64,000 nucleotides of DNA from Acidisarcina sp. (lineage in GTDB: Bacteria; Acidobacteriota; Terriglobia; Terriglobales; Acidobacteriaceae): the NCBI GenBank assembly GCA_035539175.1, contig DATLIY010000003.1, forward strand, positions 186,001 through 250,000. Direction: 5' to 3'. Position 1 is the first letter of the stretch. Each line of letters starts with the position of its first letter. This document shows positions 1-64,000 of the stretch, one piece after another. The position numbers were made by a program, and so were the translations under genes. The notes under the pieces were generated by a model. It was not told the origin of the DNA. It saw nothing but the letters and a program-made list of their open reading frames with translations, and did no database searches.

Positions 1-2
1 CG

Positions 3-1097
3 CTCAATATTCCATCGATTGCGACGATCGCCAACGCAATCCAGAACAATGTGAACCTGGGTGCCTTTGTCCCAAATCCCTATGGCATCACGCAGAATGG
101 CACAGTCGTGAACGAATCCAAACTGCAGATGCTGAATCCGTATCAGAATTTCTTCAACCAGTCGCTCAATGAGATTTATCCCCGCGATGGAGGCTCTTCC
201 TACAATGGCTTCTACGCGAGCATCAATCAGCGCATGGGCCGTGGTTTGTCTCTTCTGGCCAATTACACCTGGTCAAAGTCGCTGGATAATGTTCCGAATA
301 CCGGTACAGGCGCAAACTCGGGCGGCTTTGGCACAGCCCCGCAGCAAAATCCGCTGTCCACGGCAAACGAGTGGGCGGTGTCGAGCTTTGATCAGGCGAG
401 CAAGCTCAAGGCTGGCTATACCTATGAGCTTCCGTTTGGCAGGGGGCGGACCTTCGATACCCACGTCGGTATTCTGAACCAGATCATTGGAAACATTTCG
501 ACTGCGGGGATTCTCACGGTTGCATCAGGCGTTCCCAATGTCGTTGCTCTTGGTTCAGCCGGATACTTCACCTCCATTACGCCTGCTGGAACGGATGGCT
601 GCACACCCAGGGCTCCCGCCAAATACTGCGTTGCAGGAGCGTTACCGGCTGGCTATACACTACGGCCAAATATCATGCCAGGAGTACCGCTGATCAACAA
701 GAATTGGAAGAACAATGCGTTGAACTCGCACTTCACGTCATATCTGAATCCTGCAGCGTTTAGCACTCCGGGAACCCAGGGCAATCCGATGTTAGGAAAT
801 GCTCCCCGTACCCTTGCCGGTGCACGAAGCCCACGGGAGACCATGTTTGACGCCCAGGTGAGCAAGGGCATCAGCATCAAGGAGCGGTACAGGCTGAATC
901 TGACTGGCACTTTCAGTAATGCGTTCAATCACCCGGTGTATTACGGAGTCAACCGGAATCTGCAAGGCTCGACAACCGTATCGAACGTCAACGGTACCAT
1001 CACCACGAATTCGGCTGCGAACTTTGGACAGTTCAACGCTGGACAAACTGGGGGAATGTCGCGAGTGATTCGATTCGGAGGCGAATTTACCTTCTAA
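3..1097 (+). CDS. TonB-dependent receptor, Oar-like (C-terminal part only)
   Basis: The frame is open from the left edge of the window, so the start lies outside; about 364 residues are visible. The segment carries the alternating aromatic/small residue pattern of outer-membrane beta-strands, the GLSLLANYTWSKSLDN and SSFDQASKLKAGYTYELPFG stretches typical of the barrel of CarboxypepD_reg-like TonB receptors, and ends in FGGEFTF, an aromatic C-terminus used for BAM-dependent insertion. It resembles the barrels of the two full receptors further right. Substrate unknown. It is followed directly by a strong hairpin terminator, so it ends its transcription unit. Family assignment is firm; specificity cannot be read. 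Confidence 0.85.
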   Translation, partial: LNIPSIATIANAIQNNVNLGAFVPNPYGITQNGTVVNESKLQMLNPYQNFFNQSLNEIYPRDGGSSYNGFYASINQRMGRGLSLLANYTWSKSLDNVPNTGTGANSGGFGTAPQQNPLSTANEWAVSSFDQASKLKAGYTYELPFGRGRTFDTHVGILNQIIGNISTAGILTVASGVPNVVALGSAGYFTSITPAGTDGCTPRAPAKYCVAGALPAGYTLRPNIMPGVPLINKNWKNNALNSHFTSYLNPAAFSTPGTQGNPMLGNAPRTLAGARSPRETMFDAQVSKGISIKERYRLNLTGTFSNAFNHPVYYGVNRNLQGSTTVSNVNGTITTNSAANFGQFNAGQTGGMSRVIRFGGEFTF

Positions 1098-1116
1098 CTT
1101 CTAACTTCTCAACCGA

Positions 1117-1158
1117 CAAGGCGCTCAACCCCCAAGGGTTCGAGCGCCTTGTTTTTTT
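1117..1158 (+). terminator. Rho-independent terminator after the receptor
   Basis: The arms CAAGGCGCTC and GAGCGCCTTG pair perfectly, with an inner AACCC/GGGTT extension, and are followed directly by seven T residues at 1152-1158. It closes the receptor gene that stops at 1097. Confidence 0.85.
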
Positions 1159-1325
1159 AGGGGATTCGGTAAAACCAGGATCGTACGGTGGCGGGCGTTC
1201 GATAGCTGCCATTCCTATTGAGCGACTGCGGCGAAGAATACGCTTGGCACGGATGTCTGACTTGAGGGACATAGATGATGTACTGTATGGCGAACAATGC
1301 TGTTCGCCGAACCATGTCGCCTGCG

Positions 1326-2099
1326 CTAGGATTGCTGAGGAGTTTCTATCTGTAGCAATTGATTCCGCAATCCTCGTACATCTTCCTCGATCACGACAAA
1401 TCTGGTGTATTCACCCTCGCACGTCTTGGCATTTCGAGAAGCTTCTCCCAAGAAGACTGGCGCCTTTTGATGCCTGCCGGGGCTTGCAACGGCCCTCCTC
1501 AATCCTGCATGGAATTCGGTTGCGCCCGTCCGCGTAGCTACTTCAAGAATATTCGCGGGAGTAATGCCTCCCCCCGGCATCAGGGTGATCTTACCTTGCG
1601 CCTTGTGCTGCAAGCGCTGAATTGTATCTGCGCCATCGACTGCGCGAATTTCTCCGCCTGACGTTAGAATGCGATCCACGCCCATCGCCATCAAAACATC
1701 GAGTGACGCGAATAAGTCCCTCGTCATGTCAAATGCGCGATGGAAAGTGACTTTCAGTGGCCGCGCCAGTTGGACCAGTTCCGATGTCCGTTCATAATCG
1801 ACATCGCCATTCCCATCAAGCACGCCGAAGACAACCATATCCGCACCAAGTCTCTTCGCCTGCTCAATGTCGTATCTTAGGACCTCCAATTCGCTGTCTG
1901 TATAGACAAAGTCGCCCGGCCTTGGACGGAGAAGAACGCTCAAGGTCAGGGGCACATGTTCTCGCACGTATTCAATCAATCCCGCGCTTGGTGTAATTCC
2001 ACCCTCCGCCAGATTGCTGCATAACTCCACTCGCTGAGCGCCGCCTCGATAGGCCGCGATCGCGGACTCGACGGAGTCCACACAGATTTCAAGCGTCAT
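1326..2099 (-). CDS. cutC: CutC family protein
   Basis: About 257 residues with the CutC TIM-barrel signature: an N-terminal LEICVDSVESA strand, then GGAQRVELCSNL, GGITPSAGLI, RPRPGDFVY, GADMVVFGVLDGNG, VTFHRAFD, ILTSGG and MPGGGI. Length fits the family. The frame stays open upstream to 2267, but the start at 2099 has an AGAGAG Shine-Dalgarno and begins exactly where the conserved barrel begins. CutC is named for copper homeostasis, a role that is weakly supported in bacteria. Here it is divergent from a ROK sugar kinase and close to a glycosylasparaginase, which suggests a role in N-glycan catabolism (inference). Confidence 0.9.
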   Translation of the reverse strand: MTLEICVDSVESAIAAYRGGAQRVELCSNLAEGGITPSAGLIEYVREHVPLTLSVLLRPRPGDFVYTDSELEVLRYDIEQAKRLGADMVVFGVLDGNGDVDYERTSELVQLARPLKVTFHRAFDMTRDLFASLDVLMAMGVDRILTSGGEIRAVDGADTIQRLQHKAQGKITLMPGGGITPANILEVATRTGATEFHAGLRRAVASPGRHQKAPVFLGEASRNAKTCEGEYTRFVVIEEDVRGLRNQLLQIETPQQS

Positions 2100-2411
2100 C
2101 TCGTGTCTCTCTTGTGCTCGTTGGATGAGTAATCCATAAAATAGGCCAGGTTTTGCATCCCGCCACAAGGTTTCTTCTGCTCGTGCTTGCAATTCTAACT
2201 TTTCCTGAATCCGTGCGTGGCCCTGTGCGACCGAAGAGAGCCACGCATGCTGAATCGATACACTCATACAAGCTCAGGCACCCATGAACTACTATTTGGC
2301 GCCCGTCTTCCATTTTTCATACACTGGGTATTACCTGAGACAGACGCACGAAGAGGAACTCGCAGATTGCGCCTGTGCTCTGCAGGGTTTTCACTGGGGA
2401 ACAGCACCAAT
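2100..2411. other. Divergent intergenic region between cutC and the ROK kinase
   Basis: 312 bases separating divergent starts, so both promoters should lie here. Open frames cross it from both sides but have no family similarity and no good ribosome-binding site. I did not find a convincing -35/-10 pair or operator. Confidence 0.5.
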
Positions 2412-3308
2412 ATGACAACAAGTATCGGCATTGATATCGGCGGCACAAAGATCTCCATCGGTGTATTGGACGATCAGAGCTTTACCTCGAAGAAAGTCAT
2501 CGCTACACCGAAAGATGGCTGGCGCAGTGTGTTGAACCGCGTGATCGAGGAAGTACAGGCAGTAGAAGAAGGGCAGCCCAGGGCGCAGCAAGTTGGTATA
2601 GGTATGCCGGGTATGTTCAACCCGGAGCGGACCGAGGTTGTCTATGCCTCCAATGTGTATGGATTTCAAAACGTGCCGCTGGTGGAATACGTGAGTGAGG
2701 CGCTTGGAAGGGTAGTCGTTCTCGAGAACGATGCGAATGCAGCGGCTCTGGCCGAAGATACATTTGGCGCGGCTAAGAATGCTTCTTCCAGTGTGTTCCT
2801 CACCATCTCGACCGGTATTGGCAGCAGCATCATCCTCAATGGCCGCATCTGGCGCGGGGTTCACGGCATCGCTGGAGAGATCGGGCATATCGTTGCGGAT
2901 CCGGAGGGCGCGCTTGCACCCAGCGGCGTGGCCGGTGCGCTTGAGGGGATCGCCAGCGGAACGGCCATCGCCCGCGATGCCAGCTACGCCCTGGGCCATC
3001 CCGTGTCAACTTCTGAAGCCTTTGCGCTTGCACAAGAGGGGAATGAACTAATGGAGCGCGTGGTCCACCGGGCGATGCGATATCTGGGCATGGCGCTGGC
3101 AAATGTGCAAAAACTGATCGATCCGGAGGTCTTTGTCATCGGCGGCGGAGTCGCCTCCTCGGGGCCATATTTTTTGGAGCACGTGCATGCGTATGCACAG
3201 CAATTTGCGCGAGGATTTTGCGATATCAAGGTTGTGCCCGCGCAGTTTGGTACAGATGCTGGCGCTCTGGGAGCCGCTATTGCCGCTCAGCAGTCGCAGT
3301 CGCATTGA
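2412..3308 (+). CDS. ROK family sugar kinase lacking the zinc cysteines
   Basis: 298 residues of the ROK (repressor, ORF, kinase) family, ATP-dependent kinases of glucose, GlcNAc, ManNAc and related sugars. The phosphate loop DIGGTK is at residues 8-13, the catalytic aspartate is D107 in ENDANAAA, the STGIGSSI segment is at 133-140, and EIGH (156-159) holds the conserved histidine. The zinc motif CxCGxxGCxE aligns exactly with residues 169-178, but all three cysteines are replaced (A169, S171, A176) while G172, G175 and E178 remain. The ATG at 2412 has GGGGA eleven bases upstream and begins at the conserved N-terminus. No DNA-binding domain, so it is a kinase and not a ROK repressor. GlcNAc is the likely substrate by context. 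Confidence 0.88.
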   Translation: MTTSIGIDIGGTKISIGVLDDQSFTSKKVIATPKDGWRSVLNRVIEEVQAVEEGQPRAQQVGIGMPGMFNPERTEVVYASNVYGFQNVPLVEYVSEALGRVVVLENDANAAALAEDTFGAAKNASSSVFLTISTGIGSSIILNGRIWRGVHGIAGEIGHIVADPEGALAPSGVAGALEGIASGTAIARDASYALGHPVSTSEAFALAQEGNELMERVVHRAMRYLGMALANVQKLIDPEVFVIGGGVASSGPYFLEHVHAYAQQFARGFCDIKVVPAQFGTDAGALGAAIAAQQSQSH

Positions 3309-3360
3309 GCCTTGCTTGATTGCACTCTGCGCGTCTGGCGACAGCCGGAATCACGTCAGC

Positions 3361-3400
3361 AAAGCCTTTCAGCGAGTGCCTGAAAGGCTTTTGATTTTTT
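3361..3400. terminator. Terminator between convergent genes
   Basis: AAAGCCTTTCAG and CTGAAAGGCTTT form a 12-bp stem with a 7-base loop. A T-rich tail (TTTTGATTTTTT) follows on the plus strand and an A/T-rich arm faces the minus strand, so it can serve the kinase and perhaps the convergent gene, whose stop codon overlaps its edge. Confidence 0.8.
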
Positions 3401-4661
3401 AGAAGGGATGGATGCTAAGCGTGGTGCCTTCGAAGAGATAGTCGCAAGGCTCGGTGCGAAGCGTGCCATCGTGGATGACAAACTTCTTCTGCACGCCAAT
3501 GTCGCGCGTGCTCCAGAGAGAGACACCGGCGTACGCGCCATCCCGACGCAGGATGTAATAGATCATGTCGAGATAGCGCAGTCGCGTCATGTCGTTGTTG
3601 TAGTTGCGCGCTATGCGGCGAAGCGCTTCCATTCCAGCTTCTTTTGGGGATGCGCCTTGCCGCATCCTGTCGATGATGGTGTGAGCTCCGGCAACTTTGA
3701 TGTTCTCCTCACCGTTTCCTGTCGCGCCGGCCGAGCCGATGTCCTGGTCCGTATAGCAGCCCGCGCCAATAATCGACGAATCTCCAAGCCGTCCCGGAAT
3801 CTTCCATGCGAGTCCTGAAGTGGTGGTAGCTCCAGACATCTCACCTGCCGTATTCAAGGCTGACACGTGAATTGTTCCGGTGGTTGGCCACAGAATCTCC
3901 CTGACGGCCTCGCGCCGCAGGTTCGCAGGAATACCCATGCGGTCGGCCAATGTTGTAAGACGCTTCATCTCGCTCAGCACCATTGCAGATTGTTCAGGCG
4001 TCGGGTGTCCTGGCAGCAGTGCAGCTTTTGGGATGGCTCCCTTCGGCGCATCAAGCGACGGCTTCCAATCCGGACTATCGATTCCGGGCCCCCACCAGCC
4101 GCGGCCATTCTCCTTCCACAACAGCCAGATCTTTCGTGCATCGTCGGTAAAGAGATCTTCTCTTTGAAACCCCTCCGCAACAGCGAACTTCTCTGCGCCG
4201 GCTCCAACCATCATCACGTGCGACGAGCGCTCCATGACCTTTTTTGCAAGCAGGCCAGCGTGCCGGATGTTCTGGCATGCACCGACCGCTCCAGCGCGTC
4301 GCGTCGGACCATGCATCACCGATGCGTCAAGTTCGACGACGCCATCTTCGTTCGGCAGTCCACCGTAGCCAACGCTGTGGTCCTTGGGGTCATCCTCTCT
4401 TCCAGCGCAGACATGTAGTGCGGCATCGAGCGTGTCCGTGCCTTGCAGCAACATCGCATAGGCTTCCTTGACGGTTTCGTCTCCGGTTTCCCGAGTGATG
4501 ATCACAGGCTTCTTAGGCGGCGAATAGCGGGGCAGTTCCTCGGGCTTTGTCTTGTCTCCATCCGTCTTCCCATCGGTACGGGACATGCCAGTGCTGGCTA
4601 CGCCAGCTGCAGCTAAGGCGCTATGAGAAAGAAACTTTCGGCGAGTAGTAAGCGTGTCCAT
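3399..4661 (-). CDS. Tat-exported N4-(beta-N-acetylglucosaminyl)-L-asparaginase
   Basis: 420 residues of the glycosylasparaginase branch of Ntn hydrolases, which cleave the GlcNAc-Asn bond left after glycoprotein breakdown. A twin-arginine signal (RRKFLS, residues 7-12) precedes an alanine-rich helix, so the enzyme is exported folded. The nucleophile region reads TGTIHVSALN, with T263 as the expected catalytic threonine; GRLGDSSIIGAG supplies the conserved Arg and Asp that bind substrate. The aspartate normally before the threonine is glycine here. The start at 4661 has GAGGAA just upstream; a second ATG 15 bases earlier lies ahead of that ribosome site. Convergent with the ROK kinase. Confidence 0.9.
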   Translation of the reverse strand: MDTLTTRRKFLSHSALAAAGVASTGMSRTDGKTDGDKTKPEELPRYSPPKKPVIITRETGDETVKEAYAMLLQGTDTLDAALHVCAGREDDPKDHSVGYGGLPNEDGVVELDASVMHGPTRRAGAVGACQNIRHAGLLAKKVMERSSHVMMVGAGAEKFAVAEGFQREDLFTDDARKIWLLWKENGRGWWGPGIDSPDWKPSLDAPKGAIPKAALLPGHPTPEQSAMVLSEMKRLTTLADRMGIPANLRREAVREILWPTTGTIHVSALNTAGEMSGATTTSGLAWKIPGRLGDSSIIGAGCYTDQDIGSAGATGNGEENIKVAGAHTIIDRMRQGASPKEAGMEALRRIARNYNNDMTRLRYLDMIYYILRRDGAYAGVSLWSTRDIGVQKKFVIHDGTLRTEPCDYLFEGTTLSIHPF

Positions 4662-4890
4662 AATGTTTCCTCGCAATGCTTAGCAGGCACATGTGCGGAT
4701 CGAGAATTTGCTCCCTAATCCAATCTCGTAAGAGGGAACCGCAAGTCTGCGAACGATTAAAGAATAAAGTAAACCAAAAGCGATCATGGGAAGCTCATCT
4801 TTATGGCGATCCATGCGCAATTTGAGCGATATTCCTCACCGCCCATCTGCAAACCAATATGTGAATGGAGTTGAGAGGACCTCAGAAACC

Positions 4891-4924
4891 CATGCGGCAT
4901 TCAACTACATGCGGTACTCAACTA
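4891..4924. repeat. Two-copy 17-bp tandem repeat
   Basis: CATGCGGCATTCAACTA (4891-4907) is followed without a gap by CATGCGGTACTCAACTA (4908-4924), 15 of 17 bases identical. Its place upstream of the glycosylasparaginase start suggests an operator with two adjacent sites, but this is inference. Confidence 0.5.
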
Positions 4925-5039
4925 TGGGTGTCGATACTGCGGGGTATTGATGCTCAGGTTAGCTAGTGGCTGCTGCTGCGGCGGATTGATCGATCCACTC
5001 TGAGCGTGAGGCATGTTGCACACATCGTGATGAGATGTA

Positions 5040-5078
5040 ACGCGGCACCACCCTCCTTATGGCAGGGCGATGCCGCGT
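5040..5078 (-). terminator. Hairpin downstream of the phosphoesterase
   Basis: ACGCGGCA and TGCCGCGT pair perfectly around an inner CCCT/AGGG stem. It sits 14 bases past the stop of the minus-strand phosphoesterase, but no U-tract follows on that strand, so terminator function is uncertain. Confidence 0.4.
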
Positions 5079-5091
5079 AAGCGGGTTGCAC

Positions 5092-7164
5092 TCAGAAGCT
5101 GAACATATCGAAAAGATCGCTGATGGCTGGGCTGTTGGTTGGAGCGTATTGGCTGGCTGAGGGATTATAAGTCGGGTTCGGCAAGTTGTCGCGGCTGCGG
5201 CTTGAGATAGTCGGCAAACCCCAGTTACGCTCAATAAATTTCAGAATCGAGACGTGATCCCCGTAGTTGTGGGAGATATGTCCGGGCTTCGTATACGGAG
5301 ACACCACGATCATCGGAATACGAGTGCCGTCACCAAAGAAATCGAGCGGCTGAACGTAGCCGGAGTCGTAATAGCCGCCGCCTTCATCTACGGTGACAAA
5401 GATCGCAGTCGACTTCCAAAGGCTTGGATTCGCCTGCACCATATCGACGATCTTCTTCACGAAGCCTTCAAATAAATCCCACTTCGATGACGCCGGATGA
5501 CCGTCGACCCATCCGCTCGGCTTTACGAACGACACTGCGGGTAATTTGCTGTCCCTGATGTCCTCGTAGAGTTGATCGGTGTCGACGATGTGTGTGGTTC
5601 GAACCTCCGGGTTGGCCATGACCTGGGTCTGGTATTGAAATCCATTGCAGATGTTGCAGTATGCATCGCTTTGCTGCCCCACGGTCCCGTAGTTGAGCTG
5701 ATACTTGTCTGCGAGATAGCGGTCCCACTGGTCGTTGTAGCTCTTCCATGAGACGTTGTGCTCTAACAGCACATCCGCGATGCTGCGCTGCGATGTTGGG
5801 GGGATCGTAAAGGGCGTGTTGTTGGGATTTACATCCTCATAGGCATTGCTCCCATCTCCGAAGTAGCCCGGGTTGTAGTTGTTCAACAGGTAGTAGTGGC
5901 CAGGATCGCAGTTTGGTTTGACGGGACGCTTCAACGAACTTAGATAGGTCAAGATCGGACCGACGCCAGGCTGCGAGGGATCCGAGCAGTTGCTGTAACT
6001 TCCTCCGCCGTAGACACCCGTAGATGCGCCATTGTTGCCAAATCCGCCGTAACCGTCCTGTGTCCACCAATTGTTGGTTCCGGCCACAGGGTTCGGGTTT
6101 TCGATTTCATCTACGGGGCCGCCCTGGAATGTCATCTGTTTGTGGGGAGGAACGAGATTGCCGTTCTGATCCTTGAACCAGATCGCATCGCCAAAAAACA
6201 GCATGATGCTGTCCAGCCCTGTCCCACCCATTGCTGGCTGGTGGTAGTTGTCGCTGCTTGCGAAGTTGTCCGTGAGTGTTTTGGTGTAGGGTGCATCGCC
6301 CTGAAGCATGTTGTAGAAGCCCATCGCCGTTGCACCTTCGCCGGTAGTCGTGCAGCCAGGTGCGTAATCCGTACAGAAGTTCTTTGGTTGTGCCTTGCCA
6401 TTCACGTTCGAGCCCACTGTAACTTCAGTCCACGTGAAGAGGTCAGCCAGGCAGCCGCTCGGATTCGCTGTGGTTGCATGCGAAGCGTTGCAATCCTCCT
6501 GTTGCCACATCTGGTAGAACCTGTGTACTGGGCTATTGGCGTAAGAGTTGTAAGGGAAAGTGCTGGAATTGGTGATTTGGAAGGGGCCGGGCGCCAGCGT
6601 TGAGTATGGAGATGTGTCGCTCACCCCCGTGATTCGAGAATCAGGAACTTTGCCTTTCAGTCCACTGCCACCGACAAGGAGCGAATTGTAGTACGGGTCC
6701 GGCGGTTCGGGCAGTCCGTCTTCGGACGATTCGGCATCCCCAAGGTTGCACATTCCATAGCTCGAACACACATTCGACGGTCCGCCGTTTAGGGGTGCAG
6801 GCAGAACCGTATAGGGAGCTTTCCCCGTCGTAGGGCTCATCTGATACGTGGTGCTGCCGGTGATGTCGGCGGAGGATTGCGCGGCCAGAGAATACTTCGG
6901 CCCGGGTGTGCCATTGGGATTCACAATCCCTTTGGAAAGCAGGTTACTTACGCTCTCCCCTGCCTTTGGAACGTAGGTGGCAAAAAGGTGGTCGTAAGAC
7001 CGATTTTCTCCCACGATGACAATTACGTGCTTAATGGGTGTCGCTGTGTTGGAACTGCCATTCTCTGCGGCAAATGCTGTTGGAATCCCTGGTCCCAGCG
7101 CTACGGTAAGCGTTAGATATAACGAAATCATCTTTCTGAGTTGCGCAAAGGCTTGATTCAGCAT
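5092..7164 (-). CDS. Secreted phosphoesterase (phospholipase C / acid phosphatase type)
   Basis: 690 residues. A hydrophobic N-terminal segment ending in FAAEN near residue 35 looks like a Sec signal peptide. The phosphoesterase family PF04185 signature HVIVIVGENRSYDHLF covers residues 46-61, and the C-terminal metal-site segment TVDEGGGYYD lies near residue 590, followed by RIPMIVVSPY and NYGDHVSILKFIERNW, all typical of bacterial phospholipase C and AcpA-type phosphatases. GAGGAG lies eight bases before the ATG. Likely releases phosphate or headgroups from phospholipids outside the cell; the exact substrate cannot be told. It faces away from the receptor/phosphatase cluster at 7.9 kb, with which it may cooperate. 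Confidence 0.85.
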   Translation of the reverse strand: MLNQAFAQLRKMISLYLTLTVALGPGIPTAFAAENGSSNTATPIKHVIVIVGENRSYDHLFATYVPKAGESVSNLLSKGIVNPNGTPGPKYSLAAQSSADITGSTTYQMSPTTGKAPYTVLPAPLNGGPSNVCSSYGMCNLGDAESSEDGLPEPPDPYYNSLLVGGSGLKGKVPDSRITGVSDTSPYSTLAPGPFQITNSSTFPYNSYANSPVHRFYQMWQQEDCNASHATTANPSGCLADLFTWTEVTVGSNVNGKAQPKNFCTDYAPGCTTTGEGATAMGFYNMLQGDAPYTKTLTDNFASSDNYHQPAMGGTGLDSIMLFFGDAIWFKDQNGNLVPPHKQMTFQGGPVDEIENPNPVAGTNNWWTQDGYGGFGNNGASTGVYGGGSYSNCSDPSQPGVGPILTYLSSLKRPVKPNCDPGHYYLLNNYNPGYFGDGSNAYEDVNPNNTPFTIPPTSQRSIADVLLEHNVSWKSYNDQWDRYLADKYQLNYGTVGQQSDAYCNICNGFQYQTQVMANPEVRTTHIVDTDQLYEDIRDSKLPAVSFVKPSGWVDGHPASSKWDLFEGFVKKIVDMVQANPSLWKSTAIFVTVDEGGGYYDSGYVQPLDFFGDGTRIPMIVVSPYTKPGHISHNYGDHVSILKFIERNWGLPTISSRSRDNLPNPTYNPSASQYAPTNSPAISDLFDMFSF

Positions 7165-7931
7165 GAATGATCTCCTCTATTTGGGTGGATCTGGTTGGGG
7201 AAGCGAGACTGGCCGGAAAGATGGGAACTGACCGGCGCGGAAAGTCTGGCCGACGACACAATAGCCGATCCCGGGGTACGCGAGCTGAATGCATGCAAGT
7301 CGCCGGTCGTGGGGCCGAAGTCGATTTCAGCTCGCGGACCAAATCGTAGGGAGACTCTGTTACTGAGAAATGAAACCTCAATAAATAAAAGTCTGATGAG
7401 ATGGTTCGAGGGTATTGGGCGCAACGCTCCTGAAGAGAAGTCACGCTATGCCATATCAACGGAGGCGAGCTGGAGCAGACTCAGTTCCTTCGAGGCCGCG
7501 CCTCAGTCCTAATGGCGAAACGCTACCGGATATTGAAGGAACCGGTAAATGATCGGTTCGGATCTGTTCTCCAAAATACTGTATGGCCTACCCGCGTATC
7601 CATAGCCTTCGGCGAAATGTTGAGATTCGATGAATTGAACTGCCGCGCATGGAAGGTTCGCTCGTCGGATGACTAGCAGTTAGTAGAGAACGCATCTTTA
7701 TGGCTAGTCGCCGAGAAAGAACCCGTATCGCTCCACCAGGATTGCAGATCAAATTGCATCTTCGCCTCGCCATGGTGCTCCATGAAGCGAGCACGAATAA
7801 GACGTTGGGCTCTTCCGGATGCAGCGATGACTAAGCCGATTGTTGCGTGCGCATAATCTATCGCCCAAAGCAACTCATCTATTGAATCCACTCTCGACCA
7901 CAGGACTGTTCGTCTGAAAGAGGAAAGCATA
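7165..7931. other. Long divergent intergenic region
   Basis: About 770 bases between divergently transcribed genes. Several open frames of 60-145 codons cross it on both strands, but none shows a recognisable domain, compositional protein character or a good ribosome site. The only clear signal is GAGGAA just before the receptor start at 7932. Both promoters should lie here. Confidence 0.5.
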
Positions 7932-10900
7932 ATGAACCTGAAGTTGTGTGCTTCGCTAAAATCCATGCAACGGATGTGCCTATTGTTCTTGTTCCTGACA
8001 GCGCTAATTGGGGTAAGAGCTGCACAAGCCCAGACTACATTCGGGACAATCACAGGCGTGGCGAAAGATCCGACTGGGTCCTTGATCCCGAACGCGACGA
8101 TTACGCTCACGAATGAAAAGACCGGTTTTGTCTACAAATCGACTACCTCTAACTCGGGAGTTTACATCGTTCCCAATCTTCTTCCTGGCAGCTATACGCT
8201 TCGTGTCGAAGCCAAGGGTTTCGAGCCATCGGTAACTAGCGGAATCAATCTCAACGCGAATCAAACCGCGAACGTGGATGCTCCGCTGCTGTTAGCTGGC
8301 GCGGGCAGTACTTCCGTAGAGGTGAAAGGGCTGCAGCCGATCCTGAATACGCAAACTCCCGCTCTATCCACGGTTCTCACTCCCGAGCAGATGGAGCAGA
8401 TGCCCCTGATTACACGTCAGAAGGGAGATGAGGGCGTCTATGGCTATGCCTTTTTCAATACGGGCGTGAGCAACGCGCGATGCCAGAGTTGCAGCATCAT
8501 TGCGAATGGTGCGCGTTACATGGACCAGCAGCCGACGGTTGACGGAATTACAGTGATGTCGTCAATGGATTCTGTTGGAGGAAGCACCGTCCAGCCGGGG
8601 CTTGAGGGAATGGGAGAAGTAGATGTGATTCTTTCGAATGCCTCTGCTGAATTTAGCCAGCCTGTGCAACTGGCAATGGTAAGGAAGGGCGGAACGAATA
8701 CATTTCACGGCGGGTTGTTCTACAACTACAACGGAAGTCGGTTCAACGCAGCTAACTACTTTTCAGCGAAGGCTCCATTTCGCGTATACAACAACTTTGG
8801 TGGAAGCCTCGGCGGACCAATTCTGAAGAACAGGCTCTTCTTCTTTGGTGATTATGAGGGTTCGCGGGAATCTACCGCGGTCATCGATACGCTAAACGTT
8901 CCTCTCCAACAGTGGCGGACTGGTGACTTCAGCAATCTGAGCACTCCTCTGATTGATCCACATACCCATCTGCCATATGTAGGAAACAAGATTCCATCGA
9001 ATCAGATTAGTTCGGTATCGCAGAACATTCAGGCCCTATATTTTCTTGCTCCTAACTATGGGTCACAGTCGCTTCAAGCGGGTAACTATCGTGCATTGTT
9101 CCATCCGGGAAATAATGGTGTCACGAACTACAACCGCTTTGATACGCGTCTCGACTTTCGGCCATCGGAGCAGAACTCCTTTTACGGTGGCTTCAGCTAC
9201 AGCCGTATGCCGATCAGTGCATATGTGGCTCCCGTCATTCCTCCCTTTTCATTTAGATCGTCGCTGAGAGTTGCAAGCTCTGGTGTGTTTGCCTGGACTC
9301 ACACTATCAGCACCAATACTTTGAATGAGTTTCGTATTGGGTTCGCACGAGATAACAATCAAATCAAAACGCCGGTGGTCGGCGATAAAATCCTGGCGCA
9401 GGTGGGTATTACGGGAGTACCTGTCGTAGGGCTTCCAACCTATCCAGTCTTTAATGTTACGGGTCTAACGTCGCCTAATGTGGTTCCCTATTTCGGCGGC
9501 GTCACAACAGATTTTGAATTGACTGATAACCTGAGCTGGGTACACAAAACTCACCTCATCAAAGCGGGTTTTGATGTGATCCGCGATAGAAACAGCTCCT
9601 TCTTTTATGGCGGAAGCGTATACGGTACTTATAGTTTCACAGGAGCATTCACGGGCTCTCCTTACGCCGACTTCCTGTTGGGAACTCCGCAATCTACCAG
9701 TCTCACCTCCCCGGCTCCAACTCCCCACTGGGTAGGTGACTGGTGGTCCGCTCACGTTGAAGATCAGTGGAAGCCAACAACCAGGCTTACGGTAAATATG
9801 GGCCTTCGTTGGGAAGCGCAGGAGCCTTACAGTGAACAAAAAGGTTTGATGTACAACTTCAATCCCGCATCGGGATCACTCGTTGTACCTCAGAAGGCCC
9901 TGGCTCGGGTCAGCAAGCTGTTTCCTTCCAACATCCCGATTCAGACCGCAGAGCAGGCTGGATATCCGTCCGCTAACCTGGTAGACAAACACTTCGCATA
10001 TTTTTATCCTCGTATCGGAATTGCCTATCGGCCGTTTGGTGACAATACCGTCATCCGTGGCGGATACGCGATATATGGCTTGACGACATACGGCAGTGCG
10101 GCTGGCTTCCTAAGTGGCGGCCCCTTCTCGGGCAGCGAGTCTTTCACCAATAAGTTTGTCAACGGCTCTCCTCTATTCAGCTTTCCTCATCCCTTTCTTG
10201 ATACGGGGACAGTAGCCAGCCAGTCCGTAAATGGCATCAATCCCCATCTCAAAATCGGATATCTCCAGCAGTGGAGCCTCACGCTCGAGCAGGAGTTGGC
10301 AGGCTTTGATCTAGGCGGAAGCTATGTCGGTGCAAATACCTCCAACCTTCCCTATGTCAGAAATCTCAACCAGCTACGACCCAGCACAGCACCTTTCTCC
10401 GCCTCCAATCGTCCTTATCCGAACTATTTCTCAATTGCGTGGGCAGACAATGGTGGCGTCGATAATTACAATTCGCTGCAGTTATTCGCAAAGAGGCCGT
10501 ATGGTAGGAATCTTGTCATCAATGCAGGATTTACCTGGGCCAAGGACCTCACGAACGTACAGGACAATAGCAGCTTCGCTGGTTCGCAGATTCAGGACGC
10601 ATACAATCTGAAAGCCGAATACGGCAATAGTGGCGCATACGTTGGTAAAAACTTCTTTGCTCAGGTTGTCTATACCCTGCCAGTCGGCAAAGGCCAAATG
10701 TTCCTTGGCAATGCCGGAAGGGCCACGGATTTGGCCCTTGGTGGATGGAGAATGGCCTGGATCGTTGACAAGCATTCTGGTTTTTATTTCACTCCTACAT
10801 TTTCCGGATATGACACGTCTAACACCAACAACTTCTCAGGGCGGCCGGACGTCGTGCCTGGAGTAAATCCCTACGCGTCCCATAAAACTATTGCTAGCTG

Positions 10901-11243
10901 GCTCAACCCGTCCGCATTCAAGATCCCAGGATGCCCCGATACGAATCCCGTATGTTCTACGCCGTCCAACGTCGGTCGATTCGGCAATGCAAGCGTGAAC
11001 TCTCTGGTTGGCCCGGGTCTTACAGACATAGACCTCTCGCTATATAAGGACATCCACGTCGGAGAAAGAATCGTCGCCAAGTTCAACGCTACGGCGACGA
11101 ATGTATTCAATCATCCCAGCTTCGGAGTTCCCGCGGCGAACATAAAGTCGACGGGGACGTATGGGGTGATTACCGGTACAGCAGGGGACTTGTATGGCCA
11201 GCAGTCGAGATTTCTTGATCTCGGCATGCGCGTGCAGTTCTGA
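7932..11243 (+). CDS. TonB-dependent receptor, Oar-like
   Basis: 1103 residues, full length for the CarboxypepD_reg-like TonB receptors common in Acidobacteriota. A signal peptide ends at AQAQ near residue 34. Residues about 36-130 form the carboxypeptidase-regulatory-like Ig domain (GTITGVAKDPTGSLIPNA, then LLPGSYTLRVEAKGF). A plug with QQPTVDGITVMSSMDS and LSNASAEFSQP follows, then a long barrel ending in LGMRVQF. GAGGAA precedes the ATG. It is the first of five co-directional genes and is a close paralogue of the receptor at 17957: both have the SFTGAFTG/AFTGAFTG, PYADFLLG and DNLSW/DNLTW blocks at equivalent places. No STN signalling domain is visible. Substrate unknown. Confidence 0.92.
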   Translation: MNLKLCASLKSMQRMCLLFLFLTALIGVRAAQAQTTFGTITGVAKDPTGSLIPNATITLTNEKTGFVYKSTTSNSGVYIVPNLLPGSYTLRVEAKGFEPSVTSGINLNANQTANVDAPLLLAGAGSTSVEVKGLQPILNTQTPALSTVLTPEQMEQMPLITRQKGDEGVYGYAFFNTGVSNARCQSCSIIANGARYMDQQPTVDGITVMSSMDSVGGSTVQPGLEGMGEVDVILSNASAEFSQPVQLAMVRKGGTNTFHGGLFYNYNGSRFNAANYFSAKAPFRVYNNFGGSLGGPILKNRLFFFGDYEGSRESTAVIDTLNVPLQQWRTGDFSNLSTPLIDPHTHLPYVGNKIPSNQISSVSQNIQALYFLAPNYGSQSLQAGNYRALFHPGNNGVTNYNRFDTRLDFRPSEQNSFYGGFSYSRMPISAYVAPVIPPFSFRSSLRVASSGVFAWTHTISTNTLNEFRIGFARDNNQIKTPVVGDKILAQVGITGVPVVGLPTYPVFNVTGLTSPNVVPYFGGVTTDFELTDNLSWVHKTHLIKAGFDVIRDRNSSFFYGGSVYGTYSFTGAFTGSPYADFLLGTPQSTSLTSPAPTPHWVGDWWSAHVEDQWKPTTRLTVNMGLRWEAQEPYSEQKGLMYNFNPASGSLVVPQKALARVSKLFPSNIPIQTAEQAGYPSANLVDKHFAYFYPRIGIAYRPFGDNTVIRGGYAIYGLTTYGSAAGFLSGGPFSGSESFTNKFVNGSPLFSFPHPFLDTGTVASQSVNGINPHLKIGYLQQWSLTLEQELAGFDLGGSYVGANTSNLPYVRNLNQLRPSTAPFSASNRPYPNYFSIAWADNGGVDNYNSLQLFAKRPYGRNLVINAGFTWAKDLTNVQDNSSFAGSQIQDAYNLKAEYGNSGAYVGKNFFAQVVYTLPVGKGQMFLGNAGRATDLALGGWRMAWIVDKHSGFYFTPTFSGYDTSNTNNFSGRPDVVPGVNPYASHKTIASWLNPSAFKIPGCPDTNPVCSTPSNVGRFGNASVNSLVGPGLTDIDLSLYKDIHVGERIVAKFNATATNVFNHPSFGVPAANIKSTGTYGVITGTAGDLYGQQSRFLDLGMRVQF

Positions 11244-11316
11244 TGCAGCCATTTGCGTCCTTCGCTGAGGAGCTTCTCACGGGTACTCAACCTGATGTGT
11301 GTACTAAGGAAGAAAG

Positions 11317-13182
11317 ATGATAGAAGATTTGGGATGTTCAGTGTCGACTCGCAGATCGTTTCTCCGCAGCTCAATCCTTGCAGCTAGTGGTCTCCACCTT
11401 CGCTTTGCATTTGGCGAAGCGAAGGTGGAGGCTGCAGTCCTGGACTTGAAGGTCTATGACTCTGCGACGAAGCAAAGCATCCCTTCTTCAATTGCCATCT
11501 GGGACTCTACCGGAAAACTCATTACAAAAGATCCGGGCTATAAGGGCGGCATTCGATCTTCTGGCGAGTTTCATTCGGTGATCACCGAAGGCAGGATCAA
11601 AGTCGTGATTACGCGAGGGTGCGACTATATAGCCGAAGTGCGGGAACTACTCCTCGAACCCGGTAAGACAACGAAGTGCACTGTTAACTTGACGCGGGTA
11701 TCACCTCTACGTAAAGAAGGTTGGGTCTGTGGGGATAGCCATGTCCACATGAAACATGGTCAAGGTCCGATTCAGGCGGGCTTCCCGTTCATGGCACTTA
11801 CAGCACGAGCGGAAGCATTGGACTACATGTCTGTGGCTCAGCAGTGGAATGTCGAGACCGTCACCTCTACACTTCTTTCCCAGGAATGCGCATCCGTCTC
11901 GACAAGTGACTGTGTGCTGCAATGGAATATGGAAGCCCCTAAAAACTATTGGAAGGGAGATGTATCCCATTGCATGGGGCACGGCTGGACGCTAGCAGTT
12001 CGAGATATAGCTGCAAATGGAGCGGATCCGATTTCGGAATTATTTGCGATGAGTGCGGGAGACTATCAGAAAGAAAAAGTACCGACTCCGAACTTTGAAA
12101 GTCATGCCTTCATTCATGCTACTGGCGGAATCGTCTCTTATACTCATCCCTGCCGTATCTGGAGAGGAGAGTGGGGAGGGAAGAATGGGTTTCCTATACA
12201 GCAGGAGAAGTTCGTCTCCAACATGGCTCAGGAGCTTCCGTTCGATACGATAGCCGGACCCACCTATGACTCGATTGATATCCTGATGCAAACCAAGGAG
12301 CAGCTAGTAAACCAGCTTGCAGAGCAGCTCTGGTTCATGCTCCTGAATCGGGGATACAGAATTCCAGCTACGGCTTCTACGGATGCCGCATTTGACACTC
12401 CTGGCGGAGCGACTCCGGGCGTTGTACGCGTCTACACGCGGATTGATGGGGATGTGACCTTAGAAAAAGTGGCCGTGGCGATGAAGGGCGGACGTAACTT
12501 CGTTACCAGTGGTCCACTGCTGACGTTTACGGTAGACGGGCACGGGATCGGCGATGTCATCCCGGTTCTCAATCGTATGAGGCGCACCGCCCACGTACAA
12601 GCCTGGGCCAGCGGTGTACCGAACGAGTATCTGACGAAGATCGAGGTTATTCGAAACGGGCAGGTCTACAAGACCTTTGAACTTGCTGAAAAGCCGAAGA
12701 CTCACACATTGGACTTCGATGTTGAAGAGGATAAGACATCCTGGTACATCGTGAAGTGTTATGGCTCGCAGAGAAACCAGTATGCCATTTCTAACCCGAT
12801 TTACTTTGAGGCTCCTGGATTTCAAACTCCCCCGCCTGCAAGAGCCAATGTGGAACTACAAGTGGTCGCTTCCGGTTCTGGCAAGCCGCTCGATGGCAGC
12901 TACGAGATACTCAACATGATTGGGAGGGAATCCACGTTGTTAAGCAAGGGTGAATTCACAGGCGGCCGCGTAACTTTCAATGCGCCTGCTACTGCGCGTA
13001 TTCGTGTCCGGGCATCAGGATATGAGTCCGCGATGAAAAGCATCTTCATCGATACGCCAGCCTTGCTCAATTCAACCTTGGAGATGCAACTTGCAGAACT
13101 CCTAGATTGGGCTACCTTTGAAAAGGTCAAGAAGGCGCTCGATCAAATCCAACTCAAATGTGAGATGCAACCTTCGGCATAA
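11317..13182 (+). CDS. CehA/McbA-like PHP-type metallohydrolase, Tat-exported
   Basis: 621 residues. RRSFLRSS near residue 12 followed by a hydrophobic helix is a twin-arginine signal. A beta-rich N-terminal domain leads to a PHP-type metal site: GDSHVHMKHGQG near residues 139-150, SYTHPCRIW, and TASTDAAFDTPGGATPG. A C-terminal region reads like an Ig-type fold (TKIEVIRNGQVYKTFEL). This arrangement is that of CehA/McbA-family proteins, named for carbaryl hydrolases but mostly of unknown substrate. AAGGAAGAAAG precedes the ATG. The PafA-like phosphatase starts 20 bases after its stop, so the two are probably co-transcribed and act in the same periplasmic pathway. Confidence 0.85.
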   Translation: MIEDLGCSVSTRRSFLRSSILAASGLHLRFAFGEAKVEAAVLDLKVYDSATKQSIPSSIAIWDSTGKLITKDPGYKGGIRSSGEFHSVITEGRIKVVITRGCDYIAEVRELLLEPGKTTKCTVNLTRVSPLRKEGWVCGDSHVHMKHGQGPIQAGFPFMALTARAEALDYMSVAQQWNVETVTSTLLSQECASVSTSDCVLQWNMEAPKNYWKGDVSHCMGHGWTLAVRDIAANGADPISELFAMSAGDYQKEKVPTPNFESHAFIHATGGIVSYTHPCRIWRGEWGGKNGFPIQQEKFVSNMAQELPFDTIAGPTYDSIDILMQTKEQLVNQLAEQLWFMLLNRGYRIPATASTDAAFDTPGGATPGVVRVYTRIDGDVTLEKVAVAMKGGRNFVTSGPLLTFTVDGHGIGDVIPVLNRMRRTAHVQAWASGVPNEYLTKIEVIRNGQVYKTFELAEKPKTHTLDFDVEEDKTSWYIVKCYGSQRNQYAISNPIYFEAPGFQTPPPARANVELQVVASGSGKPLDGSYEILNMIGRESTLLSKGEFTGGRVTFNAPATARIRVRASGYESAMKSIFIDTPALLNSTLEMQLAELLDWATFEKVKKALDQIQLKCEMQPSA

Positions 13183-13202
13183 TGTCACCGCGAAAGAAAT
13201 AG

Positions 13203-14786
13203 ATGATGAACATAAAGCAAACTATTTTTGCAGGAATCACCGTTTTTGTTGTTATGGCAGGGTATGCCGCTGCAGCGCCTGCGAATACTCCGGACAGACC
13301 GCGGTTGATTTTGGCGATCGTGGTCGATCAGTTTCGGGAGGATTACACTACTCGCTTTCGTAAGGAGTACACGGGGGGCATCGCGGAATTGCTCGAAAAG
13401 GGCGCGGTCTTCCCCGATGCTCATCAAGACCATTTCCCGACGGTGACGGCTGTGGGTCATGCCACTCTGCTTACTGGCTCGGTTCCAGCCACGAGCGGCA
13501 TCATTGGAAATGAATGGTACGATCGGCAGTCCGGGAAAGTAATCTCTTCGGTTGAAGATGCAGAGACTACCTTGACCGGTGATTCTTCGGCAAAGGGTTC
13601 GTCTCCCCATAATCTTGTTGTCAGCACGGTTGGAGATGAGCTCAAGATTGTGGGAGGTGCCAAGTCGAAGGTCATTGGGATCTCGATGAAAGATAGGGCC
13701 GCCATCTTAATGGTTGGCCGGATGGCGGATGCCGCGTATTGGTTCGACGCAAATATCGGAGGGTTTGTCAGCAGCTCCTGGTATGAGAGCACGCTCCCTG
13801 TGTGGATGGTGGACTTCAACAAAAAGCGGCTTGCTGAACAATATCTGGGAAAGATATGGAAGTCCTCATTGAATCCCAATAGTCCTGCTTTCCTGGAGCT
13901 GCCGTCTTCGCCAGGAAAAGCCTTCTATGGTGCCTTGGCAGGGACTCCCTATGCCAATAACGTTCTCGAAGAACTTGCAGAGACCGCGCTGCACAGCGAA
14001 AATCTCGGTCATCATGCTGCGCCCGATGTGCTGGCCGTGAGCTTTTCGGCTAACGATGCTCTCGGGCATCGCGTAGGCCCTGATGCTCCCGAGGTCGAAG
14101 AGATGTGCGTCCAGACGGACCGCACAATCGCCAGGTTGATTCATGCGGCAGAGGTGCAAGTGGGCGGTCCACAAAATCTTCTGGTCATCTTTACAGCCGA
14201 TCACGGCGTCGCCCCTGTCCCTGAAGTCAATGCACAACGCAAGCTCCCAGGAACACGCATACACAGCACTGCGTTGCTGCAACCGATCCAGGCAAGACTC
14301 CGCGAAAGATTCGGTGAAGGCGAGTGGATACTCTCAGATCAAGGGGCGAGCCTTTATCTTAACGATGAGCTTATTGCCAAAAAAGGACTTTCCAAATCGG
14401 ACGTTGAAGATACAGTAGCTACAACAGCAGAAAGTCTCCCCGGCGTTGCCCGTGTTTATACCAGGCACCAGTTTGAGCAGCACGTGGCAATGGGATCCAC
14501 CATCGACGAATATATGGCGCGAGGATTTTTCTCAGAGCGATCCGGCGATGTCTCCATTCTGCTGGACCCGTACGCAACACATGCCGGCGCAGGTACGAGT
14601 CACGGTACACCGTACGATTACGATTCTCATGTTCCGCTCATCTTCTATGGATGGAGGATCAAGCCGGGCTTCTATACGTCTCGCACGGGCATTAGCGACG
14701 TTGCGCCGACATTAGCGTTCCTTTTGAACGTTGAAACACCGTCAGGAAGCGTTGGACACATACTTTCGCAGATGATCGGCAAGTAA
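13203..14786 (+). CDS. PafA-like alkaline phosphatase, periplasmic
   Basis: 527 residues with a signal peptide ending near residue 25 (GYAAAAP). The alkaline phosphatase superfamily core is clear: AIVVDQFRED supplies a metal aspartate, FPTVTAVGH (residues 78-86) carries the nucleophilic threonine, SMKDRAAIL matches the Lys/Arg phosphate clamp of PafA-type monoesterases, and TADHGVAPVP plus SHGTPYDYDSHVPLIFYG supply further metal ligands. The Lys/Arg pair argues for a PafA/SPAP-type phosphomonoesterase and against a plain nucleotide pyrophosphatase. Two ATG codons in tandem (13203, 13206) are possible starts. Last gene before a 160-base gap leading to the sigma fusion. Confidence 0.88.
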   Translation: MMNIKQTIFAGITVFVVMAGYAAAAPANTPDRPRLILAIVVDQFREDYTTRFRKEYTGGIAELLEKGAVFPDAHQDHFPTVTAVGHATLLTGSVPATSGIIGNEWYDRQSGKVISSVEDAETTLTGDSSAKGSSPHNLVVSTVGDELKIVGGAKSKVIGISMKDRAAILMVGRMADAAYWFDANIGGFVSSSWYESTLPVWMVDFNKKRLAEQYLGKIWKSSLNPNSPAFLELPSSPGKAFYGALAGTPYANNVLEELAETALHSENLGHHAAPDVLAVSFSANDALGHRVGPDAPEVEEMCVQTDRTIARLIHAAEVQVGGPQNLLVIFTADHGVAPVPEVNAQRKLPGTRIHSTALLQPIQARLRERFGEGEWILSDQGASLYLNDELIAKKGLSKSDVEDTVATTAESLPGVARVYTRHQFEQHVAMGSTIDEYMARGFFSERSGDVSILLDPYATHAGAGTSHGTPYDYDSHVPLIFYGWRIKPGFYTSRTGISDVAPTLAFLLNVETPSGSVGHILSQMIGK

Positions 14787-14947
14787 TACACGGTGGCTGC
14801 AAATGATCTGGCAACCTTTCGATCCAGGTGGCTAGAGCATTGCAGCCGCGTGAAAATGCATGCGGTTTGTTGCATTGCGATGAATTCTGGGTTCTCGCAG
14901 GGAAGGTTGCTCCAGCGAGCGAGTAACAATTAAAGAGGTCCCAGGAT

Positions 14948-17908
14948 ATGCAGCAGGCTCAGTTTCAAGAAGAAGAGCTCACCCACGAAAGGGTTTTCGA
15001 GCGGAATTATTCGTGGTTGATGCAATGGGCATTGAGACTGACTGAGGGTAAGCATTGCGAAGCTGAGGATCTGGTTCACGATCTCTTTATTCAATTAATC
15101 CGACTTCGTCCCAGCCTGGATTCAAACCCGGATCGTGTTCGCGGTTATCTGTACACGATGTTGCGCAACATGCGTCTCTCCCAATTGCGCCGTGCACAAC
15201 GTAGCCCTATCTGCGAACTATCAGTCATCGACTATGATTCGGTGGAACAGGGGCTGCGTTCTATTCCCGGCAGGCCTCTCTCTGCGATATGGGCGGAGCT
15301 GATACGGATTTGCGACTATGCGTGCGAGCGGAAGAAGACCTCTCGCTCGGCAAGCGTGCTCATCCTGCGCTTTTTTCTGGCCTACTTCCCGAGTGAAATT
15401 GCTCGTATTTTGAAAACAACACGGATTCCGGTCGACAAGTACCTTCATACCGCCCGGAAAGAGGCGCGTCTCAGTGTCTCGCGACCCAACGCATTACGGA
15501 TTTTTGGGGAGAGACGCACGTCTCGCGAAACACCACCCGTGCCGGAAGAGTCGCAGGAATGCTTTCTGGCGCTGCGCCATCAGGTCTTTCGATCCTGCGA
15601 GGGAAAATGCCTCTCGAAGGAGGCACTGCAGGACATTTATACATCCGGTTCCTCGAAATCCCTCAGCACATCCGAGCTCGCACATCTGGTAAGTTGTCCG
15701 CAATGCCTGGATACATTGAACTGGATTCTAGGGATTCGACTCTTGGCTGATCGATGCCCCTCAAAGACCCTTGGCCGCGAGGATGGCTCTTCTCCCAAAG
15801 ATGGCGGCGGATCGGGAAGTGGCGGCGGAGCCTCTTCCAATAACGTGGAGCGCGAAGCCTTGCGCAGGCTCGAAGAAGAGAATGAACACCGCCCGAATTA
15901 CCTGCAGGTCGCGGTCAATGGAGAGATTAAGTCCTCTCAAAAGATCACCTCGGAACTGAGTGAATTTCACGTCAGAGTGGGCAGAAACCGGACGCTGGAG
16001 TTTCTTGAAATCTTCAGTGAGCAGAGTATCCGCCTCCTGTACCTGCCGATCAGTTCTTCGTCCAGTCCAACGAACTCGGGAGAGCGCGCAAGCATTCAAT
16101 TGAGCGACGGACGCACGCTTGAAGTGTCGGTTTCGATCTCGGGAGATAGCCCCACGATATGCGTGAGATATCACGATCCTCTATTTACGGAGTCGGAGAC
16201 ACTGGCGGAAGCGGCTCTATTCGAGCGCCTGCGAGAAGATGCCGGAGCCGAGCCAACACGTGGCGGATCCTGGACTCTCGGAAGAACTGTTGCGGCATTC
16301 TGGGCTCGCTGCACTGACGTTTGGCCGATAGGCGCAACGGCTACGGTCGCCGTATCGGTGGTTATAGTTGCAGGCGTGGTGCTTCTGCGTGCTTCGAAAC
16401 CGTGGCAGTCACCTGGTGAACTCCTTCGGCGCGCCGATCAACGAGCAACCGCGGAGATAACTCCAAATGATCTGGTGCGGAGAACTATGCGCATCGAGCA
16501 ACTCGGAGATTCAGGTCAGACGGTGCGTGAAGATTCGGTAGAAGAGTGGGCTTCAGGAGATGCACAGAACCGAGCCAGACGGCTTTACGCCCATGATGGC
16601 ACGCTTGTCGCCGAAGAGATTACACGCGGAAACCGCACGAAGTTTTTTGACAAGTTGAACCGGGGCCATGATGCCCAGTTGAACCGCGCAGACCTCCAGG
16701 TGCAGGATGTCTGGCAGATCACGCCCTCTGCGAAACAATTCCAGGACCTCATTGCGCCGGATCAACCTTCTGCAATCCAGCAGGCGAGCGATCGCTATTC
16801 GATCACCTATAGGCATCCAGCGAACGATGGCGGTCGACTGGTTGAGGCAACCCTTGTGTTGCGACGGAACGATCTTCATCCGGTAGAGGAGGATCTTGTC
16901 CTGCGTTCGGATGGAGCGGTACACCATGTCCGTCTTATCGAGTCGAGTTATGAGCGGATCGCGCGTTCCAGCGTGCAGAAAGATGTTTTCGCACCGGATA
17001 AGGAGCTATCTGAAGTAGTATCCCAAACCTTCTCTCGTGAGCAGTCTCTCGATGCAACCGGGCGGATGGACGATGTAAGCGCCGAACGCATCATTCACAC
17101 CTTGTATCTTCTCAGCCTGGTTGGAGCGGACATGAATGGCGAGACAAGCGTTCAAGCTACCGCGCACGGTACGCTCCGGATCACGGGAACGATTGCTTCG
17201 GCAGCACGCCGGGACGAGATTCTCCGCGTCCTTAATCCTTTGCGTGCGGAGAGTGGAATTGAGATTCACCTGCTGACACCCGATCAGCTTCATAGCAGCA
17301 GTAAAGGAAAGCAGAGCAGGCAGGCTGTCGAACTTGTCGAGCCAACAGAAGGTACGATTCCCGTTGACCACCAGTTGCGTCAGCTTCTTATGGAGCGTGG
17401 CACGCCGCCGGATCAAATGGAAAGTGCGATGCAGCACTTTTCGCGACAGGTATTGGCAAATGCTGACGAGGCCCAGCAGCACGCATGGGCTCTGGATCGG
17501 ATCGCCAGGCGCTTCTCGCCCGCAGACCTAATCAGCCTCTCTCCACAGGCACGTTTGGAATGGGTGCAGATCATCGATTTACACAGTTCCGCTCTTCTGC
17601 TCTGTGTTCAGGCGACTCGTGTGGAACTCGCCTATTTCTCGCCGCCACACCAGATAGATGAGGCTGGAGTTGAACCGATTACAAATATCAAAGAGCTTAC
17701 GAACGCTGCCGATCAACTACTAAATCTGTCTCGATCAAACGACCGTATCCTTGCTTCCGCGTTCACGCTATCGGCCTCTCCTGGAGAGAGCGACGTACTC
17801 AAGAAGTCGAGCTTTTGGCTGTCGCTCGAGAGACTCGAAAGCCTCGCGCGAGAAACTGCCACTGCAGAAAGAACGTTGAAGGCGGAGGCCGACCGGGCAG
17901 CTCGGTGA
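14948..17908 (+). CDS. Membrane-anchored ECF sigma factor fused to a zinc anti-sigma domain
   Basis: 986 residues combining parts that are normally separate proteins. Residues about 15-83 are sigma region 2 (CEAEDLVHDLFIQLI, then RGYLYTMLRNMRLSQLRR). Residues about 130-172 are sigma region 4 (SEIARILKTTRIPVDKYL). Residues 240-262 match the zinc anti-sigma helix, with H246-x3-C250-x2-C253 (HLVSCPQC). A Gly/Ser-rich linker at 279-297 leads to a cytoplasmic stretch, one strong membrane helix at 461-481, and about 500 periplasmic residues; part of that (about 710-765) resembles a BON-like fold. A glycosylated or lipidated form is not indicated. The TonB receptor starts 48 bases downstream. I infer a self-contained transmembrane regulator released by proteolysis. 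Domain calls are by eye. Confidence 0.85.
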   Translation: MQQAQFQEEELTHERVFERNYSWLMQWALRLTEGKHCEAEDLVHDLFIQLIRLRPSLDSNPDRVRGYLYTMLRNMRLSQLRRAQRSPICELSVIDYDSVEQGLRSIPGRPLSAIWAELIRICDYACERKKTSRSASVLILRFFLAYFPSEIARILKTTRIPVDKYLHTARKEARLSVSRPNALRIFGERRTSRETPPVPEESQECFLALRHQVFRSCEGKCLSKEALQDIYTSGSSKSLSTSELAHLVSCPQCLDTLNWILGIRLLADRCPSKTLGREDGSSPKDGGGSGSGGGASSNNVEREALRRLEEENEHRPNYLQVAVNGEIKSSQKITSELSEFHVRVGRNRTLEFLEIFSEQSIRLLYLPISSSSSPTNSGERASIQLSDGRTLEVSVSISGDSPTICVRYHDPLFTESETLAEAALFERLREDAGAEPTRGGSWTLGRTVAAFWARCTDVWPIGATATVAVSVVIVAGVVLLRASKPWQSPGELLRRADQRATAEITPNDLVRRTMRIEQLGDSGQTVREDSVEEWASGDAQNRARRLYAHDGTLVAEEITRGNRTKFFDKLNRGHDAQLNRADLQVQDVWQITPSAKQFQDLIAPDQPSAIQQASDRYSITYRHPANDGGRLVEATLVLRRNDLHPVEEDLVLRSDGAVHHVRLIESSYERIARSSVQKDVFAPDKELSEVVSQTFSREQSLDATGRMDDVSAERIIHTLYLLSLVGADMNGETSVQATAHGTLRITGTIASAARRDEILRVLNPLRAESGIEIHLLTPDQLHSSSKGKQSRQAVELVEPTEGTIPVDHQLRQLLMERGTPPDQMESAMQHFSRQVLANADEAQQHAWALDRIARRFSPADLISLSPQARLEWVQIIDLHSSALLLCVQATRVELAYFSPPHQIDEAGVEPITNIKELTNAADQLLNLSRSNDRILASAFTLSASPGESDVLKKSSFWLSLERLESLARETATAERTLKAEADRAAR

Positions 17909-17956
17909 TGGCATCGTCTATTCACAGAGGCTGCCTACAATAGAGAAATCATTGAC

Positions 17957-20900
17957 GTGACGATAAAGAGATCGGCGCCAGCGTTAGCTTTCCAAAAAGG
18001 ACAGCGGATTTTTATTGTCTTCTGGGTGCTCTTTCTCTCGTGTCGACTTCACGCCCAGAACGATACCGCCGACTTGAGTGGAACGGTTGTGGACCAGAGC
18101 AATGCCATCGTCACGCGTGCCCGTGTTGATCTAACGAACAGCGATACCGAACTCAAGCGCAGCGTTTTTTCAAACGATACAGGAACATTCAGCATTCCGG
18201 CTCTTCCACCAGGAAGATATCTGCTGCGTGTTGAACATGACGGATACCAGATCACGCAATCACGGCAATTTTCTTTAAGCTCCGGGGACAAACGTACGAT
18301 CCTTGTCGAGCTTAAAATCGGACATGCTACGACTTCGATAACGGTGACCGCGAATAATGAGCAATTGACGAATGATAGCGGCGCCATTGCGAATCTAGCG
18401 ACGGAACGGGAGATCTCTGGTCTCCCCTCAGTAAGCCGCCAATTCGGGGATCAACGGACACAGGCATTCGCTCTTAATAATCCAGGTACGACATGGAGCC
18501 GAGGGGGATGGATCTCGGTCGATGGAGGCCGCTATCTGGACAATACGCCCGCAGTAGATGGAATGATCGTGGCATCACAGATAGATGGCGGAGGTGGAAC
18601 GGTTGTCCAGTCCGGGATGGAAGGAACACAGGAAGTAAGTGTCGAACTAGCGGGTAGTCCCGCCGAGTTCCCACGCCCTGCTGAGTACAGCACTGTCACA
18701 AAGGCAGGCGGTAACACAATGCATGGCAGTATCTTCTACATGCACAATGACAGTTTCCTGAATGGAAGAGATTACTTCGCCAATAGCGTTCCATCTCGCA
18801 TCTACAACGATGGAGCTGTTAGCCTCGGGGGACCGATCAGGAAGGGCTCTACCTTCTTTTTTGTGGATTGGGAGCACTCGCGTGAGAGCACGGACATTAT
18901 CGTCAACGGCAATGTTCCTTTGGCGACATGGCGCTCTGGTAATTTTCGCGATGCAACGCGAACTCTGACGAATCCCTACACCGGTCAAGCAATTCCCAAC
19001 CAACAAATTCCCACTGATTTGATTAGTTCTGTTTCCAATAAAATCCAGAATTTATACTATCCCCAACCCAACTACGGCATGCCTGATCTTGTGTCAGGGA
19101 ATTACCGGGCTCTGTTAAAGCCGGGTTTGAGTGGGCAGACGAATTTCGATAGCTTTGACACACGACTGGACCGTATCTTCAGCGCCAGCGACCACGTTTA
19201 TGCAAGCTTTAACTTCATCAACTTGCCGCGTACGTCATGGCAACCCGGCAGCCTTCCTCCCTATGGGCTACGCAGACAATACCGGCTGGGCCGCAGCGGG
19301 CAGATCTCCTGGACCCATGTGCCATCACCAGCATTGCTGAATGAGGCTCGCATCGGATTTACCCGGCAAAAAAACAGCATCGCTTCAGAATATGCAGGTA
19401 ATACCATCCTCAATGCAGCTGGCATTGAGGGTGTGGCTACTATCGGGATTCCGACCGTCCCGATCATAAGCATTACCGGAATTACTACTGCGAGTCAGGT
19501 TCCTTACTTTCGCTTTACTGACACCAGTTTTCAATGGACTGACAACCTGACCTGGACGAAGGGGTCGCATTCCTACCGCTTTGGAGTTACAGCCGTTCGA
19601 GATCAGAACTCCGGCTTCAATATTCGAGGAAATGTTTATGGCTCCTATGCCTTTACCGGAGCCTTTACTGGAGTTCCCTACGCGGATTTTCTCTTAGGTC
19701 TTCCTCAAACAACATCTCTCACTGTTCCTACTCCAGAGTCCCATCGTTTTGGTACGTGGTGGAGCGCATATGCGCAGGATCAGTTCAAGGTTCTGCCAGC
19801 CCTGACACTGAGCTACGGTCTGCGGTGGGAAGCGCAGGGGCCGTATTACGAAAAGAACGGCTTGCTCGCAAGTTTTGATCCTGGCAATGGAAGCATCGTG
19901 ATTCCTGATAGTGGTCTGTCTAGAATCAATCCGCTGTTTCCGAAGAATCTTCCGATTGAAACCGCCTCAGGGGCCGGTTACCCAAAGCGTTCACTTCTCG
20001 ATTTTCACAAAGGATATGTCTATCCGCGTTTCGGATTTGCCTACCAACTATCGCGAGCGCATGGCATCGTCCTGCGTGGTGGCTACGGTATCTACGGTAA
20101 TAGCATCTATGGAGCGCTGGATCTCTCCGGTGGACCTTTCTCCAGCAGCGAGTCTTTTACCAATAGCATCACGAACGGCAAGCCTCTGCTGACCCTCGCA
20201 CAACCCTTTCCAGCAACCGCAAAGGTTCCGACGCAAAATATGGTCGGAGTCAACCCACGCTTGCGCGTTCCTTATCTTCAGCAATGGAATCTCACCACAG
20301 ACTGGGCACTCCAGACATTTAGCCTGAGCATTTCCTACATTGGCAGTAAAGCTACAAACCTGATCTACAGCCGTAATCTCAACCAGCCACACGCAAGCAC
20401 CAAACCGTTTAGTTCCTCTAGCTATACCTATCCTCTCTACAACTCTGTGATTTGGGCAGATAACGGCGGCACAGAGAACTACAACTCACTACAGTTGGTG
20501 GTTCGAAAAACAATGGATCATGGACTGTCCTTCAAAGGTGGCTGGACCTGGGCTAAGGATCTGACAGATACCCAGGATCAGATCAGTTATAGAGGGCAAT
20601 TGATTCAGGATGCATATAACCGTGCCGCGGAATATGGAAACTCGACCAACGTCAGCAGGCATCGCGCATTTCTGAACACAATCTACAACCTGCCATTCGG
20701 AGATACAAAAAAGGATAGATACTTTCAGCACGCGAAGGGGTCAATCTTTGGAGGCTGGACGGTTGCGTTGAACCTCTTGGCGGAAACGGGGCCGTATTAC
20801 ACTCCGCTTTTCTCTGGTTTCGATGTTTCGAATACCAACAACACCACCAACCTGCGCCCCGACATAGTTCCGGGCGTAAGTAGCCGGCCACCGGCAGGTC

Positions 20901-21259
20901 GCAGGCTCGCGCAGTGGTTTAACCCAGCCGCTTTTAAAATACCCGGATGTCCAGACGCACTTCCTCTATGTTCGGCCCCGGCCGATGTGGGGAGATTTGG
21001 AAACGCTGGCGTAAACACACTGCAAGCTCCAAATTATGTTGAGCTCGATTCCAACCTGACCAAAGAGATGCCGCTTCGCGACCGCGTGCGGCTTCAATTG
21101 AGTATCTCTGTGCAGAACCTACTCAATCATCCGAACTTCTCGCCGCCGTCGGACGTGAACATTAGCTCGCCCGCCGCAGGCAGCATCACCTCTACTTACG
21201 CTGAACTGAATGGCTCGGCAGCACGGCAGATTGGCCTTATGGTGCGGTTCACGTTTTGA
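17957..21259 (+). CDS. TonB-dependent receptor, Oar-like (paralogue of the one at 7932)
   Basis: 1100 residues, initiated at GTG with only a weak GAGAAA upstream. The signal peptide ends at RLHAQ near residue 34; a carboxypeptidase-regulatory-like domain follows (LSGTVVDQSNAIVTRARVD, then ALPPGRYLLRVEHDGY), then plug and barrel, ending in LMVRFTF. Domain order and many barrel blocks match the receptor at 7932, for example GGPFSSSESFTN against GGPFSGSESFTN and FNPAAFKIPGCPD against LNPSAFKIPGCPD, so they arose by duplication. It follows the sigma/anti-sigma fusion by 48 bases and is probably co-transcribed with it. Substrate unknown. Confidence 0.92.
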   Translation: MTIKRSAPALAFQKGQRIFIVFWVLFLSCRLHAQNDTADLSGTVVDQSNAIVTRARVDLTNSDTELKRSVFSNDTGTFSIPALPPGRYLLRVEHDGYQITQSRQFSLSSGDKRTILVELKIGHATTSITVTANNEQLTNDSGAIANLATEREISGLPSVSRQFGDQRTQAFALNNPGTTWSRGGWISVDGGRYLDNTPAVDGMIVASQIDGGGGTVVQSGMEGTQEVSVELAGSPAEFPRPAEYSTVTKAGGNTMHGSIFYMHNDSFLNGRDYFANSVPSRIYNDGAVSLGGPIRKGSTFFFVDWEHSRESTDIIVNGNVPLATWRSGNFRDATRTLTNPYTGQAIPNQQIPTDLISSVSNKIQNLYYPQPNYGMPDLVSGNYRALLKPGLSGQTNFDSFDTRLDRIFSASDHVYASFNFINLPRTSWQPGSLPPYGLRRQYRLGRSGQISWTHVPSPALLNEARIGFTRQKNSIASEYAGNTILNAAGIEGVATIGIPTVPIISITGITTASQVPYFRFTDTSFQWTDNLTWTKGSHSYRFGVTAVRDQNSGFNIRGNVYGSYAFTGAFTGVPYADFLLGLPQTTSLTVPTPESHRFGTWWSAYAQDQFKVLPALTLSYGLRWEAQGPYYEKNGLLASFDPGNGSIVIPDSGLSRINPLFPKNLPIETASGAGYPKRSLLDFHKGYVYPRFGFAYQLSRAHGIVLRGGYGIYGNSIYGALDLSGGPFSSSESFTNSITNGKPLLTLAQPFPATAKVPTQNMVGVNPRLRVPYLQQWNLTTDWALQTFSLSISYIGSKATNLIYSRNLNQPHASTKPFSSSSYTYPLYNSVIWADNGGTENYNSLQLVVRKTMDHGLSFKGGWTWAKDLTDTQDQISYRGQLIQDAYNRAAEYGNSTNVSRHRAFLNTIYNLPFGDTKKDRYFQHAKGSIFGGWTVALNLLAETGPYYTPLFSGFDVSNTNNTTNLRPDIVPGVSSRPPAGRRLAQWFNPAAFKIPGCPDALPLCSAPADVGRFGNAGVNTLQAPNYVELDSNLTKEMPLRDRVRLQLSISVQNLLNHPNFSPPSDVNISSPAAGSITSTYAELNGSAARQIGLMVRFTF

Positions 21260-21309
21260 GTGTCACCGTAGAATCAGCTTTATAGCAGGGCCCTGCTCGC
21301 ATCCCGAGG

Positions 21310-21636
21310 CCGGAACGTCGGAATCGCTGCTCCAGATTCAGCGACAGATGGAGCGTACTTTTAGGGCAGCACGAATATCTACACCGGCTCGGCGGGACGT
21401 TTGTAGCGAATTCCGTTTACACAATCGACTATCCCGCCGATCCGCGAATCAACATCAACGATTCGGCACGCGGTGAGCACTTTCGTCAGCTTGCCAGTGT
21501 CGGGGAAGCAAGATTCTCACAGCACCAGATCAGAATCCGGATAACCGTGCTGCGCTCCCTGCTGAAAGATGAAGAGGGCGATACTGTCTTTGCCGAAGTG
21601 ACCCCCCGCAAACCTCCATCTACACCACAGTGTTGA
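21310..21636 (+). pseudogene. Possible coding remnant without a start
   Basis: One forward frame stays open here to TGA at 21636 and reads like protein (LGGTFVANSVYTIDYPADP, then VGEARFSQHQIRI), but has no start codon with a ribosome site and no recognised family. It may be the tail of a decayed gene between the receptor and the accessory block, or chance. The rest of 21260-21760 shows nothing else. Confidence 0.25.
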
Positions 21637-21760
21637 ACTGCACTGCTTGCCCACGAGACTTGCACTCGGGCGACATTTTAGTTGCCAGCATTCGCCTGTA
21701 CCTTTTCTCTGAAGCAATCTTATCCTCTGTCCCTTCCAACCCTGTAGATCACAGTATCGG

Positions 21761-22498
21761 GTGAATGCTTCATCCCGCGATCCACCTCGATTGCGGTACA
21801 AGATGCGCATCTGTGGAGGTCACACTATTTCATCGAATACATCTGATCAACTTGTCAGCAAGCTTGTAGCACAGATCGTTTCCGACTCAGGATTAAAGCG
21901 ATCGGCATTCGTCCAAACACTTGGATACAAAAATCTGACTAAAGGGTCGCGGAATCTCGACCGTCTGCTCCACGGCAATCTAAACGATCAGTGGTGTCTT
22001 AAGCGCGTACAGGAAGTGTATGGACGCCGCAAAGAATTCGAGAAGGCGTTTCTGGAAGCTGCCCGTATCGAGAAAGAACAGCGTAAGGAAGAGGCTCACG
22101 ATCGGCTGGCTCACGAACATTTCGAGCCCTACATATACGTTAACCATTCGCTCAATACGCCGACTTCCATTACTGCTGCAGCCTTCTCAGGAGCACGATG
22201 GAGATATCTTGATATTCCCCAGCATGTCCGCGAGAGAAGCGAAGAGGCGCAACTCGGTTGGGTGTCTTGGCGGGTGCGGAGGCACTTCAAGGAGAGTCGT
22301 GGAAAGCTGCTGTTGTTTGGCGACATTACAGGCTATGAATGGGTCACTTATCCGGATGCAAGAGTCAGCCTGGATATTCGCGGCAAATGCCGGATTACAA
22401 GATTCGGTGTCTTCAGAGTAGGCGGCCCGGGGCTCGTCTACAAGAACAAGTCGATCGAAGTGCGCAGGGATGGCTCGCTGAACATTCAGCCGAAGTGA
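21761..22498 (+). CDS. Protein of unknown function, possible HTH at N-terminus
   Basis: 245 residues from the ATG at 21761; a second ATG at 21803 (MRICGG) may be the true start. I do not recognise the family. Residues about 35-75 (DSGLKRSAFVQTLGYKNL, then RNLDRLLHG) look like a helix-turn-helix, followed by a charged helix (RRKEFEKAFLEAARIEKEQ) and a C-terminal beta-rich part with many aromatic and basic residues. Mixed but plausible protein composition. A metallophosphoesterase follows 35 bases later with its own Shine-Dalgarno, so the two may form one unit with the genes behind them. Confidence 0.6.
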   Translation: MNASSRDPPRLRYKMRICGGHTISSNTSDQLVSKLVAQIVSDSGLKRSAFVQTLGYKNLTKGSRNLDRLLHGNLNDQWCLKRVQEVYGRRKEFEKAFLEAARIEKEQRKEEAHDRLAHEHFEPYIYVNHSLNTPTSITAAAFSGARWRYLDIPQHVRERSEEAQLGWVSWRVRRHFKESRGKLLLFGDITGYEWVTYPDARVSLDIRGKCRITRFGVFRVGGPGLVYKNKSIEVRRDGSLNIQPK

Positions 22499-22533
22499 TC
22501 AGGTTGTGAGAGGCAGTCTTTCAAGGAGGACAA

Positions 22534-23190
22534 TTGAGAGTCGTTTGCATTTCTGATACACACGAACTCCATCGCGAACTTCAAATCCCCAGGGGGGATC
22601 TGCTCATCCATGCCGGTGACTTTACATTTTTCGGGAAGTCGCGACGGAAGATCATTGAGTTCAATGATTGGCTTGGAGAGCTACCACACGCACACAAAGT
22701 AGTGGTTCCGGGCAATCACGAGTTCCTACTGGAAGAGGATCCTGGCCTTGCTCGGCTTTTCACAAACTGCATTCTTCTTAGCAACGAAGGAATAGATCTA
22801 GCCGGGGTGAAGATCTGGGGTTCGCCTATGACCCCGCATTACGGCGGAGCGTTTGGACGAAGCAATGAAGCTGATCGTGTCCGTATATATTCCAGCATTC
22901 CGAACGATACCGACATTTTGATAACCCACATGCCTCCGTACGGCATCCTCGATGGAACAGACGAATATCCGGGGCCCTCTGGAGATCCTATCCTCCGCAA
23001 AGCCGTCATTCGGGTAAAACCTCGACTCCACGTATTCGGTCACGTTCACGCTGGATATGGCGTGAACCCGACTCGCGACACGATGTTCGTGAATGCGGCT
23101 CTATTGGGGCTGACCGGTGCGTTGGAAAACAAGCCCATCGTGTTGGATATCGCCGGACTCGATTTTAACGACACCGAAAGGATTAAGTAG
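22534..23190 (+). CDS. Metallophosphoesterase (calcineurin-like)
   Basis: 218 residues, initiated at TTG with an excellent AAGGAGGA six bases ahead; no other start fits. All five calcineurin-type metal motifs are present in order: SDTHELH (7-13), AGDFTFFG, VPGNHE, ITHMPP and FGHVHAGYG. The close SDTH spacing and short length resemble the MPPED2/class III-type group, which act on nucleotides or phosphodiesters. Cytosolic, no signal peptide. Two bases separate its stop from the mini zinc-finger gene, so these are translationally linked. Confidence 0.88.
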   Translation: MRVVCISDTHELHRELQIPRGDLLIHAGDFTFFGKSRRKIIEFNDWLGELPHAHKVVVPGNHEFLLEEDPGLARLFTNCILLSNEGIDLAGVKIWGSPMTPHYGGAFGRSNEADRVRIYSSIPNDTDILITHMPPYGILDGTDEYPGPSGDPILRKAVIRVKPRLHVFGHVHAGYGVNPTRDTMFVNAALLGLTGALENKPIVLDIAGLDFNDTERIK

Positions 23191-23192
23191 TA

Positions 23193-23363
23193 ATGGCAAA
23201 GCAATGCGATCGATGCAATGGCACAGGCCGCTGCCAGCAATGTAAAGGTACAGGTCGTTTCGGGTATCCAGGATTCGGCCAGGAGAAGCCGTATCCGAAA
23301 CATTGCGGATTTTGCTCTTCTTCTGGTATCTGCTCCCGGTGTCTTGGGGCAGGCCAGAGCTAA
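23193..23363 (+). CDS. 56-residue protein of four DnaJ-type zinc knuckles
   Basis: A very short gene whose whole sequence is a miniature DnaJ cysteine-rich domain: CDRCNGTG (5-12), CQQCKGTG (14-21), CGFCSSSG (38-45) and CSRCLGAG (47-54). Eight cysteines in four CxxC pairs would bind two zinc ions in the DnaJ order (1 with 4, 2 with 3). There is no J domain and no client-binding domain. Its ATG lies two bases after the metallophosphoesterase stop and the AAA+ gene starts 48 bases later, so it is expressed with both. Function unknown; a small binding or thiol-redox partner is possible. Confidence 0.75.
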   Translation: MAKQCDRCNGTGRCQQCKGTGRFGYPGFGQEKPYPKHCGFCSSSGICSRCLGAGQS

Positions 23364-23411
23364 AGGGTTCCGCAAATTTCAAACACTGAACTCATGAACT
23401 GAGGATTGTCG

Positions 23412-24749
23412 ATGACGCACGAGACACTGGAATTCGCTGTAAGCCCAAATGTAATCCGCCATTCCATCGACAGGCACAAAGATTGGATCGAGTCTCAACT
23501 CGGTGTATTCATGGCTGACGCTGTAATCTTGAAAATTGATCAGCAGTGCCTGACACAAGCAGCTATCGATCCTATCATTCAGCGTTCGAACGAGAATGCT
23601 TGCGATGCCACGATGGTGCAGAGACTCAGATCGCGCCTCTCGTCCGTCGAAATTCCGTCGTATTCGGCTCCGTTAATCACACTCCACCGGGGCAACGTTG
23701 ATGAATTACAGACACTCTCTTCGTCGAATCGTCGGAAGAAATACGCTCTCGATTGGTTCGACCTACCTGTCGCAGTGCATGTTCGTGGATTGGACTCGCC
23801 CATCATCGCAATGAATATCTCGTATCACAGCGGCTTCCAGAGCGCCTTGGAGAGCACTGACAGGTTGTTGATAGTACGGCGGACATCTACACAAGCAGTC
23901 GTAACTCTTCTTGAAGATCTGGCAGTGAGTGACCGAGTACCGCGACTCCACACAGGTTGCAGCTTGCCCCAGCGGATCTCACCTTGCTCCTGGGATGACC
24001 TTGTCCTCGATGCAACAATCGTCGATCTTCTGAAAAACGACTTTGAATCCTTCTTCGATCGCGAAGGCTGGTTCCGCGAAAGGCGGCTTCCTTTCCGTCG
24101 CGGCTATCTGCTTCACGGACCGCCGGGGTGCGGGAAGTCGACAGCCATCCGGGCAATGATGACGAGCCGCTCCTTGTCGGCGTACACTCTCCGGCTGTTT
24201 GATCCCAACGTTGACGATAGCGACTTGGATGATCTCTTTCAGTGCGCCATCCGTAACCGTCCCTCTATGATTCTGCTCGAAGATCTTGATCGCGCATTTC
24301 CTCGTACCGGTGGAGGGCGAAGCAAGCTGAGTCTGCAGCAGCTACTTAACTCGCTCGATGGAGTGGCTTCAGGCGAAGGAGTTGTTGTTGTCGCAACGGC
24401 AAACGAGCCCACAATCCTAGATCCGGCAATCCTGCGAAGGCCAGGACGGTTTGATCGAGTCGTCCATTTTCCAAACCCGGACTTCGAGCTAAGGAAAACG
24501 TACTTCGTGCGGATGAGGCCAACTACTTCTTCGGGGTTCCTCGACGAGATCGCAAAGGAATCAGAGGGCTTCTCGTTCGCGCAACTTCGCGAAACGTACA
24601 TCGTGGCAGGTCAACATGCATTTGAGCGGGAATCGGAGATTACAGGAGAGGATATCCTCCGGGGTATTCGCTCCTTGCGCAAAAGCTTGATTGTTGGCTC
24701 GCAAAAGGCAAACCCTGCTGGATTTCGGTCCGTGCCAGAATTGAGGTGA
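23412..24749 (+). CDS. BCS1-like AAA+ ATPase
   Basis: 445 residues. An unfamiliar N-terminal domain of about 220 residues precedes an AAA+ module: FRRGYLLHGPPGCGKST (Walker A near residues 229-236), MILLEDLDRAF (Walker B with catalytic acid), and ANEPTILDPAILRRPGRFDR (sensor 1, second region and arginine finger). The RREGYLLHGPPG lead-in and FDRVVHF ending resemble the BCS1 branch, mitochondrial in eukaryotes and scattered in bacteria. No membrane helix is obvious, unlike mitochondrial Bcs1. AGGA lies six bases before the ATG at 23412. It probably remodels a protein partner; the neighbours suggest an accessory system. Confidence 0.85.
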   Translation: MTHETLEFAVSPNVIRHSIDRHKDWIESQLGVFMADAVILKIDQQCLTQAAIDPIIQRSNENACDATMVQRLRSRLSSVEIPSYSAPLITLHRGNVDELQTLSSSNRRKKYALDWFDLPVAVHVRGLDSPIIAMNISYHSGFQSALESTDRLLIVRRTSTQAVVTLLEDLAVSDRVPRLHTGCSLPQRISPCSWDDLVLDATIVDLLKNDFESFFDREGWFRERRLPFRRGYLLHGPPGCGKSTAIRAMMTSRSLSAYTLRLFDPNVDDSDLDDLFQCAIRNRPSMILLEDLDRAFPRTGGGRSKLSLQQLLNSLDGVASGEGVVVVATANEPTILDPAILRRPGRFDRVVHFPNPDFELRKTYFVRMRPTTSSGFLDEIAKESEGFSFAQLRETYIVAGQHAFERESEITGEDILRGIRSLRKSLIVGSQKANPAGFRSVPELR

Positions 24750-24835
24750 CTGCGTGAAGCCGTTGCATTTCTTCTGGGCGATCGGCCACCCGGCGAGGAA
24801 GAAGGCCAACGGACCTGTCTCCGCATCAAATCTCG

Positions 24836-25093
24836 TTGCCTATTGCCCGCCTCGTTGGAGAAAACTGCGATCCGCGACATCAAGCCGAAGGGCTGGAAGA
24901 GTGGCTGATCTACCTGCACCAGAAGAATGGCTTCGGCTGGACAACCGTCAGCGGCAAGGTGAAACAAGCCATTGCAGGGGTACGGAAGTTCGGCAGAAAA
25001 GAAAAACTAATTACCGCCGATTTTGACTCGTTTCGATCTGGTGGGGAATCCGATCAGGCGTTGGGACTGGCACACGCGGAGCTTCGTATCTGA
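24836..25093 (+). CDS. Possible small protein, unknown function
   Basis: An 85-residue frame with a TTG start and no clear ribosome site. It reads like a folded protein (GLEEWLIYLHQKNGFGWTTV, then VKQAIAGVRKFGRK), but no family is recognised. The frame is open from 24758. A competing frame starting at GTG 24754 looks less protein-like. It lies between the AAA+ gene and tRNA-Val and could be the end of a decayed gene. Confidence 0.3.
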   Translation: MPIARLVGENCDPRHQAEGLEEWLIYLHQKNGFGWTTVSGKVKQAIAGVRKFGRKEKLITADFDSFRSGGESDQALGLAHAELRI

Positions 25094-25103
25094 TTGAAAA
25101 ATA

Positions 25104-25180
25104 TGGTAGGCACGAGGAGACTCGAACTCCTGACCTCTACCGTGTCAAGGTAGCGCTCTAACCAACTGAGCTACGCGCCT
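25104..25180 (-). tRNA. tRNA-Val (anticodon GAC)
   Basis: The minus strand folds as a complete tRNA of 77 nt including encoded CCA. The acceptor pairs AGGCGCG with CGTGCCT, the D arm begins TAGCTCAGTTGG, the anticodon stem is CTACC/GGTAG with loop TTGACAC (anticodon GAC, codon GUC), and the T arm reads GTTCGAGTC. Its 3' end points toward the accessory block at 21-25 kb. Confidence 0.95.
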
Positions 25181-25396
25181 ATAGGCAGGCTTGTCCTACT
25201 CGAACGATCATATCAATTTTCCGCAAAACGTGCGCGTACTGGCAGAGACCGGCAGGCAGGAATCGTTGGTTTCACCGGCAGTACTCGATTTCGCCGTCTG
25301 GAGTGCACCGCCACAAGCCACGCAACTCCACCATGCGATACCATCGGTGCTGAACGAAGAACCCATCTTTACTATCTCTATCTCTGGCCTGCTATC

Positions 25397-25960
25397 GTGC
25401 TGAAAGATCTTCGGACGGCTCCTAACCAGCTCACTTTGCTGCGGCTCTGTATTGTGCCGTTTGTCGTGCTTGCCATCCTCGATCAGCGATATAGAACAGC
25501 TTTTGCGTTGTTTGTGGTTGCCGGGATAACAGATGGCCTGGACGGCCTGGCCGCGCGCATGTTGCGGCAACAAACCATGCTGGGCCAGTACCTGGATCCG
25601 GTGGCCGACAAGTTGCTGTTGAGTACGCTCTTCCTGGTCCTGACGCACGTAGGGCTGATTTCCTGGAGAGTAACGGTGCTGGTGTTTGGCCGCGACCTCG
25701 GAATTCTCGTCGTCTCGGCCATTCTCTACGTAGGAGTGGGAATGCGCGACTTCAGCCCCAGTATCTATGGCAAGGCGAACACCTGTGCCCAGATCCTTGC
25801 GCTTGTCAGCGTGCTTCTCAGTTTGTTTTACGCCCCGTCCTGGGTGCTGGCCCTGCGCACATTTTCGCTTCACGCAACGGTGGTTCTAACCATCTTCTCC
25901 GGCTTTCATTACGCGTGGAGGGTTGGTCACCGTGTTTCCGCTCATGCCGCTGGGCTGTAG
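25397..25960 (+). CDS. CDP-alcohol phosphatidyltransferase (PgsA-like)
   Basis: 187 residues, GTG start. The family signature D-x2-D-G-x2-A-R-x8-G-x3-D-x3-D is complete: TDGLDGLAARMLRQQ followed by GQYLDPVADK. Several hydrophobic helices place it in the inner membrane. The family transfers phosphatidyl groups from CDP-diacylglycerol to an alcohol; size and N-terminus (NQLTLLRL) fit phosphatidylglycerophosphate synthase, the first step to phosphatidylglycerol and cardiolipin, but the alcohol cannot be fixed by eye. Stop codon lies seven bases from the convergent zinc-ribbon gene. Confidence 0.85.
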   Translation: MLKDLRTAPNQLTLLRLCIVPFVVLAILDQRYRTAFALFVVAGITDGLDGLAARMLRQQTMLGQYLDPVADKLLLSTLFLVLTHVGLISWRVTVLVFGRDLGILVVSAILYVGVGMRDFSPSIYGKANTCAQILALVSVLLSLFYAPSWVLALRTFSLHATVVLTIFSGFHYAWRVGHRVSAHAAGL

Positions 25961-25967
25961 CGTTTGT

Positions 25968-26132
25968 CTATTCGTTTTCCTCCAGGGTTGGCGCACCAGG
26001 CGTTTCTTCGGCAGTGATGTCGCGAAGTTCTTCCGAGTCGAAGACTTCGCCGCACTCTAGACACTCGAGATATTCCACGTCTTCCTCGCGTGCCACAATT
26101 CGCACTCTGGGATGCTTGCAGCCTGTATCCAT
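25968..26132 (-). CDS. Small zinc-ribbon-like protein
   Basis: 54 residues, acidic. A CKH triplet near the start and CLEC in the middle (spaced about 17 residues) could bind one zinc, followed by GEVFDSEELRD. It looks like a small conserved protein whose function I do not recognise. The frame stays open upstream to 26351, but that extension is basic, low-complexity and overlaps the isc promoter region, so I chose the ATG at 26132; no clear Shine-Dalgarno precedes it. Confidence 0.55.
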   Translation of the reverse strand: MDTGCKHPRVRIVAREEDVEYLECLECGEVFDSEELRDITAEETPGAPTLEENE

Positions 26133-26336
26133 GTCGGGGTGTTTATGAGTCGGGGGATTTGACGATATGGCCTCGATTCTATCCGCCGGTCGCGCCTTGT
26201 CAAATCGAATCGGCGATTTTCTTTTCTCTCCCCTTTTCTGTCCAATTTGGGTTCCTGCGAGAGCCATCCCTGACCGATTTCGCTTGCCCGACGACCCGGA
26301 TTTTGTTGCAGAGAACCTTCGGCGTTTTTCTGAGGG

Positions 26337-26366
26337 TTGTAATTCGGACAAATTCGGTCGTATACT
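26337..26366 (+). promoter_or_regulatory. Probable isc operon promoter
   Basis: TTGTAA (26337-26342) and TATACT (26361-26366) are separated by 18 bases, a good sigma-70-type pair. A start point near 26373 would place transcription after the first possible ATG (26372), which favours 26432 as the regulator start. Confidence 0.6.
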
Positions 26367-26391
26367 CTGATATGTCGGACCAATATGGTCG
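26344..26391. promoter_or_regulatory. Two operator-like 17-mers for the Rrf2 regulator
   Basis: TCGGACAAATTCGGTCG (26344-26360) and TCGGACCAATATGGTCG (26375-26391) agree at 14 of 17 positions and start 31 bases apart. The second contains the perfect dyad GACCA-ATA-TGGTC; the first keeps GAC...GTC. One copy lies between -35 and -10, the other at the start point, ideal for autorepression by the adjacent regulator. Confidence 0.55.
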
Positions 26392-26431
26392 CTCTTTGAT
26401 TCAGGGCGAATCTCCGACCTGGGATCAGAAC

Positions 26432-26896
26432 ATGCTAAGGCTCACAAAGAAAGCCGATTACGGCCTGATGGCTCTTAAATTTCTGGCCGAGCACGTCAAT
26501 ACCGCATCGTTGAGCGCGAAGGATATTGCAGAGGCATACGGCATTCCCACGCCGTTGCTGGCAAAGATTCTGCAACGGCTTACGAAGGCAGGCCTGCTGA
26601 GGTCGCATGCCGGTATGAATGGCGGATACGTGCTGTCCAGAGACGCGCGCGAGATATCGGCGTATGAGGTGATTCACGCCATCGACGGCGCGTTCTTCCT
26701 TACCTCCTGCGTCAAGGCGGCAGAGTCCTGTGACCTTCACAACAGTTGCACGATCAAGGAACCGCTGGCCAAGGTGAATGAAAGCATCGCCGATGTGCTT
26801 CGGAAGATCCGCATCTCTGATCTGGTGGATGCCGGGGCAGAAGCGGCAGCACGGCACCAGGCTCACGACCCGCAACTGGTGACCCTAACGCAATAA
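26432..26896 (+). CDS. iscR: Rrf2 family Fe-S regulator (IscR-type)
   Basis: 154 residues from ATG 26432, where the conserved Rrf2 N-terminus begins (MLRLTKKADYGLMALKFLA); GGGAT lies upstream. The winged helix covers residues about 1-75 (AKDIAEAYGIPTPLLAKILQ, then GGYVLSRDAREIS). Three cysteines, C-x6-C-x5-C (CVKAAESCDLHNSC), match the [2Fe-2S] ligand region of IscR, with one residue more in the first gap. It leads the isc operon, so it should sense Fe-S supply and control its own operon. An in-frame ATG at 26372 would add 20 residues but probably lies at the transcription start. Confidence 0.88.
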   Translation: MLRLTKKADYGLMALKFLAEHVNTASLSAKDIAEAYGIPTPLLAKILQRLTKAGLLRSHAGMNGGYVLSRDAREISAYEVIHAIDGAFFLTSCVKAAESCDLHNSCTIKEPLAKVNESIADVLRKIRISDLVDAGAEAAARHQAHDPQLVTLTQ

Positions 26897-26942
26897 ACAG
26901 TTTTTGGTGGATGGACCGCTTTTTACAAGCAGGAGATGAAGA

Positions 26943-28196
26943 ATGAGCACAGTAGCAAGCGCAGTTGAAGTTCCGGCAGGTGTGCACCTCCCGATCTATA
27001 TGGATTACCACGCTACGACCCCGATGGATCCGCGCGTGCTGGAAGCCATGATGCCGTACTTCACCACGAAGTTTGGAAACGCAGCCAGCCGCAACCACTC
27101 CTTTGGCTGGGAGGCGGAGCAGGCTGTTGAGACGGCTCGCGAGCAGATTGCGAAGCTGATTGGCGCCACTGCGAAGGAGATCATCTTCACCTCGGGGGCG
27201 ACGGAGAGCAACAACCTCGCCATCAAGGGCATAGCCGAGATGTACAAGGAGCGCGGCAACCACATCATTACGCAGGTAACAGAACACAAGGCCGTGCTGG
27301 ACACCTGCAAGCGCCTGGAAAAATATGGCTACCGCGTGACCTATCTGCCGGTGAAGGCGGATGGCCTGGTCGATTTGGAAGACCTGAAGCGGGCCATGGA
27401 TGACAAGACAATTCTTGTCACCATCATGAGTGCAAATAACGAGATCGGCGTGGTTCAACCAATCGCTGAAATTGGAAAGCTTTGTCACGAGCGGGGCGTT
27501 CTCTTCCACACGGATGCGGTGCAGGCAGTGGGCAAGATTCCCGTGGACGTGCAGAAGATGAATATCGACGTCCTGTCGTTGTCGGCGCATAAGGTCTACG
27601 GTCCAAAAGGCGTAGGTGCGCTGTATGTGCGCCGCCGTAATCCCCGGGTGCAGATTGCGGCGCAGATGGATGGCGGTGGTCACGAGCGCGGCATGCGTTC
27701 CGGCACGCTGAATGTTCCCGGCATCGTAGGCCTGGGCAAGGCGTGCGAAATAGCAGGTCAGGAGATGGAAGCAGAGACAGAGCGGCTGACTGGCCTGCGC
27801 GACAAGCTGAAGACCAGGCTTGAGAGCGCGCTGGATTACGTCCACGTCAACGGTTCGATGGAGCATAGGCTTCCGGGCAACCTCAACATGAGTTTTGTTT
27901 ACGTTGAGGGAGAATCCCTGCTAATGGGGATCAACGATATTGCCGTTTCCAGCGGGTCCGCCTGCACTTCGGCAACGCTCGAGCCCTCCTATGTTTTGAA
28001 GGCTCTTGGCCTGGGAGACGATGTAGCTCACAGCTCGATTCGTTTTGGCCTCGGACGGTTTAACAGCGAAGCCGAGGTGGATTACGTTGCAGCCAAGGTG
28101 ATTGATGTTGTGCAGAAGCTCCGCGAGCTTTCCCCGCTCTACGAGATGGTTAAAGAAGGCATCGACATTACCAAGATCGAGTGGCAGGCGCACTAA
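26943..28196 (+). CDS. iscS: Cysteine desulfurase IscS
   Basis: 417 residues. Class V aminotransferase fold using [16 protein letters not shown] at the N-terminus, [16 protein letters not shown], the PLP lysine K217 in [10 protein letters not shown], and the sulfur-carrying C341 in [17 protein letters not shown]. The long flexible cysteine loop marks the IscS (group I) type, not SufS. The C-terminus [13 protein letters not shown] is close to that of Enterobacterial IscS, where it binds IscU. GGAGATGAAG precedes the ATG. Second gene of the isc operon, 46 bases after the regulator. Confidence 0.97.
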
Positions 28197-28254
28197 AAAG
28201 ATCTGCCGCAGTTGCAAGAAACGAACAGGCTTCAAAGCCCGGAGGAGATTCCAG

Positions 28255-28680
28255 ATGTCATATAGCGATAAGGTGATCGACCACTACAACAATCCGCGCA
28301 ACGTTGGACAGATGGACAAGAGCAGCAGTGAAGTAGGGACTGGTCTTGTTGGTGCGCCGGAGTGCGGAGATGTTATGCGCCTGCAGATCAAGGTGAATCC
28401 TGAGACGCAGGTAATTGAAGAAGCGAAGTTCAAGACCTTTGGCTGTGGCTCCGCTATTGCCTCCTCCTCGCTCGCGACCGAATGGGTCAAGGGCAAGACG
28501 GTAGAGGAAGCGCTCACGATCAAGAACACCGATATCGTGAAAGAGCTTGCTCTGCCGCCGGTGAAGATTCACTGTTCGGTGCTCGCGGAAGATGCGATTC
28601 GCGCCGCGATTGGCGACTGGAAGAAGAAGAACGGCGTTGCAGAGACCGCAGACGAAGCGAGCGCTGTAGCCGCGAATTGA
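28255..28680 (+). CDS. iscU: Fe-S cluster scaffold IscU
   Basis: 141 residues. The three cluster ligands are in place: C37 (APECGD), C64 (FGCGSAIASSS) and C107 (IHCSVLAE); D39 is conserved. PPVKIHCS contains the motif region recognised by the HscA chaperone (LPPVK), consistent with hscA/hscB in the same operon. Start at 28255 has GGAGGAG seven bases upstream; the frame is open before it but reads as iscS antiframe. It builds [2Fe-2S] clusters with sulfur from IscS. The C-terminus carries a short Ala/Glu-rich tail beyond the usual end. Confidence 0.96.
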   Translation: MSYSDKVIDHYNNPRNVGQMDKSSSEVGTGLVGAPECGDVMRLQIKVNPETQVIEEAKFKTFGCGSAIASSSLATEWVKGKTVEEALTIKNTDIVKELALPPVKIHCSVLAEDAIRAAIGDWKKKNGVAETADEASAVAAN

Positions 28681-28740
28681 TTTGTGAACGAGGGCGGAGC
28701 CGCTGCGGCTTTCGCCTTCATTCCCGGGAGAAGTAAGACC

Positions 28741-29124
28741 ATGATTTCGGTAGAGACCGTTGTAAACGGCGGGAGCGCGGCTCCCAAACAGCAGGGGCTT
28801 CAATTGACGGAGAGAGCGTTGAACCACATTCGCCTTGCCATGGCGAAGGAGCAGATCTCGCCGGAGGATGGTGGTCTGCGCCTCGGAATCCAGGGCGGCG
28901 GCTGTTCCGGCCTCTCGTACAACATCCGGTTTGATACGCAGCCAAGAGAACGCGACCGCATCTATAAATTTCAGGATGTCCGCATCTTTATTGACCCCAA
29001 GTCGTTCATCTATCTCCACGGAATGATTCTCGATTATGAGGAGACATTGATGCGCCAGGGATTCAATTTCATCAATCCGAACTCGACCAAGTCGTGTGGT
29101 TGCGGCTCCTCGTTCTCGGCCTGA
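28741..29124 (+). CDS. iscA: A-type Fe-S carrier IscA
   Basis: 127 residues. The three A-type cysteines are present: C55 in GGGCSGLSY and C119/C121 in KSCGCGSSF. It accepts clusters from IscU and passes them to apoproteins. The ATG at 28741 has GGAGAAG nine bases upstream; an in-frame GTG at 28684 would add an Ala-rich extension of 19 residues and is less likely. Position between iscU and hscB is canonical for isc operons. Confidence 0.94.
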   Translation: MISVETVVNGGSAAPKQQGLQLTERALNHIRLAMAKEQISPEDGGLRLGIQGGGCSGLSYNIRFDTQPRERDRIYKFQDVRIFIDPKSFIYLHGMILDYEETLMRQGFNFINPNSTKSCGCGSSFSA

Positions 29125-29137
29125 GGCGCCTTTCCGA

Positions 29138-29836
29138 ATGCCCACAGCGGAAGAGAAATTCGTAGACGCGGCGTGTTGGAACTGTGCCGCGCCGTTGTCG
29201 CATGCCCAGCTTTTCTGTACCGGCTGCGGCAAGGTACAACCTGCGCCCGATGGCGCGGATTATTTTGAGGTCTTCCAACTGCCTCGCAAACTCACGATCG
29301 ATACCGCTGCATTGGAGCGGCAGTTTTATCACCTGAGCCGCAAGCTGCATCCGGATATCTATGCGCGCGCAAGTGAGCGGGAGCAGGAGTGGAGCCTGCG
29401 CAATGCGTCTCTCCTCAACGACGCGTATCGAACGCTGAAAGAACCAATTGCCCGCACGGAGTACCTCTTGCGGCTGGAAGGTGTGCCGATCGAGGAGGAG
29501 GGCAGACAGGCAGGCGCCCGCCAAAATACCTCTCGTGTACCTGAGGATCTGCTGGAAGAGGTCTTTGAGCTGAACATGCAGTTGGAAGAGATGCGGATGA
29601 CCCGCAAATCCGGCGATGACGATCCTGCTCTGCGCGAAGAGCTTGTGCGGGTGAAGCAGCAATTTGAAGCGCAGTTGGGGGAGACGGACAACTCCCTGCA
29701 ACAACTCTGGCAGCAGTGGGATGAGGCAGCGCCCGCATCCGCCGACAGCGTGAAGCAGCGCATGGTTGCGCTGCTGGATCGCCGGCGTTATATCCGCAAT
29801 CTGGTTCGCGACGTAAACGAGACACTCGACGCGTAA
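29138..29836 (+). CDS. hscB: J-type co-chaperone HscB with N-terminal zinc domain
   Basis: 232 residues. The J domain (about 41-115) carries the HPD motif at residues 71-73 and NDAYRTLKEPIARTEYLL, the hallmark of HscB. The C-terminal helical domain (about 130-232) binds IscU. Ahead of the J domain sit two CxxC pairs (C13/C16 in CWNC and C27/C30 in CTGC), likely a zinc site. The E. coli protein lacks this; mitochondrial HSC20 of animals has a very similar module beginning CWNC. The ATG at 29138 follows iscA by 13 bases. Stimulates HscA ATPase and delivers IscU. Confidence 0.93.
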   Translation: MPTAEEKFVDAACWNCAAPLSHAQLFCTGCGKVQPAPDGADYFEVFQLPRKLTIDTAALERQFYHLSRKLHPDIYARASEREQEWSLRNASLLNDAYRTLKEPIARTEYLLRLEGVPIEEEGRQAGARQNTSRVPEDLLEEVFELNMQLEEMRMTRKSGDDDPALREELVRVKQQFEAQLGETDNSLQQLWQQWDEAAPASADSVKQRMVALLDRRRYIRNLVRDVNETLDA

Positions 29837-29880
29837 CCGGTCTTGATCGAAACGCAGCAGACTTCGATATTTGAGAAATC

Positions 29881-31821
29881 ATGACAGAAGAACGAGTCAT
29901 AGGCATTGATCTGGGCACGACGAACTCTCTCGTGGCCTTTATGTATAACGAGCGTCCCGTTGTCATTCCCGGTGAAGACGGCGTCAATCTTGTGCCCTCC
30001 GTCGTTGCGCTCGATGTGCAGACGGACCCCAGGGCGCGGCCCACAGTGGTCGTTGGCAATGGGGCGCGCAAGTCGCTGATATCTTCACCCGGCCGGGCCG
30101 TCTATTCGGTGAAACGCCTGATGGGGCGCGGCGTGGAGGATGTGCAGGACGAACTGAAGCTTTTTCCGTTCCGGCTTGCGGAGAACGTCCAACCGGGCGA
30201 GGTATTGCGGATTCGGCTCGGCGAGATGGAGTTCACGCCATCCGAGATATCGGCATACATCCTTCGCCAGTTGAAGCGGAATGCCGAGCGCTACTTTGGC
30301 GGCTCGGTCAGCAAGGCCGTCATCACTGTGCCCGCGTACTTTAACGACGCACAGCGCCAGGCAACAAAGGATGCAGGACGCATGGCGGGTCTTGATGTGC
30401 TGCGCCTGGTGAACGAGCCTACCGCCGCGGCTTTGGCCTATGGGCTGGACCGCGAAAAGGAAGGCATCGTCGCGGTCTATGACCTGGGCGGTGGTACCTT
30501 CGATATTTCTATTCTGAAATTGCAGGACGGAATTTTTGAGGTGGTTGCGACCAATGGCGATACGCACCTCGGAGGCGACGATATCGACAACCTGCTCATC
30601 GCCATTGCCATCGAGGACATACGCGGAGATCTTGGTGTGGATGTACGCGGCAGTGCAGAGGCAATCCAGGCGATTCGCAAGGCCCTGATCGAAGCCAAGA
30701 TCGAGTTATCTTCGGCGAATAACTCCCGGCTTGAAGTGGCGCTTCCCGGTGGACATCTGTATCGCCGCGAAATTGCCCGCGATCAGTTCGAGGAGTTGAT
30801 TCAGCCGATTCTCGAGCGCACGATTCGTCCCGTGCGCCAGGCGCTCAAGGATTCGGGCTTCGCTCCGGAGCAAATCCAGGAGGTTGTTCTTGTCGGCGGA
30901 TCGACGCGTATTCCCGCGGTGAGACAGGTGGTCGATGACCTGTTTCAGCTATCCGCTCGTGGCAAGAAGCCGCACACGGAACTGAATCCCGATGAGGTAG
31001 TTGCGCTTGGCGCGGCTGTGCAGGCAAATATTCTTGCCGGCGGATCGAAGGCCACGGAAGACATGCTCCTGCTCGATGTCACGCCGCTGTCGCTTGGCAT
31101 TGAAGCGCTCGGTGGTGTGGTCGCCAAGATCATTGATCGCAACTCCACCATTCCCGCCTCTGCCACTGAGCACTTCACCACCGGAGTTGACGGGCAGACG
31201 AATGTCGCGATTCACGTGGTCCAGGGCGAGAGGGAACTGGCGAAGGACTGCCGCTCGCTGGCTCGCTTCGACTTGAAAGGCATTCCGCCGATGAGCGCGG
31301 GATTGCCTCGCATCGAAGTCAAGTTCCTCATCGATGCAAATGGGATCCTGCACGTGTCCGCGTTGGAGCAGCGCAGCGGCAAGCAGGCAGAGATCGAGGT
31401 GAAGCCCACCTACGGACTCACGGATGAGCAAGTAGAGACGATGATTCTGGAGTCGTTCGATTATGCCGAGGAAGATTTCCATGTGCGCCAGTTAATTGAG
31501 GCGCGCAACGAGGCGGAGACGATTCTTGCCGCCGTTGAGAAGGCCCCACAGCACGCAGCATGGCAACAGTTGAGTGAGCAGGAGCGCGCGGAGATTGCGA
31601 AGCTGAGTGGGGAACTCTCTGTGGTGAAGCAAGGCGATGACTTGCCCGCGATTCGTCAGGCAACCGAGGCGCTGGACCATGCGACGCGACGCTTTGCCGA
31701 GCTGATGATGGATCAGGCCGTATCGAGCGCGATCCAGGGTGAAACGATGCAGTCTGCCAGCACAAAGCTCGGTGAGGGCCCGACTGCACCGCATGAAATC
31801 GCTCCCGCCGAATTCAACTAA
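29881..31821 (+). CDS. hscA: Hsp70-type chaperone HscA
   Basis: 646 residues. The nucleotide-binding domain shows [13 protein letters not shown] (phosphate 1), [43 protein letters not shown] (phosphate 2) and [13 protein letters not shown] (adenosine); the substrate domain contains [10 protein letters not shown]. The order and the hscB/fdx neighbours identify the Fe-S-specific HscA and not DnaK, and the C-terminus lacks the acidic EEVKD-type tail of DnaK. It uses ATP to release the cluster from IscU. Starts 44 bases after hscB. Confidence 0.95.
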
Positions 31822-31863
31822 TCAAACCACGCATACCGAAGCAGACCAATCGAGAGAAGAGCA

Positions 31864-32295
31864 ATGTCAGACGAGAAGACCACGACCGTAGATCTAAGTA
31901 AGCCGCCCGCGGAGGGAATGGTTCGCGTTACGTTTTTGCCGGAAGGCAAGACCGTGGAGTTTGCATACGGAAGCATGCCCTACGACCATCACGGCAAGCC
32001 GATGTCGTTCCTCGACGTAGCGGAGAACTACGGCATCTTTCTTGACCATGCATGCGGCGGCGCCTGTGCCTGCACCACCTGTCACATATGGGTGAAGGAA
32101 GGCGAAAAAGGCATCAGCGAAGCGGATGACGAAGAGCTGGACCGTCTCGATATGGCTGCCGACCAGCAGTTGAATTCGCGCCTTGGCTGCCAGGCGGTAA
32201 TCACCGGACCCGGAATCTACGTTGTTGAGATTCCCAGCTGGAATCGCAACTATGTTTCGGAAGGCAAGCCACTCACACTGAGTCAGGAAAAGTAG
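31864..32295 (+). CDS. fdx: [2Fe-2S] ferredoxin of the isc operon
   Basis: 143 residues, adrenodoxin type. Ligands are C64, C70, C73 (C-x5-C-x2-C in HACGGACACTTCHIWV) and C109 (LGCQA); C68 is an extra cysteine that is common in Isc ferredoxins. DDEELDRLDMA forms the acidic helix that contacts partners. It gives electrons to cluster assembly on IscU. Slightly longer than the E. coli protein because of an N-terminal extension of about 15 residues. AGAGAAGAGCA precedes the ATG; iscX starts ten bases after the stop. Confidence 0.95.
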   Translation: MSDEKTTTVDLSKPPAEGMVRVTFLPEGKTVEFAYGSMPYDHHGKPMSFLDVAENYGIFLDHACGGACACTTCHIWVKEGEKGISEADDEELDRLDMAADQQLNSRLGCQAVITGPGIYVVEIPSWNRNYVSEGKPLTLSQEK

Positions 32296-32304
32296 GAGAG
32301 GATC

Positions 32305-32520
32305 ATGGCCAGGAATTTAACGTGGACGGATTTCGAAGAGATCGGAATCCAACTGCAGGAGAAGTATCCCGAGGTGGATCCGCTGACGGTCCGCTTTACC
32401 GATCTGCACCGCTACGTCGTGGAACTGGAAGATTTCTCCGACGATCCCGCAAAGTCCAATGAAGCGCGCCTGGAGGCCATCCAGATGGCCTGGCATGAAG
32501 AATATCTCGACGCGCAATAG
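32305..32520 (+). CDS. iscX: IscX
   Basis: 71 residues matching IscX (YfhJ): LTWTDFEEIGIQLQEKYP, VDPLTVRFTDLHRYV and EARLEAIQMAWHEEYLD. It is an acidic helical protein that binds iron and IscS and tunes desulfurase activity. TAGGAGAGGATC upstream gives a strong ribosome site. Last gene of the isc operon, followed by a hairpin. Confidence 0.95.
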   Translation: MARNLTWTDFEEIGIQLQEKYPEVDPLTVRFTDLHRYVVELEDFSDDPAKSNEARLEAIQMAWHEEYLDAQ

Positions 32521-32522
32521 CT

Positions 32523-32550
32523 GCATCTCATCGAGGAGATGCGGTTTCTA
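32523..32550 (+). terminator. Probable terminator of the isc operon
   Basis: GCATCTC and GAGATGC form a perfect 7-bp stem with loop ATCGAG (32523-32542), followed by GGTTTCTA. The U-tract is short. It starts two bases past the iscX stop and lies between convergent genes. Confidence 0.55.
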
Positions 32551-33018
32551 ATACCAGTCAAAAGCGCCTTGAAACAGTTCAAACTCCGCAGCACTCTCCT
32601 TCGAGTAATAGAGGGAGAGAATGTCAAAGCGAGTTTCCGGCTCAGGGGCGGTCGTGTGTGGGATCGTACGCAGGTAGACGCGCGCCAGCCGGCGCAACGT
32701 CCGCCGCTTGTCGTCGTCGACGGAGGATTCGGCGCTGGCAACGTTGCGGCTGGAGCGGGTCTTGACCTCAATAAAACAGAGTGTACTGCCATCCCATGCA
32801 ATCAGGTCGATATCGCCGCGGCACAGTGCGGAGCGATAGCGTCGCGCCACCACAACATAGCCTTGCCTGCGGAGGTGAAAGAATGCATCCTCTTCCCCTC
32901 GCTCCCCCGTCTGCAGGTGACGTGCAACGCGGGAAGGCCGCAGCCGCGCGGTAAGCCAGTCAGCCGCGCGCACCACTCCCTGAAAGACACGGAGATGGGA
33001 TTGAGTTACCAGGGACAT
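32548..33018 (-). CDS. yraN: YraN family (UPF0102) endonuclease-like protein
   Basis: 156 residues. The nuclease-fold signature is present: GERGEEDAFFHLRRQGY, RRYRSALCRGDIDLIAWDG and CFIEVKTRSS, giving the D...ExK catalytic pattern of the restriction-endonuclease superfamily. Usual family length is about 120, the extra residues being an N-terminal helix. Function in cells is poorly known; possibly recombination-linked. Start chosen at 33018 because upstream sequence overlaps the divergent membrane gene and is not family-like. Confidence 0.88.
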   Translation of the reverse strand: MSLVTQSHLRVFQGVVRAADWLTARLRPSRVARHLQTGERGEEDAFFHLRRQGYVVVARRYRSALCRGDIDLIAWDGSTLCFIEVKTRSSRNVASAESSVDDDKRRTLRRLARVYLRTIPHTTAPEPETRFDILSLYYSKESAAEFELFQGAFDWY

Positions 33019-33048
33019 TGGTAGTATTGTCAGCCTCAGCGGTGGAGT

Positions 33049-33744
33049 ATGCCAAGTAAATCTCTCTATCGCCAGAAAGGGATGCATTCCTTGCAATCCA
33101 GAACGATAGCCGCTAACCCAATTCCCACGGTGGATCGATGCCCGCTGGCGGGCTGCGGTGCGGAGCATGCAGGCACGATTGGCTGGCTTCAGGGCATCAC
33201 GATTGTCTGGATGATCCTCGAGTGCACGGTCGCGCTGATCGCAGCGGTGCGTGCGCACAGTCCTGCTTTACTCGCATTTGGTTCGGACAGCCTGGTGGAG
33301 CTGCTCTCTGCTTCTGTGGTTGCCCTGCAGTTTACTCGCAGATTTCGCGTCGATACAGAGCGGGCATCGCGTATTGCCGGCATTCTTCTCTTCGTCCTTG
33401 CAGGCGTCGTTGTTCTCACTTCAATCGGGTCGCTGGCCCTTCATGTCGAACCCGACCGCAGTTGGATGGGCATCGCCATCACCGTGGCGGCATTGATCGT
33501 CATGCCTGCACTCAGTACCGCGAAGCATTACCTGGCAGAGAAGACGGGGAACGTGGCCCTGGCTGCGGATTCTATCCAATCGGCGACGTGTGCTTATCTG
33601 GCGTTCCTTACGCTCGTGGGCCTTGCAATGAACGCGTTCTTTCATCTGCCGTGGATCGACGCGGTGGCGGCATTGGCGGTTGCGCCGATTCTGGTAGTGG
33701 AAGGAAGGCGCGCCATACGCGGCGAAGGCTGCGGCTGCTCCTGA
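33049..33744 (+). CDS. Small cation-efflux-like membrane protein
   Basis: 231 residues with about six hydrophobic helices and the pattern of cation diffusion facilitators: FGSDSLVELLSASVVAL in the second helix, AADSIQSATCAYLAF in the fifth, and WIDAVAALAVAPILVVEG in the sixth. The large cytosolic C-terminal domain of normal CDF proteins is missing; instead cysteine clusters stand at both ends (CPLAGCG near residue 31 and GCGCS at the very end), possibly metal-binding. Start uncertain between 33049 and 33082. Divergent from yraN. Confidence 0.75.
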   Translation: MPSKSLYRQKGMHSLQSRTIAANPIPTVDRCPLAGCGAEHAGTIGWLQGITIVWMILECTVALIAAVRAHSPALLAFGSDSLVELLSASVVALQFTRRFRVDTERASRIAGILLFVLAGVVVLTSIGSLALHVEPDRSWMGIAITVAALIVMPALSTAKHYLAEKTGNVALAADSIQSATCAYLAFLTLVGLAMNAFFHLPWIDAVAALAVAPILVVEGRRAIRGEGCGCS

Positions 33745-33975
33745 GCAGGCGCTCACACCGGCGCTAAAGGGCAGGCTTCTCGAAGCGCGTGTCTTACAAA
33801 TCTTGCGCAGGCCTGTGACCCTGGCATCCGCTTGCGGCAAAGATGAGTCGCACTGCGCTATTCTTACCCGGACGCGTGCAAAGTGGAATTGCTCGAAGTG
33901 GAAGTGCTCTAAGACAAATATGATGCCTGTGATGGCTCGACGTCCTGTGAATCGGCAAGAAGGAAGGGCTCTGGA

Positions 33976-34152
33976 ATGAAGCAGTCGACAATCTATTGGA
34001 TCTGGGTAGTGGGCTCGCTGGTGTGGTTGGGAAATTCCGCAATTGTCTGGCACACAGGGCGAAGGGGACACGCAGCAGTATCGTTTGTGATTGCGATCCT
34101 CTTTTTTGCAGCCGCATTGCAGTCTCGGCGCAAGGGCAAGCTGCCGGAGTAA
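33976..34152 (+). CDS. 58-residue membrane protein
   Basis: A short frame with a strong AGGAAGGG eight bases before the ATG. Two hydrophobic helices (residues about 5-24 and 33-49) are separated by a short basic loop and followed by a basic tail RRKGKLPE, predicting both ends in the cytoplasm by the positive-inside rule. No family recognised. It ends just before a hairpin terminator. Confidence 0.6.
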   Translation: MKQSTIYWIWVVGSLVWLGNSAIVWHTGRRGHAAVSFVIAILFFAAALQSRRKGKLPE

Positions 34153-34195
34153 AAATGCTCCGTTCCCAACGCAATCCTGTGTTGGAAACGGAGCA
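34150..34195 (-). terminator. Terminator after the aminotransferase
   Basis: TGCTCCGTT (34156) and AACGGAGCA (to 34195) pair perfectly, extended by CCAAC/GTTGG after a one-base bulge. On the minus strand TTTTT follows the stem, so it ends the aminotransferase gene; it can also stop transcripts of the small plus-strand gene. Confidence 0.75.
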
Positions 34196-34216
34196 ATCCT
34201 GCTTTACAAGATTCGT

Positions 34217-35644
34217 TTACTTCATGGAGCTAGCAAGCGCCGTTGCCCGGCTATGCTCGTGCTCCACTTTGGCAATACATTCCTCCAGTATGTCGAGTGC
34301 GATACCCGCCTCATGTTCGTTCACGATCAGCGGTGGGGATAGCCGCAGGGACGTTTCTCCGCAGCCCAGAATCAGCAGGCCACGTTCAAACGCAGCTTCC
34401 ACGATGGCATCGCGCCAGGCTCCGGCGGCTTCCCGCGTGGCCTGATCCTTCACAATCTCGACTCCGATCATCAGCCCGCGCCCGCGCACGTCTCCCACGA
34501 TGGAGAAGCGTTCGAGCCAGCCCTTCATCCTGGCCATCATCGAGGCTCCAACGCGGGCGGCATTGGCGATGCCTTCGCGCTGCAGCACATCCATCGTTGC
34601 CAGGGCGGCTGCGATTGCGACCGGATTTCCGCCGAATGTGGATGCGTGGGAACCCGGCTTCCAATCCATGATTTCGGCTCGCGTCATGCAGATGCCGAGC
34701 GGCATTCCCGAGGCAATGCCTTTGGCGATGCAGACGATGTCGGGTTGCACTCCGGTATGCTCGACTGCCCACCATTTGCCGGTGCGGCCTGCGCCGGATT
34801 GCACCTCATCCACCACCAGGAGAATGCCGTATTTGTCGCAGATGCGGCGCAATTCCTGCATGAAGATTGTTGGCGCCACCACATAGCCGCCTTCGCCCTG
34901 GATCGGCTCGACGAAGATCGCTGCTACTTCCTCCGGCGCCAGTGTGGTGTGGAACAGCTTCTCCTCGATATAGCGGGCACATCCCAGCGCAAACGCCGCT
35001 TCCTCCTGCGGACCACCCGTGCAGCCACGATAGGCATAGGGATACCGCACATGGGTCACACCTGGAACCAGCGGGGAAAAGCGGCGCCGCTGCTGCGGTT
35101 TGGACGCGGTGAGCGAAAGAGCACCCATGGTACGCCCATGGAATGCGCCGAAGAACGCGATCACATTCTGGCGTTGCGTGTGGTAGCGGGCAATCTTTAG
35201 CGCACACTCGATGGCCTCTGCGCCGGAGTTGCCATAGTAGAAGCGGTGCGGCCCCGGCATGGGAGCCACCGCGGACAAGCGCTCCGCAAGCGTAACCATG
35301 TGCTCGTAATAAAAATCTGTGCCCGACATGTGGATGAGCTCGCCGGCCTGATGTTGAATGGCCGCGACAACCTCCGGATGACAATGTCCGGTGGATGTGA
35401 CGGCGATTCCGGCGGCGAAGTCGAGAAAGACGTTACCGTCTACGTCTTCGACACGGATTCCGCGGCCGCGCTTCGCCACCATAGGATACGAGCGGGTGTA
35501 GCTGGGGGAGATAAGGCGGTCATCGGCCTCGATAATCGCGCGTGCCTTGGGGCCGGGTAAGGCACATAGGATGCTGGGGCCGTATTGTGCCCGCAATTCG
35601 GGCGTAAGCCCTGTATTCCGGTCGGAGTGGGTGGTGTTCTGCAT
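34217..35644 (-). CDS. Class III PLP aminotransferase (acetylornithine/GABA type)
   Basis: 475 residues. Fold-type I aminotransferase: DVDGNVFLDFAAGIAV, GNSGAEAIECALKIAR, FFGAFHGRTMGALSLT, FVEPIQGEGGYVV, VVDEVQSGAGRTG and the PLP lysine in CIAKGIASGMPLG. Length and the extra N-terminal 45 residues fit the acetylornithine aminotransferase family proteins that act on omega-amino groups (GABA, ornithine, lysine-type substrates) and not the shorter ArgD; exact substrate unknown. No arginine or GABA genes are adjacent. Confidence 0.88.
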   Translation of the reverse strand: MQNTTHSDRNTGLTPELRAQYGPSILCALPGPKARAIIEADDRLISPSYTRSYPMVAKRGRGIRVEDVDGNVFLDFAAGIAVTSTGHCHPEVVAAIQHQAGELIHMSGTDFYYEHMVTLAERLSAVAPMPGPHRFYYGNSGAEAIECALKIARYHTQRQNVIAFFGAFHGRTMGALSLTASKPQQRRRFSPLVPGVTHVRYPYAYRGCTGGPQEEAAFALGCARYIEEKLFHTTLAPEEVAAIFVEPIQGEGGYVVAPTIFMQELRRICDKYGILLVVDEVQSGAGRTGKWWAVEHTGVQPDIVCIAKGIASGMPLGICMTRAEIMDWKPGSHASTFGGNPVAIAAALATMDVLQREGIANAARVGASMMARMKGWLERFSIVGDVRGRGLMIGVEIVKDQATREAAGAWRDAIVEAAFERGLLILGCGETSLRLSPPLIVNEHEAGIALDILEECIAKVEHEHSRATALASSMK

Positions 35645-36100
35645 GGGCTATCCTCGCTGGCGTTAGTGCTACGGAAGGGAATTGCGAACCGCATCCGGGC
35701 AGTGTCCAGGATGGGTATCGCGCTAAAAAACGGTCCTTCCGAGCGGAGTTAGTCGCCTGCAAAAAGATTGGGCCGAGTGCGTGTTGGCAGTACGTGGAGA
35801 TATTTCCGGGGAGTGAGCGTCCGCGCAAAGGATTGCGACCAGCAATGTATGCCGGTGAGGACGTCGGTAGACTGAACGGAACGACGCATCTGCGCTTCCC
35901 CCGTTGGTCGAGAGCATAGCACGCCACTCATACGCCGCAAAAGATCCTTCGCGGTCTGCGGTAGCGGCCACGAGCATGGGGCACGGGCGGTGGTGATCCG
36001 GCGGGATCGGAGGCGATTCTTTTCAAGCGGATCCGAGGCGGGACTCGAGCCGCGGGATTCGAGCCGCAGGAATGCGTGCCCCTGATACGATGAAAATAAC
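35645..36100. other. Intergenic region with no gene seen
   Basis: 456 bases between divergent genes. Minus-strand frames run through it but look like random GC-rich translation (many Arg, Ala, Pro) with no ribosome site. It should contain both promoters; the only structure noted is the short tandem repeat near its right end. Confidence 0.5.
36040..36067. repeat. Two-copy 14-bp tandem repeat before aroB
   Basis: GGGACTCGAGCCGC (36040-36053) is followed directly by GGGATTCGAGCCGC (36054-36067), 13 of 14 identical, 33 bases before the aroB start. Possibly an operator or a replication slip. Confidence 0.45.
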
Positions 36101-37198
36101 GTGGCAAATATCCCGGTCCAAACTACTTCCGCAAGTTATAACGTCCTGACAGGCGACGGGTTACTCCGGTCGCTGCTTCCGCGCACGGTGCGCGCTCTCG
36201 GCCGCAAGCCGCAGCGGATCTTCGTGCTTACTTCGCCAGAAATCTGGGCCTTGTGGTCGAAGAGCTTTCTCGCTTCTTTTCAAAAGGATGCGCCTGCGGT
36301 GCTCTTTCTGCCCGCGGGAGAAACGCATAAGCACATGCGGAGTGTCGAAGCTCTTGCCCGGCAACTGGCCCAGGCGGGAGCCGACCGCTCCTCGCTGCTG
36401 ATCGCCTTTGGCGGCGGCATTGTTGGCGATCTGGGCGGCTTTCTGGCTGCCATTTACATGCGCGGCATCGACTACATTCAGGTGCCCACCACGTTGCTCG
36501 CCCAGGTAGACTCCTCTATCGGTGGCAAGACGGGCGCGAATCTTCCTGAGGGCAAGAATCTGGTCGGCTGCTTCTACCAGCCGCGCGCGGTCTTTGCCGA
36601 TGTTGCCCCCCTGCAGACCCTGCCGGAACGGGAGCTGCGTGCTGGACTTTTTGAGAGCATCAAGGCGGGCATTATTCGCGATGCCCGTTTGTTTACCTAT
36701 CTGGAACGCAACTCGGCGGCCGTTCTGGGGCGCGATCCGAAGGCGCTGGAGCATGTCATCGCGGCATCGATCCGCATGAAGGCCGCGGTGGTCAGCGAAG
36801 ACGAACGCGAATCCGGCGTGCGCATGCATTTGAATCTGGGACATACCCTTGGCCATGCATTGGAGGCGGCTACCTCCTACCGCAAATTTCTGCACGGAGA
36901 GGCCGTGGGGCTGGGCATGATCGCCGCGGTGGAGATTGGCCTGGAGCGGAAGACCCTGACAGCCGCGCAGGCTGAGCGCATCACCCGCCTGATCGATCTC
37001 TATGGCCCGTTCCCGCATGCTTCCCTCAGCCCGGAAAAGCTCCTCGCCGCCTCCAGCCGCGACAAGAAGCACTCTGCCGGGATTCGCCGCTTTGTGCTCC
37101 CCGTAGGCATTGGCAACGCGGTTGTGGTGGAAGACGTGACCACCGGCGAGCTGACCCGCGCTGCGGAAGCGATGCTGCGCAAAAGGAAGACGCCGTGA
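36101..37198 (+). CDS. aroB: 3-dehydroquinate synthase
   Basis: 365 residues, GTG start without a strong ribosome site. Second step of the shikimate pathway: DAHP to 3-dehydroquinate, with NAD and a divalent metal. Clear motifs: [15 protein letters not shown] for [29 protein letters not shown] (metal glutamate), and [15 protein letters not shown] plus [11 protein letters not shown] (metal histidines). The menG start overlaps its stop (GTGA), so the two are co-translated; both feed aromatic/quinone metabolism since chorismate is the menaquinone precursor. Confidence 0.95.
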
Positions 37199-37965
37199 CC
37201 ATGGCCGCACCCGGAGCCCAACCCGAAGGCGCCAGGGACGAGCATGGCGCGGCGACTGCTGTCCGCGAGATGTTCGACACCATCGCGCCGCGCTATGACC
37301 TGCTCAATCATGTCCTCTCCGTCAATATTGACCGGCTGTGGTGGTGGCGGACTGCGCGTCGATTTCGTGCGATTCTTGCCCGTCCGGACGCAGCGGTTTT
37401 GGACATCTGCTGCGGAACCGGGGACATGACACTGGCACTGCTGCGTCGCCGTCCCGCAAAGGCGCGGCCCATTCTTGCGGCGGACTTTTCTCACCAGATG
37501 CTGCGCCGCGGCGCCGCCAAATTCGGGCCTCGAGGCGGAGCCAGACTCAGAAACGGTGGCGCGGAAGCGATCGAGGCGGATGCGCTGCATCTTCCCCTGG
37601 CCGCAGCCTCGCTCGATCTGGTCGTCTCTGCCTTCGGATTTCGCAATCTTGCAAATTATCAGGCGGGTCTTGAGGAGTTTCATCGAGCGCTCAAGCCCGG
37701 GGGGGAGGTCGGAATCCTCGACTTCAATGAACCCGGCGGCTTGCTGGGAAAGCTCTACTCGCTCTATTTCCATCACGTCCTGCCTGCCATCGGGGCGGTA
37801 ATCTCCGGGGTCTCGGGCCCTTATACCTATCTCCCCACATCGGTGCAACGCTTCCCGCCGCCACCAGAGATGCTGGAGATCATGAAGCGGGCGGGCTTTC
37901 GCGATGTTTCCTGGACGCCCTACAGCCTGGGAATTGCGGGACTGTATCGCGGAGTGAAGAGCTAG
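37195..37965 (+). CDS. ubiE: Demethylmenaquinone methyltransferase (UbiE/MenG)
   Basis: 256 residues. The family signature [19 protein letters not shown] is at residues 26-44; SAM motif I is [12 protein letters not shown] (69-80); SAFGFRNL and [10 protein letters not shown] complete the class I methyltransferase core. It methylates demethylmenaquinone, the last step of menaquinone synthesis. Start may be GTG 37195, overlapping the aroB stop, or ATG 37201; both lie before a variable Ala-rich N-terminus. Acidobacteria mostly use menaquinone, so the menG role is more likely than ubiquinone. Confidence 0.92.
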
Positions 37966-38106
37966 GGTCTGTTCACCCTACCTGGGCCCGTCCCCCGCAA
38001 CAGGTAGTGTTAATAGGCCCTGTGCCAAACCTATTTCCGTCTATTCTGAAAGGCAAGTTGAGCGTCGCTCTAGCCCCTCAACAACTCATGGCTGTAGGCT
38101 TATCCT

Positions 38107-39540
38107 ATGTCGGTGACTGCAACCGAAACGACCGCGCAACAGCTTAGCAAGGAGAAGCGCACCGTTGCGCTCATGTCCGTTGCTGCGGCTACCGGCATGA
38201 CGCTGCTCAAGCTCGTCACCGGTTTGCTGACCGGCTCGCTGGGTATGCTCTCCGACGCGGCGCACTCCGGGCTGGATCTGCTCGGTGCTGGCCTGACATT
38301 TTTCTCGGTGCGCGTCTCGGACCGCCCGGCGGACGAAGCCTACACCTACGGACGCGGCAAGATCGAGAACCTGTCGGCCTTCACCGAGACATTTCTCATG
38401 GCCGTCTCCTGCATCTGGATTGTCAGCGAGGCCGTCTCGCGCATCTTTCTCCACCCGGTCGAGATTAAGCCTTCCATCTGGCCCTTCGGTGTGCTGCTGC
38501 TCTCCATGGCGGTCGATTACTGGCGGTCGCACCAACTCATCGCGGTAGCACGCCGCACAGGCAGCCAGGCGCTTGAAGCCGACGCCTTGCACTTTGCCTC
38601 GGATATCTGGTCCAGCATTGCGGTCTTCCTCGGTCTGGGCGCGTCCACAATAGGCATCCGATTTCATCTGCCGTGGCTGCGCTTTGCGGATCCTATTGCC
38701 GCGGTCACGGTCTCTGTCCTGATTCTCAACTTCAGTTGGAAGCTGGCACGGCAGACGATCGCGGTGCTCATGGATTCCGTTCCTGCCGAGACGCGCTATC
38801 GCATGCTGGCCGAAGTGCAGCGCACGGATGGCGTTCTGTCTGTGGAGCAGGCGCGGGTGCGGCGCTCCGGCAACTCCTATTTCGCGGATCTCACTCTCGC
38901 GCTCCCCCGCAATCTCACCTTCCAGCGCACAGAGCAGCTTGTCCGCGAGGCTACAGCTGCGGTCAACCGCATCCTGCCCAATGCAGATGTTGTCATTCAC
39001 ACTGTGCCTCGCGCCGGGTTTGCTGAAAGCATCTTCGATCGTGTTCGCGCGGTCGCCTCGCGCAACAACGTGGCCATTCACGACGTCAGCGTGCAATCCT
39101 TCCATGGAAAGCTGCGCGTGGAGCAGCACGTAGAGGTGGCTGAACAAATGTCCCTGCGCGATGCCCATGACTTTGTCTGTCGTCTGGAGTCGGAGATACG
39201 AAGCGAAATTCCCGAGCTGCAGTCCGTACTGACGCATATTGAGAGCGAGCCGGCAACCATTGAAGAGCCTGTGAGCATGGACCGGGACGATAAAATTCTC
39301 GAGATGAATCTGCGCGAGGCAGGATCGCACTTTCCTGAGATCGTAGACATCCACGAGATCGTGGTCGGACGCGCGGGAGAGCGGATCCAGGTCTCCTGCC
39401 ACTGTACGTTGCCCGACGACATGAGCATGCAACGCGTACACGAGGTGATCACCTCGCTCGAAGCACATTTCCGGGTAAAGAGTCCCGAGGTCTATCGCGT
39501 GCTGATCCACCCGGAACCGATTACCGACAACACGCACTGA
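38107..39540 (+). CDS. Cation diffusion facilitator with extended cytosolic tail
   Basis: 477 residues. Six helices in the first 210 residues, with LSDAAHSGLDLLGA in helix 2 and ADALHFASDIWSS in helix 5, the metal site of CDF exporters of Zn, Mn, Fe or Co. After it come three similar stretches of about 75 residues (about 222-300, 305-382 and 395-470), each running from a conserved Val-His strand to a Val-x-x-His-x-Glu/Pro end; each resembles the single ZT-dimer domain of normal CDF proteins. That makes it about 160 residues longer than usual. Proton antiport is expected. Metal cannot be fixed by eye. Confidence 0.88.
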   Translation: MSVTATETTAQQLSKEKRTVALMSVAAATGMTLLKLVTGLLTGSLGMLSDAAHSGLDLLGAGLTFFSVRVSDRPADEAYTYGRGKIENLSAFTETFLMAVSCIWIVSEAVSRIFLHPVEIKPSIWPFGVLLLSMAVDYWRSHQLIAVARRTGSQALEADALHFASDIWSSIAVFLGLGASTIGIRFHLPWLRFADPIAAVTVSVLILNFSWKLARQTIAVLMDSVPAETRYRMLAEVQRTDGVLSVEQARVRRSGNSYFADLTLALPRNLTFQRTEQLVREATAAVNRILPNADVVIHTVPRAGFAESIFDRVRAVASRNNVAIHDVSVQSFHGKLRVEQHVEVAEQMSLRDAHDFVCRLESEIRSEIPELQSVLTHIESEPATIEEPVSMDRDDKILEMNLREAGSHFPEIVDIHEIVVGRAGERIQVSCHCTLPDDMSMQRVHEVITSLEAHFRVKSPEVYRVLIHPEPITDNTH

Positions 39541-39560
39541 TCTGCATATTGGGAGGCACC

Positions 39561-39977
39561 ATGATTGCGAGCGCCACGTGGAAGAAGGACAGCGAATTCG
39601 AGGCCATCTCGGAGAGCGGCCACTCTGTGCTCTTCGATGCAGGCCCGGACCACTCTGCCGGGCCCAGTCCGATGGAAGCGGTGCTCATGGCCTTATGCGG
39701 TTGCACGTCGGTCGATGTTGTGGCCATCCTCGGAAAGAAGCGCGAACCCTTTACCGGCCTGAAGGTCTCCGCTACTGCCGAGCAGGCTGGCGCGCCACCG
39801 CGTGTCTTCACCCGCATCCACCTTGTCTATCGCGTCAGCGGGAAGGTGTCGCACAAGGCGATGGAGGACGCCGTCTCTCTCTCGAAGAATAAATACTGCT
39901 CCGTGTCCAAGATGCTCGAAAAAGCGGCAGAAATCGACTTTGCCATAGAGTATGAAGACGAGCAGGCTGCTGTCTAA
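39561..39977 (+). CDS. OsmC family protein
   Basis: 138 residues. The two redox cysteines of the OsmC/Ohr fold are present: MALCGCTSVDVVAIL and KNKYCSVSKMLEKAA. The N-terminal half has the PSPMEAVLMAL helix entry usual for the YhfA-like OsmC branch. Such proteins reduce hydroperoxides with thiol partners. Start at ATG 39561 follows GGGAGG by four bases; an upstream in-frame TTG would precede that site. Lies 20 bases after the CDF transporter. Confidence 0.9.
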   Translation: MIASATWKKDSEFEAISESGHSVLFDAGPDHSAGPSPMEAVLMALCGCTSVDVVAILGKKREPFTGLKVSATAEQAGAPPRVFTRIHLVYRVSGKVSHKAMEDAVSLSKNKYCSVSKMLEKAAEIDFAIEYEDEQAAV

Positions 39978-39997
39978 AACAGGCGATAACAGGCATA

Positions 39998-40756
39998 ATG
40001 ATTCGTTTCTTCCAATTCGCTGTCGCAGTCCTTTTACTGGCTCTCGTGACCCTTCTGGCAGCCATTACGACGATGCACTTTGCCATCCATGGCGCGGAAG
40101 TTACGGTACCGGATTTTCGCGGCATGACCGTAACGGAGGCTACCCACAAAGCGATCCTTCTCGGCGTCAACCTGAGCGTGGATAACCGCTTCTACTCGGC
40201 AGAGGTTCCTGCAGACCGCGTTCTCAGCCAGTCTCCGGCACCCGGCACCGTGGTTCGGCGGGAGTGGCACGTTCGAATTACGCAGAGTCTCGGACCGCAG
40301 AAGGTCTCCATCCCCAACGTCGTGGGACAGGAAGAGCGAATGGCCACCATCCAGATTCGACGGCTCGGCCTCGACCTTGGAACCGTGGCTCACCTGCCGA
40401 TGGACAGTGCTGCGCCGGGGACGGTCATCGCGCAGACTCCGCCTCCCGATGCCGCAGGGGTTGAGCGTCCGACGGTCAGCCTGCTGATTGCGGAACCGCC
40501 CTCCGCACCCGCGGCAGGATTTGTAATGCCGGATCTGACAGGACAAACCGCAGCCGCGGCGAGCTATGCGGTAACTCACGTTGGCCTCAAACTGTCGGCA
40601 TGGAAAGATATCCAGGTTCCCATTGAGCCGCCATCGCAGAATTCTGGCCAGCCCATCAAACCTGTAGTCGCGCCCGGCACGGTCGTGGCGCAAAGCCCGG
40701 CACCCGGCTTCCGCGTGGATCCGACGATGGGCGTCGAACTCACCATCGCACGATAA
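39998..40756 (+). CDS. PASTA-domain membrane protein
   Basis: 252 residues. One N-terminal membrane helix (residues about 5-27) anchors three PASTA repeats outside the membrane: VTVPDFRGMTVTEATHKA to VRITQS (about 35-95), VSIPNVVGQEERMATIQI to VSLLIA (about 103-163), and FVMPDLTGQTAAAASYAV to VELTIAR (about 174-252), each closing with a PGTVVxQSPxPG block. PASTA domains bind muropeptides or lipid II. No kinase or transpeptidase part is attached, so it may be a cell-wall sensor or scaffold. Convergent with rsmB. Confidence 0.9.
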   Translation: MIRFFQFAVAVLLLALVTLLAAITTMHFAIHGAEVTVPDFRGMTVTEATHKAILLGVNLSVDNRFYSAEVPADRVLSQSPAPGTVVRREWHVRITQSLGPQKVSIPNVVGQEERMATIQIRRLGLDLGTVAHLPMDSAAPGTVIAQTPPPDAAGVERPTVSLLIAEPPSAPAAGFVMPDLTGQTAAAASYAVTHVGLKLSAWKDIQVPIEPPSQNSGQPIKPVVAPGTVVAQSPAPGFRVDPTMGVELTIAR

Positions 40757-40776
40757 CCGGCCCGCAAAAATAAGCT

Positions 40777-42129
40777 TTAGTCACGAATCAGCATCGCGGC
40801 AAAGAATCCATCGCATGCGTGAACTCCCGGCAGCGTGCGGAGAAAGCCGTTGCGGAAGCCAGTCTCCTGGAGTGTGGCGGCGCCTTCCGCGTGGCAAGCC
40901 CCTGTTTCCACTAGCCCGGTAAGCCGGTCCTGCAGCGGAAGCAGCCGGTAACCGGCAGACGATTGCAGGCACTCTGCCACTACCTGCTCGTTTTCCTCCG
41001 GTTCGAGAGAGCAGGTCGAATAGAGCACGCGGCCTCCCGGCTTCACCGCAGACATGACAGATTGGAGGATCGCAATCTGGCGTTCGCGATGCCGCAGAAT
41101 GTCCTCAGGCTTCAGCCGATGACGAATCTCGGGATTGCGTGCGATGGTCCCCGTTCCGCTACAGGGGACATCGCACAGCACCAGATCGAATTCATCTTTG
41201 AAGGGCAGCGTGGCGGCATCCGCAGCCTGGAAGCGCACATGCGTGCTCTCCGGCAGTGCGCGCAGCAGGCCCTTCATCTGCTCCAGCCGCCGGGCGCTGA
41301 CGTCGCAGGCAACAATCGACGATGAGGGATTCTTCTCCGCGAGTATCGTGGTTTTGCCTCCAGGAGCGGCGCAGCAGTCCAGAATAGCGGCGCCCTCTCC
41401 CGCCAGCTCCGCTACCAATTGGGATCCTTCATCCTGAATGCGGACGAGCCCTTTCCGATATGCAACTGTCGCTGTTACATCTCCACGGGCGACCCTGCGC
41501 GCGCGTGTGAGATAGCTGGATGGCGCAAGCTCAATGCCTTCCTGCTGTAAGGCTTCTTCCACGCCGTCGGAAACGATTCGGATATGTAGAGGCGGCTGGT
41601 CCTGATCGAAAGCGCAGATCGCAGCCGCGGCCTCCAGCCCGTAATTCGCAGCCCATCTCTCCACCAGCCATGCAGGATGCGCTGTAGCGCTCGCGATGCC
41701 GACGGGTGTGGTGGAGTCATGCCGCGAGCGTGCTCCTCCGGCAGCAATCTTCCGCAAAACGGCGTTCACCATGCCTGCTGCGAACTTGTTCTCCGCGCTT
41801 TTGGCCAGCTCCACGCTTTCAGAGATAGCCGCGTGCGCCGGAATCCTATCCAGGTGCAGCAGTTGAAATGCGCCCAGGCGCAAGGCGATTCGTATTTCTT
41901 CGCTGAGACGGTTGCCGGGCCGCGTGAGAAAAGCATCCACTTGCGAGTCCAGGGCCATCTGCCAGCGCAGCGTTCCCATCACCAGATTGGTGCAGAGATT
42001 TCGATCGACAGGAGTCAGCAGTTCCACCTGCCTCGAGCGCAGCAGTTCGTCACAGTGTCCCTGGTTGTGCGCAATCTTCAGCAGAATGTTGGACGCCGCC
42101 GCGCGTGCGGGTGAAATCGTAACAGCCAT
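40777..42129 (-). CDS. rsmB: 16S rRNA m5C967 methyltransferase RsmB
   Basis: 450 residues. N-terminal NusB-like RNA-binding domain (about 5-140), then a Rossmann methyltransferase: LDCCAAPGGKT (SAM site), DVPCSGTGTIARNPEI (motif IV cysteine) and YSTCSLEPEENEQVV (motif VI catalytic cysteine). The start at 42129 lies two bases after the fmt stop; upstream frame belongs to fmt. Last gene of the aroC-def-fmt-rsmB run, the usual def-fmt-rsmB translation group. Confidence 0.94.
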   Translation of the reverse strand: MAVTISPARAAASNILLKIAHNQGHCDELLRSRQVELLTPVDRNLCTNLVMGTLRWQMALDSQVDAFLTRPGNRLSEEIRIALRLGAFQLLHLDRIPAHAAISESVELAKSAENKFAAGMVNAVLRKIAAGGARSRHDSTTPVGIASATAHPAWLVERWAANYGLEAAAAICAFDQDQPPLHIRIVSDGVEEALQQEGIELAPSSYLTRARRVARGDVTATVAYRKGLVRIQDEGSQLVAELAGEGAAILDCCAAPGGKTTILAEKNPSSSIVACDVSARRLEQMKGLLRALPESTHVRFQAADAATLPFKDEFDLVLCDVPCSGTGTIARNPEIRHRLKPEDILRHRERQIAILQSVMSAVKPGGRVLYSTCSLEPEENEQVVAECLQSSAGYRLLPLQDRLTGLVETGACHAEGAATLQETGFRNGFLRTLPGVHACDGFFAAMLIRD

Positions 42130-42131
42130 AG

Positions 42132-43067
42132 TTACCCTAGCTTCTCGCCGCTCTTCAGGGCGTGTCCACGGAGGAAGTCCGCGGCCAGCATCCGCTTTTT
42201 GCCTTCGAGTTGAACTTCCGTCGCTTCCAGCCAGGTGCCTTCGCCGCAAGCCAGGAACCAGTGTCCCTGCTCCACCAGAATCTCTCCCGGTTCTGCGGTA
42301 TGCGCCGGCCTGTCGGCCACCTGGATGCGGGAGAGGGAGAGCTTCTTTCCATGGAACACCGTATACGCTCCCGGCCAGGGCTGAAAGCCTCTCCAGCGAT
42401 CGAAGGTCTGTTGCGCGCTGCGCCGGAAGTCAACCGCTCCATCCTCTCGCTTCAGGATAGGAGCCAGTGTTGCGCGGCTCTCGTCCTGCTTCGTGGGCGT
42501 GATGCTTCCCGCTGCAAGCCCCGCAAGTGTCTCCACCATCAGGCTTGCGCCTTGCTGCGCCAGCAGCGGGAAGATCTCGACCGAGGTCTGGTCGGGAAGG
42601 ATGGGCAGCGTGGACTGCAGCAGAATATCGCCGGTATCCAGACCCTCATCCAGGCGCATGGTTGTCGCGCCCGTCACTGTCTCGCCCATCGCTATGGCCC
42701 ACTGGATCGGCGCAGCACCGCGATACTTTGGCAGCAGGGAAGCGTGCAGGTTCAGGTTCCCTTGTGGCGGCAGATCGAGCATCCACTTGGGAATGATCCG
42801 TCCATACGCAACCACGAGAATCGCGTCAGGACGGATTGCCTCCAGTTGCGCGCGGAACTCCAGATTGTTCTTGAGCTTTTCCGGTTGTACCACCGGCAAT
42901 CCGCGGAGAAGAGCCGTTTCCTTGACCGGGGGAATGGTCAGCGCCATGCCTCGGCCGCTTGGCCGGTCGGGCTGCGTAACCACCAGTTCGACGTGATGCC
43001 CGGCCTCGAGGACCGCTTGCAATGTAGGTACGGCGAATTGCGGCGTTCCGCAGAAGACCAGCTTCAC
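42132..43067 (-). CDS. fmt: Methionyl-tRNA formyltransferase
   Basis: 311 residues, full length. The formyltransferase core shows KLVFCGTPQFAVPTLQ at the N-terminus, VVAYGRIIPKWML, the catalytic N-x-H-x-S-L-L-P pattern in NLNLHASLLPKYRGAAPI, and MRLDEGLDTGDIL. The C-terminal OB domain (about 205-311) binds tRNA. Formylates initiator Met-tRNA with 10-formyl-THF; peptide deformylase just upstream removes the group later. Confidence 0.95.
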   Translation of the reverse strand: MKLVFCGTPQFAVPTLQAVLEAGHHVELVVTQPDRPSGRGMALTIPPVKETALLRGLPVVQPEKLKNNLEFRAQLEAIRPDAILVVAYGRIIPKWMLDLPPQGNLNLHASLLPKYRGAAPIQWAIAMGETVTGATTMRLDEGLDTGDILLQSTLPILPDQTSVEIFPLLAQQGASLMVETLAGLAAGSITPTKQDESRATLAPILKREDGAVDFRRSAQQTFDRWRGFQPWPGAYTVFHGKKLSLSRIQVADRPAHTAEPGEILVEQGHWFLACGEGTWLEATEVQLEGKKRMLAADFLRGHALKSGEKLG

Positions 43068-43110
43068 ATCTGCCTCTGCAGGGAAGATTTTTGTGCGTCA
43101 GGCGTAGAGA

Positions 43111-43620
43111 TTACCACTCACCTGCCCTTTGCAGCTTGCGGATCTGACGCAACGCCAGATCGCGCTTCAGCATGCTGATGCGGAAGATGAACAGAATCCC
43201 GTCCAGGTGATCGATTTCATGCTGAATACAGCGCGACAACAGCGCTTCTGCGTCCTTTTCGAACCACTTGCCCTCGAGGTCCTGCGCGCGCACCACGACC
43301 CGGGCCGCACGCGATACCTTGGCGCGAATCTCCGGCAGGCTCAGGCAGCCTTCGTCTTCCAGTTGCTTGCCTTCGCGCAAGATGATCTCGGGATTGACGA
43401 GCACCAGCTTATCTTCAGGATTCTTCTTGAAGCTCAGGTCGATGACCGTCAGGCGCTTGGACACGCCGATTTGCGGTGCCGCCAGCCCAATGCCCTCCGC
43501 CGCGTACATGGACTCAAACATATCGTTTGCCAGCGTCCGCAGTTCTTCGTTGAACTCCGTTACCGGCAGCGCAGGGCGCTGCAGAATGGGGTCAGGATAC
43601 TTAACGATAGGAAGAACCAT
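43111..43620 (-). CDS. def: Peptide deformylase
   Basis: 169 residues. All three motifs: GIGLAAPQIG (43-52), EGCLSLPE with metal ligand C92, and QHEIDHL with H134, E135 and H138. Removes formyl from nascent proteins using Fe2+. I chose the ATG at 43620, with AAGAGAG seven bases upstream; an ATG at 43644 would add eight residues. Twenty-eight bases after the aroC stop and 43 before fmt. Confidence 0.95.
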   Translation of the reverse strand: MVLPIVKYPDPILQRPALPVTEFNEELRTLANDMFESMYAAEGIGLAAPQIGVSKRLTVIDLSFKKNPEDKLVLVNPEIILREGKQLEDEGCLSLPEIRAKVSRAARVVVRAQDLEGKWFEKDAEALLSRCIQHEIDHLDGILFIFRISMLKRDLALRQIRKLQRAGEW

Positions 43621-43648
43621 GGGTAAACTCTCTTGTGCCTTCATCTCT

Positions 43649-44827
43649 TTAGAACCTGTGGATCTGCTCCAGATACCCCTGATAATTGCGCCGGAGTTCC
43701 TGAGCGGAATCGCCTCCAAACTTTTCCATCACCAGCTTCGCAAGGGCAAAGGCCACCATGGCCTCTGCTGCCACACCCGCGGCTGGCACCACGCAGATGT
43801 CGCTCCGCTCATATGCCGCCTTGGTCACTTCGCGGGTCGCAAACGAAACCGAAGCCAGGGGCCGCCGCAGCGTGGAGATCGGCTTCAGATAGCCGCGTAC
43901 AACAATATCCTCGCCATTGGAGATCCCGCCTTCGATGCCTCCTGCGTTGTTGTGGTCACGGATGAAGCGCGTTTGCCCGGCATGCTCCTCGTCGCTGTAG
44001 GCAATGGCGTCGTGTACCTCTGAGCCAAAGGAGTGCGCCGCAGTCACGCCGCGGCCGATCTCGACGGCCTTGACGGCCTGCAAAGACATGACCGTCCAGG
44101 CAAGAATGCCATCCAGGCGCTCGTCCCAGTTGGCATAGGTGCCAATGCCGGCCGGCGCACCGTGGACCACCACCTCAAAAATTCCGCCGACCGTATCGCC
44201 AGTCTTTACGGCGCGATCGACCTCTGCTTTCATGCGCTGCTCGGTCTCCGGGTCGGTGCAGTTCAGCAACACCTCTTCGCGATGCGCGAGAGCCGCAATC
44301 TCTCCCCAGGAGGGAGTCTTTTCCAGCTCCACTGCGCCAACGCGGACGACGTGGCTGGCCACTTCTATGCCCAGCGAACGCAGCAGCGCCTTGGCGAAGG
44401 CACCGCCTGCGACACGCGCTGTCGATTCCCGAGCGGAGGCCCTCTCCAGTACATAGCGGGCATCCGGGAAGCCATACTTCAGAGCGCCAGCCAGATCGGC
44501 GTGGCCTGGACGTGGCGAGGCCACAGCCTTGTGCTTTGCGGGATCGCCTGCCTCAACCGGAAGAATCTCTTCCCAATTCTTCCAGTCGTGGTTCGATATC
44601 TCGATCGCCACCGGCGAGCCGATCGTCTTACCGTGCCGCACTCCAGAGAGTACGTGCGCCTTGTCCTGCTCGATACGCATGCGCCCGCCGCGGCCGTAGC
44701 CCTGCTGGCGGCGCCAAAGTTCGTGGTTCACGAAGTCGAGGTCAACTTCGAGACCGGCTGGAAGTCCCGATACAAGAGCAATCAAGCTCTCGCCGTGCGA
44801 TTCACCTGCAGTGGAAAAACGGATCAT
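43649..44827 (-). CDS. aroC: Chorismate synthase
   Basis: 392 residues. Signatures: STAGESHGESL at the N-terminus, GYGRGGRM, EISNHDWKNW, ARESTARVAGGAFAKALL, AHSFGSEVHD and NNAGGIEGGISNGEDI for reduced FMN and substrate. Final step to chorismate (EPSP to chorismate). In the Shine-Dalgarno region of the following def gene the two are close, so aroC is probably part of the def-fmt-rsmB unit although its product acts with AroB elsewhere in the window. Confidence 0.95.
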   Translation of the reverse strand: MIRFSTAGESHGESLIALVSGLPAGLEVDLDFVNHELWRRQQGYGRGGRMRIEQDKAHVLSGVRHGKTIGSPVAIEISNHDWKNWEEILPVEAGDPAKHKAVASPRPGHADLAGALKYGFPDARYVLERASARESTARVAGGAFAKALLRSLGIEVASHVVRVGAVELEKTPSWGEIAALAHREEVLLNCTDPETEQRMKAEVDRAVKTGDTVGGIFEVVVHGAPAGIGTYANWDERLDGILAWTVMSLQAVKAVEIGRGVTAAHSFGSEVHDAIAYSDEEHAGQTRFIRDHNNAGGIEGGISNGEDIVVRGYLKPISTLRRPLASVSFATREVTKAAYERSDICVVPAAGVAAEAMVAFALAKLVMEKFGGDSAQELRRNYQGYLEQIHRF

Positions 44828-44908
44828 GGGCGTAAAAAACCAGCTTCGATTGTATCGCAGCTCATGGGTTGCAGCTTAGGGGGCGCAGCTCAGTGCCAGG
44901 ATCGCCCG

Positions 44909-45286
44909 CTAGGCAATCAGCCATTCATACTGCTCCTCTGTCAACGGAACGACTGAGAGCCGTCCCTGCTTCACAAGAGGCGAGTCCGTGAAAAGCTTCT
45001 CTTTTTTGATGTCCGAAAGGGCCTTTGGATTCTTTAGCGGCCTGCCGGCCTGGATACGCACCAGCGGAGTCTTGGGATCGGAGGTGTCCACCGACAGCAC
45101 CTTGGCGATTCCCACAGCCGTGCGCACATCTCCCGTGTGGTAGATGACGAGCTTATTTCCCGGCTTCATGGCGGCAAGAAAGTTCACCGCCTGCGGATTG
45201 GCAACGCCATCCCAGATGGTTTCCTTTTCACGCTCCAGATCCGCGAAGGAGTACACATCGGGTTCTGTCTTGAGCAGGTAAGGCAT
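44909..45286 (-). CDS. EVE domain protein
   Basis: 125 residues consisting of one EVE (PUA-like) domain: MPYLLKTEPDVYSFADLE, WDGVANPQAVNFL, GNKLVIYHTGD and ENEQYEWLIA-type end. EVE domains bind modified bases in DNA or RNA, like human THYN1. A strong AGGAGGTG precedes ATG 45286. Lies between the YhaM-like gene and aroC. Confidence 0.9.
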   Translation of the reverse strand: MPYLLKTEPDVYSFADLEREKETIWDGVANPQAVNFLAAMKPGNKLVIYHTGDVRTAVGIAKVLSVDTSDPKTPLVRIQAGRPLKNPKALSDIKKEKLFTDSPLVKQGRLSVVPLTEEQYEWLIA

Positions 45287-45300
45287 CGCTACACCTCCTG

Positions 45301-45328
45301 GCACTACACTTCCCAGCACTACACTTCC
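45301..45328. repeat. Short tandem repeat at the end of the yhaM-like gene
   Basis: GCACTACACTTCC occurs twice (45301-45313 and 45316-45328) with CA between. The copies straddle the stop codon of the upstream gene at 45319-45321 and may be a slippage product. Confidence 0.5.
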
Positions 45329-46344
45329 TTGGATTCGCCAGCCTCGGACTTGTCTGTTTCGCCTGCTTCATCGGCAAGAAAGCCGCTCGTACTCAACAGG
45401 GCCCGCTCCATCGCGCGCACCCAGTCCGTAAACTGATCGGCGCTCTTTCCCTGGGCCGCGCTGCGCTCCAGCTCGCTGCGGATCGTCTGCATCTTGGCGT
45501 CCATATCGTCCAGGTAATGCAGCAGGACCGCCTCCGGAATCATGGGAAGTTTCGGAGAGCCAAATTCATACTGGCCATGGTGGCTCAAGATCATGTGCTC
45601 GACCAGCAGCCGCAGCTTTGGAGGGAAGTCCGGCAGCGTCTCCAGCTTCTTCTCCACCATGCCGATGCCGATGGTGATATGGCCGAGCAACTGGCCTTCC
45701 ATCGTGTAGCTGAAGCCCGTGGTCCAGCTCAGCTCGCGCAGCTTCCCAATGTCGTGCAGCATCACCCCGGTCAGCAGCAGATCGCGGTTGATCTCCGGAT
45801 AATGGCCAGCGGCTAGGTCCGCAATCCCCATCAGCGAGACAATGTGTTCCAGCAGTCCGCCGATCCATGCGTGATGCATGCCCTTGGCCGCGGGTGCGTT
45901 GCGCAAGGCCGCCGCAATTTGCTCGTCCTCGAGAAACGCGTTGAGCAGCGCCTTCAGGTGCGGATTGTGAAAGCTGTCTACATAGTTGGTAAGCTGCCGC
46001 CACAGTTCATCGACATCCTTCGTCGTCTTGGGAAGAAAATCTCCAAGATCGAACTCGCCCTGGGGCGCACGCCGGATGCGCTCGACCTTAAGCTGCAGCC
46101 GGCCATCGAAACGGCATACGACAGCGCGAACTTTGACGACCTCGCCCTGCTCAAAGAGCGGAATGCACTCTGGAACGTTGTCCCACATCCGCGCTTCCAC
46201 CTGTCCGGTTTTATCGGTCAGGATCAGGGCCAGGTATGGGCTGCCATCTTTCTTGGTGCGAACCTGTTTTTGCGTCGCCACAAAAAACGAGGTGATCGCC
46301 CTGTCTTCATGTGCAGCAAAGTCCGTTATATAGACGTCTTTCAT
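45319..46344 (-). CDS. YhaM-like 3'-5' exoribonuclease (OB + HD domain)
   Basis: 341 residues. An N-terminal OB fold (about 15-90; FFVATQKQVRTKKDGSPY, then GQVEARMWDN) precedes an HD phosphohydrolase domain (about 155-280): HHAWIGGLLEHI, TGVMLHDIGKLREL, HMILSHHGQYEFGSPK. This layout and the HHGQ-EFGSP motif are those of YhaM, a 3'-5' nuclease of Gram-positives with homologues elsewhere. The acidic tail after residue 318 (ADEAGETDKSEAGES) is extra. It follows the SurA-like gene by 17 bases. Confidence 0.86.
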   Translation of the reverse strand: MKDVYITDFAAHEDRAITSFFVATQKQVRTKKDGSPYLALILTDKTGQVEARMWDNVPECIPLFEQGEVVKVRAVVCRFDGRLQLKVERIRRAPQGEFDLGDFLPKTTKDVDELWRQLTNYVDSFHNPHLKALLNAFLEDEQIAAALRNAPAAKGMHHAWIGGLLEHIVSLMGIADLAAGHYPEINRDLLLTGVMLHDIGKLRELSWTTGFSYTMEGQLLGHITIGIGMVEKKLETLPDFPPKLRLLVEHMILSHHGQYEFGSPKLPMIPEAVLLHYLDDMDAKMQTIRSELERSAAQGKSADQFTDWVRAMERALLSTSGFLADEAGETDKSEAGESKEV

Positions 46345-46361
46345 TCCTTGCCTGAGCAGCC

Positions 46362-48122
46362 TTACTGCTGGGGTACTGGAGCGGGCGCTGCCTGGGGAGG
46401 TGTAGCCGGAGTGGCAGCAGGCTGCGCAGTTTCCGGAACGTTCGGTACCGCTTCGGGCTGCTCAGGCGCTTTCGTGGTCTTGGAATAGCGAACCTTCTCG
46501 CCAGTATGCTTCACCTTTTTCGGCTTCTTGGAGGTGTCGCCTGCGAGCCCGAGTGGAGCGGCCTGCGTCTTTTCTGTCGCCGCCTCGTCTTCGCTGACCG
46601 GCGGAGGAGCGAAGGGGTCAACCTTGGGACCCTTCACCTTCTTCGCCTTGGGCAGCTTGGCGCGGTCGCTAAAGCGCTTCTTTGCCTGGGGGGGCGCCAC
46701 GGGCTCCAGCGGATTCACCACCGGCTCCTCTGCTGCCGCCTGATCGCTGGAAGGAACTGCTCCGGCGTCCAGATGCTCGGTCTCGGTCGTCGCGACAGGC
46801 AATGTCTCCCGGGGAGCCTTCCCATAGCGGATCTTTTCTTTCTTTCCGGGCTTCATAGCCAGCGGCTTGCTGGCGGCCTGTTTTCCCGGTGCTCCGCTCG
46901 TGGCTGCTGCGGTTGTTGCTTCTGAAGCACCTGTAGCGGGACCCGTAGCTGTATCTGCAGTGGCAGCGGCGGCCGCAGCACCACGTCCACGATGATGCGA
47001 CGTTTGCCGATAGCGAACCAGGGCTGCCTTTTTCTTCTTGGGAGCAGGGGGTGTGTACGCGCTGTAAATCGGCTTTGTCTGGTTGGGACTTGCGCCACTG
47101 TCGATGTAGCCGGGTTTGATATCGACGAAGGCCTGTTCGCGTAGCTTTGTCAGATACTGCCGCAATGCGGGCTGCATGCGCTCCATGAACGCCGCTTCCT
47201 CTACCTGCTGCTCTACCGCGGAGAGGGGCGCAGCGCCACCACGCACATGCTCGGTTACCTTGAGAATCACAAAGCCCTGCTTGGTGCGAATCGCATCCGT
47301 ATTCTGTCCCGCATCGAGGGCGAAGGTCTTGTCTTCCAGAACCTTGGCCAGGCTCCCGCGGCGAAAACTACCCAGGTCGCCACCCTGCGGTGCCGTGGGT
47401 CCGCCGGAAGAGCTCTTTGCCAATGCGCTGAAGTCGGCTCCGCCCTTGAGCTGAGCGACGATGCTGTTTGCCTTTGCTTCAGCTGCGGCAACCTTGGTTG
47501 CGTCGTCCGTCTCTGCTGTTGGAATCAGAATCTCGCTCAGACGTACCGATTCCGGCTGGTCGAACTCAGCCTTGTGTGCCTGGTAGTAGCGCTGGACGTC
47601 GGACTGCGACAGTTGAATGTGCCGCCCAACCTCTTCCCGCACTACTGACTGGGTGATGATCGCATTGCGCTGATTCTGTTTGAAGTCCTCAAAAGAGACC
47701 CCTTGCGACTGCGCGGCCTTCTCCAGGTCCTCCATCGACTCCAGATGATTCTGTTTCCGAATCTCGTCGAGTTGCTTGATCAGCTCGGTCTCACCGGTAA
47801 TGCCCAGCTCCTTGCCTTTGGAGAGCAGTAGCTGCTGGTCGACCAGGTCGCGCAGCAGATCCTTGCGGCGCGCTTCCACGTCTCCGTTATTACGGCGAAC
47901 TTCGGCCTGCAACTGCTGATCGGCGCGCTCATAGTCCGACCGGGTGATGATCTGGTCATTGACGCGGGCGAGGATGTCCTCGACCACGACTCCCTGGGTA
48001 GCGGACTGAGGCTGCTGCGCCGGGGCAGAGCTCGATCGGGTAGATTGGCTGAGTGCCGAAGTGGCCACAAGGGCGGTGCTCAGAAGCAGCACGGCCGGGG
48101 ACTGCAAGGATCGAAGAATCAT
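46362..48122 (-). CDS. SurA-like periplasmic peptidyl-prolyl isomerase with long tail
   Basis: 586 residues from an ATG that starts a signal peptide ending at TSALSQ near residue 26. Residues about 45-190 form the SurA N-domain (EDILARVNDQIITRSDYERA); about 195-315 is a parvulin domain (SVRLSEILIPTAETDD, GGDLGSFRRGSL, TKQGFVILKVTE). The last 210 residues are a low-complexity Ala/Pro/Lys-rich tail with two copies of an EKxRYxK motif (EKIRYGK and EKVRYSK). A GTG at 48191 would add 23 residues before the signal peptide. Probably assists outer-membrane protein folding. The tail is unusual for SurA. Confidence 0.82.
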   Translation of the reverse strand: MILRSLQSPAVLLLSTALVATSALSQSTRSSSAPAQQPQSATQGVVVEDILARVNDQIITRSDYERADQQLQAEVRRNNGDVEARRKDLLRDLVDQQLLLSKGKELGITGETELIKQLDEIRKQNHLESMEDLEKAAQSQGVSFEDFKQNQRNAIITQSVVREEVGRHIQLSQSDVQRYYQAHKAEFDQPESVRLSEILIPTAETDDATKVAAAEAKANSIVAQLKGGADFSALAKSSSGGPTAPQGGDLGSFRRGSLAKVLEDKTFALDAGQNTDAIRTKQGFVILKVTEHVRGGAAPLSAVEQQVEEAAFMERMQPALRQYLTKLREQAFVDIKPGYIDSGASPNQTKPIYSAYTPPAPKKKKAALVRYRQTSHHRGRGAAAAAATADTATGPATGASEATTAAATSGAPGKQAASKPLAMKPGKKEKIRYGKAPRETLPVATTETEHLDAGAVPSSDQAAAEEPVVNPLEPVAPPQAKKRFSDRAKLPKAKKVKGPKVDPFAPPPVSEDEAATEKTQAAPLGLAGDTSKKPKKVKHTGEKVRYSKTTKAPEQPEAVPNVPETAQPAATPATPPQAAPAPVPQQ

Positions 48123-48343
48123 GTGTCTCAACGTCTCGATGAGGACCACCTGGCGCCGGCCTTTACCGGGTCTGCATTCCTCAAGGAACACGCTCCCGGC
48201 TCGACCGTAATGATTGCGTTTGCTGACAGGCTCCGTCAGGCCATTCTAAACACCCGAAGCGTGAAATCCAATTCGCAGGCGGCGAATGCGGTAAATTCCC
48301 GCGCCTCATCTCTCCTTAATTGGACTGGAGGCCGGCGGGGAGG

Positions 48344-49006
48344 TCACCCCTTTTCGCATCCATAGGCCGCAAGAAATACATCGACGGCCGCCTTGACCCT
48401 GCTCTTTTTGTCTCTCTGGGATGGATTTGGCGCTACTCCGAGCGCGGCGCGCATCAACAGCCTGCCGGTAATCATGTCCAGAAACTGTTCGGCGGCAATC
48501 TCTGTATCCTCCACCCTCAGCCTGCCCAGGTCCCGCTGCTTCCGGATGTAGGACTCCAGTTTTGCAAGCCCACGGCCTGCGCCCTGGTTGTAAATCAGCT
48601 CGCCTAACTGCGGAAAGCGCCGGGACTCCATATACACAAGGCGCAGAAGCCCTACGGCGCTGGCCTCGAGAACCATATCCAGAAGGCCTGCACCGAAGGT
48701 CATGAGGGCTTTTTGCGGAGGATCGTCCGAGATAAGAAGGCTTGCGATCCGGCAATACGTTGCATCCACGCGCCAGGTGATCACCGCCTGAAAAAGCTCC
48801 GCCTTACTCGGGTAGTGCAAATAAATCGTCTGCTTGGAGGCCTTTGCGCGGCGGGCAATTTCGCCCACGCTGGCTGCCTCGAACCCCTCGGACACGAAGA
48901 CCTCTGCCGCAATATCCAGCAGTGCGCCAAGCCGGATATCGGGCTGATCTTTGCTTTCGCCCTCGATCGTCGCGCAGGGATCAATTTTGTCTTTCGTCAT
49001 TTGCAT
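48344..49006 (-). CDS. TetR family regulator
   Basis: 220 residues. The N-terminal helix-turn-helix is typical: LLDIAAEVFVSEGFEAAS, VGEIARRAKASKQTIYLHY and PSKAELFQAVI (about residues 28-78); the C-terminal part (about 95-215) is the ligand and dimer domain. Divergent from an ECF sigma gene, with a 22-bp palindrome between them that is the likely operator. Ligand unknown. Start could also be ATG 49000. Confidence 0.88.
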   Translation of the reverse strand: MQMTKDKIDPCATIEGESKDQPDIRLGALLDIAAEVFVSEGFEAASVGEIARRAKASKQTIYLHYPSKAELFQAVITWRVDATYCRIASLLISDDPPQKALMTFGAGLLDMVLEASAVGLLRLVYMESRRFPQLGELIYNQGAGRGLAKLESYIRKQRDLGRLRVEDTEIAAEQFLDMITGRLLMRAALGVAPNPSQRDKKSRVKAAVDVFLAAYGCEKG

Positions 49007-49169
49007 TCAAGACTTTCGCAACAAGTGTATCCAAAGCATGGGGAAGCAGGCACTTGAAAAGACATGGTTCTCAAACGCGCCGTCATCAACGTTCGGTCCC
49101 ATTGGCTTTTAGGCTTGCCTCCATGCCTTTTGTGCACATTGTCGGCTCATTCCAATGTCGCTTGCATTG

Positions 49170-49191
49170 TACCGTACCGTACGGTACTGTA
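49170..49191. promoter_or_regulatory. Operator-like palindrome between tetR and the sigma gene
   Basis: The core GTACCGTACGGTAC (49174-49187) is a perfect 14-bp palindrome, and TAC...GTA flanks extend it to 22 bp with one mismatched pair. Its size and its place in a divergent TetR/sigma region fit a TetR operator. Confidence 0.65.
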
Positions 49192-49252
49192 GCCATGGAG
49201 ACCATGCCGCAAGGCGTGAGATCTCCCTCGAAAGAAGAAGAAGAGGAGCAAT

Positions 49253-49891
49253 ATGAGTACATTGGAGGCGGCTTGCGGGCAGCAGCGGAACCAGAAGTGG
49301 AACCGGGACCACGAGATCGTTTCCCGGGTCCAACGTGGGGATCACGGAGCTTTTGACGAACTTGTGGTGCGCCACGAAGGCAAGCTGCGCAGCATCGCCT
49401 TGCGGCTCACGGGAAGCCCCTACGACGCCGAGGATGTCGTGCAGCAATCCCTGATGAAGGCATTTGAAAAGATCCGGAATTTCCGGGGCGATTCGCAGTT
49501 TTCCACTTGGGTCACCCGCATCGTGATGAATGAAAGCCTCATGTTTTTAAGGCAGCAACGGCGGGATTCCTGCTGCCGTAATCCATTGATCGATGAAGAT
49601 GGCGAGGTGCTACCCGAGGCGGAAGTGGTCTCCAGGGAATTGGGTCCCGAGTCTATAGCGGAGCGGGAGGAGCTTGCCGTGGTGTTGCGAAACGCGATTC
49701 AGGGGCTGCCGAAGGCCTGGAGCGCCGTCATCTTTCTTCATGATATCGAGTCCCGAACCATTGAAGAGACAGCTTCAACGCTGGGAATTACCGTCGCCGC
49801 GGCCAAGAGCCGCAGACTGCGTGCCCGGCTGGAGCTAAGGCGCCGTTTGTCGCGACGCGTGCATCACGCAGCGCGGAAATCCGACTCCTAA
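49253..49891 (+). CDS. ECF RNA polymerase sigma factor
   Basis: 212 residues. Region 2 is at about 35-100 (DAEDVVQQSLMKAFEKI, then FSTWVTRIVMNESLMFLRQ) and region 4 at about 145-195 (GLPKAWSAVIFLHDIESR, EETASTLGITVAAAKSRRLR). GAGGAG precedes the ATG at 49253. No anti-sigma gene follows, so regulation may be by the divergent TetR through the palindrome at 49170. Type and regulon unknown. Confidence 0.9.
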   Translation: MSTLEAACGQQRNQKWNRDHEIVSRVQRGDHGAFDELVVRHEGKLRSIALRLTGSPYDAEDVVQQSLMKAFEKIRNFRGDSQFSTWVTRIVMNESLMFLRQQRRDSCCRNPLIDEDGEVLPEAEVVSRELGPESIAEREELAVVLRNAIQGLPKAWSAVIFLHDIESRTIEETASTLGITVAAAKSRRLRARLELRRRLSRRVHHAARKSDS

Positions 49892-50095
49892 CAGATCGGC
49901 CTTCCGCTTTCTTCAGGATGGAAGAGGTTGTGATTCCGCCATCGGATCCATCGACGGGATGCAAGCCAATATGCGCTCCCGGCAAGCCTGCGAAAGTCCC
50001 CAAATGTTATACTTCGCTCTAGAATAGGGATCCGGTGAGTTGAGGGTAAGACCTGCCTCCTCGTGGACCGGGCACCTCCAGAGGACTTCCCCGCT

Positions 50096-51709
50096 ATGCC
50101 GTCCCGCACTCGTCGTACGCTTTTCTCGCTGGTAGTCTTCTTTACCGCCTGCGGTTTTCTCGGCGCGGTGATCAACAAACGAGTCGATGCACAGTCGGAA
50201 GCGGACGAATCCACACTCCGCGACAGCCTGCGTGCATTCACCAGCGTGTACGAGATTGTGGAACAGAACTACGCCGAGCCGATTGACGGGGATAAGCCGG
50301 GCAAAGTTGTGTATGACGGTGCCATTCCCGGCATGTTGCGCGTGCTCGATCCGCACTCGAATTTTTACGATCCCAAGGCCTACGCGAAGATGCGCGAGGA
50401 TCAGCACGGCAAGTATTACGGCGTCGGCATGCTGATCCAGCCGCAGAACAACAAGATCGTGGTCGTCACTCCGTTTGAGGGCACGCCATCCTTTAAGGCA
50501 GGAATCCGGCCGGGAGACGTCATTGCGTCGATTGACGGCAAGGTTACGGACAACATGAGCTCCGAAGACGTGGCCAACCTGCTGAAGGGGCCCAAGGGAA
50601 CCCATGTTCAGGTGACGATGATCCGCGAGGGCGCGGCCAAGCCGCTGGTTTTCGACCTGATCCGCGACGAGATTCCCCACAACAGCATTGATCTGAAGTA
50701 TGAGGTCCGCCCTGGGGTAGGCTACGTCCACATCACAAATTTCCAGGAGACGACCGGGCGTGAGTTGAACGAGGCTTTGGATAACTTCGGGGATCTGAAG
50801 GGGCTGATCCTGGATCTTCGCAGTAACCCCGGCGGTCTGCTCTCCGAAGCTGTTTCCGTCAGCGATAAGTTCCTGCACAAGGGGCAGATCATCGTCTCCC
50901 AGCGTGGCCGTGCCTTCCCGGAACAGGTCTATCGCGCGTCGCATGGCAATGGCGGCCGGGAGTACCCGGTGGTGGTGCTGGTGAATCGCGGCACGGCGTC
51001 GGCAGCCGAGATCGTCTCCGGTGCCTTGCAGGATCATGACCGCGCGCTGATCGTGGGTGAGACCACCTTTGGCAAGGGTTTAGTGCAGACTGTCTACCAG
51101 CTCTCGGAGAACACCGGGCTGGCGCTGACGACGTATCACTACTACACACCCAGCGGCAGGTTGATCCAGCGCAACTACAACGGCGTTTCGCTATACGACT
51201 ACTACTACAACCACGATGGAGCGCCGCAGCAGCAGGACAACACCAACCGCGAGGTGAAGCTTACCGACTCCGGCAGAACGGTGTATGGGGGCGGCGGCAT
51301 TACGCCGGATGTGAAGATTGATACTCCGAAATCGACACATTTCCAGGACATCCTGATGGAGCACCAGAGCTTCTTCAACTTCGCCAAGCACTATCTTGCC
51401 AATCGCACGGTGGAGAAGAGCTTTGTGGTGGACGATGCGGTGCTATCGGAGTTCCGGCAGTTCCTCACCAGCCAGCAGATCAGCTACACGCCCCAGGACA
51501 TGAACGCTGTGATGGACTGGGTGAAGACCAACATCAAAGCGGAGATCTTCACTTCGCAGTTCGGCCAGCTTGAGGGGTTGAGGATTCGGGCGGATTGGGA
51601 TCCCATGATCAACAAGGCAATCGGCTATCTGCCGCAGGCGCAGGCGCTTGAAGAGAATGCCCGCAAGGTTGTCACGCAGAAGGCCAGTATTCGCAGCAGC
51701 GCGGACTAG
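50096..51709 (+). CDS. C-terminal processing protease (S41 family)
   Basis: 537 residues. A signal anchor (LFSLVVFFTACGFLGAVI) is followed by a PDZ domain (about 115-190; VTPFEGTPSFKAGIRPGD) and the S41 catalytic core. The Ser/Lys dyad is S302 in GTASAAEIVSGALQD and K327 in TTFGKGLVQTVY; VNRGTAS and LDLRSNPGG also match. Cleaves C-termini of envelope proteins. GAGGA lies about ten bases before ATG 50096; a GTG at 50063 is also in frame. Followed by a strong terminator. Confidence 0.92.
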   Translation: MPSRTRRTLFSLVVFFTACGFLGAVINKRVDAQSEADESTLRDSLRAFTSVYEIVEQNYAEPIDGDKPGKVVYDGAIPGMLRVLDPHSNFYDPKAYAKMREDQHGKYYGVGMLIQPQNNKIVVVTPFEGTPSFKAGIRPGDVIASIDGKVTDNMSSEDVANLLKGPKGTHVQVTMIREGAAKPLVFDLIRDEIPHNSIDLKYEVRPGVGYVHITNFQETTGRELNEALDNFGDLKGLILDLRSNPGGLLSEAVSVSDKFLHKGQIIVSQRGRAFPEQVYRASHGNGGREYPVVVLVNRGTASAAEIVSGALQDHDRALIVGETTFGKGLVQTVYQLSENTGLALTTYHYYTPSGRLIQRNYNGVSLYDYYYNHDGAPQQQDNTNREVKLTDSGRTVYGGGGITPDVKIDTPKSTHFQDILMEHQSFFNFAKHYLANRTVEKSFVVDDAVLSEFRQFLTSQQISYTPQDMNAVMDWVKTNIKAEIFTSQFGQLEGLRIRADWDPMINKAIGYLPQAQALEENARKVVTQKASIRSSAD

Positions 51710-51742
51710 CTTTGAGGAGGGCATAAGCCCTCTGTCAGCAAT

Positions 51743-51782
51743 GAAGGGGAAGGCCATTCCTGGCCTTCCCCTTCTCGTTTTT
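51743..51782 (+). terminator. Strong rho-independent terminator
   Basis: GAAGGGGAAGGCCA pairs perfectly with TGGCCTTCCCCTTC across a TTCC loop, then TCGTTTTT. Ends the protease gene. Confidence 0.9.
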
Positions 51783-51890
51783 CCGGCACCATCTGCCTCG
51801 CCATCTCATGACCCACGTAGTGTATCCTTGACCGTTCCGTTATAACGAGCCGCGGGTGGCCCATCTTGCGGCCGCACCTCAGGGAGAGTC

Positions 51891-53099
51891 ATGCGTAAAT
51901 TTCTATGTCTGCTTTTGTTCCTTTGCTCGATCGGCGCTCAGGCCCAGGGAGGATTTGTCCACCGCGAAGGCAAGAACCTGGTGGATGCATCGGGAAAGCC
52001 GCTGCTGCTGCGTGGCATCAATCTCGGCAACTGGCTGGTGAACGAAGGCTACATGTTCCGGCTCGACGACGGCCCGCAATCCGGGCGCGAGATCGAAGCC
52101 TACTTCAACGAGTTGATCGGCCCGGTCGAAGCGGAAGAGTTCTGGCATGAGTATCGCCAGCAATACATCACCGAGCGCGATATCGACTTGATCCATCGCG
52201 CGGGATTCAACTCCGTGCGTATTCCGCTGCACTACAAGTTCTTCCTCCCCGGCAATGAGGAGGGCTTTGCGCTTCTGGACCGTGTGGTGGAGTGGAGCCA
52301 CAAGGCGGGACTCTACGTCATCCTCGATCTGCACTGTGCGCCGGGCGGCCAGACGGGTACGAACATCGACGATAGCTGGGGCTATCCCTGGCTCTATGAA
52401 AGCCCGGAGGAGCAGCAACGCACCATCGCCGTCTGGCAGAGAATTGCCGGGCACTACCGCAACAACCACACCGTGCTGGGATATGACATGCTGAATGAGC
52501 CTGTCCCGCACTTTCCTGCGCTGGCGAAGTACAAGCCGATGCTGGAGCCGCTCGAAAAGCGCATCGCGCATGCCATCCGCGAGGTCGATGGCAACCACGT
52601 GATCATCGCAACGGGAGCGGTGTGGGACAGCGATTTCTCCGTGCTGGGTGCGCCGTTTGATAACAACATCCTCTACACCTTCCACAAGTACTGGATGCCG
52701 CCGGTGCAGGATTCCATCCAGTCTTACGTAGATTTTCGCGAGCGCTACCAGGTACCGATCTGGCTCGGGGAATCCGGCGAAAACAAGGACGAGTGGGTGG
52801 CGCAATTTGTCCCGCTGCTGGAGAAGAACAACATCGGCTGGGCCTTCTGGCCGTATAAGAAGATGGACCAGGCCTCATGCCCCGTGACCTTCGACCGGCC
52901 TCCTTATTGGGATGAGGTTGTGGCCTATGCGAAGCTGCCGCACGGCTTAGGAAACGTTGAGAAGCTTGTGGCGGCGCGGCCTTCCTTGGAGCACTCCCGT
53001 GCCGCATTGAACGGGCTGCTGCACAACATCCGTTACGAGAATACCCGCGTGAATCCTGGCTATCTGAAGGCTCTGGGAGTGGAAGTGCCTGCGAAGTAG
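51891..53099 (+). CDS. Secreted glycoside hydrolase family 5
   Basis: 402 residues with a short signal peptide ending near GAQAQ (residue 19). TIM-barrel GH5 signatures: LRGINLGNWLV, AGFNSVRIPLHYKFF, VILDLHCAPGGQTG, YDMLNEPVPHFP (acid/base E203), HKYW and IWLGESGE (nucleophile E294). Endoglucanase or related beta-glycosidase on plant polysaccharide; exact substrate unknown. GGGAGAG precedes the ATG. Isolated by a terminator in front and a hairpin behind. Confidence 0.92.
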   Translation: MRKFLCLLLFLCSIGAQAQGGFVHREGKNLVDASGKPLLLRGINLGNWLVNEGYMFRLDDGPQSGREIEAYFNELIGPVEAEEFWHEYRQQYITERDIDLIHRAGFNSVRIPLHYKFFLPGNEEGFALLDRVVEWSHKAGLYVILDLHCAPGGQTGTNIDDSWGYPWLYESPEEQQRTIAVWQRIAGHYRNNHTVLGYDMLNEPVPHFPALAKYKPMLEPLEKRIAHAIREVDGNHVIIATGAVWDSDFSVLGAPFDNNILYTFHKYWMPPVQDSIQSYVDFRERYQVPIWLGESGENKDEWVAQFVPLLEKNNIGWAFWPYKKMDQASCPVTFDRPPYWDEVVAYAKLPHGLGNVEKLVAARPSLEHSRAALNGLLHNIRYENTRVNPGYLKALGVEVPAK

Positions 53100-53112
53100 C
53101 AGTAGCAGGATA

Positions 53113-53143
53113 GGGTAAACCGGACAAGCTGCCCGGTTTACCC
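53113..53143. terminator. Hairpin between convergent GH5 and sodC
   Basis: GGGTAAACCGG and CCGGTTTACCC form a perfect 11-bp stem with a 9-base loop, but no long U-tract follows on either strand. Probable bidirectional stop. Confidence 0.5.
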
Positions 53144-53214
53144 CCGGTTTAACTCGGCCCGGCAGGCTCTCCTGCGGGGTTGCTCGGCCTGCTGGTCAAC
53201 TGGATCGATTGGGT

Positions 53215-53769
53215 CTACGCCCCGGGAGGTGCGATCACGCCGCAAGCGATGCGCGCACCGGAGTTGCCGCCTGGATCCGTCATCATATCGTCCACTCCTT
53301 CGTGGATGACGATCGATGTTCCGCCATTCGCGAAGACGGAGTTTGCCGCCGATGGCTCCAGCGACAGCGTCTTCACGACAAACGAGCTCTTTTCGGTGCC
53401 ATCCGCTTTCACCTTCAGGCTGAGGGGAATATCTCCCTCGTGGGAGCCTGCCGGGTTCTTTATCCCATGCTGCTTGCCGCTGGGATTGAAGTGAAAGCCC
53501 GAGGTGGCAAACGTCGGTGGATCACACTTGGGAAACTGATGAACGTGAATCGCGTGGTCTCCCGGTGGCAGGTTCATCAGGTCGAGAGTGAAGGTGACTC
53601 CACCCTTCTTTTCCGTCAGGGTAATGGTGCCGGCGTCCTTACCGTCGGCGGTCTTCATCTTTACCGTGACAGGTGCAGCCGTGGCGGGCGCAGCAGGATC
53701 GGCTTGAAGGGCGGCAGGTAGCAGAACAAATGCGGCAGCAGCAACAGCCAACAAGGGCCTGAATTTCAT
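53215..53769 (-). CDS. sodC: Cu/Zn superoxide dismutase, periplasmic (copy 1)
   Basis: 184 residues. Signal peptide ends near LLPAALQA (residue 23). Copper/zinc histidines are in HAIHVHQFPKC, GFHFNPSGKQHG, SHEGDIP and IVIHEGVDD; the cysteine of the disulfide pairs with ARIACGVI. Converts periplasmic superoxide to peroxide. A second copy of the same length lies upstream in the same direction, about half identical, so this is a tandem duplication. Confidence 0.93.
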   Translation of the reverse strand: MKFRPLLAVAAAAFVLLPAALQADPAAPATAAPVTVKMKTADGKDAGTITLTEKKGGVTFTLDLMNLPPGDHAIHVHQFPKCDPPTFATSGFHFNPSGKQHGIKNPAGSHEGDIPLSLKVKADGTEKSSFVVKTLSLEPSAANSVFANGGTSIVIHEGVDDMMTDPGGNSGARIACGVIAPPGA

Positions 53770-53910
53770 GGCTATCCTCGAGCCCGGGTTGCAGAGGATC
53801 TTTCCCGGCGTACTCAGTTCAGCATACTCACGGTATATCGTGGTAGCACTAGAATTCGTCTGGCTCGGTTTCTACTCATTTTTAGGTAATTCAACCTACA
53901 TTGAGCACGT

Positions 53911-53959
53911 AGCACGAAAAGGCCGCGGAGGCAGAAACGCTCCGCGGCCTTTTCGTGCT
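53911..53959 (-). terminator. Long-stem terminator after sodC copy 2
   Basis: AGCACGAAAAGGCCGCGGAG and CTCCGCGGCCTTTTCGTGCT pair over 20 bp with a 9-base loop. The stem contains A4/T4 blocks that can act as U-tract in either direction. Thirty bases after the minus-strand stop at 53992. Confidence 0.75.
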
Positions 53960-53991
53960 TCAGGACGGCATGTTAACCGCTAACTTGTCGT

Positions 53992-54528
53992 CTACTTTGC
54001 CGCAGCCGTGATTACGCCGCAAGCGATGCGCGCTCCCGCATTGCCAGCCGGGTCGGTCATCATATCGTCTGCCTGGGCATGAATGACAATCGCCGTTCCG
54101 CCATTGAGAAAGAGGGAGTCTGGAGCGTCGGGCTTAAGCGACACGGTCTTCATCTCAAAGGAAGTCTTATCGGTGCCATCCGCTCCCACGGTCAGATTGA
54201 CCGGAACATCGCCCTCGTGAGGGCCTGCCGGGTTCTTGGTGCCGTGCTTCTTCCCGGAGGGGTTGAAGTGGGGACCGGCTGATTTGAAGTCCGGAGCATC
54301 GCACTTGGCGTTCTGGTGGATATGGATCCCGTGCTCGCCCGGCGGCAGATTCTGCAGATTGAGTTTGAAGGCGACCCCTTCCGGTTGCTGAGCCAGGGTC
54401 ACAGTGCCGGCGTCCTTGCCATCGGCAGTTGTCATCTTCACCACTACCTTGTGGGCTGAGGCGGCGTTCGCGACGGCAGTCAGAGCCATACATGCCGCAG
54501 AAACAGCGATCAGCAGCTTTAGTTTCAT
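53992..54528 (-). CDS. sodC: Cu/Zn superoxide dismutase, periplasmic (copy 2)
   Basis: 178 residues with a signal peptide ending near AVANAAS (residue 24). Metal histidines are in [30 protein letters not shown] and IVIHAQADD, with the ARIACGVI cysteine conserved. The start at 54528 has GAGGAAAC just upstream; an in-frame ATG at 54570 precedes that site. Differences from copy 1 lie mainly in loops (for example FKSAGPHF against FATSGFHF). Own terminator, so it is transcribed separately. Confidence 0.93.
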
Positions 54529-54669
54529 GTTTCCTCGCAGGCGGGGGCAGAGCGAACCTCCCCGGAGCATTCAGCATACTCGCCCGATTGTTACAGGTGC
54601 ATCTTCTTGACGGAATTCTTCGTGGGCCGTGAAGGGATCAACTGACGCAGGATTACCGTGCAGACAGCA

Positions 54670-54695
54670 ATCCCCCGAGGAGTTCCCCGGGGGAT
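54670..54695 (-). terminator. Hairpin after the mtrB-like gene
   Basis: ATCCCCCG and CGGGGGAT pair perfectly, with an inner AGG/CCC extension. Eighteen bases past the stop at 54713 on the minus strand; the following U content is low. Confidence 0.45.
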
Positions 54696-54712
54696 CGTGT
54701 TTCCCTTGCCGT

Positions 54713-56977
54713 TCAAAACTCGTAGTGAACGCCAAGGGTGTAGAGATTCGTGTGGAAGGCGCGAGGCGCCGTTGGACCGACCGGACCGCCCTCGCCATAG
54801 CCGTAGTAGTCCCAGTTGCCGCGGAAGCCCACCCCCCTCGCCACAATCCAAAGTACGTTGACGAAGGGCGTCTGGTACTGCGACCGAAGCGAACCGGGAA
54901 CCTGCAGCGGATTGAGAGACTCGGTAGTCCCGTCCACTGCATTCATGCGGTAGCCAAAGTGCGACTTCACCTTCGCGTTTGGCGCGTACATGAAATCGAT
55001 GGAGCCATACTGCGTGGGTTCGTCGTAATATCCGGTTCCGAGATACGTGTTCGTGCCGCAGTCGGCCGGTGCTGTCGCAGAGGCTCCTGCCGGCGGAGTT
55101 GAGGCCGAATAACAGATCCCGGTGCGGGTGAAGGCGTCCATGTAGGTGTAGTTGAGGTTGAGCCCATAGTGTTCACTGAACGCGACCTCCGCCCCGATGC
55201 CGCCACTGCGACTGTGGTCTGCGTGATGGACAAGGGTCTGGTTGTCGTACCGCTCCAGATCGTCGAACGATCCGCTAACCGTAACAACGCTGTTTGGCGT
55301 CCACATCGAGTGAACCTGATAGCGATAGGTCTGGCGCGGGTCAAGTTGCACGTATGCGTTGTCGGCGTAGGAGCCCTCGAACGTAGCGTCGATCGACCAC
55401 TGGTTTGTCGGATGCAGGATCGCCCCGAGGATGCCGCCGTTTTCGTGGATCGGCACTGTGTACGAAGTTCCGTTGGCAAGGAAGTCGGTGACCAGCGGCA
55501 TCGCGAACCCGATGGTGCGGGCGCGATAGCGATAGCCCACGGAGAAGTTTGCGCGGCTGGTCGCCTTCCATTCCAGAAGTACGGTGTTGGTCTCCGTCTT
55601 CTGGCCAAGGAAGTTGTGCGCGGCGGTAATTACCGCTGGCTGCGGTGCGCCGGCCGGATCGGCCATCGACGGCGTGTTCGGATTCACGTCGTCCATATGA
55701 TCGATTTCGGAAAGGTAGTTGTCCGCCGGCTGCCGGAAGTTCCAGAAGTCGTATTGCTCCGAAATCGCAAATCGGGGTGAGATCTGCCACACGGCTCCGA
55801 AATCGGCGGAAACATTCACCCTCTCTGCCTTGGAATATCCGGTAATGTTCCATCGACGGATGCCGAAGTTGTCCAACCCGTAAAAGGTTTCGTTGAACTG
55901 CGGCATCTTCATCCTCGCCCCGGTGTAGCGGACACGTCCGTTCATCTGCAGGTTTTTGATGTCGGAGGATTGGAAGCGGAACTCCTCCGTCGGGAACAGG
56001 GTCCGTGTGGGCGAGTAGCGCGTGAACTGCTGCAGCCCGGCGCAGGTGGGGTTGGCCGTTGGCGGGTTGGTGGTGCTGTCCAGGATGGGTGGGTTGCCGT
56101 CGTTGCACGAAGGCACCGTGACCTGGTCATAGCCAAGCGTGACCGGGCCTCCGCCGTTGGGCAGTTGCAGAGTAGGAGTCACGAGCCGGTAGTTCGTGTC
56201 GCCTTTGTAATGCACAATTGTTTCCTGGAACGTGAGGATGGTCCGTGGCCGGAGCTTCCAATCAACGGCCCCAAACCATGTGTCGGTGCTGTTGCGCCAG
56301 TTCTGCAGGAACTGCGATTCCGCGCCGGCGTGGATCGAGCTGAAACTTGGTCCCTGGTTGATGTTTTGCGAGTACCCGGCCCGGTAGATGAGCCGTGAGA
56401 GCGGCATGAGGGTCAGGTTGGTGTCTGTCATCCGCCGCACCGTGTTGTAGAGATGCGGCGAATGCTGCACCTGCGGAAAGGTATAGCCATTCGACGTCAC
56501 TCCCGCAGGAATCAATGGATTATCGAGCAGGTTGTAGTCGAAGTACTGCCGGTTGCGCCGGAAGAATCCCTGAAAATCGTAGAGCTTGCCCTTCGACATG
56601 CGCAGTACTGTGGCATTTTGCGGGTCGCCGCCGTAACCCGTGTTCGTCAGCAAGAGACTGTCGTACAAGCCAAAATGCTTAGCGCCAGGCACCGCGTCCA
56701 TTTGCAGGGACTGCTGTAGTATCCGCGTGCCGCTGTGCAGGTTGACCAGCGTATCGTACATCGACGGGCTGCCGGATTCATCGGCGATGCGGCCACCGAA
56801 ATCGATGGATTGACGGACGGCAAAGCCGTCGCGAATGGTTTCCTTCGCCGGTTGCGGTGTTTGCGCCGCCGCGTACGAAGCACACAGAAGAGCGCCCGCT
56901 CCCAGGACCGAGAAGCACCGGAGGACTGCAGAGCCGGAGAGCAGGGAGGACATAGACAGGCAAAATCTGGATCGCAT
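54713..56977 (-). CDS. MtrB/PioB-type outer-membrane beta-barrel
   Basis: 754 residues. A long signal peptide ends near CASYAAAQ (residue 39). The rest is a beta-barrel with many alternating aromatic strands, SIDFGGRIADESGSPSMYD at the N-terminus and GVHYEF at the C-terminus, the pattern of MtrB/PioB porins that sheathe a decaheme cytochrome. The start at 56977 has GGAGA upstream and lies 16 bases after the decaheme cytochrome stop, so they are one unit. With the cytochrome it should form a conduit moving electrons across the outer membrane. Confidence 0.85.
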   Translation of the reverse strand: MRSRFCLSMSSLLSGSAVLRCFSVLGAGALLCASYAAAQTPQPAKETIRDGFAVRQSIDFGGRIADESGSPSMYDTLVNLHSGTRILQQSLQMDAVPGAKHFGLYDSLLLTNTGYGGDPQNATVLRMSKGKLYDFQGFFRRNRQYFDYNLLDNPLIPAGVTSNGYTFPQVQHSPHLYNTVRRMTDTNLTLMPLSRLIYRAGYSQNINQGPSFSSIHAGAESQFLQNWRNSTDTWFGAVDWKLRPRTILTFQETIVHYKGDTNYRLVTPTLQLPNGGGPVTLGYDQVTVPSCNDGNPPILDSTTNPPTANPTCAGLQQFTRYSPTRTLFPTEEFRFQSSDIKNLQMNGRVRYTGARMKMPQFNETFYGLDNFGIRRWNITGYSKAERVNVSADFGAVWQISPRFAISEQYDFWNFRQPADNYLSEIDHMDDVNPNTPSMADPAGAPQPAVITAAHNFLGQKTETNTVLLEWKATSRANFSVGYRYRARTIGFAMPLVTDFLANGTSYTVPIHENGGILGAILHPTNQWSIDATFEGSYADNAYVQLDPRQTYRYQVHSMWTPNSVVTVSGSFDDLERYDNQTLVHHADHSRSGGIGAEVAFSEHYGLNLNYTYMDAFTRTGICYSASTPPAGASATAPADCGTNTYLGTGYYDEPTQYGSIDFMYAPNAKVKSHFGYRMNAVDGTTESLNPLQVPGSLRSQYQTPFVNVLWIVARGVGFRGNWDYYGYGEGGPVGPTAPRAFHTNLYTLGVHYEF

Positions 56978-56993
56978 TACCGTTCTCCTTTTC

Positions 56994-57941
56994 TCACCGG
57001 AAGAAGTTGTAGGCCGTGTTCGAGCCGTGAATCTGCGTGTGGCACGTCGTGCACGAGACATACTGCGTGGACTGGTTATGCACCGGTCCGCCCTGTTCGG
57101 AGCTGGCGTTCGGGAACTTGGCGAGATTGACCGAGGAGTGGCACTGCAGGCAGAGCGTGTTGACGTTGCTCACCCGCAGCATGCGCGGATTGGGCGAGCC
57201 GTGAGGCGAGTGGCAGGCCATGCATCCGCTCGTCTTCACGACCGGGTGCTCATAGGCGAACGGTCCGGCGGTGTCGGCGTGGCACTTCGTGCAGACCGCG
57301 CTCTGGTCGGCGGTCGAGCGCAACTGCGTGTCCTGGAATGTGCCGTGCGGGTCGTGGCAATCCGAGCACTTGATCTGGCCGTTGTTCACCGGATGGTGGA
57401 ATGCCTGGTCAAAGGCAGCCCGCTCTTTTTTGTGGCAGGTGTAACAGAGGTTTGGCTGGTCGAGCGTAAGCAGATTGGCCTTGCTTGTGGCCTGATGCAC
57501 GCTGTGGCAGTTCAGGCATCCCACGCCGTTCTTAGCGTGTCTGGAGCGCTCGAAGTTGGCGTGCTGGCCGGAGTGACAGCTCAAGCAAACCTCGTCCGAC
57601 TGCTTTTTGGAGAGTGTCTTGAATGAGCGAATCTTTGATACGTCGCCACCGCCGTCCACGTGCGCCTTGCCCGGTCCATGGCAGCCTTCGCAGGTGACGC
57701 CTTGGCTGCCGTGCTCGAGAGCGAGCCGGGCGTGGGGGTTAAACCCAAATTTTTTCGAGACCTCTTCATGGCACGCAGTGCAGGTCTCGGAACCGACATA
57801 GTCGGTCGCAGTGACCTGAGTCGCGCTTTGAGAGGCACCAGGTTTGAGTTGTTTGCTGGCTTGCTGAGCCGGCGCTGGTCTCCCTAATGACAACAGAAGA
57901 AGCCCGAATAATATGCAACGCACGGCACGTCTCATGCGCAT
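56994..57941 (-). CDS. Decaheme c-type cytochrome, MtrA/DmsE family
   Basis: 315 residues with a signal peptide ending near PAPAQQ (residue 26). There are exactly ten CxxCH haem motifs: CTACH, CEGCH, CLSCH, CLNCH, CYTCH, CSDCH, CTKCH, CMACH, CLQCH and CTTCH, with distal histidines between. Ten haems and the length match MtrA/DmsE/PioA. The gene for its barrel partner follows immediately. No cell-surface cytochrome (MtrC type) or inner-membrane CymA-type gene is in the window. Direction of electron flow (metal reduction or iron oxidation) cannot be told. Confidence 0.93.
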   Translation of the reverse strand: MRMRRAVRCILFGLLLLSLGRPAPAQQASKQLKPGASQSATQVTATDYVGSETCTACHEEVSKKFGFNPHARLALEHGSQGVTCEGCHGPGKAHVDGGGDVSKIRSFKTLSKKQSDEVCLSCHSGQHANFERSRHAKNGVGCLNCHSVHQATSKANLLTLDQPNLCYTCHKKERAAFDQAFHHPVNNGQIKCSDCHDPHGTFQDTQLRSTADQSAVCTKCHADTAGPFAYEHPVVKTSGCMACHSPHGSPNPRMLRVSNVNTLCLQCHSSVNLAKFPNASSEQGGPVHNQSTQYVSCTTCHTQIHGSNTAYNFFR

Positions 57942-58433
57942 TCACCTCACGGAGCGAGCTTGTATTGAAATTGCCCGCATCATACTCGGCGTGCTCGAGC
58001 AAAAAGGTGATAAGCAACACAAAATAAAACATTTACGGGAATCGCGACTGACGTGTGAGGATCGACAGCATTGGTCGGTAACGGATTGTGATCCAGGCGT
58101 CTGAAGAGCCACGATGGGGAGGGGTTTTAGGAGATTCCGGTAAGGTGGATCACCTCTGAGAAATCCGGCGTCGGCGCACTTCTTTCGCCAACAATTGCCA
58201 TTTCCAGCGCCTGCTTTGGTCCTGCGAAGCAGTTTTTAAGTAGGAGAGTTCTTGACCGGCGCGAAGAGCCAAGGAGGCTCATTCGGATCAGTTTTTTGGC
58301 ACGAATGCCAGTCATTTCTCTAAGCACTACTCTCACGTTCGCATGGAAGCGATGCGGAACGCGCTGGAGGGATTCAAGGGAGACAAAGGAGGGGATGGGT
58401 CCTTGGCTTCGCTCTGGATGACGGCGACAGAAA
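57942..58433. other. Intergenic region with repeat, no gene seen
   Basis: 492 bases between divergent genes; it contains the promoter of the decaheme operon and one HPERSxGP-type repeat. A minus-strand frame covers part of it but is made of the repeat and random sequence. Confidence 0.5.
58396..58428. repeat. Acidobacterial HPERSxGP-type intergenic repeat
   Basis: The minus strand reads RRHPERSQGP in one frame (TCATCCAGAGCGAAGCCAAG), the well-known translated form of a dispersed element seen many times in acidobacterial genomes. One degenerate copy here, supporting the taxonomic guess. Confidence 0.65.
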
Positions 58434-58820
58434 ATGAGGAGGAGATGGAGCGTATGCCGCAAGTTGCTGAATTTTTTGGTGGACCAAAATACTGAGATTT
58501 TGAACCAAATCTCGGCTAAATCTCGAGAATTGGAAATATTAAACGCGACTATCATGCAGATTCTAAAAGAAAAACCAGACACAGGCTCAAACGTGGCTGT
58601 AGGTAATGACGCCGGGCTGGAGAGAGATGTATTGGGTTACGACACTCTATTGACGGCAAAGCCTTCCTCAGAGCGCGATCCGAAATCCTCGATAACTCAG
58701 TCCTGGGCCAATGAGCAAGATTTACGAACGACAGAGCCGTCAGGGTCAGGTGAGATTTCAATACCTGCAGACGATTCTGGACCGACTGTAACCATACCCA
58801 ACAGAAGACTGGACTCTTGA
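58434..58820 (+). pseudogene. N-terminal part of an interrupted multi-HTH gene (possible)
   Basis: 128 residues ending at TGA 58818-58820. An N-terminal coiled-coil-like helix (NQISAKSRELEILNATIMQI) is followed by an acidic, serine-rich low-complexity stretch. The same frame continues open past the stop into the multi-HTH protein that begins at 58938, with no other stop for 1355 bases. I infer that this was the amino-terminal region of that gene before a nonsense change; two separate genes are the alternative. AGGAGG lies inside the start region. Confidence 0.4.
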
Positions 58821-58937
58821 ACATTACCATCCACGGATGAGAGCATCGTCGGCCCCGTTCAAAGTGAAAGGGGAGACCGACCTTTTATTCGAGACTCTTT
58901 TGGCATTCTCCGGAAACCATCTGCCAAATACGATCGG

Positions 58938-60176
58938 GTGCGCCTGTCCCAGGAAGTCTGGGAGGTCCCAATGACAACTTTGGCTCTCCAATATCGCGTA
59001 TCCGCTAGCGCCGTACAGAAAGCATGCAGCAGGCTCGAAGTACCGACTCCGCCAGCAGGTTACTGGAAGAGGAGTGCTTCAGCGCGACAACTGGTGCCTC
59101 GCCCCGAACTCCCTAAACTTAATTTCGTTCAGGGAGACTACAGCCGTGGCTATGTCCTTGAGGAACGGGCGCAAATTTTGGCTCAGGTGGCTCAGGAGGT
59201 CTCAGGTGGGAAGAACCTGGCTCAAGCCTGCCGAAACGCTGGAATTACTTACCAGACGTACCGACGCTGGTACTCAGCGCATTCCGAGATGGTAGCGTGC
59301 GAGGCTCAGGTGGGCGTGTCCGTGAGGCCGGAAACTGAGCAAGGCTCATTTGAGTCGGCAAAAGCTGACGCGGAGCTCTGGGGAGTTGCTCCCGATTCCC
59401 AATCTCATAGTGTTCCAGAATCGGACCGCTCCGGGGCCAACCCTTCGCACTGCATTTCCCTTCATGAATTCTCGAAAGTGGAGGGGCAGACCGTTCTTGA
59501 GGTGGAAATGAATGCTGGTGCTGTTCCAGCGAAAGGCTTGTCCGATGAAAGGTTTTCGGTTGTGCGCGTCTCGGAACGGCTCATCCGTGCTCATGACCGG
59601 GAAGCATTGTATCGGGAAGTCTGGAGTAAACCGATGTCAGAAGTCGCGAAAGATTATGGCGTTCTGACCACAACGATCTGGAGAAGATGCAAGAAGCTAC
59701 ATGTTCCCATTCCGCCTGCCGGGCATTGGCAGAGGTTGGCAAGCGGATTTCCTTCGCAGCAGCAACCACCGTTACCCTTAATCGAGATTGTCGGAAAGCA
59801 ACAGAGACAATGGAGAAGCAATGCATATTCCTTTGAAGAAATCATCAAGATTTCGAAGAGGATCTCTGAAGGTGTTTCAACTGGCCTATCGCTTTACGAG
59901 GCGTGCTGGAAGGCCGGTATTCCAATTTCGACTTATCGTCGATGGCGCAAGAGGTCAACGCGCTTCGGAGATGCATTTGGTCTGGTGGAGTTTCTTCCTT
60001 TGAATCGCGTTTCTATAAGAAGGCACGGATCTGTACGCACCATAGAGGAAAAGGCGGCCATTCTCGGAGAAATTGACGATGCACGCCGTGGCGGCGAGTT
60101 GCTGCACGTTGCGCTCGGAAAGGCCGGCATCTCGGTGAATTCCTACCATCGGTGGCGGGCCCAACTGGCAAAATAG
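58938..60176 (+). CDS. Modular protein with five helix-turn-helix units
   Basis: 412 residues from GTG 58938; the frame is open back to 58821, directly after an in-frame stop. Two module types repeat in the order A-B-A-B-B. A (residues 3-45 and 224-267) has the pattern EVWxxPMxxxAxxYxVxxxxxxxxCxxLxVPxPPAGxW. B (74-113, 299-339, 369-411) has xAQACRNAGITYQTYRRW-like cores resembling the HTH of IS3-type transposase OrfA. A linker of about 110 Ser/Glu-rich residues (114-222) separates the halves. Probably binds DNA at several sites; function unknown. No catalytic domain. Related A modules occur in proteins of mobile elements. Confidence 0.6.
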   Translation: MRLSQEVWEVPMTTLALQYRVSASAVQKACSRLEVPTPPAGYWKRSASARQLVPRPELPKLNFVQGDYSRGYVLEERAQILAQVAQEVSGGKNLAQACRNAGITYQTYRRWYSAHSEMVACEAQVGVSVRPETEQGSFESAKADAELWGVAPDSQSHSVPESDRSGANPSHCISLHEFSKVEGQTVLEVEMNAGAVPAKGLSDERFSVVRVSERLIRAHDREALYREVWSKPMSEVAKDYGVLTTTIWRRCKKLHVPIPPAGHWQRLASGFPSQQQPPLPLIEIVGKQQRQWRSNAYSFEEIIKISKRISEGVSTGLSLYEACWKAGIPISTYRRWRKRSTRFGDAFGLVEFLPLNRVSIRRHGSVRTIEEKAAILGEIDDARRGGELLHVALGKAGISVNSYHRWRAQLAK

Positions 60177-60450
60177 CTCTATTTGAGATCGGGGCATTCC
60201 GACCTTGCCTTGCCTACAGAAACCGCCTACATGAGTGAGTTGGCGATGAATCATTCTTTGGGGGACTGTATGAGAAGCCAAGGGTAGTGAACCGCCAAAT
60301 CAATACGAACCACTTGACTTCCAGTTTGCCAACTGCAGGAATTCAGACAATCCGTCCAAATGATAAACTCACCACAATTCCGACGTTGCACCCTGATTTG
60401 CATGCACACGAAGTCTACACACCTTCGTCGGGCAGGAACGGGAGTTTTCG

Positions 60451-61290
60451 ATGATGCAATGGTTATCGCAGGTGGATGCTGAAGCCAGACTTAAAGTTCA
60501 AACAAACCCAGAAGCTCTTATTCGCTTATTTGCAATTTCTCGGTTTCTCAAGAATGCATTCTATCCTGCGGACTTTGAATTGACGGATGAATGGGAGTCC
60601 GCTGTCGTGCTATCCGAGGAAGGAAGAACGATTGCATCTGAGCTCGAGAGAGAAGGGGTTTTAGATTCAGTTCGACTTGCTGCCTTCACGATGCTTCGAA
60701 TGTTCGCGTTTCGGGACGTGTTGATTGACATTGGATGCGATATGGAACGAATTGTCACTTTCCTCAGTCGCATGCTTCACTCCGGAGGCGTACGCTGGCC
60801 ATATGTCTATGGACATACGTTGTACGATAAGTTCCAAGACACTTATCAAGGAAATCGAACGGATTTCTTGGAAGCGGATCACGTACGAAATCTACTTAGC
60901 GGAACGGCCCAAGGAGTGTTCCAGGTTGGCCCTCTTCTCTCGGGGCCGCTTGGACTTCTGGAAAGTGCAGATTGGCGTATCGTGCCACCGACTCTTCATC
61001 TCCCCCTATGGCATTGTTCAGATCCCGGGTGCGGATCTCTGCATTTGGTCAAGGCGCATCAATACCAGACACCTACAGAGGTCGGATTTCTGCGCGCATG
61101 TCGCCACCTGGAGGACCGGTATGGACCGGAATCCGAATGGTCGGGGCCGAGCGCGAGCATCTGCTCCGAGCGATTCGCGAGTTGCCCCTCGGATTGCGTC
61201 AGACAATATCGCTCTCTCTGGAAGGGCTTTCCACCAGCGAGATTTCGGAGGTTCTTGGCATCACCGAAAACAATGTGGCAGTTCGACTAA
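60451..61290 (+). CDS. Unknown protein, probably truncated at its 3' end
   Basis: 279 residues by frame, but only the first about 230 look like protein: helical N-terminus (RLFAISRFLKNAFYPADFEL), then WRIVPPTLHLPLWHCSDPG with a possible C-x4-C zinc site, ending at RHLEDRYGPESEW. After about 61135 the frame turns into Arg/Ser/Pro-rich sequence that is another frame of a sigma-factor gene. I take this as an unknown gene cut and joined to foreign sequence. ATGATG start with GGGAG upstream. No family recognised. Confidence 0.5.
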   Translation: MMQWLSQVDAEARLKVQTNPEALIRLFAISRFLKNAFYPADFELTDEWESAVVLSEEGRTIASELEREGVLDSVRLAAFTMLRMFAFRDVLIDIGCDMERIVTFLSRMLHSGGVRWPYVYGHTLYDKFQDTYQGNRTDFLEADHVRNLLSGTAQGVFQVGPLLSGPLGLLESADWRIVPPTLHLPLWHCSDPGCGSLHLVKAHQYQTPTEVGFLRACRHLEDRYGPESEWSGPSASICSERFASCPSDCVRQYRSLWKGFPPARFRRFLASPKTMWQFD

Positions 61291-61334
61291 ACCGAGCTCG
61301 CGCTACTTTGCGCGAACGCATGAGGAGAAAGTGA
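61137..61334 (+). pseudogene. 3' fragment of an ECF sigma gene (region 4 only)
   Basis: In the third frame, 65 codons from ATG 61137 encode a complete sigma region 4: HLLRAIRELPLGLRQTISLS, then LSTSEISEVLGITENNVAVR and RARATLRERMRRK, ending in TGA. No region 2 exists upstream: that place is taken by the unknown gene in a different frame. The TGA is two bases before the ATG of the membrane protein, the usual sigma/anti-sigma spacing. So the sigma gene has lost its 5' two-thirds. It might still be made as a region-4 peptide. Confidence 0.7.
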
Positions 61335-61336
61335 AG

Positions 61337-61927
61337 ATGTCCGACCCAGAGATGGAGACGTGGAGTGAAGTATGGTCAGCCGACGAAACCTCAACAAGGG
61401 AAATCGATGTGGCTAAGGCAATTCATCGGCATCAGATGCGTTCCTCGTTGAAGCTGGCGGCCAATGTGGTCTTCGGTTTCATCCTGATCGGTGGAAGTTT
61501 AGTTGTGGCTCGGCTCATGCATAGCCGCGAGATTGTCGTCTGGGCGGTAGTGGTGTGGATGGCTACGCTGGTGGCACTCTTTCTCGCTCTCATGGGATGG
61601 CGAAAAGAACGGATCACGCCGACGGAGACGGTCCGTGATTATGCCGCCATCTTTCAACGGAAGGCTCTTGCGGACAGGTGGAGGGCGCGCACAGCAGCGT
61701 TACTTCTTCTTATTTTGTTCTGCATTTCGTGTGCGTGGCTGACGGCGGATGTTTTCTTCCACCGCATGGAATACCCGCAGTATGGAAAGGCAATCGAGTT
61801 TTTGGTCCTGGTTTCCGTGATGTGGGGTGGTGGCTTGTTGTGGTTATGGAACAGATCGAATGTCGTCTTGAAGAATATGGCTGCAGACGAGAGCGAGGAT
61901 GCTTTGATTACATCCATCAATGGGTAA
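61337..61927 (+). CDS. Four-helix membrane protein, probable anti-sigma factor
   Basis: 196 residues. An acidic N-terminus (MSDPEMETWSEVWSADE) of about 40 residues precedes four hydrophobic helices (about 42-64, 70-90, 116-137 and 150-172) and a short acidic tail. It starts two bases after the sigma region-4 fragment, as anti-sigma genes do, and this kind of W-rich acidic N-terminus plus membrane helices is common in ECF-linked inhibitors of Acidobacteria. No zinc motif is seen. Its sigma partner is truncated, so it may be an orphan. Confidence 0.6.
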   Translation: MSDPEMETWSEVWSADETSTREIDVAKAIHRHQMRSSLKLAANVVFGFILIGGSLVVARLMHSREIVVWAVVVWMATLVALFLALMGWRKERITPTETVRDYAAIFQRKALADRWRARTAALLLLILFCISCAWLTADVFFHRMEYPQYGKAIEFLVLVSVMWGGGLLWLWNRSNVVLKNMAADESEDALITSING

Positions 61928-61941
61928 TGAGAAGTCGGCCT

Positions 61942-61964
61942 GCAGGGAGTAGCCCGCTCCCTGC
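61942..61964. other. Hairpin between the membrane gene and the IS91-type element
   Basis: GCAGGGAG and CTCCCTGC form a perfect 8-bp stem around TAGCCCG, 14 bases after the stop at 61927. It may end that transcript or belong to the element's left end; no U-tract follows. Confidence 0.4.
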
Positions 61965-62091
61965 CAAATGTTCTTAAGTTGTGAGAACAGGCCAATGCGC
62001 TCATCCAGCCAGCCTCGATGAGCACCTCGGCGATTTGCACTAAGCCGCTAGCGCGGCAGGGGATGCCTTTGTGGCATTTGGATAGAGTGTT

Positions 62092-62111
62092 GGACACCCG
62101 AGGAGGTGTCC
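62092..62111 (+). promoter_or_regulatory. Hairpin masking the recombinase ribosome site
   Basis: GGACACC and GGTGTCC form a 7-bp stem with loop CGAGGA, ending directly before ATG 62112. The loop and right arm contain the Shine-Dalgarno GAGGAGG, so the hairpin should limit translation. Confidence 0.6.
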
Positions 62112-62987
62112 ATGACTCATCTACGTCAGCGCATGCAGGAAGATCTCCAGCTGCGCAACTTCTCCGAACGCACCGTTCGCCACTACACCCACACCGTTGC
62201 CGAGTTCGCGAAGTACTTCCACAAGTCACCCGATCAACTCGGTCCTGAGCATGTGCGCACGTTCCTGCTGCATCTGCTCAACGAACGCAAGCTTGCATGG
62301 GGAACGATTCAGGGCGCGCGATCGGCGCTGAAGTTTCTCTATACGAGGACGCTGAAGCAGACTTGGTTTGATCAGGAAGTCATCAAGCCCAAGATACGGC
62401 GCAAGCTGCCCACCGTCTGGAGCCGCGAGGAAGTCCGCGCATTGCTGGACGCGGAGATGAACACCAAGCATCGCGCGCTGCTCGCCCTGTACTACAGCGC
62501 CGGTCTCCGTTGCCAGGAAGCGCTCGATCTGAAGGTGACCGACATCGATAGCAAGCGGATGGTGATCCACGTCCGCGAAGGCAAGGGCAAGTTTCCGCGT
62601 CAGGTGATGTTGTCCCCGAAGCTGTTGGAGATCCTGCGCATGTATTGGCGCTGGCGCAAGCCCAAGGAGTGGCTGTTTCAAGGGAAACGGCCGGGAGGGC
62701 CGCTTAAAGCGAACGCAGTTCGTGTCGTCTGTCAGAAGCTGCGCAAGCAGTTGGGCATCAGGAAGCCGCTAAGCCCGCACGTGCTGCGCCACTCGTTCGC
62801 GACGCATCTGCTGGACGCGGGCACCGATCTGCGCAGCATTCAACTGCTGCTCGGTCATCGCGATCTCGAGACGACCTCACGATACCTGCATGTATCCGAA
62901 GCCCGGCTGCGTTCCACTCCAAGCCCGCTTGATGATCTGCCGATTCAGATGCGCCCAACCGCGCAGGGAGGCCACAGGACAGCATGA
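62112..62987 (+). CDS. Tyrosine recombinase of the IS91-type element
   Basis: 291 residues. An N-terminal SAM-like core-binding domain (MTHLRQRMQEDLQLRNFSE, then TVRHYTHTVAEFAKYF) precedes the catalytic domain. The R..HxxR..H..Y residues are visible in YYSAGLRCQEALDL, SPHVLRHSFATHLLDAGTD, LLGHRDLETTSRYLHV. Closest in type to XerC/D-like integrases that travel with IS91 transposases. The ATG at 62112 is preceded by GAGGAGG in a hairpin; GTG 62106 is also in frame. Its stop overlaps the transposase start, giving translational coupling. Confidence 0.9.
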   Translation: MTHLRQRMQEDLQLRNFSERTVRHYTHTVAEFAKYFHKSPDQLGPEHVRTFLLHLLNERKLAWGTIQGARSALKFLYTRTLKQTWFDQEVIKPKIRRKLPTVWSREEVRALLDAEMNTKHRALLALYYSAGLRCQEALDLKVTDIDSKRMVIHVREGKGKFPRQVMLSPKLLEILRMYWRWRKPKEWLFQGKRPGGPLKANAVRVVCQKLRKQLGIRKPLSPHVLRHSFATHLLDAGTDLRSIQLLLGHRDLETTSRYLHVSEARLRSTPSPLDDLPIQMRPTAQGGHRTA

Positions 62988-64000
62988 CAGGACATCGGCT
63001 CGAAGTGGCCGATGTCTTCCGCGGTTTTCAGGAGCAGTTCTTCCAAGGCTGGCGCCACGCACTGTCGGACCAGCAACGGAAGGTGCTGCGCGATATCGGT
63101 CTGTGCCGCACAGCCGGGCTGGGCACTCATCTGGAACGCTGCGATCGATGCAGCTACGAAACGCTGGCATACGACTCGTGCCGCAATCGGCACTGTCCCA
63201 AGTGCCAGTCTTCAGCGCGCGATCGATGGCTGCTCAAGCAGGCTGCCAGCCTGCTGCCGGTGTCCTACGTCCACGCAGTCTTCACCGTCCCGGAACAACT
63301 GGCGCCCATCGCACTGCGCAACCAGAAGGTCTTCTATTCGATGCTGTTTCGCGCAGCTTCCGAGACCCTGTTGGAGATCGCCGCGGATCCACGGCACCTT
63401 GGCGCGCACATAGGCATCCTTGCCGTTCTTCATACCTGGAGTCAGAACCTCCAGTTCCATCCCCATCTGCACTGTCTTATCCCTGCTGGGGGGCTGGCTC
63501 CCGATCACTCCAACTGGGTGGCTACGAGACGCCACGGCTTCTTCCTCCCAGTGCGCGTGCTCAGCCGCATGTTCCGTGGCAAGCTGCTCAGCTTTCTGAA
63601 GCGAAGCTACCGCAGCGGCGAGCTATGTTTCACCGGCAAGGTAGCTGCACTGTCCTCCCCGCGCACCTTCTACTCGCTGCTCGGAAGCCTGAGACGGAAG
63701 GAGTGGGTGGTCTACTCCAAGCCTCCTTTCGGCGGACCCGAGCATGTGCTGAAGTATCTGGCACGCTACACGCATCGGGTCGCCATCTCTAACGGAAGGA
63801 TGATAAGCATCGAGAACGGTCAGGTGCGCTTTCGCTGGCGCGATTCGCGGCACGGCAACCGCAGCAGCACCATGAGGCTCGAGGCTACCGAGTTCATCCG
63901 GCGCTTCCTTCTCCACGTCCTGCCCTCCGGTTTCGTGAAGATTCGGCACTTCGGCCTGCTTGCCAACCGGAACCGACGGCGCGCGCTGGCCCTATGCCGA
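62984..64000 (+). CDS. IS91 family HUH transposase (right end missing)
   Basis: 339 residues visible, open to the window edge. The zinc module ERCDRCSYETLAYDSCRNR continues into HCPKCQ; a transposase core follows with the HUH motif FHPHLHCLI and the Y motif LKYLARYTHRVAIS. This is the rolling-circle Y1-type transposase of IS91/IS801. Full-length members are about 370-400 residues, so little is missing. It starts inside the recombinase stop codon (ATGA). Confidence 0.92.
   Translation, partial: MTGHRLEVADVFRGFQEQFFQGWRHALSDQQRKVLRDIGLCRTAGLGTHLERCDRCSYETLAYDSCRNRHCPKCQSSARDRWLLKQAASLLPVSYVHAVFTVPEQLAPIALRNQKVFYSMLFRAASETLLEIAADPRHLGAHIGILAVLHTWSQNLQFHPHLHCLIPAGGLAPDHSNWVATRRHGFFLPVRVLSRMFRGKLLSFLKRSYRSGELCFTGKVAALSSPRTFYSLLGSLRRKEWVVYSKPPFGGPEHVLKYLARYTHRVAISNGRMISIENGQVRFRWRDSRHGNRSSTMRLEATEFIRRFLLHVLPSGFVKIRHFGLLANRNRRRALALCR

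Follow-up and report, generated by a model that had tools for sequence, protein, structure and literature searches.

A conserved acidobacterial protein joining an ECF sigma factor, a zinc anti-sigma domain, a membrane helix and a predicted LolA-like sensor in one chain

Results

One gene in the window (the whole 64,000-nucleotide stretch of DNA that was analysed) encodes a 986-residue protein in which an ECF sigma factor, a zinc anti-sigma domain, a single transmembrane helix and a predicted LolA-like periplasmic sensor follow one another, and the same domain order was found in 42 unbroken fused genes (the window's included) from 28 genomes of the family. We consider it probable that the protein is a self-inhibited, membrane-held ECF sigma factor, that regulated proteolysis frees it and that it is linked to the outer-membrane protein (OMP) encoded next door. 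A sequence-only reading had already described a one-polypeptide transmembrane sigma/anti-sigma protein with sigma regions 2 and 4, an H-x3-C-x2-C motif at residues 246-253, a Gly/Ser linker, a membrane helix at 461-481 and about 500 periplasmic residues. All of these were recovered here: the frame is open from the ATG at 14948 to the stop at 17908, and approximately 505 residues lie C-terminal to the membrane helix. The features are as follows, with the evidence in brackets.

14948..17908, + strand: 986-aa protein fusing ECF sigma, zinc anti-sigma, transmembrane and LolA-like sensor parts (frame, conservation, predicted model)
14984..15202, + strand: sigma region 2, residues 13-85 (Pfam Sigma70_r2, 7e-13; model helices)
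15278..15481, + strand: sigma region 4, residues ~111-178 (TIGR02937 over 14-173; Sigma70_r4_2 in 15/42 aligned fused proteins)
15551..15730, + strand: zinc anti-sigma domain formed by the helices of 202-261, with C221/H246/C250/C253 as candidate ligands (conservation; hhalign to split anti-sigma zinc domains)
15755..15829, + strand: flexible Gly/Ser-rich linker, residues 270-294 in the model, partly of low pLDDT, with the Gly/Ser stretch itself at about 282-295 (model, sequence)
15830..15886, + strand: helix 295-313, which may correspond to anti-sigma helix 4 (model; helix order compared with that in PMC7406223)
15887..16180, + strand: cytoplasmic 8-strand beta domain, residues 314-411, part of the fused platform (model, conservation, hhalign)
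16328..16390, + strand: single transmembrane helix, residues 461-481 (hydropathy 461-479; model helix 463-481)
16403..17032, + strand: periplasmic LolA/RseB-type half-barrel, residues 486-695 (predicted structure, Foldseek, VIA)
17081..17299, + strand: tentative BON-like alpha-beta-beta-alpha-beta unit, residues 712-784 (secondary structure; weak BON-type Pfam matches in 1-2/42 relatives)
17366..17902, + strand: C-terminal helical bundle, residues 807-985 (predicted structure)
17957..21259, + strand: OMP_b-brl_4 barrel with an N-terminal CarboxypepD_reg domain, 48 bp past the sigma gene, candidate partner (Pfam; adjacency)

The unbroken fused frames range from 837 to 1027 aa, the other 41 proteins align with the window protein at 21-30% identity, and all 29 named matches belong to Acidobacteriota. 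The linker differs among relatives in length and in Gly/Ser content. A split version also occurs: an ECF gene precedes the gene for a ~600-residue zinc anti-sigma factor, and the periplasmic halves of the split and fused forms are homologous (hhalign probability 100, E 3.9e-72). Homologues with separate sigma and anti-sigma genes thus exist, which the sequence-only reading had named, together with a sequencing frameshift here, as refuting it, but the 42 unbroken genes rule out that the fused form is a frameshift artefact. That the fusion arose by chance, or is a decaying two-gene fusion without function, finds examples in single loci: L091 is broken into pieces of 475, 354 and 99 aa, L079 shifts frame ~100 residues before its end, and L110 (873 aa), in which the sigma part leaves the frame ahead of region 4 and the anti-sigma part has a beginning of its own, was rejected as a fused gene and looks like a frameshifted split pair. 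Against the number, length and divergence of the unbroken frames, and with the zinc motif kept in them, we find this explanation hardly credible. L110, L091 and L108 (at a contig end) were dropped from the fused set, leaving 43 genes, and removal of L079 gave the 42.

The sigma domains of fused and split proteins formed two separate groups, while their periplasmic halves were intermingled; therefore, sensors have been exchanged between the two platforms. The periplasmic tree omits L110, L091, L108, L133 and L134, and the clade test additionally omits the flagged rows L098, L132, L127, L129 and L090.

In the N-terminal part of the window protein, residues 17-85 matched Sigma70_r2 (E 7e-13; 48.6 bits vs the Pfam cut-off of 24), and TIGR02937 (sigma70-ECF) matched across residues 14-173 (51.8 bits vs a cut-off of 42.9). 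No Pfam match to region 4 was found in the window protein alone; Sigma70_r4_2 was matched by 15 of the 42 aligned fused proteins (E up to 1). These matches identify the N-terminal part, at the level of sequence, as an ECF sigma factor with regions 2 and 4 only.

In the putative anti-sigma domain, H246-x3-C250-x2-C253 and C221 were invariant in 10/10 aligned fused proteins. All 43 proteins of the larger fused set contained the H-x3-C-x2-C motif, and 41 of them had a Cys or His 22-28 residues upstream of its His; among 323 other ORFs (at least 250 aa) from the same loci, only 2 contained H-x3-C-x2-C. This pattern of Hx3Cx2C plus an upstream ligand corresponds to the sequence signature of a class I zinc anti-sigma domain. 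Pfam zf-HC2 was not matched by any of 10 fused proteins (E up to 1), nor was it among the 25 of 32 Pfam families listed for the 42; the zinc domain could be identified only by comparing its profile with that of the split anti-sigma factors, 22/27 of which matched zf-HC2 (E up to 1, best 1.4e-6). The region around 240-262, for which the lack of a match to anti-sigma profiles had been named as a refuting outcome, failed with Pfam, but its alignment to the zinc region of the split proteins was in register (hhalign probability 42.6, P 2.6e-4), whereas the probability reached at most 8.2 in seven scrambled or reversed and five other-segment controls. In addition, two loci encode the zinc and beta-domain part as a membrane protein of its own, beside an independent ECF gene whose sigma is of the same type. 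A search of solved structures with the zinc and beta profile gave six matches; the third, the membrane protein 3hug_B, covered the zinc motif in its alignment but lacked significance (E 0.5). 3hug is a sigma/anti-sigma complex. The pTM of the full-length model was only 0.51, and we thus make no claim on how the zinc domain packs against the sigma part. Profile comparison did not detect the cytoplasmic beta domain (314-411) in the family's split anti-sigma factors.

The periplasmic part had been called a novel domain, which needs modification: its first 210 residues (486-695) are predicted to form a LolA-type half-barrel, the fold of RseB and MucB. Foldseek matches to the LolA-type fold reached 4.5e-5 and 2.8e-6, and the VIA Z was 14.3 and 14.4 to LolA (4mxt), compared with 11.3 and 11.1 to MucB and 11.0 to RseB (RseB and MucB matches overall: Z 10.7-11.3, rmsd 3.9-5.1 A over 155-173 residues). 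LolA rows filled the lists of structure matches, and in nearly all rows of the VIA comparisons the match stopped near residue 695, ahead of where an RseB-type second domain would lie. The MucB/RseB sequence family of Pfam was found neither in the window protein or 10 fused proteins nor among the families listed for the 42, and when solved structures were searched by sequence, the periplasmic profile found 13 weak matches (best E 0.006), mostly in the helical part and none to LolA. The fold raises the prospect of RseB-like sensing in cis, in which the cavity would bind a lipid, a mislocalised lipoprotein or LPS and unlock a cleavage site, the OMP being merely one target gene. MucB, according to PMC7400510, binds lipid A in its half-barrel and then frees MucA for cleavage. 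However, LolA is the better match, and 6/10 aligned fused proteins (e.g. L036) are gapped where the window protein has its half-barrel strands, so lipid binding may not be general. We regard this type of sensing as a serious possibility, although the balance tilts against it.

An OMP_b-brl_4-type barrel gene lies directly downstream in 41/44 fused loci, a tally in which L110 was still counted as fused, and in 17/28 split loci. Nine of the 28 split loci (L112, L113, L115, L116, L118 and L120-L123) have instead a protein of ~1310 aa with weak propeller matches (3/9 scanned), so this type of sensor needs no adjacent OMP. Among 37 fused loci, OMP distance tracked periplasmic distance with sigma allowed for (partial rank r 0.47, 0/2000 permutations) and did not track sigma distance with the periplasmic part allowed for (0.00, 895/2000). 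Across 51 loci (fused loci and split loci with an OMP, the nine ~1310-aa neighbours excluded), the values were 0.10 against sigma (89/2000) and 0.24 against the periplasmic part (0/2000). The OMP distances of the 14 split loci with an OMP tracked neither part (0.12, 503/2000; -0.22). Periplasmic and OMP distances showed no positive correlation over fused-split pairs (-0.10), which leaves the exchange of a sensor-plus-OMP cassette between platforms unsupported.

The conserved adjacency, the tracking of sensor by OMP within fused loci and the Plug or TonB barrel matches in several of the OMPs would all suit cell-surface signalling of the FecI-FecR-FecA type, in which import through the OMP gives the signal, the OMP touches the periplasmic part and the LolA-like fold is only a scaffold. 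Yet the STN signalling domain was absent from all 10 OMPs scanned (six fused-gene partners, three split-gene partners and the upstream OMP of the window), and the FecR family was absent from the window protein and 10 fused proteins and from the 25 of 32 families listed for the 42. The periplasmic part of the hybrid sigma factor IutY belongs to the FecR-like, cell-surface-signalling type. We gave this explanation less weight because the same sensor family has a different gene next door in those nine split loci, and we hold it to be doubtful.

As regulon, the two OMPs and two exported hydrolases around the gene had been suggested; the downstream OMP gains from its conserved adjacency, but the upstream OMP and the hydrolases are placed there by position and strand only. 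We compared the upstream stretches of 57 fused genes with 469 other upstream stretches, and no common promoter motif emerged, the best two-box words occurring in only 6/57. Single words were weakly enriched (e.g. SGTAGA, 16/57 vs 40/469, uncorrected for the many words tried), and a sigma-70 scan scored below chance.

Discussion

The cis inhibition, proteolysis, signal and regulon of the fused protein are what we infer from these findings. Residues 1-180 would act as the sigma factor. The zinc helical domain (202-261) would grip this sigma in cis in the manner of a class I anti-sigma domain, probably together with helix 295-313, which on the predicted model and by comparison with PMC7406223 may be the counterpart of anti-sigma helix 4. 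The cytoplasmic beta domain and the one membrane helix would lead to the periplasmic sensor, whose first part has the predicted LolA/RseB fold. A periplasmic change, most likely registered by way of the LolA-like cavity (through a bound lipid or lipoprotein) and/or the state of the adjacent OMP barrel, would open the chain first to a site-1 protease and afterwards to an RseP-type site-2 protease, and the cytoplasmic part would be let go from the membrane. The freed part would have to shed or loosen its anti-sigma domain before the sigma joins RNA polymerase, and would then transcribe at least the downstream OMP gene. The genome encodes an RseP-type 453-aa HEFGH protein and has three S41 matches, which is weak evidence because such genes are common in control genomes. 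The host of this frame is a soil bacterium.

A tethered switch would do without proteolysis: a change passed through the membrane helix and the beta domain would make the zinc domain release the sigma, which would work while attached or recruit polymerase at the membrane. The zinc domain is covalently joined, so that degrading a released anti-sigma part would threaten the sigma itself, and the conserved beta domain, not found in the family's split anti-sigma factors, could be the relay. However, a transcription factor held at the membrane would still have to get to its promoters, and IutY, which PMC8999054 names as the sole fused case studied by experiment, is activated by Prc and RseP cleavage; we consider such a switch improbable. 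We put forward, only tentatively and at rather low probability, that one chain contains an entire pathway of the sigma-E kind, with its sigma, its zinc anti-sigma and an RseB-like lipid sensor, that the sigma would still be covalently bound to its inhibitor after membrane release and would come free through partial proteolysis or through loosening while attached, and that the periplasmic sensors are swapped as cartridges would be and, among fused proteins, matched with particular OMP barrels.

Acidobacteriota thereby gain a conserved single-protein route from the periplasm to the promoter. One sensor family on fused and split platforms offers a direct test of what covalent fusion of sigma and anti-sigma changes, and the pairing in cis of a LolA-type fold with an anti-sigma domain offers one protein in which to ask what the cavity senses. 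OMP_b-brl_4 gave 62 matches in the genome, ~50 genes after merging of pieces, and the fused system may show how a single barrel is picked for expression.

The RpoE-RseA-RseB and AlgU-MucA-MucB systems offer a works-like analogy, with an ECF sigma, a membrane anti-sigma and a LolA-fold periplasmic regulator; they consist of three proteins, whereas here there is one chain with no RseB family match and a fold closer to LolA. In the open-licence literature searched, no description of this architecture in Acidobacteriota was found, and the 2021 ECF classification may cover it. PMC5411451 and PMC8999054 describe IutY of Pseudomonas putida as an ECF243 member and a hybrid sigma/anti-sigma protein activated by Prc and RseP. 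Like IutY, whose anti-sigma part lies in the periplasm, the protein described here has a cytoplasmic ECF sigma and a periplasmic part in one single-pass chain; IutY works with the outer-membrane receptor IutA (PMC5411451, PMC8999054), and the fused gene adjoins an OMP gene. Unlike IutY (374 aa), the fused protein has 986 aa, with a zinc domain, a cytoplasmic beta domain, a LolA-like sensor and OMPs without STN. ECF48, ECF52 and ECF53 of Actinobacteria (e.g. SCO4117) likewise carry C-terminal fusions with a zinc finger and membrane helices, for which proteolysis is proposed, but their regulatory extensions reach up to ~400 residues, compared with ~800 residues after the sigma and a LolA-type fold here, and SCO4117 has proline-rich and carbohydrate-binding parts, unlike the acidobacterial protein (PMC8999054). 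For ECF270, a table in the same paper includes Acidobacteria bacterium SCN 69-37 as the source of one member and places a member from Anaeromyxobacter under proteolysis; the likeness, which lies in a member from the same phylum and in extensions that are partly of the proteolysis type, is one of description (PMC8999054). Fused membrane sigma/anti-sigma proteins are thus already known from these sources (IutY; ECF48/52/53), and what looks new is this build.

A single-frame sigma/anti-sigma protein is conserved in acidobacteria

The sequence-only reading had claimed that one frame joins an ECF sigma factor to a zinc anti-sigma factor, a membrane helix and a periplasmic part (the fused form), and the frame was borne out:

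14948-17908, + strand: fused ECF sigma/anti-sigma ORF, 986 residues from an ATG start without interruption

Of the two sigma regions claimed, region 2 was matched by Sigma70_r2 in a Pfam scan (residues 17-85, E 7e-13) and the NCBIfam ECF superfamily model matched residues 14-173 above its cut-off, but region 4 had no direct Pfam match in the window protein. Likewise, the proposed zinc motif, H246-x3-C250-x2-C253, is present at its reported position, although no zinc-finger Pfam family matched the window protein directly. Hydropathy gave a single hydrophobic helix at 461-479 followed by ~505 residues, in agreement with the one membrane helix and roughly 500 periplasmic residues described. The first description of this protein is right.

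The window's own genome (G000) encodes a second full-length copy, and in a first search, four of 61 genomes had full-length members, ten in all: G000 has two, G035 six, and G021 and G030 a single one each. Within the family, at least 81 of 398 genomes matched at 1e-10; this count is a minimum, as only two candidates were scored per genome. Fused-looking matches were divided into their sigma, zinc, cytoplasmic and periplasmic parts by profile comparison. Three of the initial 46 were dropped, namely L110 (a frameshifted split pair), L091 (broken) and L108 (cut by a contig end), which left 43 genes in 29 genomes, window gene included. With L079, whose frame changes near its end, also left out, 42 unbroken fused genes of 837-1027 aa remained in 28 genomes, which rules out a frameshift artefact, the reading that separate-gene homologues would have favoured. 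One of the 42, L109, is without the cytoplasmic beta domain (residues 314-411 of the window protein). Aligned fused proteins are 21-30% identical to the window protein. H-x3-C-x2-C was found in all 43 fused proteins versus 2 of 323 other ORFs, and a Cys or His lies 22-28 residues N-terminal of it in 41; in L097 and L107, the two exceptions, the preceding residue is a Cys that lies closer.

The search of acidobacterial genomes for the same architecture thus succeeded, and it extended further. At the phylum level, 20 of 396 genomes matched at 1e-15, and fused genes also occur in two families other than the window's (G631, G695). One genome per species (84,980 species) was also scanned for two short conserved patterns, which more distant forms elsewhere could escape. 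The 29 loci confirmed in this way all have acidobacterial names, and several are the same records as genomes of the other searches. They include Paracidobacterium acidisoli, Silvibacterium bohemicum, a Granulicella, and bins named Edaphobacter, Pyrinomonadaceae, Luteitalea, Chloracidobacterium, Blastocatellia and others. The fused form accounts for 25 of the 29, four of these 25 being broken, frame-shifted or cut by a contig end. Two Pyrinomonadaceae bins (L200:2586-3620 and L201:1508-2347) encode 344- and 279-aa sigma plus zinc domain proteins, which matched neither the beta-domain nor the periplasmic profile and may be either self-inhibited sigma factors in soluble form or products of truncated genes.

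Split counterparts share the zinc and periplasmic parts

In the split form, separate ECF and anti-sigma genes, the anti-sigma proteins have ~580-670 residues, of which only the C-terminal half is common to the fused proteins. An ECF gene (sigma-profile match) precedes 24 of the 28 split genes that are not visibly broken, often overlapping. The N-terminal zinc domain has invariant H14, H39, C43 and C46 (27/27), and zf-HC2 matched 22 of the 27 at E up to 1. The periplasmic halves of both forms are homologous (hhalign probability 100). The zinc region of the fused proteins aligned in register with that of the split ones at probability 42.6 (P 2.6e-4), where controls reached at most 8.2, so that the anti-sigma assignment gained by comparison what direct Pfam search had not given. 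Split proteins showed nothing that corresponds to the cytoplasmic beta domain (hhalign probability 0.3; no profile match).

At L155 and L204, however, the zinc and beta-domain part belongs to a protein of its own (458 aa), which has one membrane stretch and a different periplasmic part; its gene is followed by a separate gene for a 195-aa ECF protein (fused sigma profile, 1e-36 to 1e-38). What corresponds to residues 200-411 therefore makes up the cytoplasmic portion of an independent anti-sigma-like protein there. At L203:5980-10968 (L155 and L203 are apparently the same contig) and L204:5980-10940, this anti-sigma-like gene stands before the ECF gene, the reverse of split OMP-linked loci, and a gene for a ~990-aa protein follows.

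The predicted structure places a LolA-type half-barrel in the periplasm

A whole-chain AlphaFold2 model (42 sequences, mean pLDDT 81.2, pTM 0.51) begins with the sigma helices, after which short helices occupy 202-261; a loose linker leads from these to a helix at 295-313 and an eight-strand domain at 318-409. Beyond the membrane helix the chain continues with a half-barrel and an alpha-beta-beta-alpha-beta unit and ends in a helical bundle, and the periplasmic part modelled alone (70 sequences, pLDDT 87.6) gave the same elements. The BON-like label of the alpha-beta-beta-alpha-beta unit was based on its secondary structure and on weak matches from one or two relatives among the 42. LolA proteins were the top Foldseek matches (4.5e-5, whole chain; 2.8e-6, periplasmic part), with VIA-align Z of 14.3 and 14.4 for LolA, 11.3 and 11.1 for MucB and 11.0 for RseB. 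Class I anti-sigma factors, as described in PMC7406223, have a three-helix bundle, a flexible linker and a helix 4 that binds sigma region 2; the order of 202-261, the Gly/Ser linker and 295-313 makes them possible counterparts of these elements.

An outer-membrane barrel gene usually accompanies the fused gene

Of 44 fused loci (the 46 less L110 and L091), 41 have a gene for an outer-membrane barrel protein (OMP) resembling the window's OMPs directly downstream on the same strand, which is far above chance given about 50 OMP_b-brl_4 genes (62 matches) in the 3.9-Mb own genome. In the other three, the OMP is 330 bp further on (L079) or the contig ends (L039, L108). In G035, an OMP gene comes after five of the six fused genes, and the remaining one is at a contig end. 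By BLAST, 17 of 28 split genes have an OMP directly downstream; in L126 it is slightly further on, L134 ends with the contig, and nine have a ~1310-aa protein instead (L112, L113, L115, L116, L118, L120-L123). At these nine loci the sensor family has another partner, whose start looks exported; the three scanned gave weak propeller-repeat matches.

Across 37 fused loci, OMP distances followed the periplasmic half with sigma allowed for (0.47, 0 of 2000 permutations) but not sigma with the periplasmic half allowed for (0.00, 895 of 2000), the short sigma domain giving noisier distances. Neither relation held in 14 split loci with an OMP (periplasm 0.12, 503 of 2000; sigma -0.22, 1752 of 2000); all 51 loci gave 0.24 (0 of 2000) and 0.10 (89 of 2000), respectively. 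Fused-split pairs showed no positive correlation of periplasmic and OMP distances. OMP-sensor co-evolution holds in the fused class. An STN domain was absent from the ten OMPs scanned.

The upstream OMP (7932) and two exported hydrolases had also been proposed as regulon, and nothing found ties them to the regulator. The genes in question are:

11317-13182, upstream of the window gene: 621-aa protein, twin-arginine type signal by eye, no significant Pfam family
13203-14786, upstream of the window gene: type I phosphodiesterase, signal-like start

Segment VCGDSHVHMKHGQG of the former presumably resembles PHP/CehA-type metallohydrolases. No common promoter motif was found upstream of fused genes. 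In L033, L084, L085, L086, L089 and L090, the word GAGGGTAGAT, or one near it, lies 32-37 bp before the start codon and is a possible promoter element of one subgroup. After the OMP, four genes of L031 and L032 encode AhpC-TSA/redoxin proteins (three with TPRs), whereas L033 and L034 have an S9 peptidase gene in their place; thus, cargo differs by locus.

Sensors appear to have moved between two platforms

The tree of 68 sigma domains puts the 43 fused and the 25 split ones on opposite sides of one branch (support 100), whereas the tree of 70 periplasmic halves intermixes the two forms, with seven changes, at least three of them forced by well supported branches. Forcing the fused halves together cost 323.5 log-likelihood units (p-AU 1e-74; 65 rows, flagged rows removed). 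The simplest account from these trees is that periplasmic sensors were exchanged between two sigma/anti-sigma platforms.

Comparison with known systems

The fused protein is real and conserved, and it is a known kind of system. IutY, a fused ECF sigma/anti-sigma protein, stays inactive while at the membrane, from which Prc and RseP release it (PMC5411451), ECF48, 52 and 53 are given as expected cases with zinc domains (PMC8999054), and the LolA-type half-barrel of MucB binds lipid A, after which MucA is released for cleavage (PMC7400510). The own genome has one RseP-type protease and three S41 matches. From these precedents and genes, we propose that the window protein is a self-inhibited sigma freed by proteolysis, and that the signal may reach it via the LolA-like sensor, the neighbouring barrel or both. 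Within the searches made, what appears new is that a zinc domain, a cytoplasmic beta domain and a LolA-type sensor in cis are combined with a neighbouring OMP and with an exchange of sensors between the fused and split platforms. In two-protein sigma/anti-sigma systems the inhibitor does not stay attached to sigma after release, whereas in the window protein it would.
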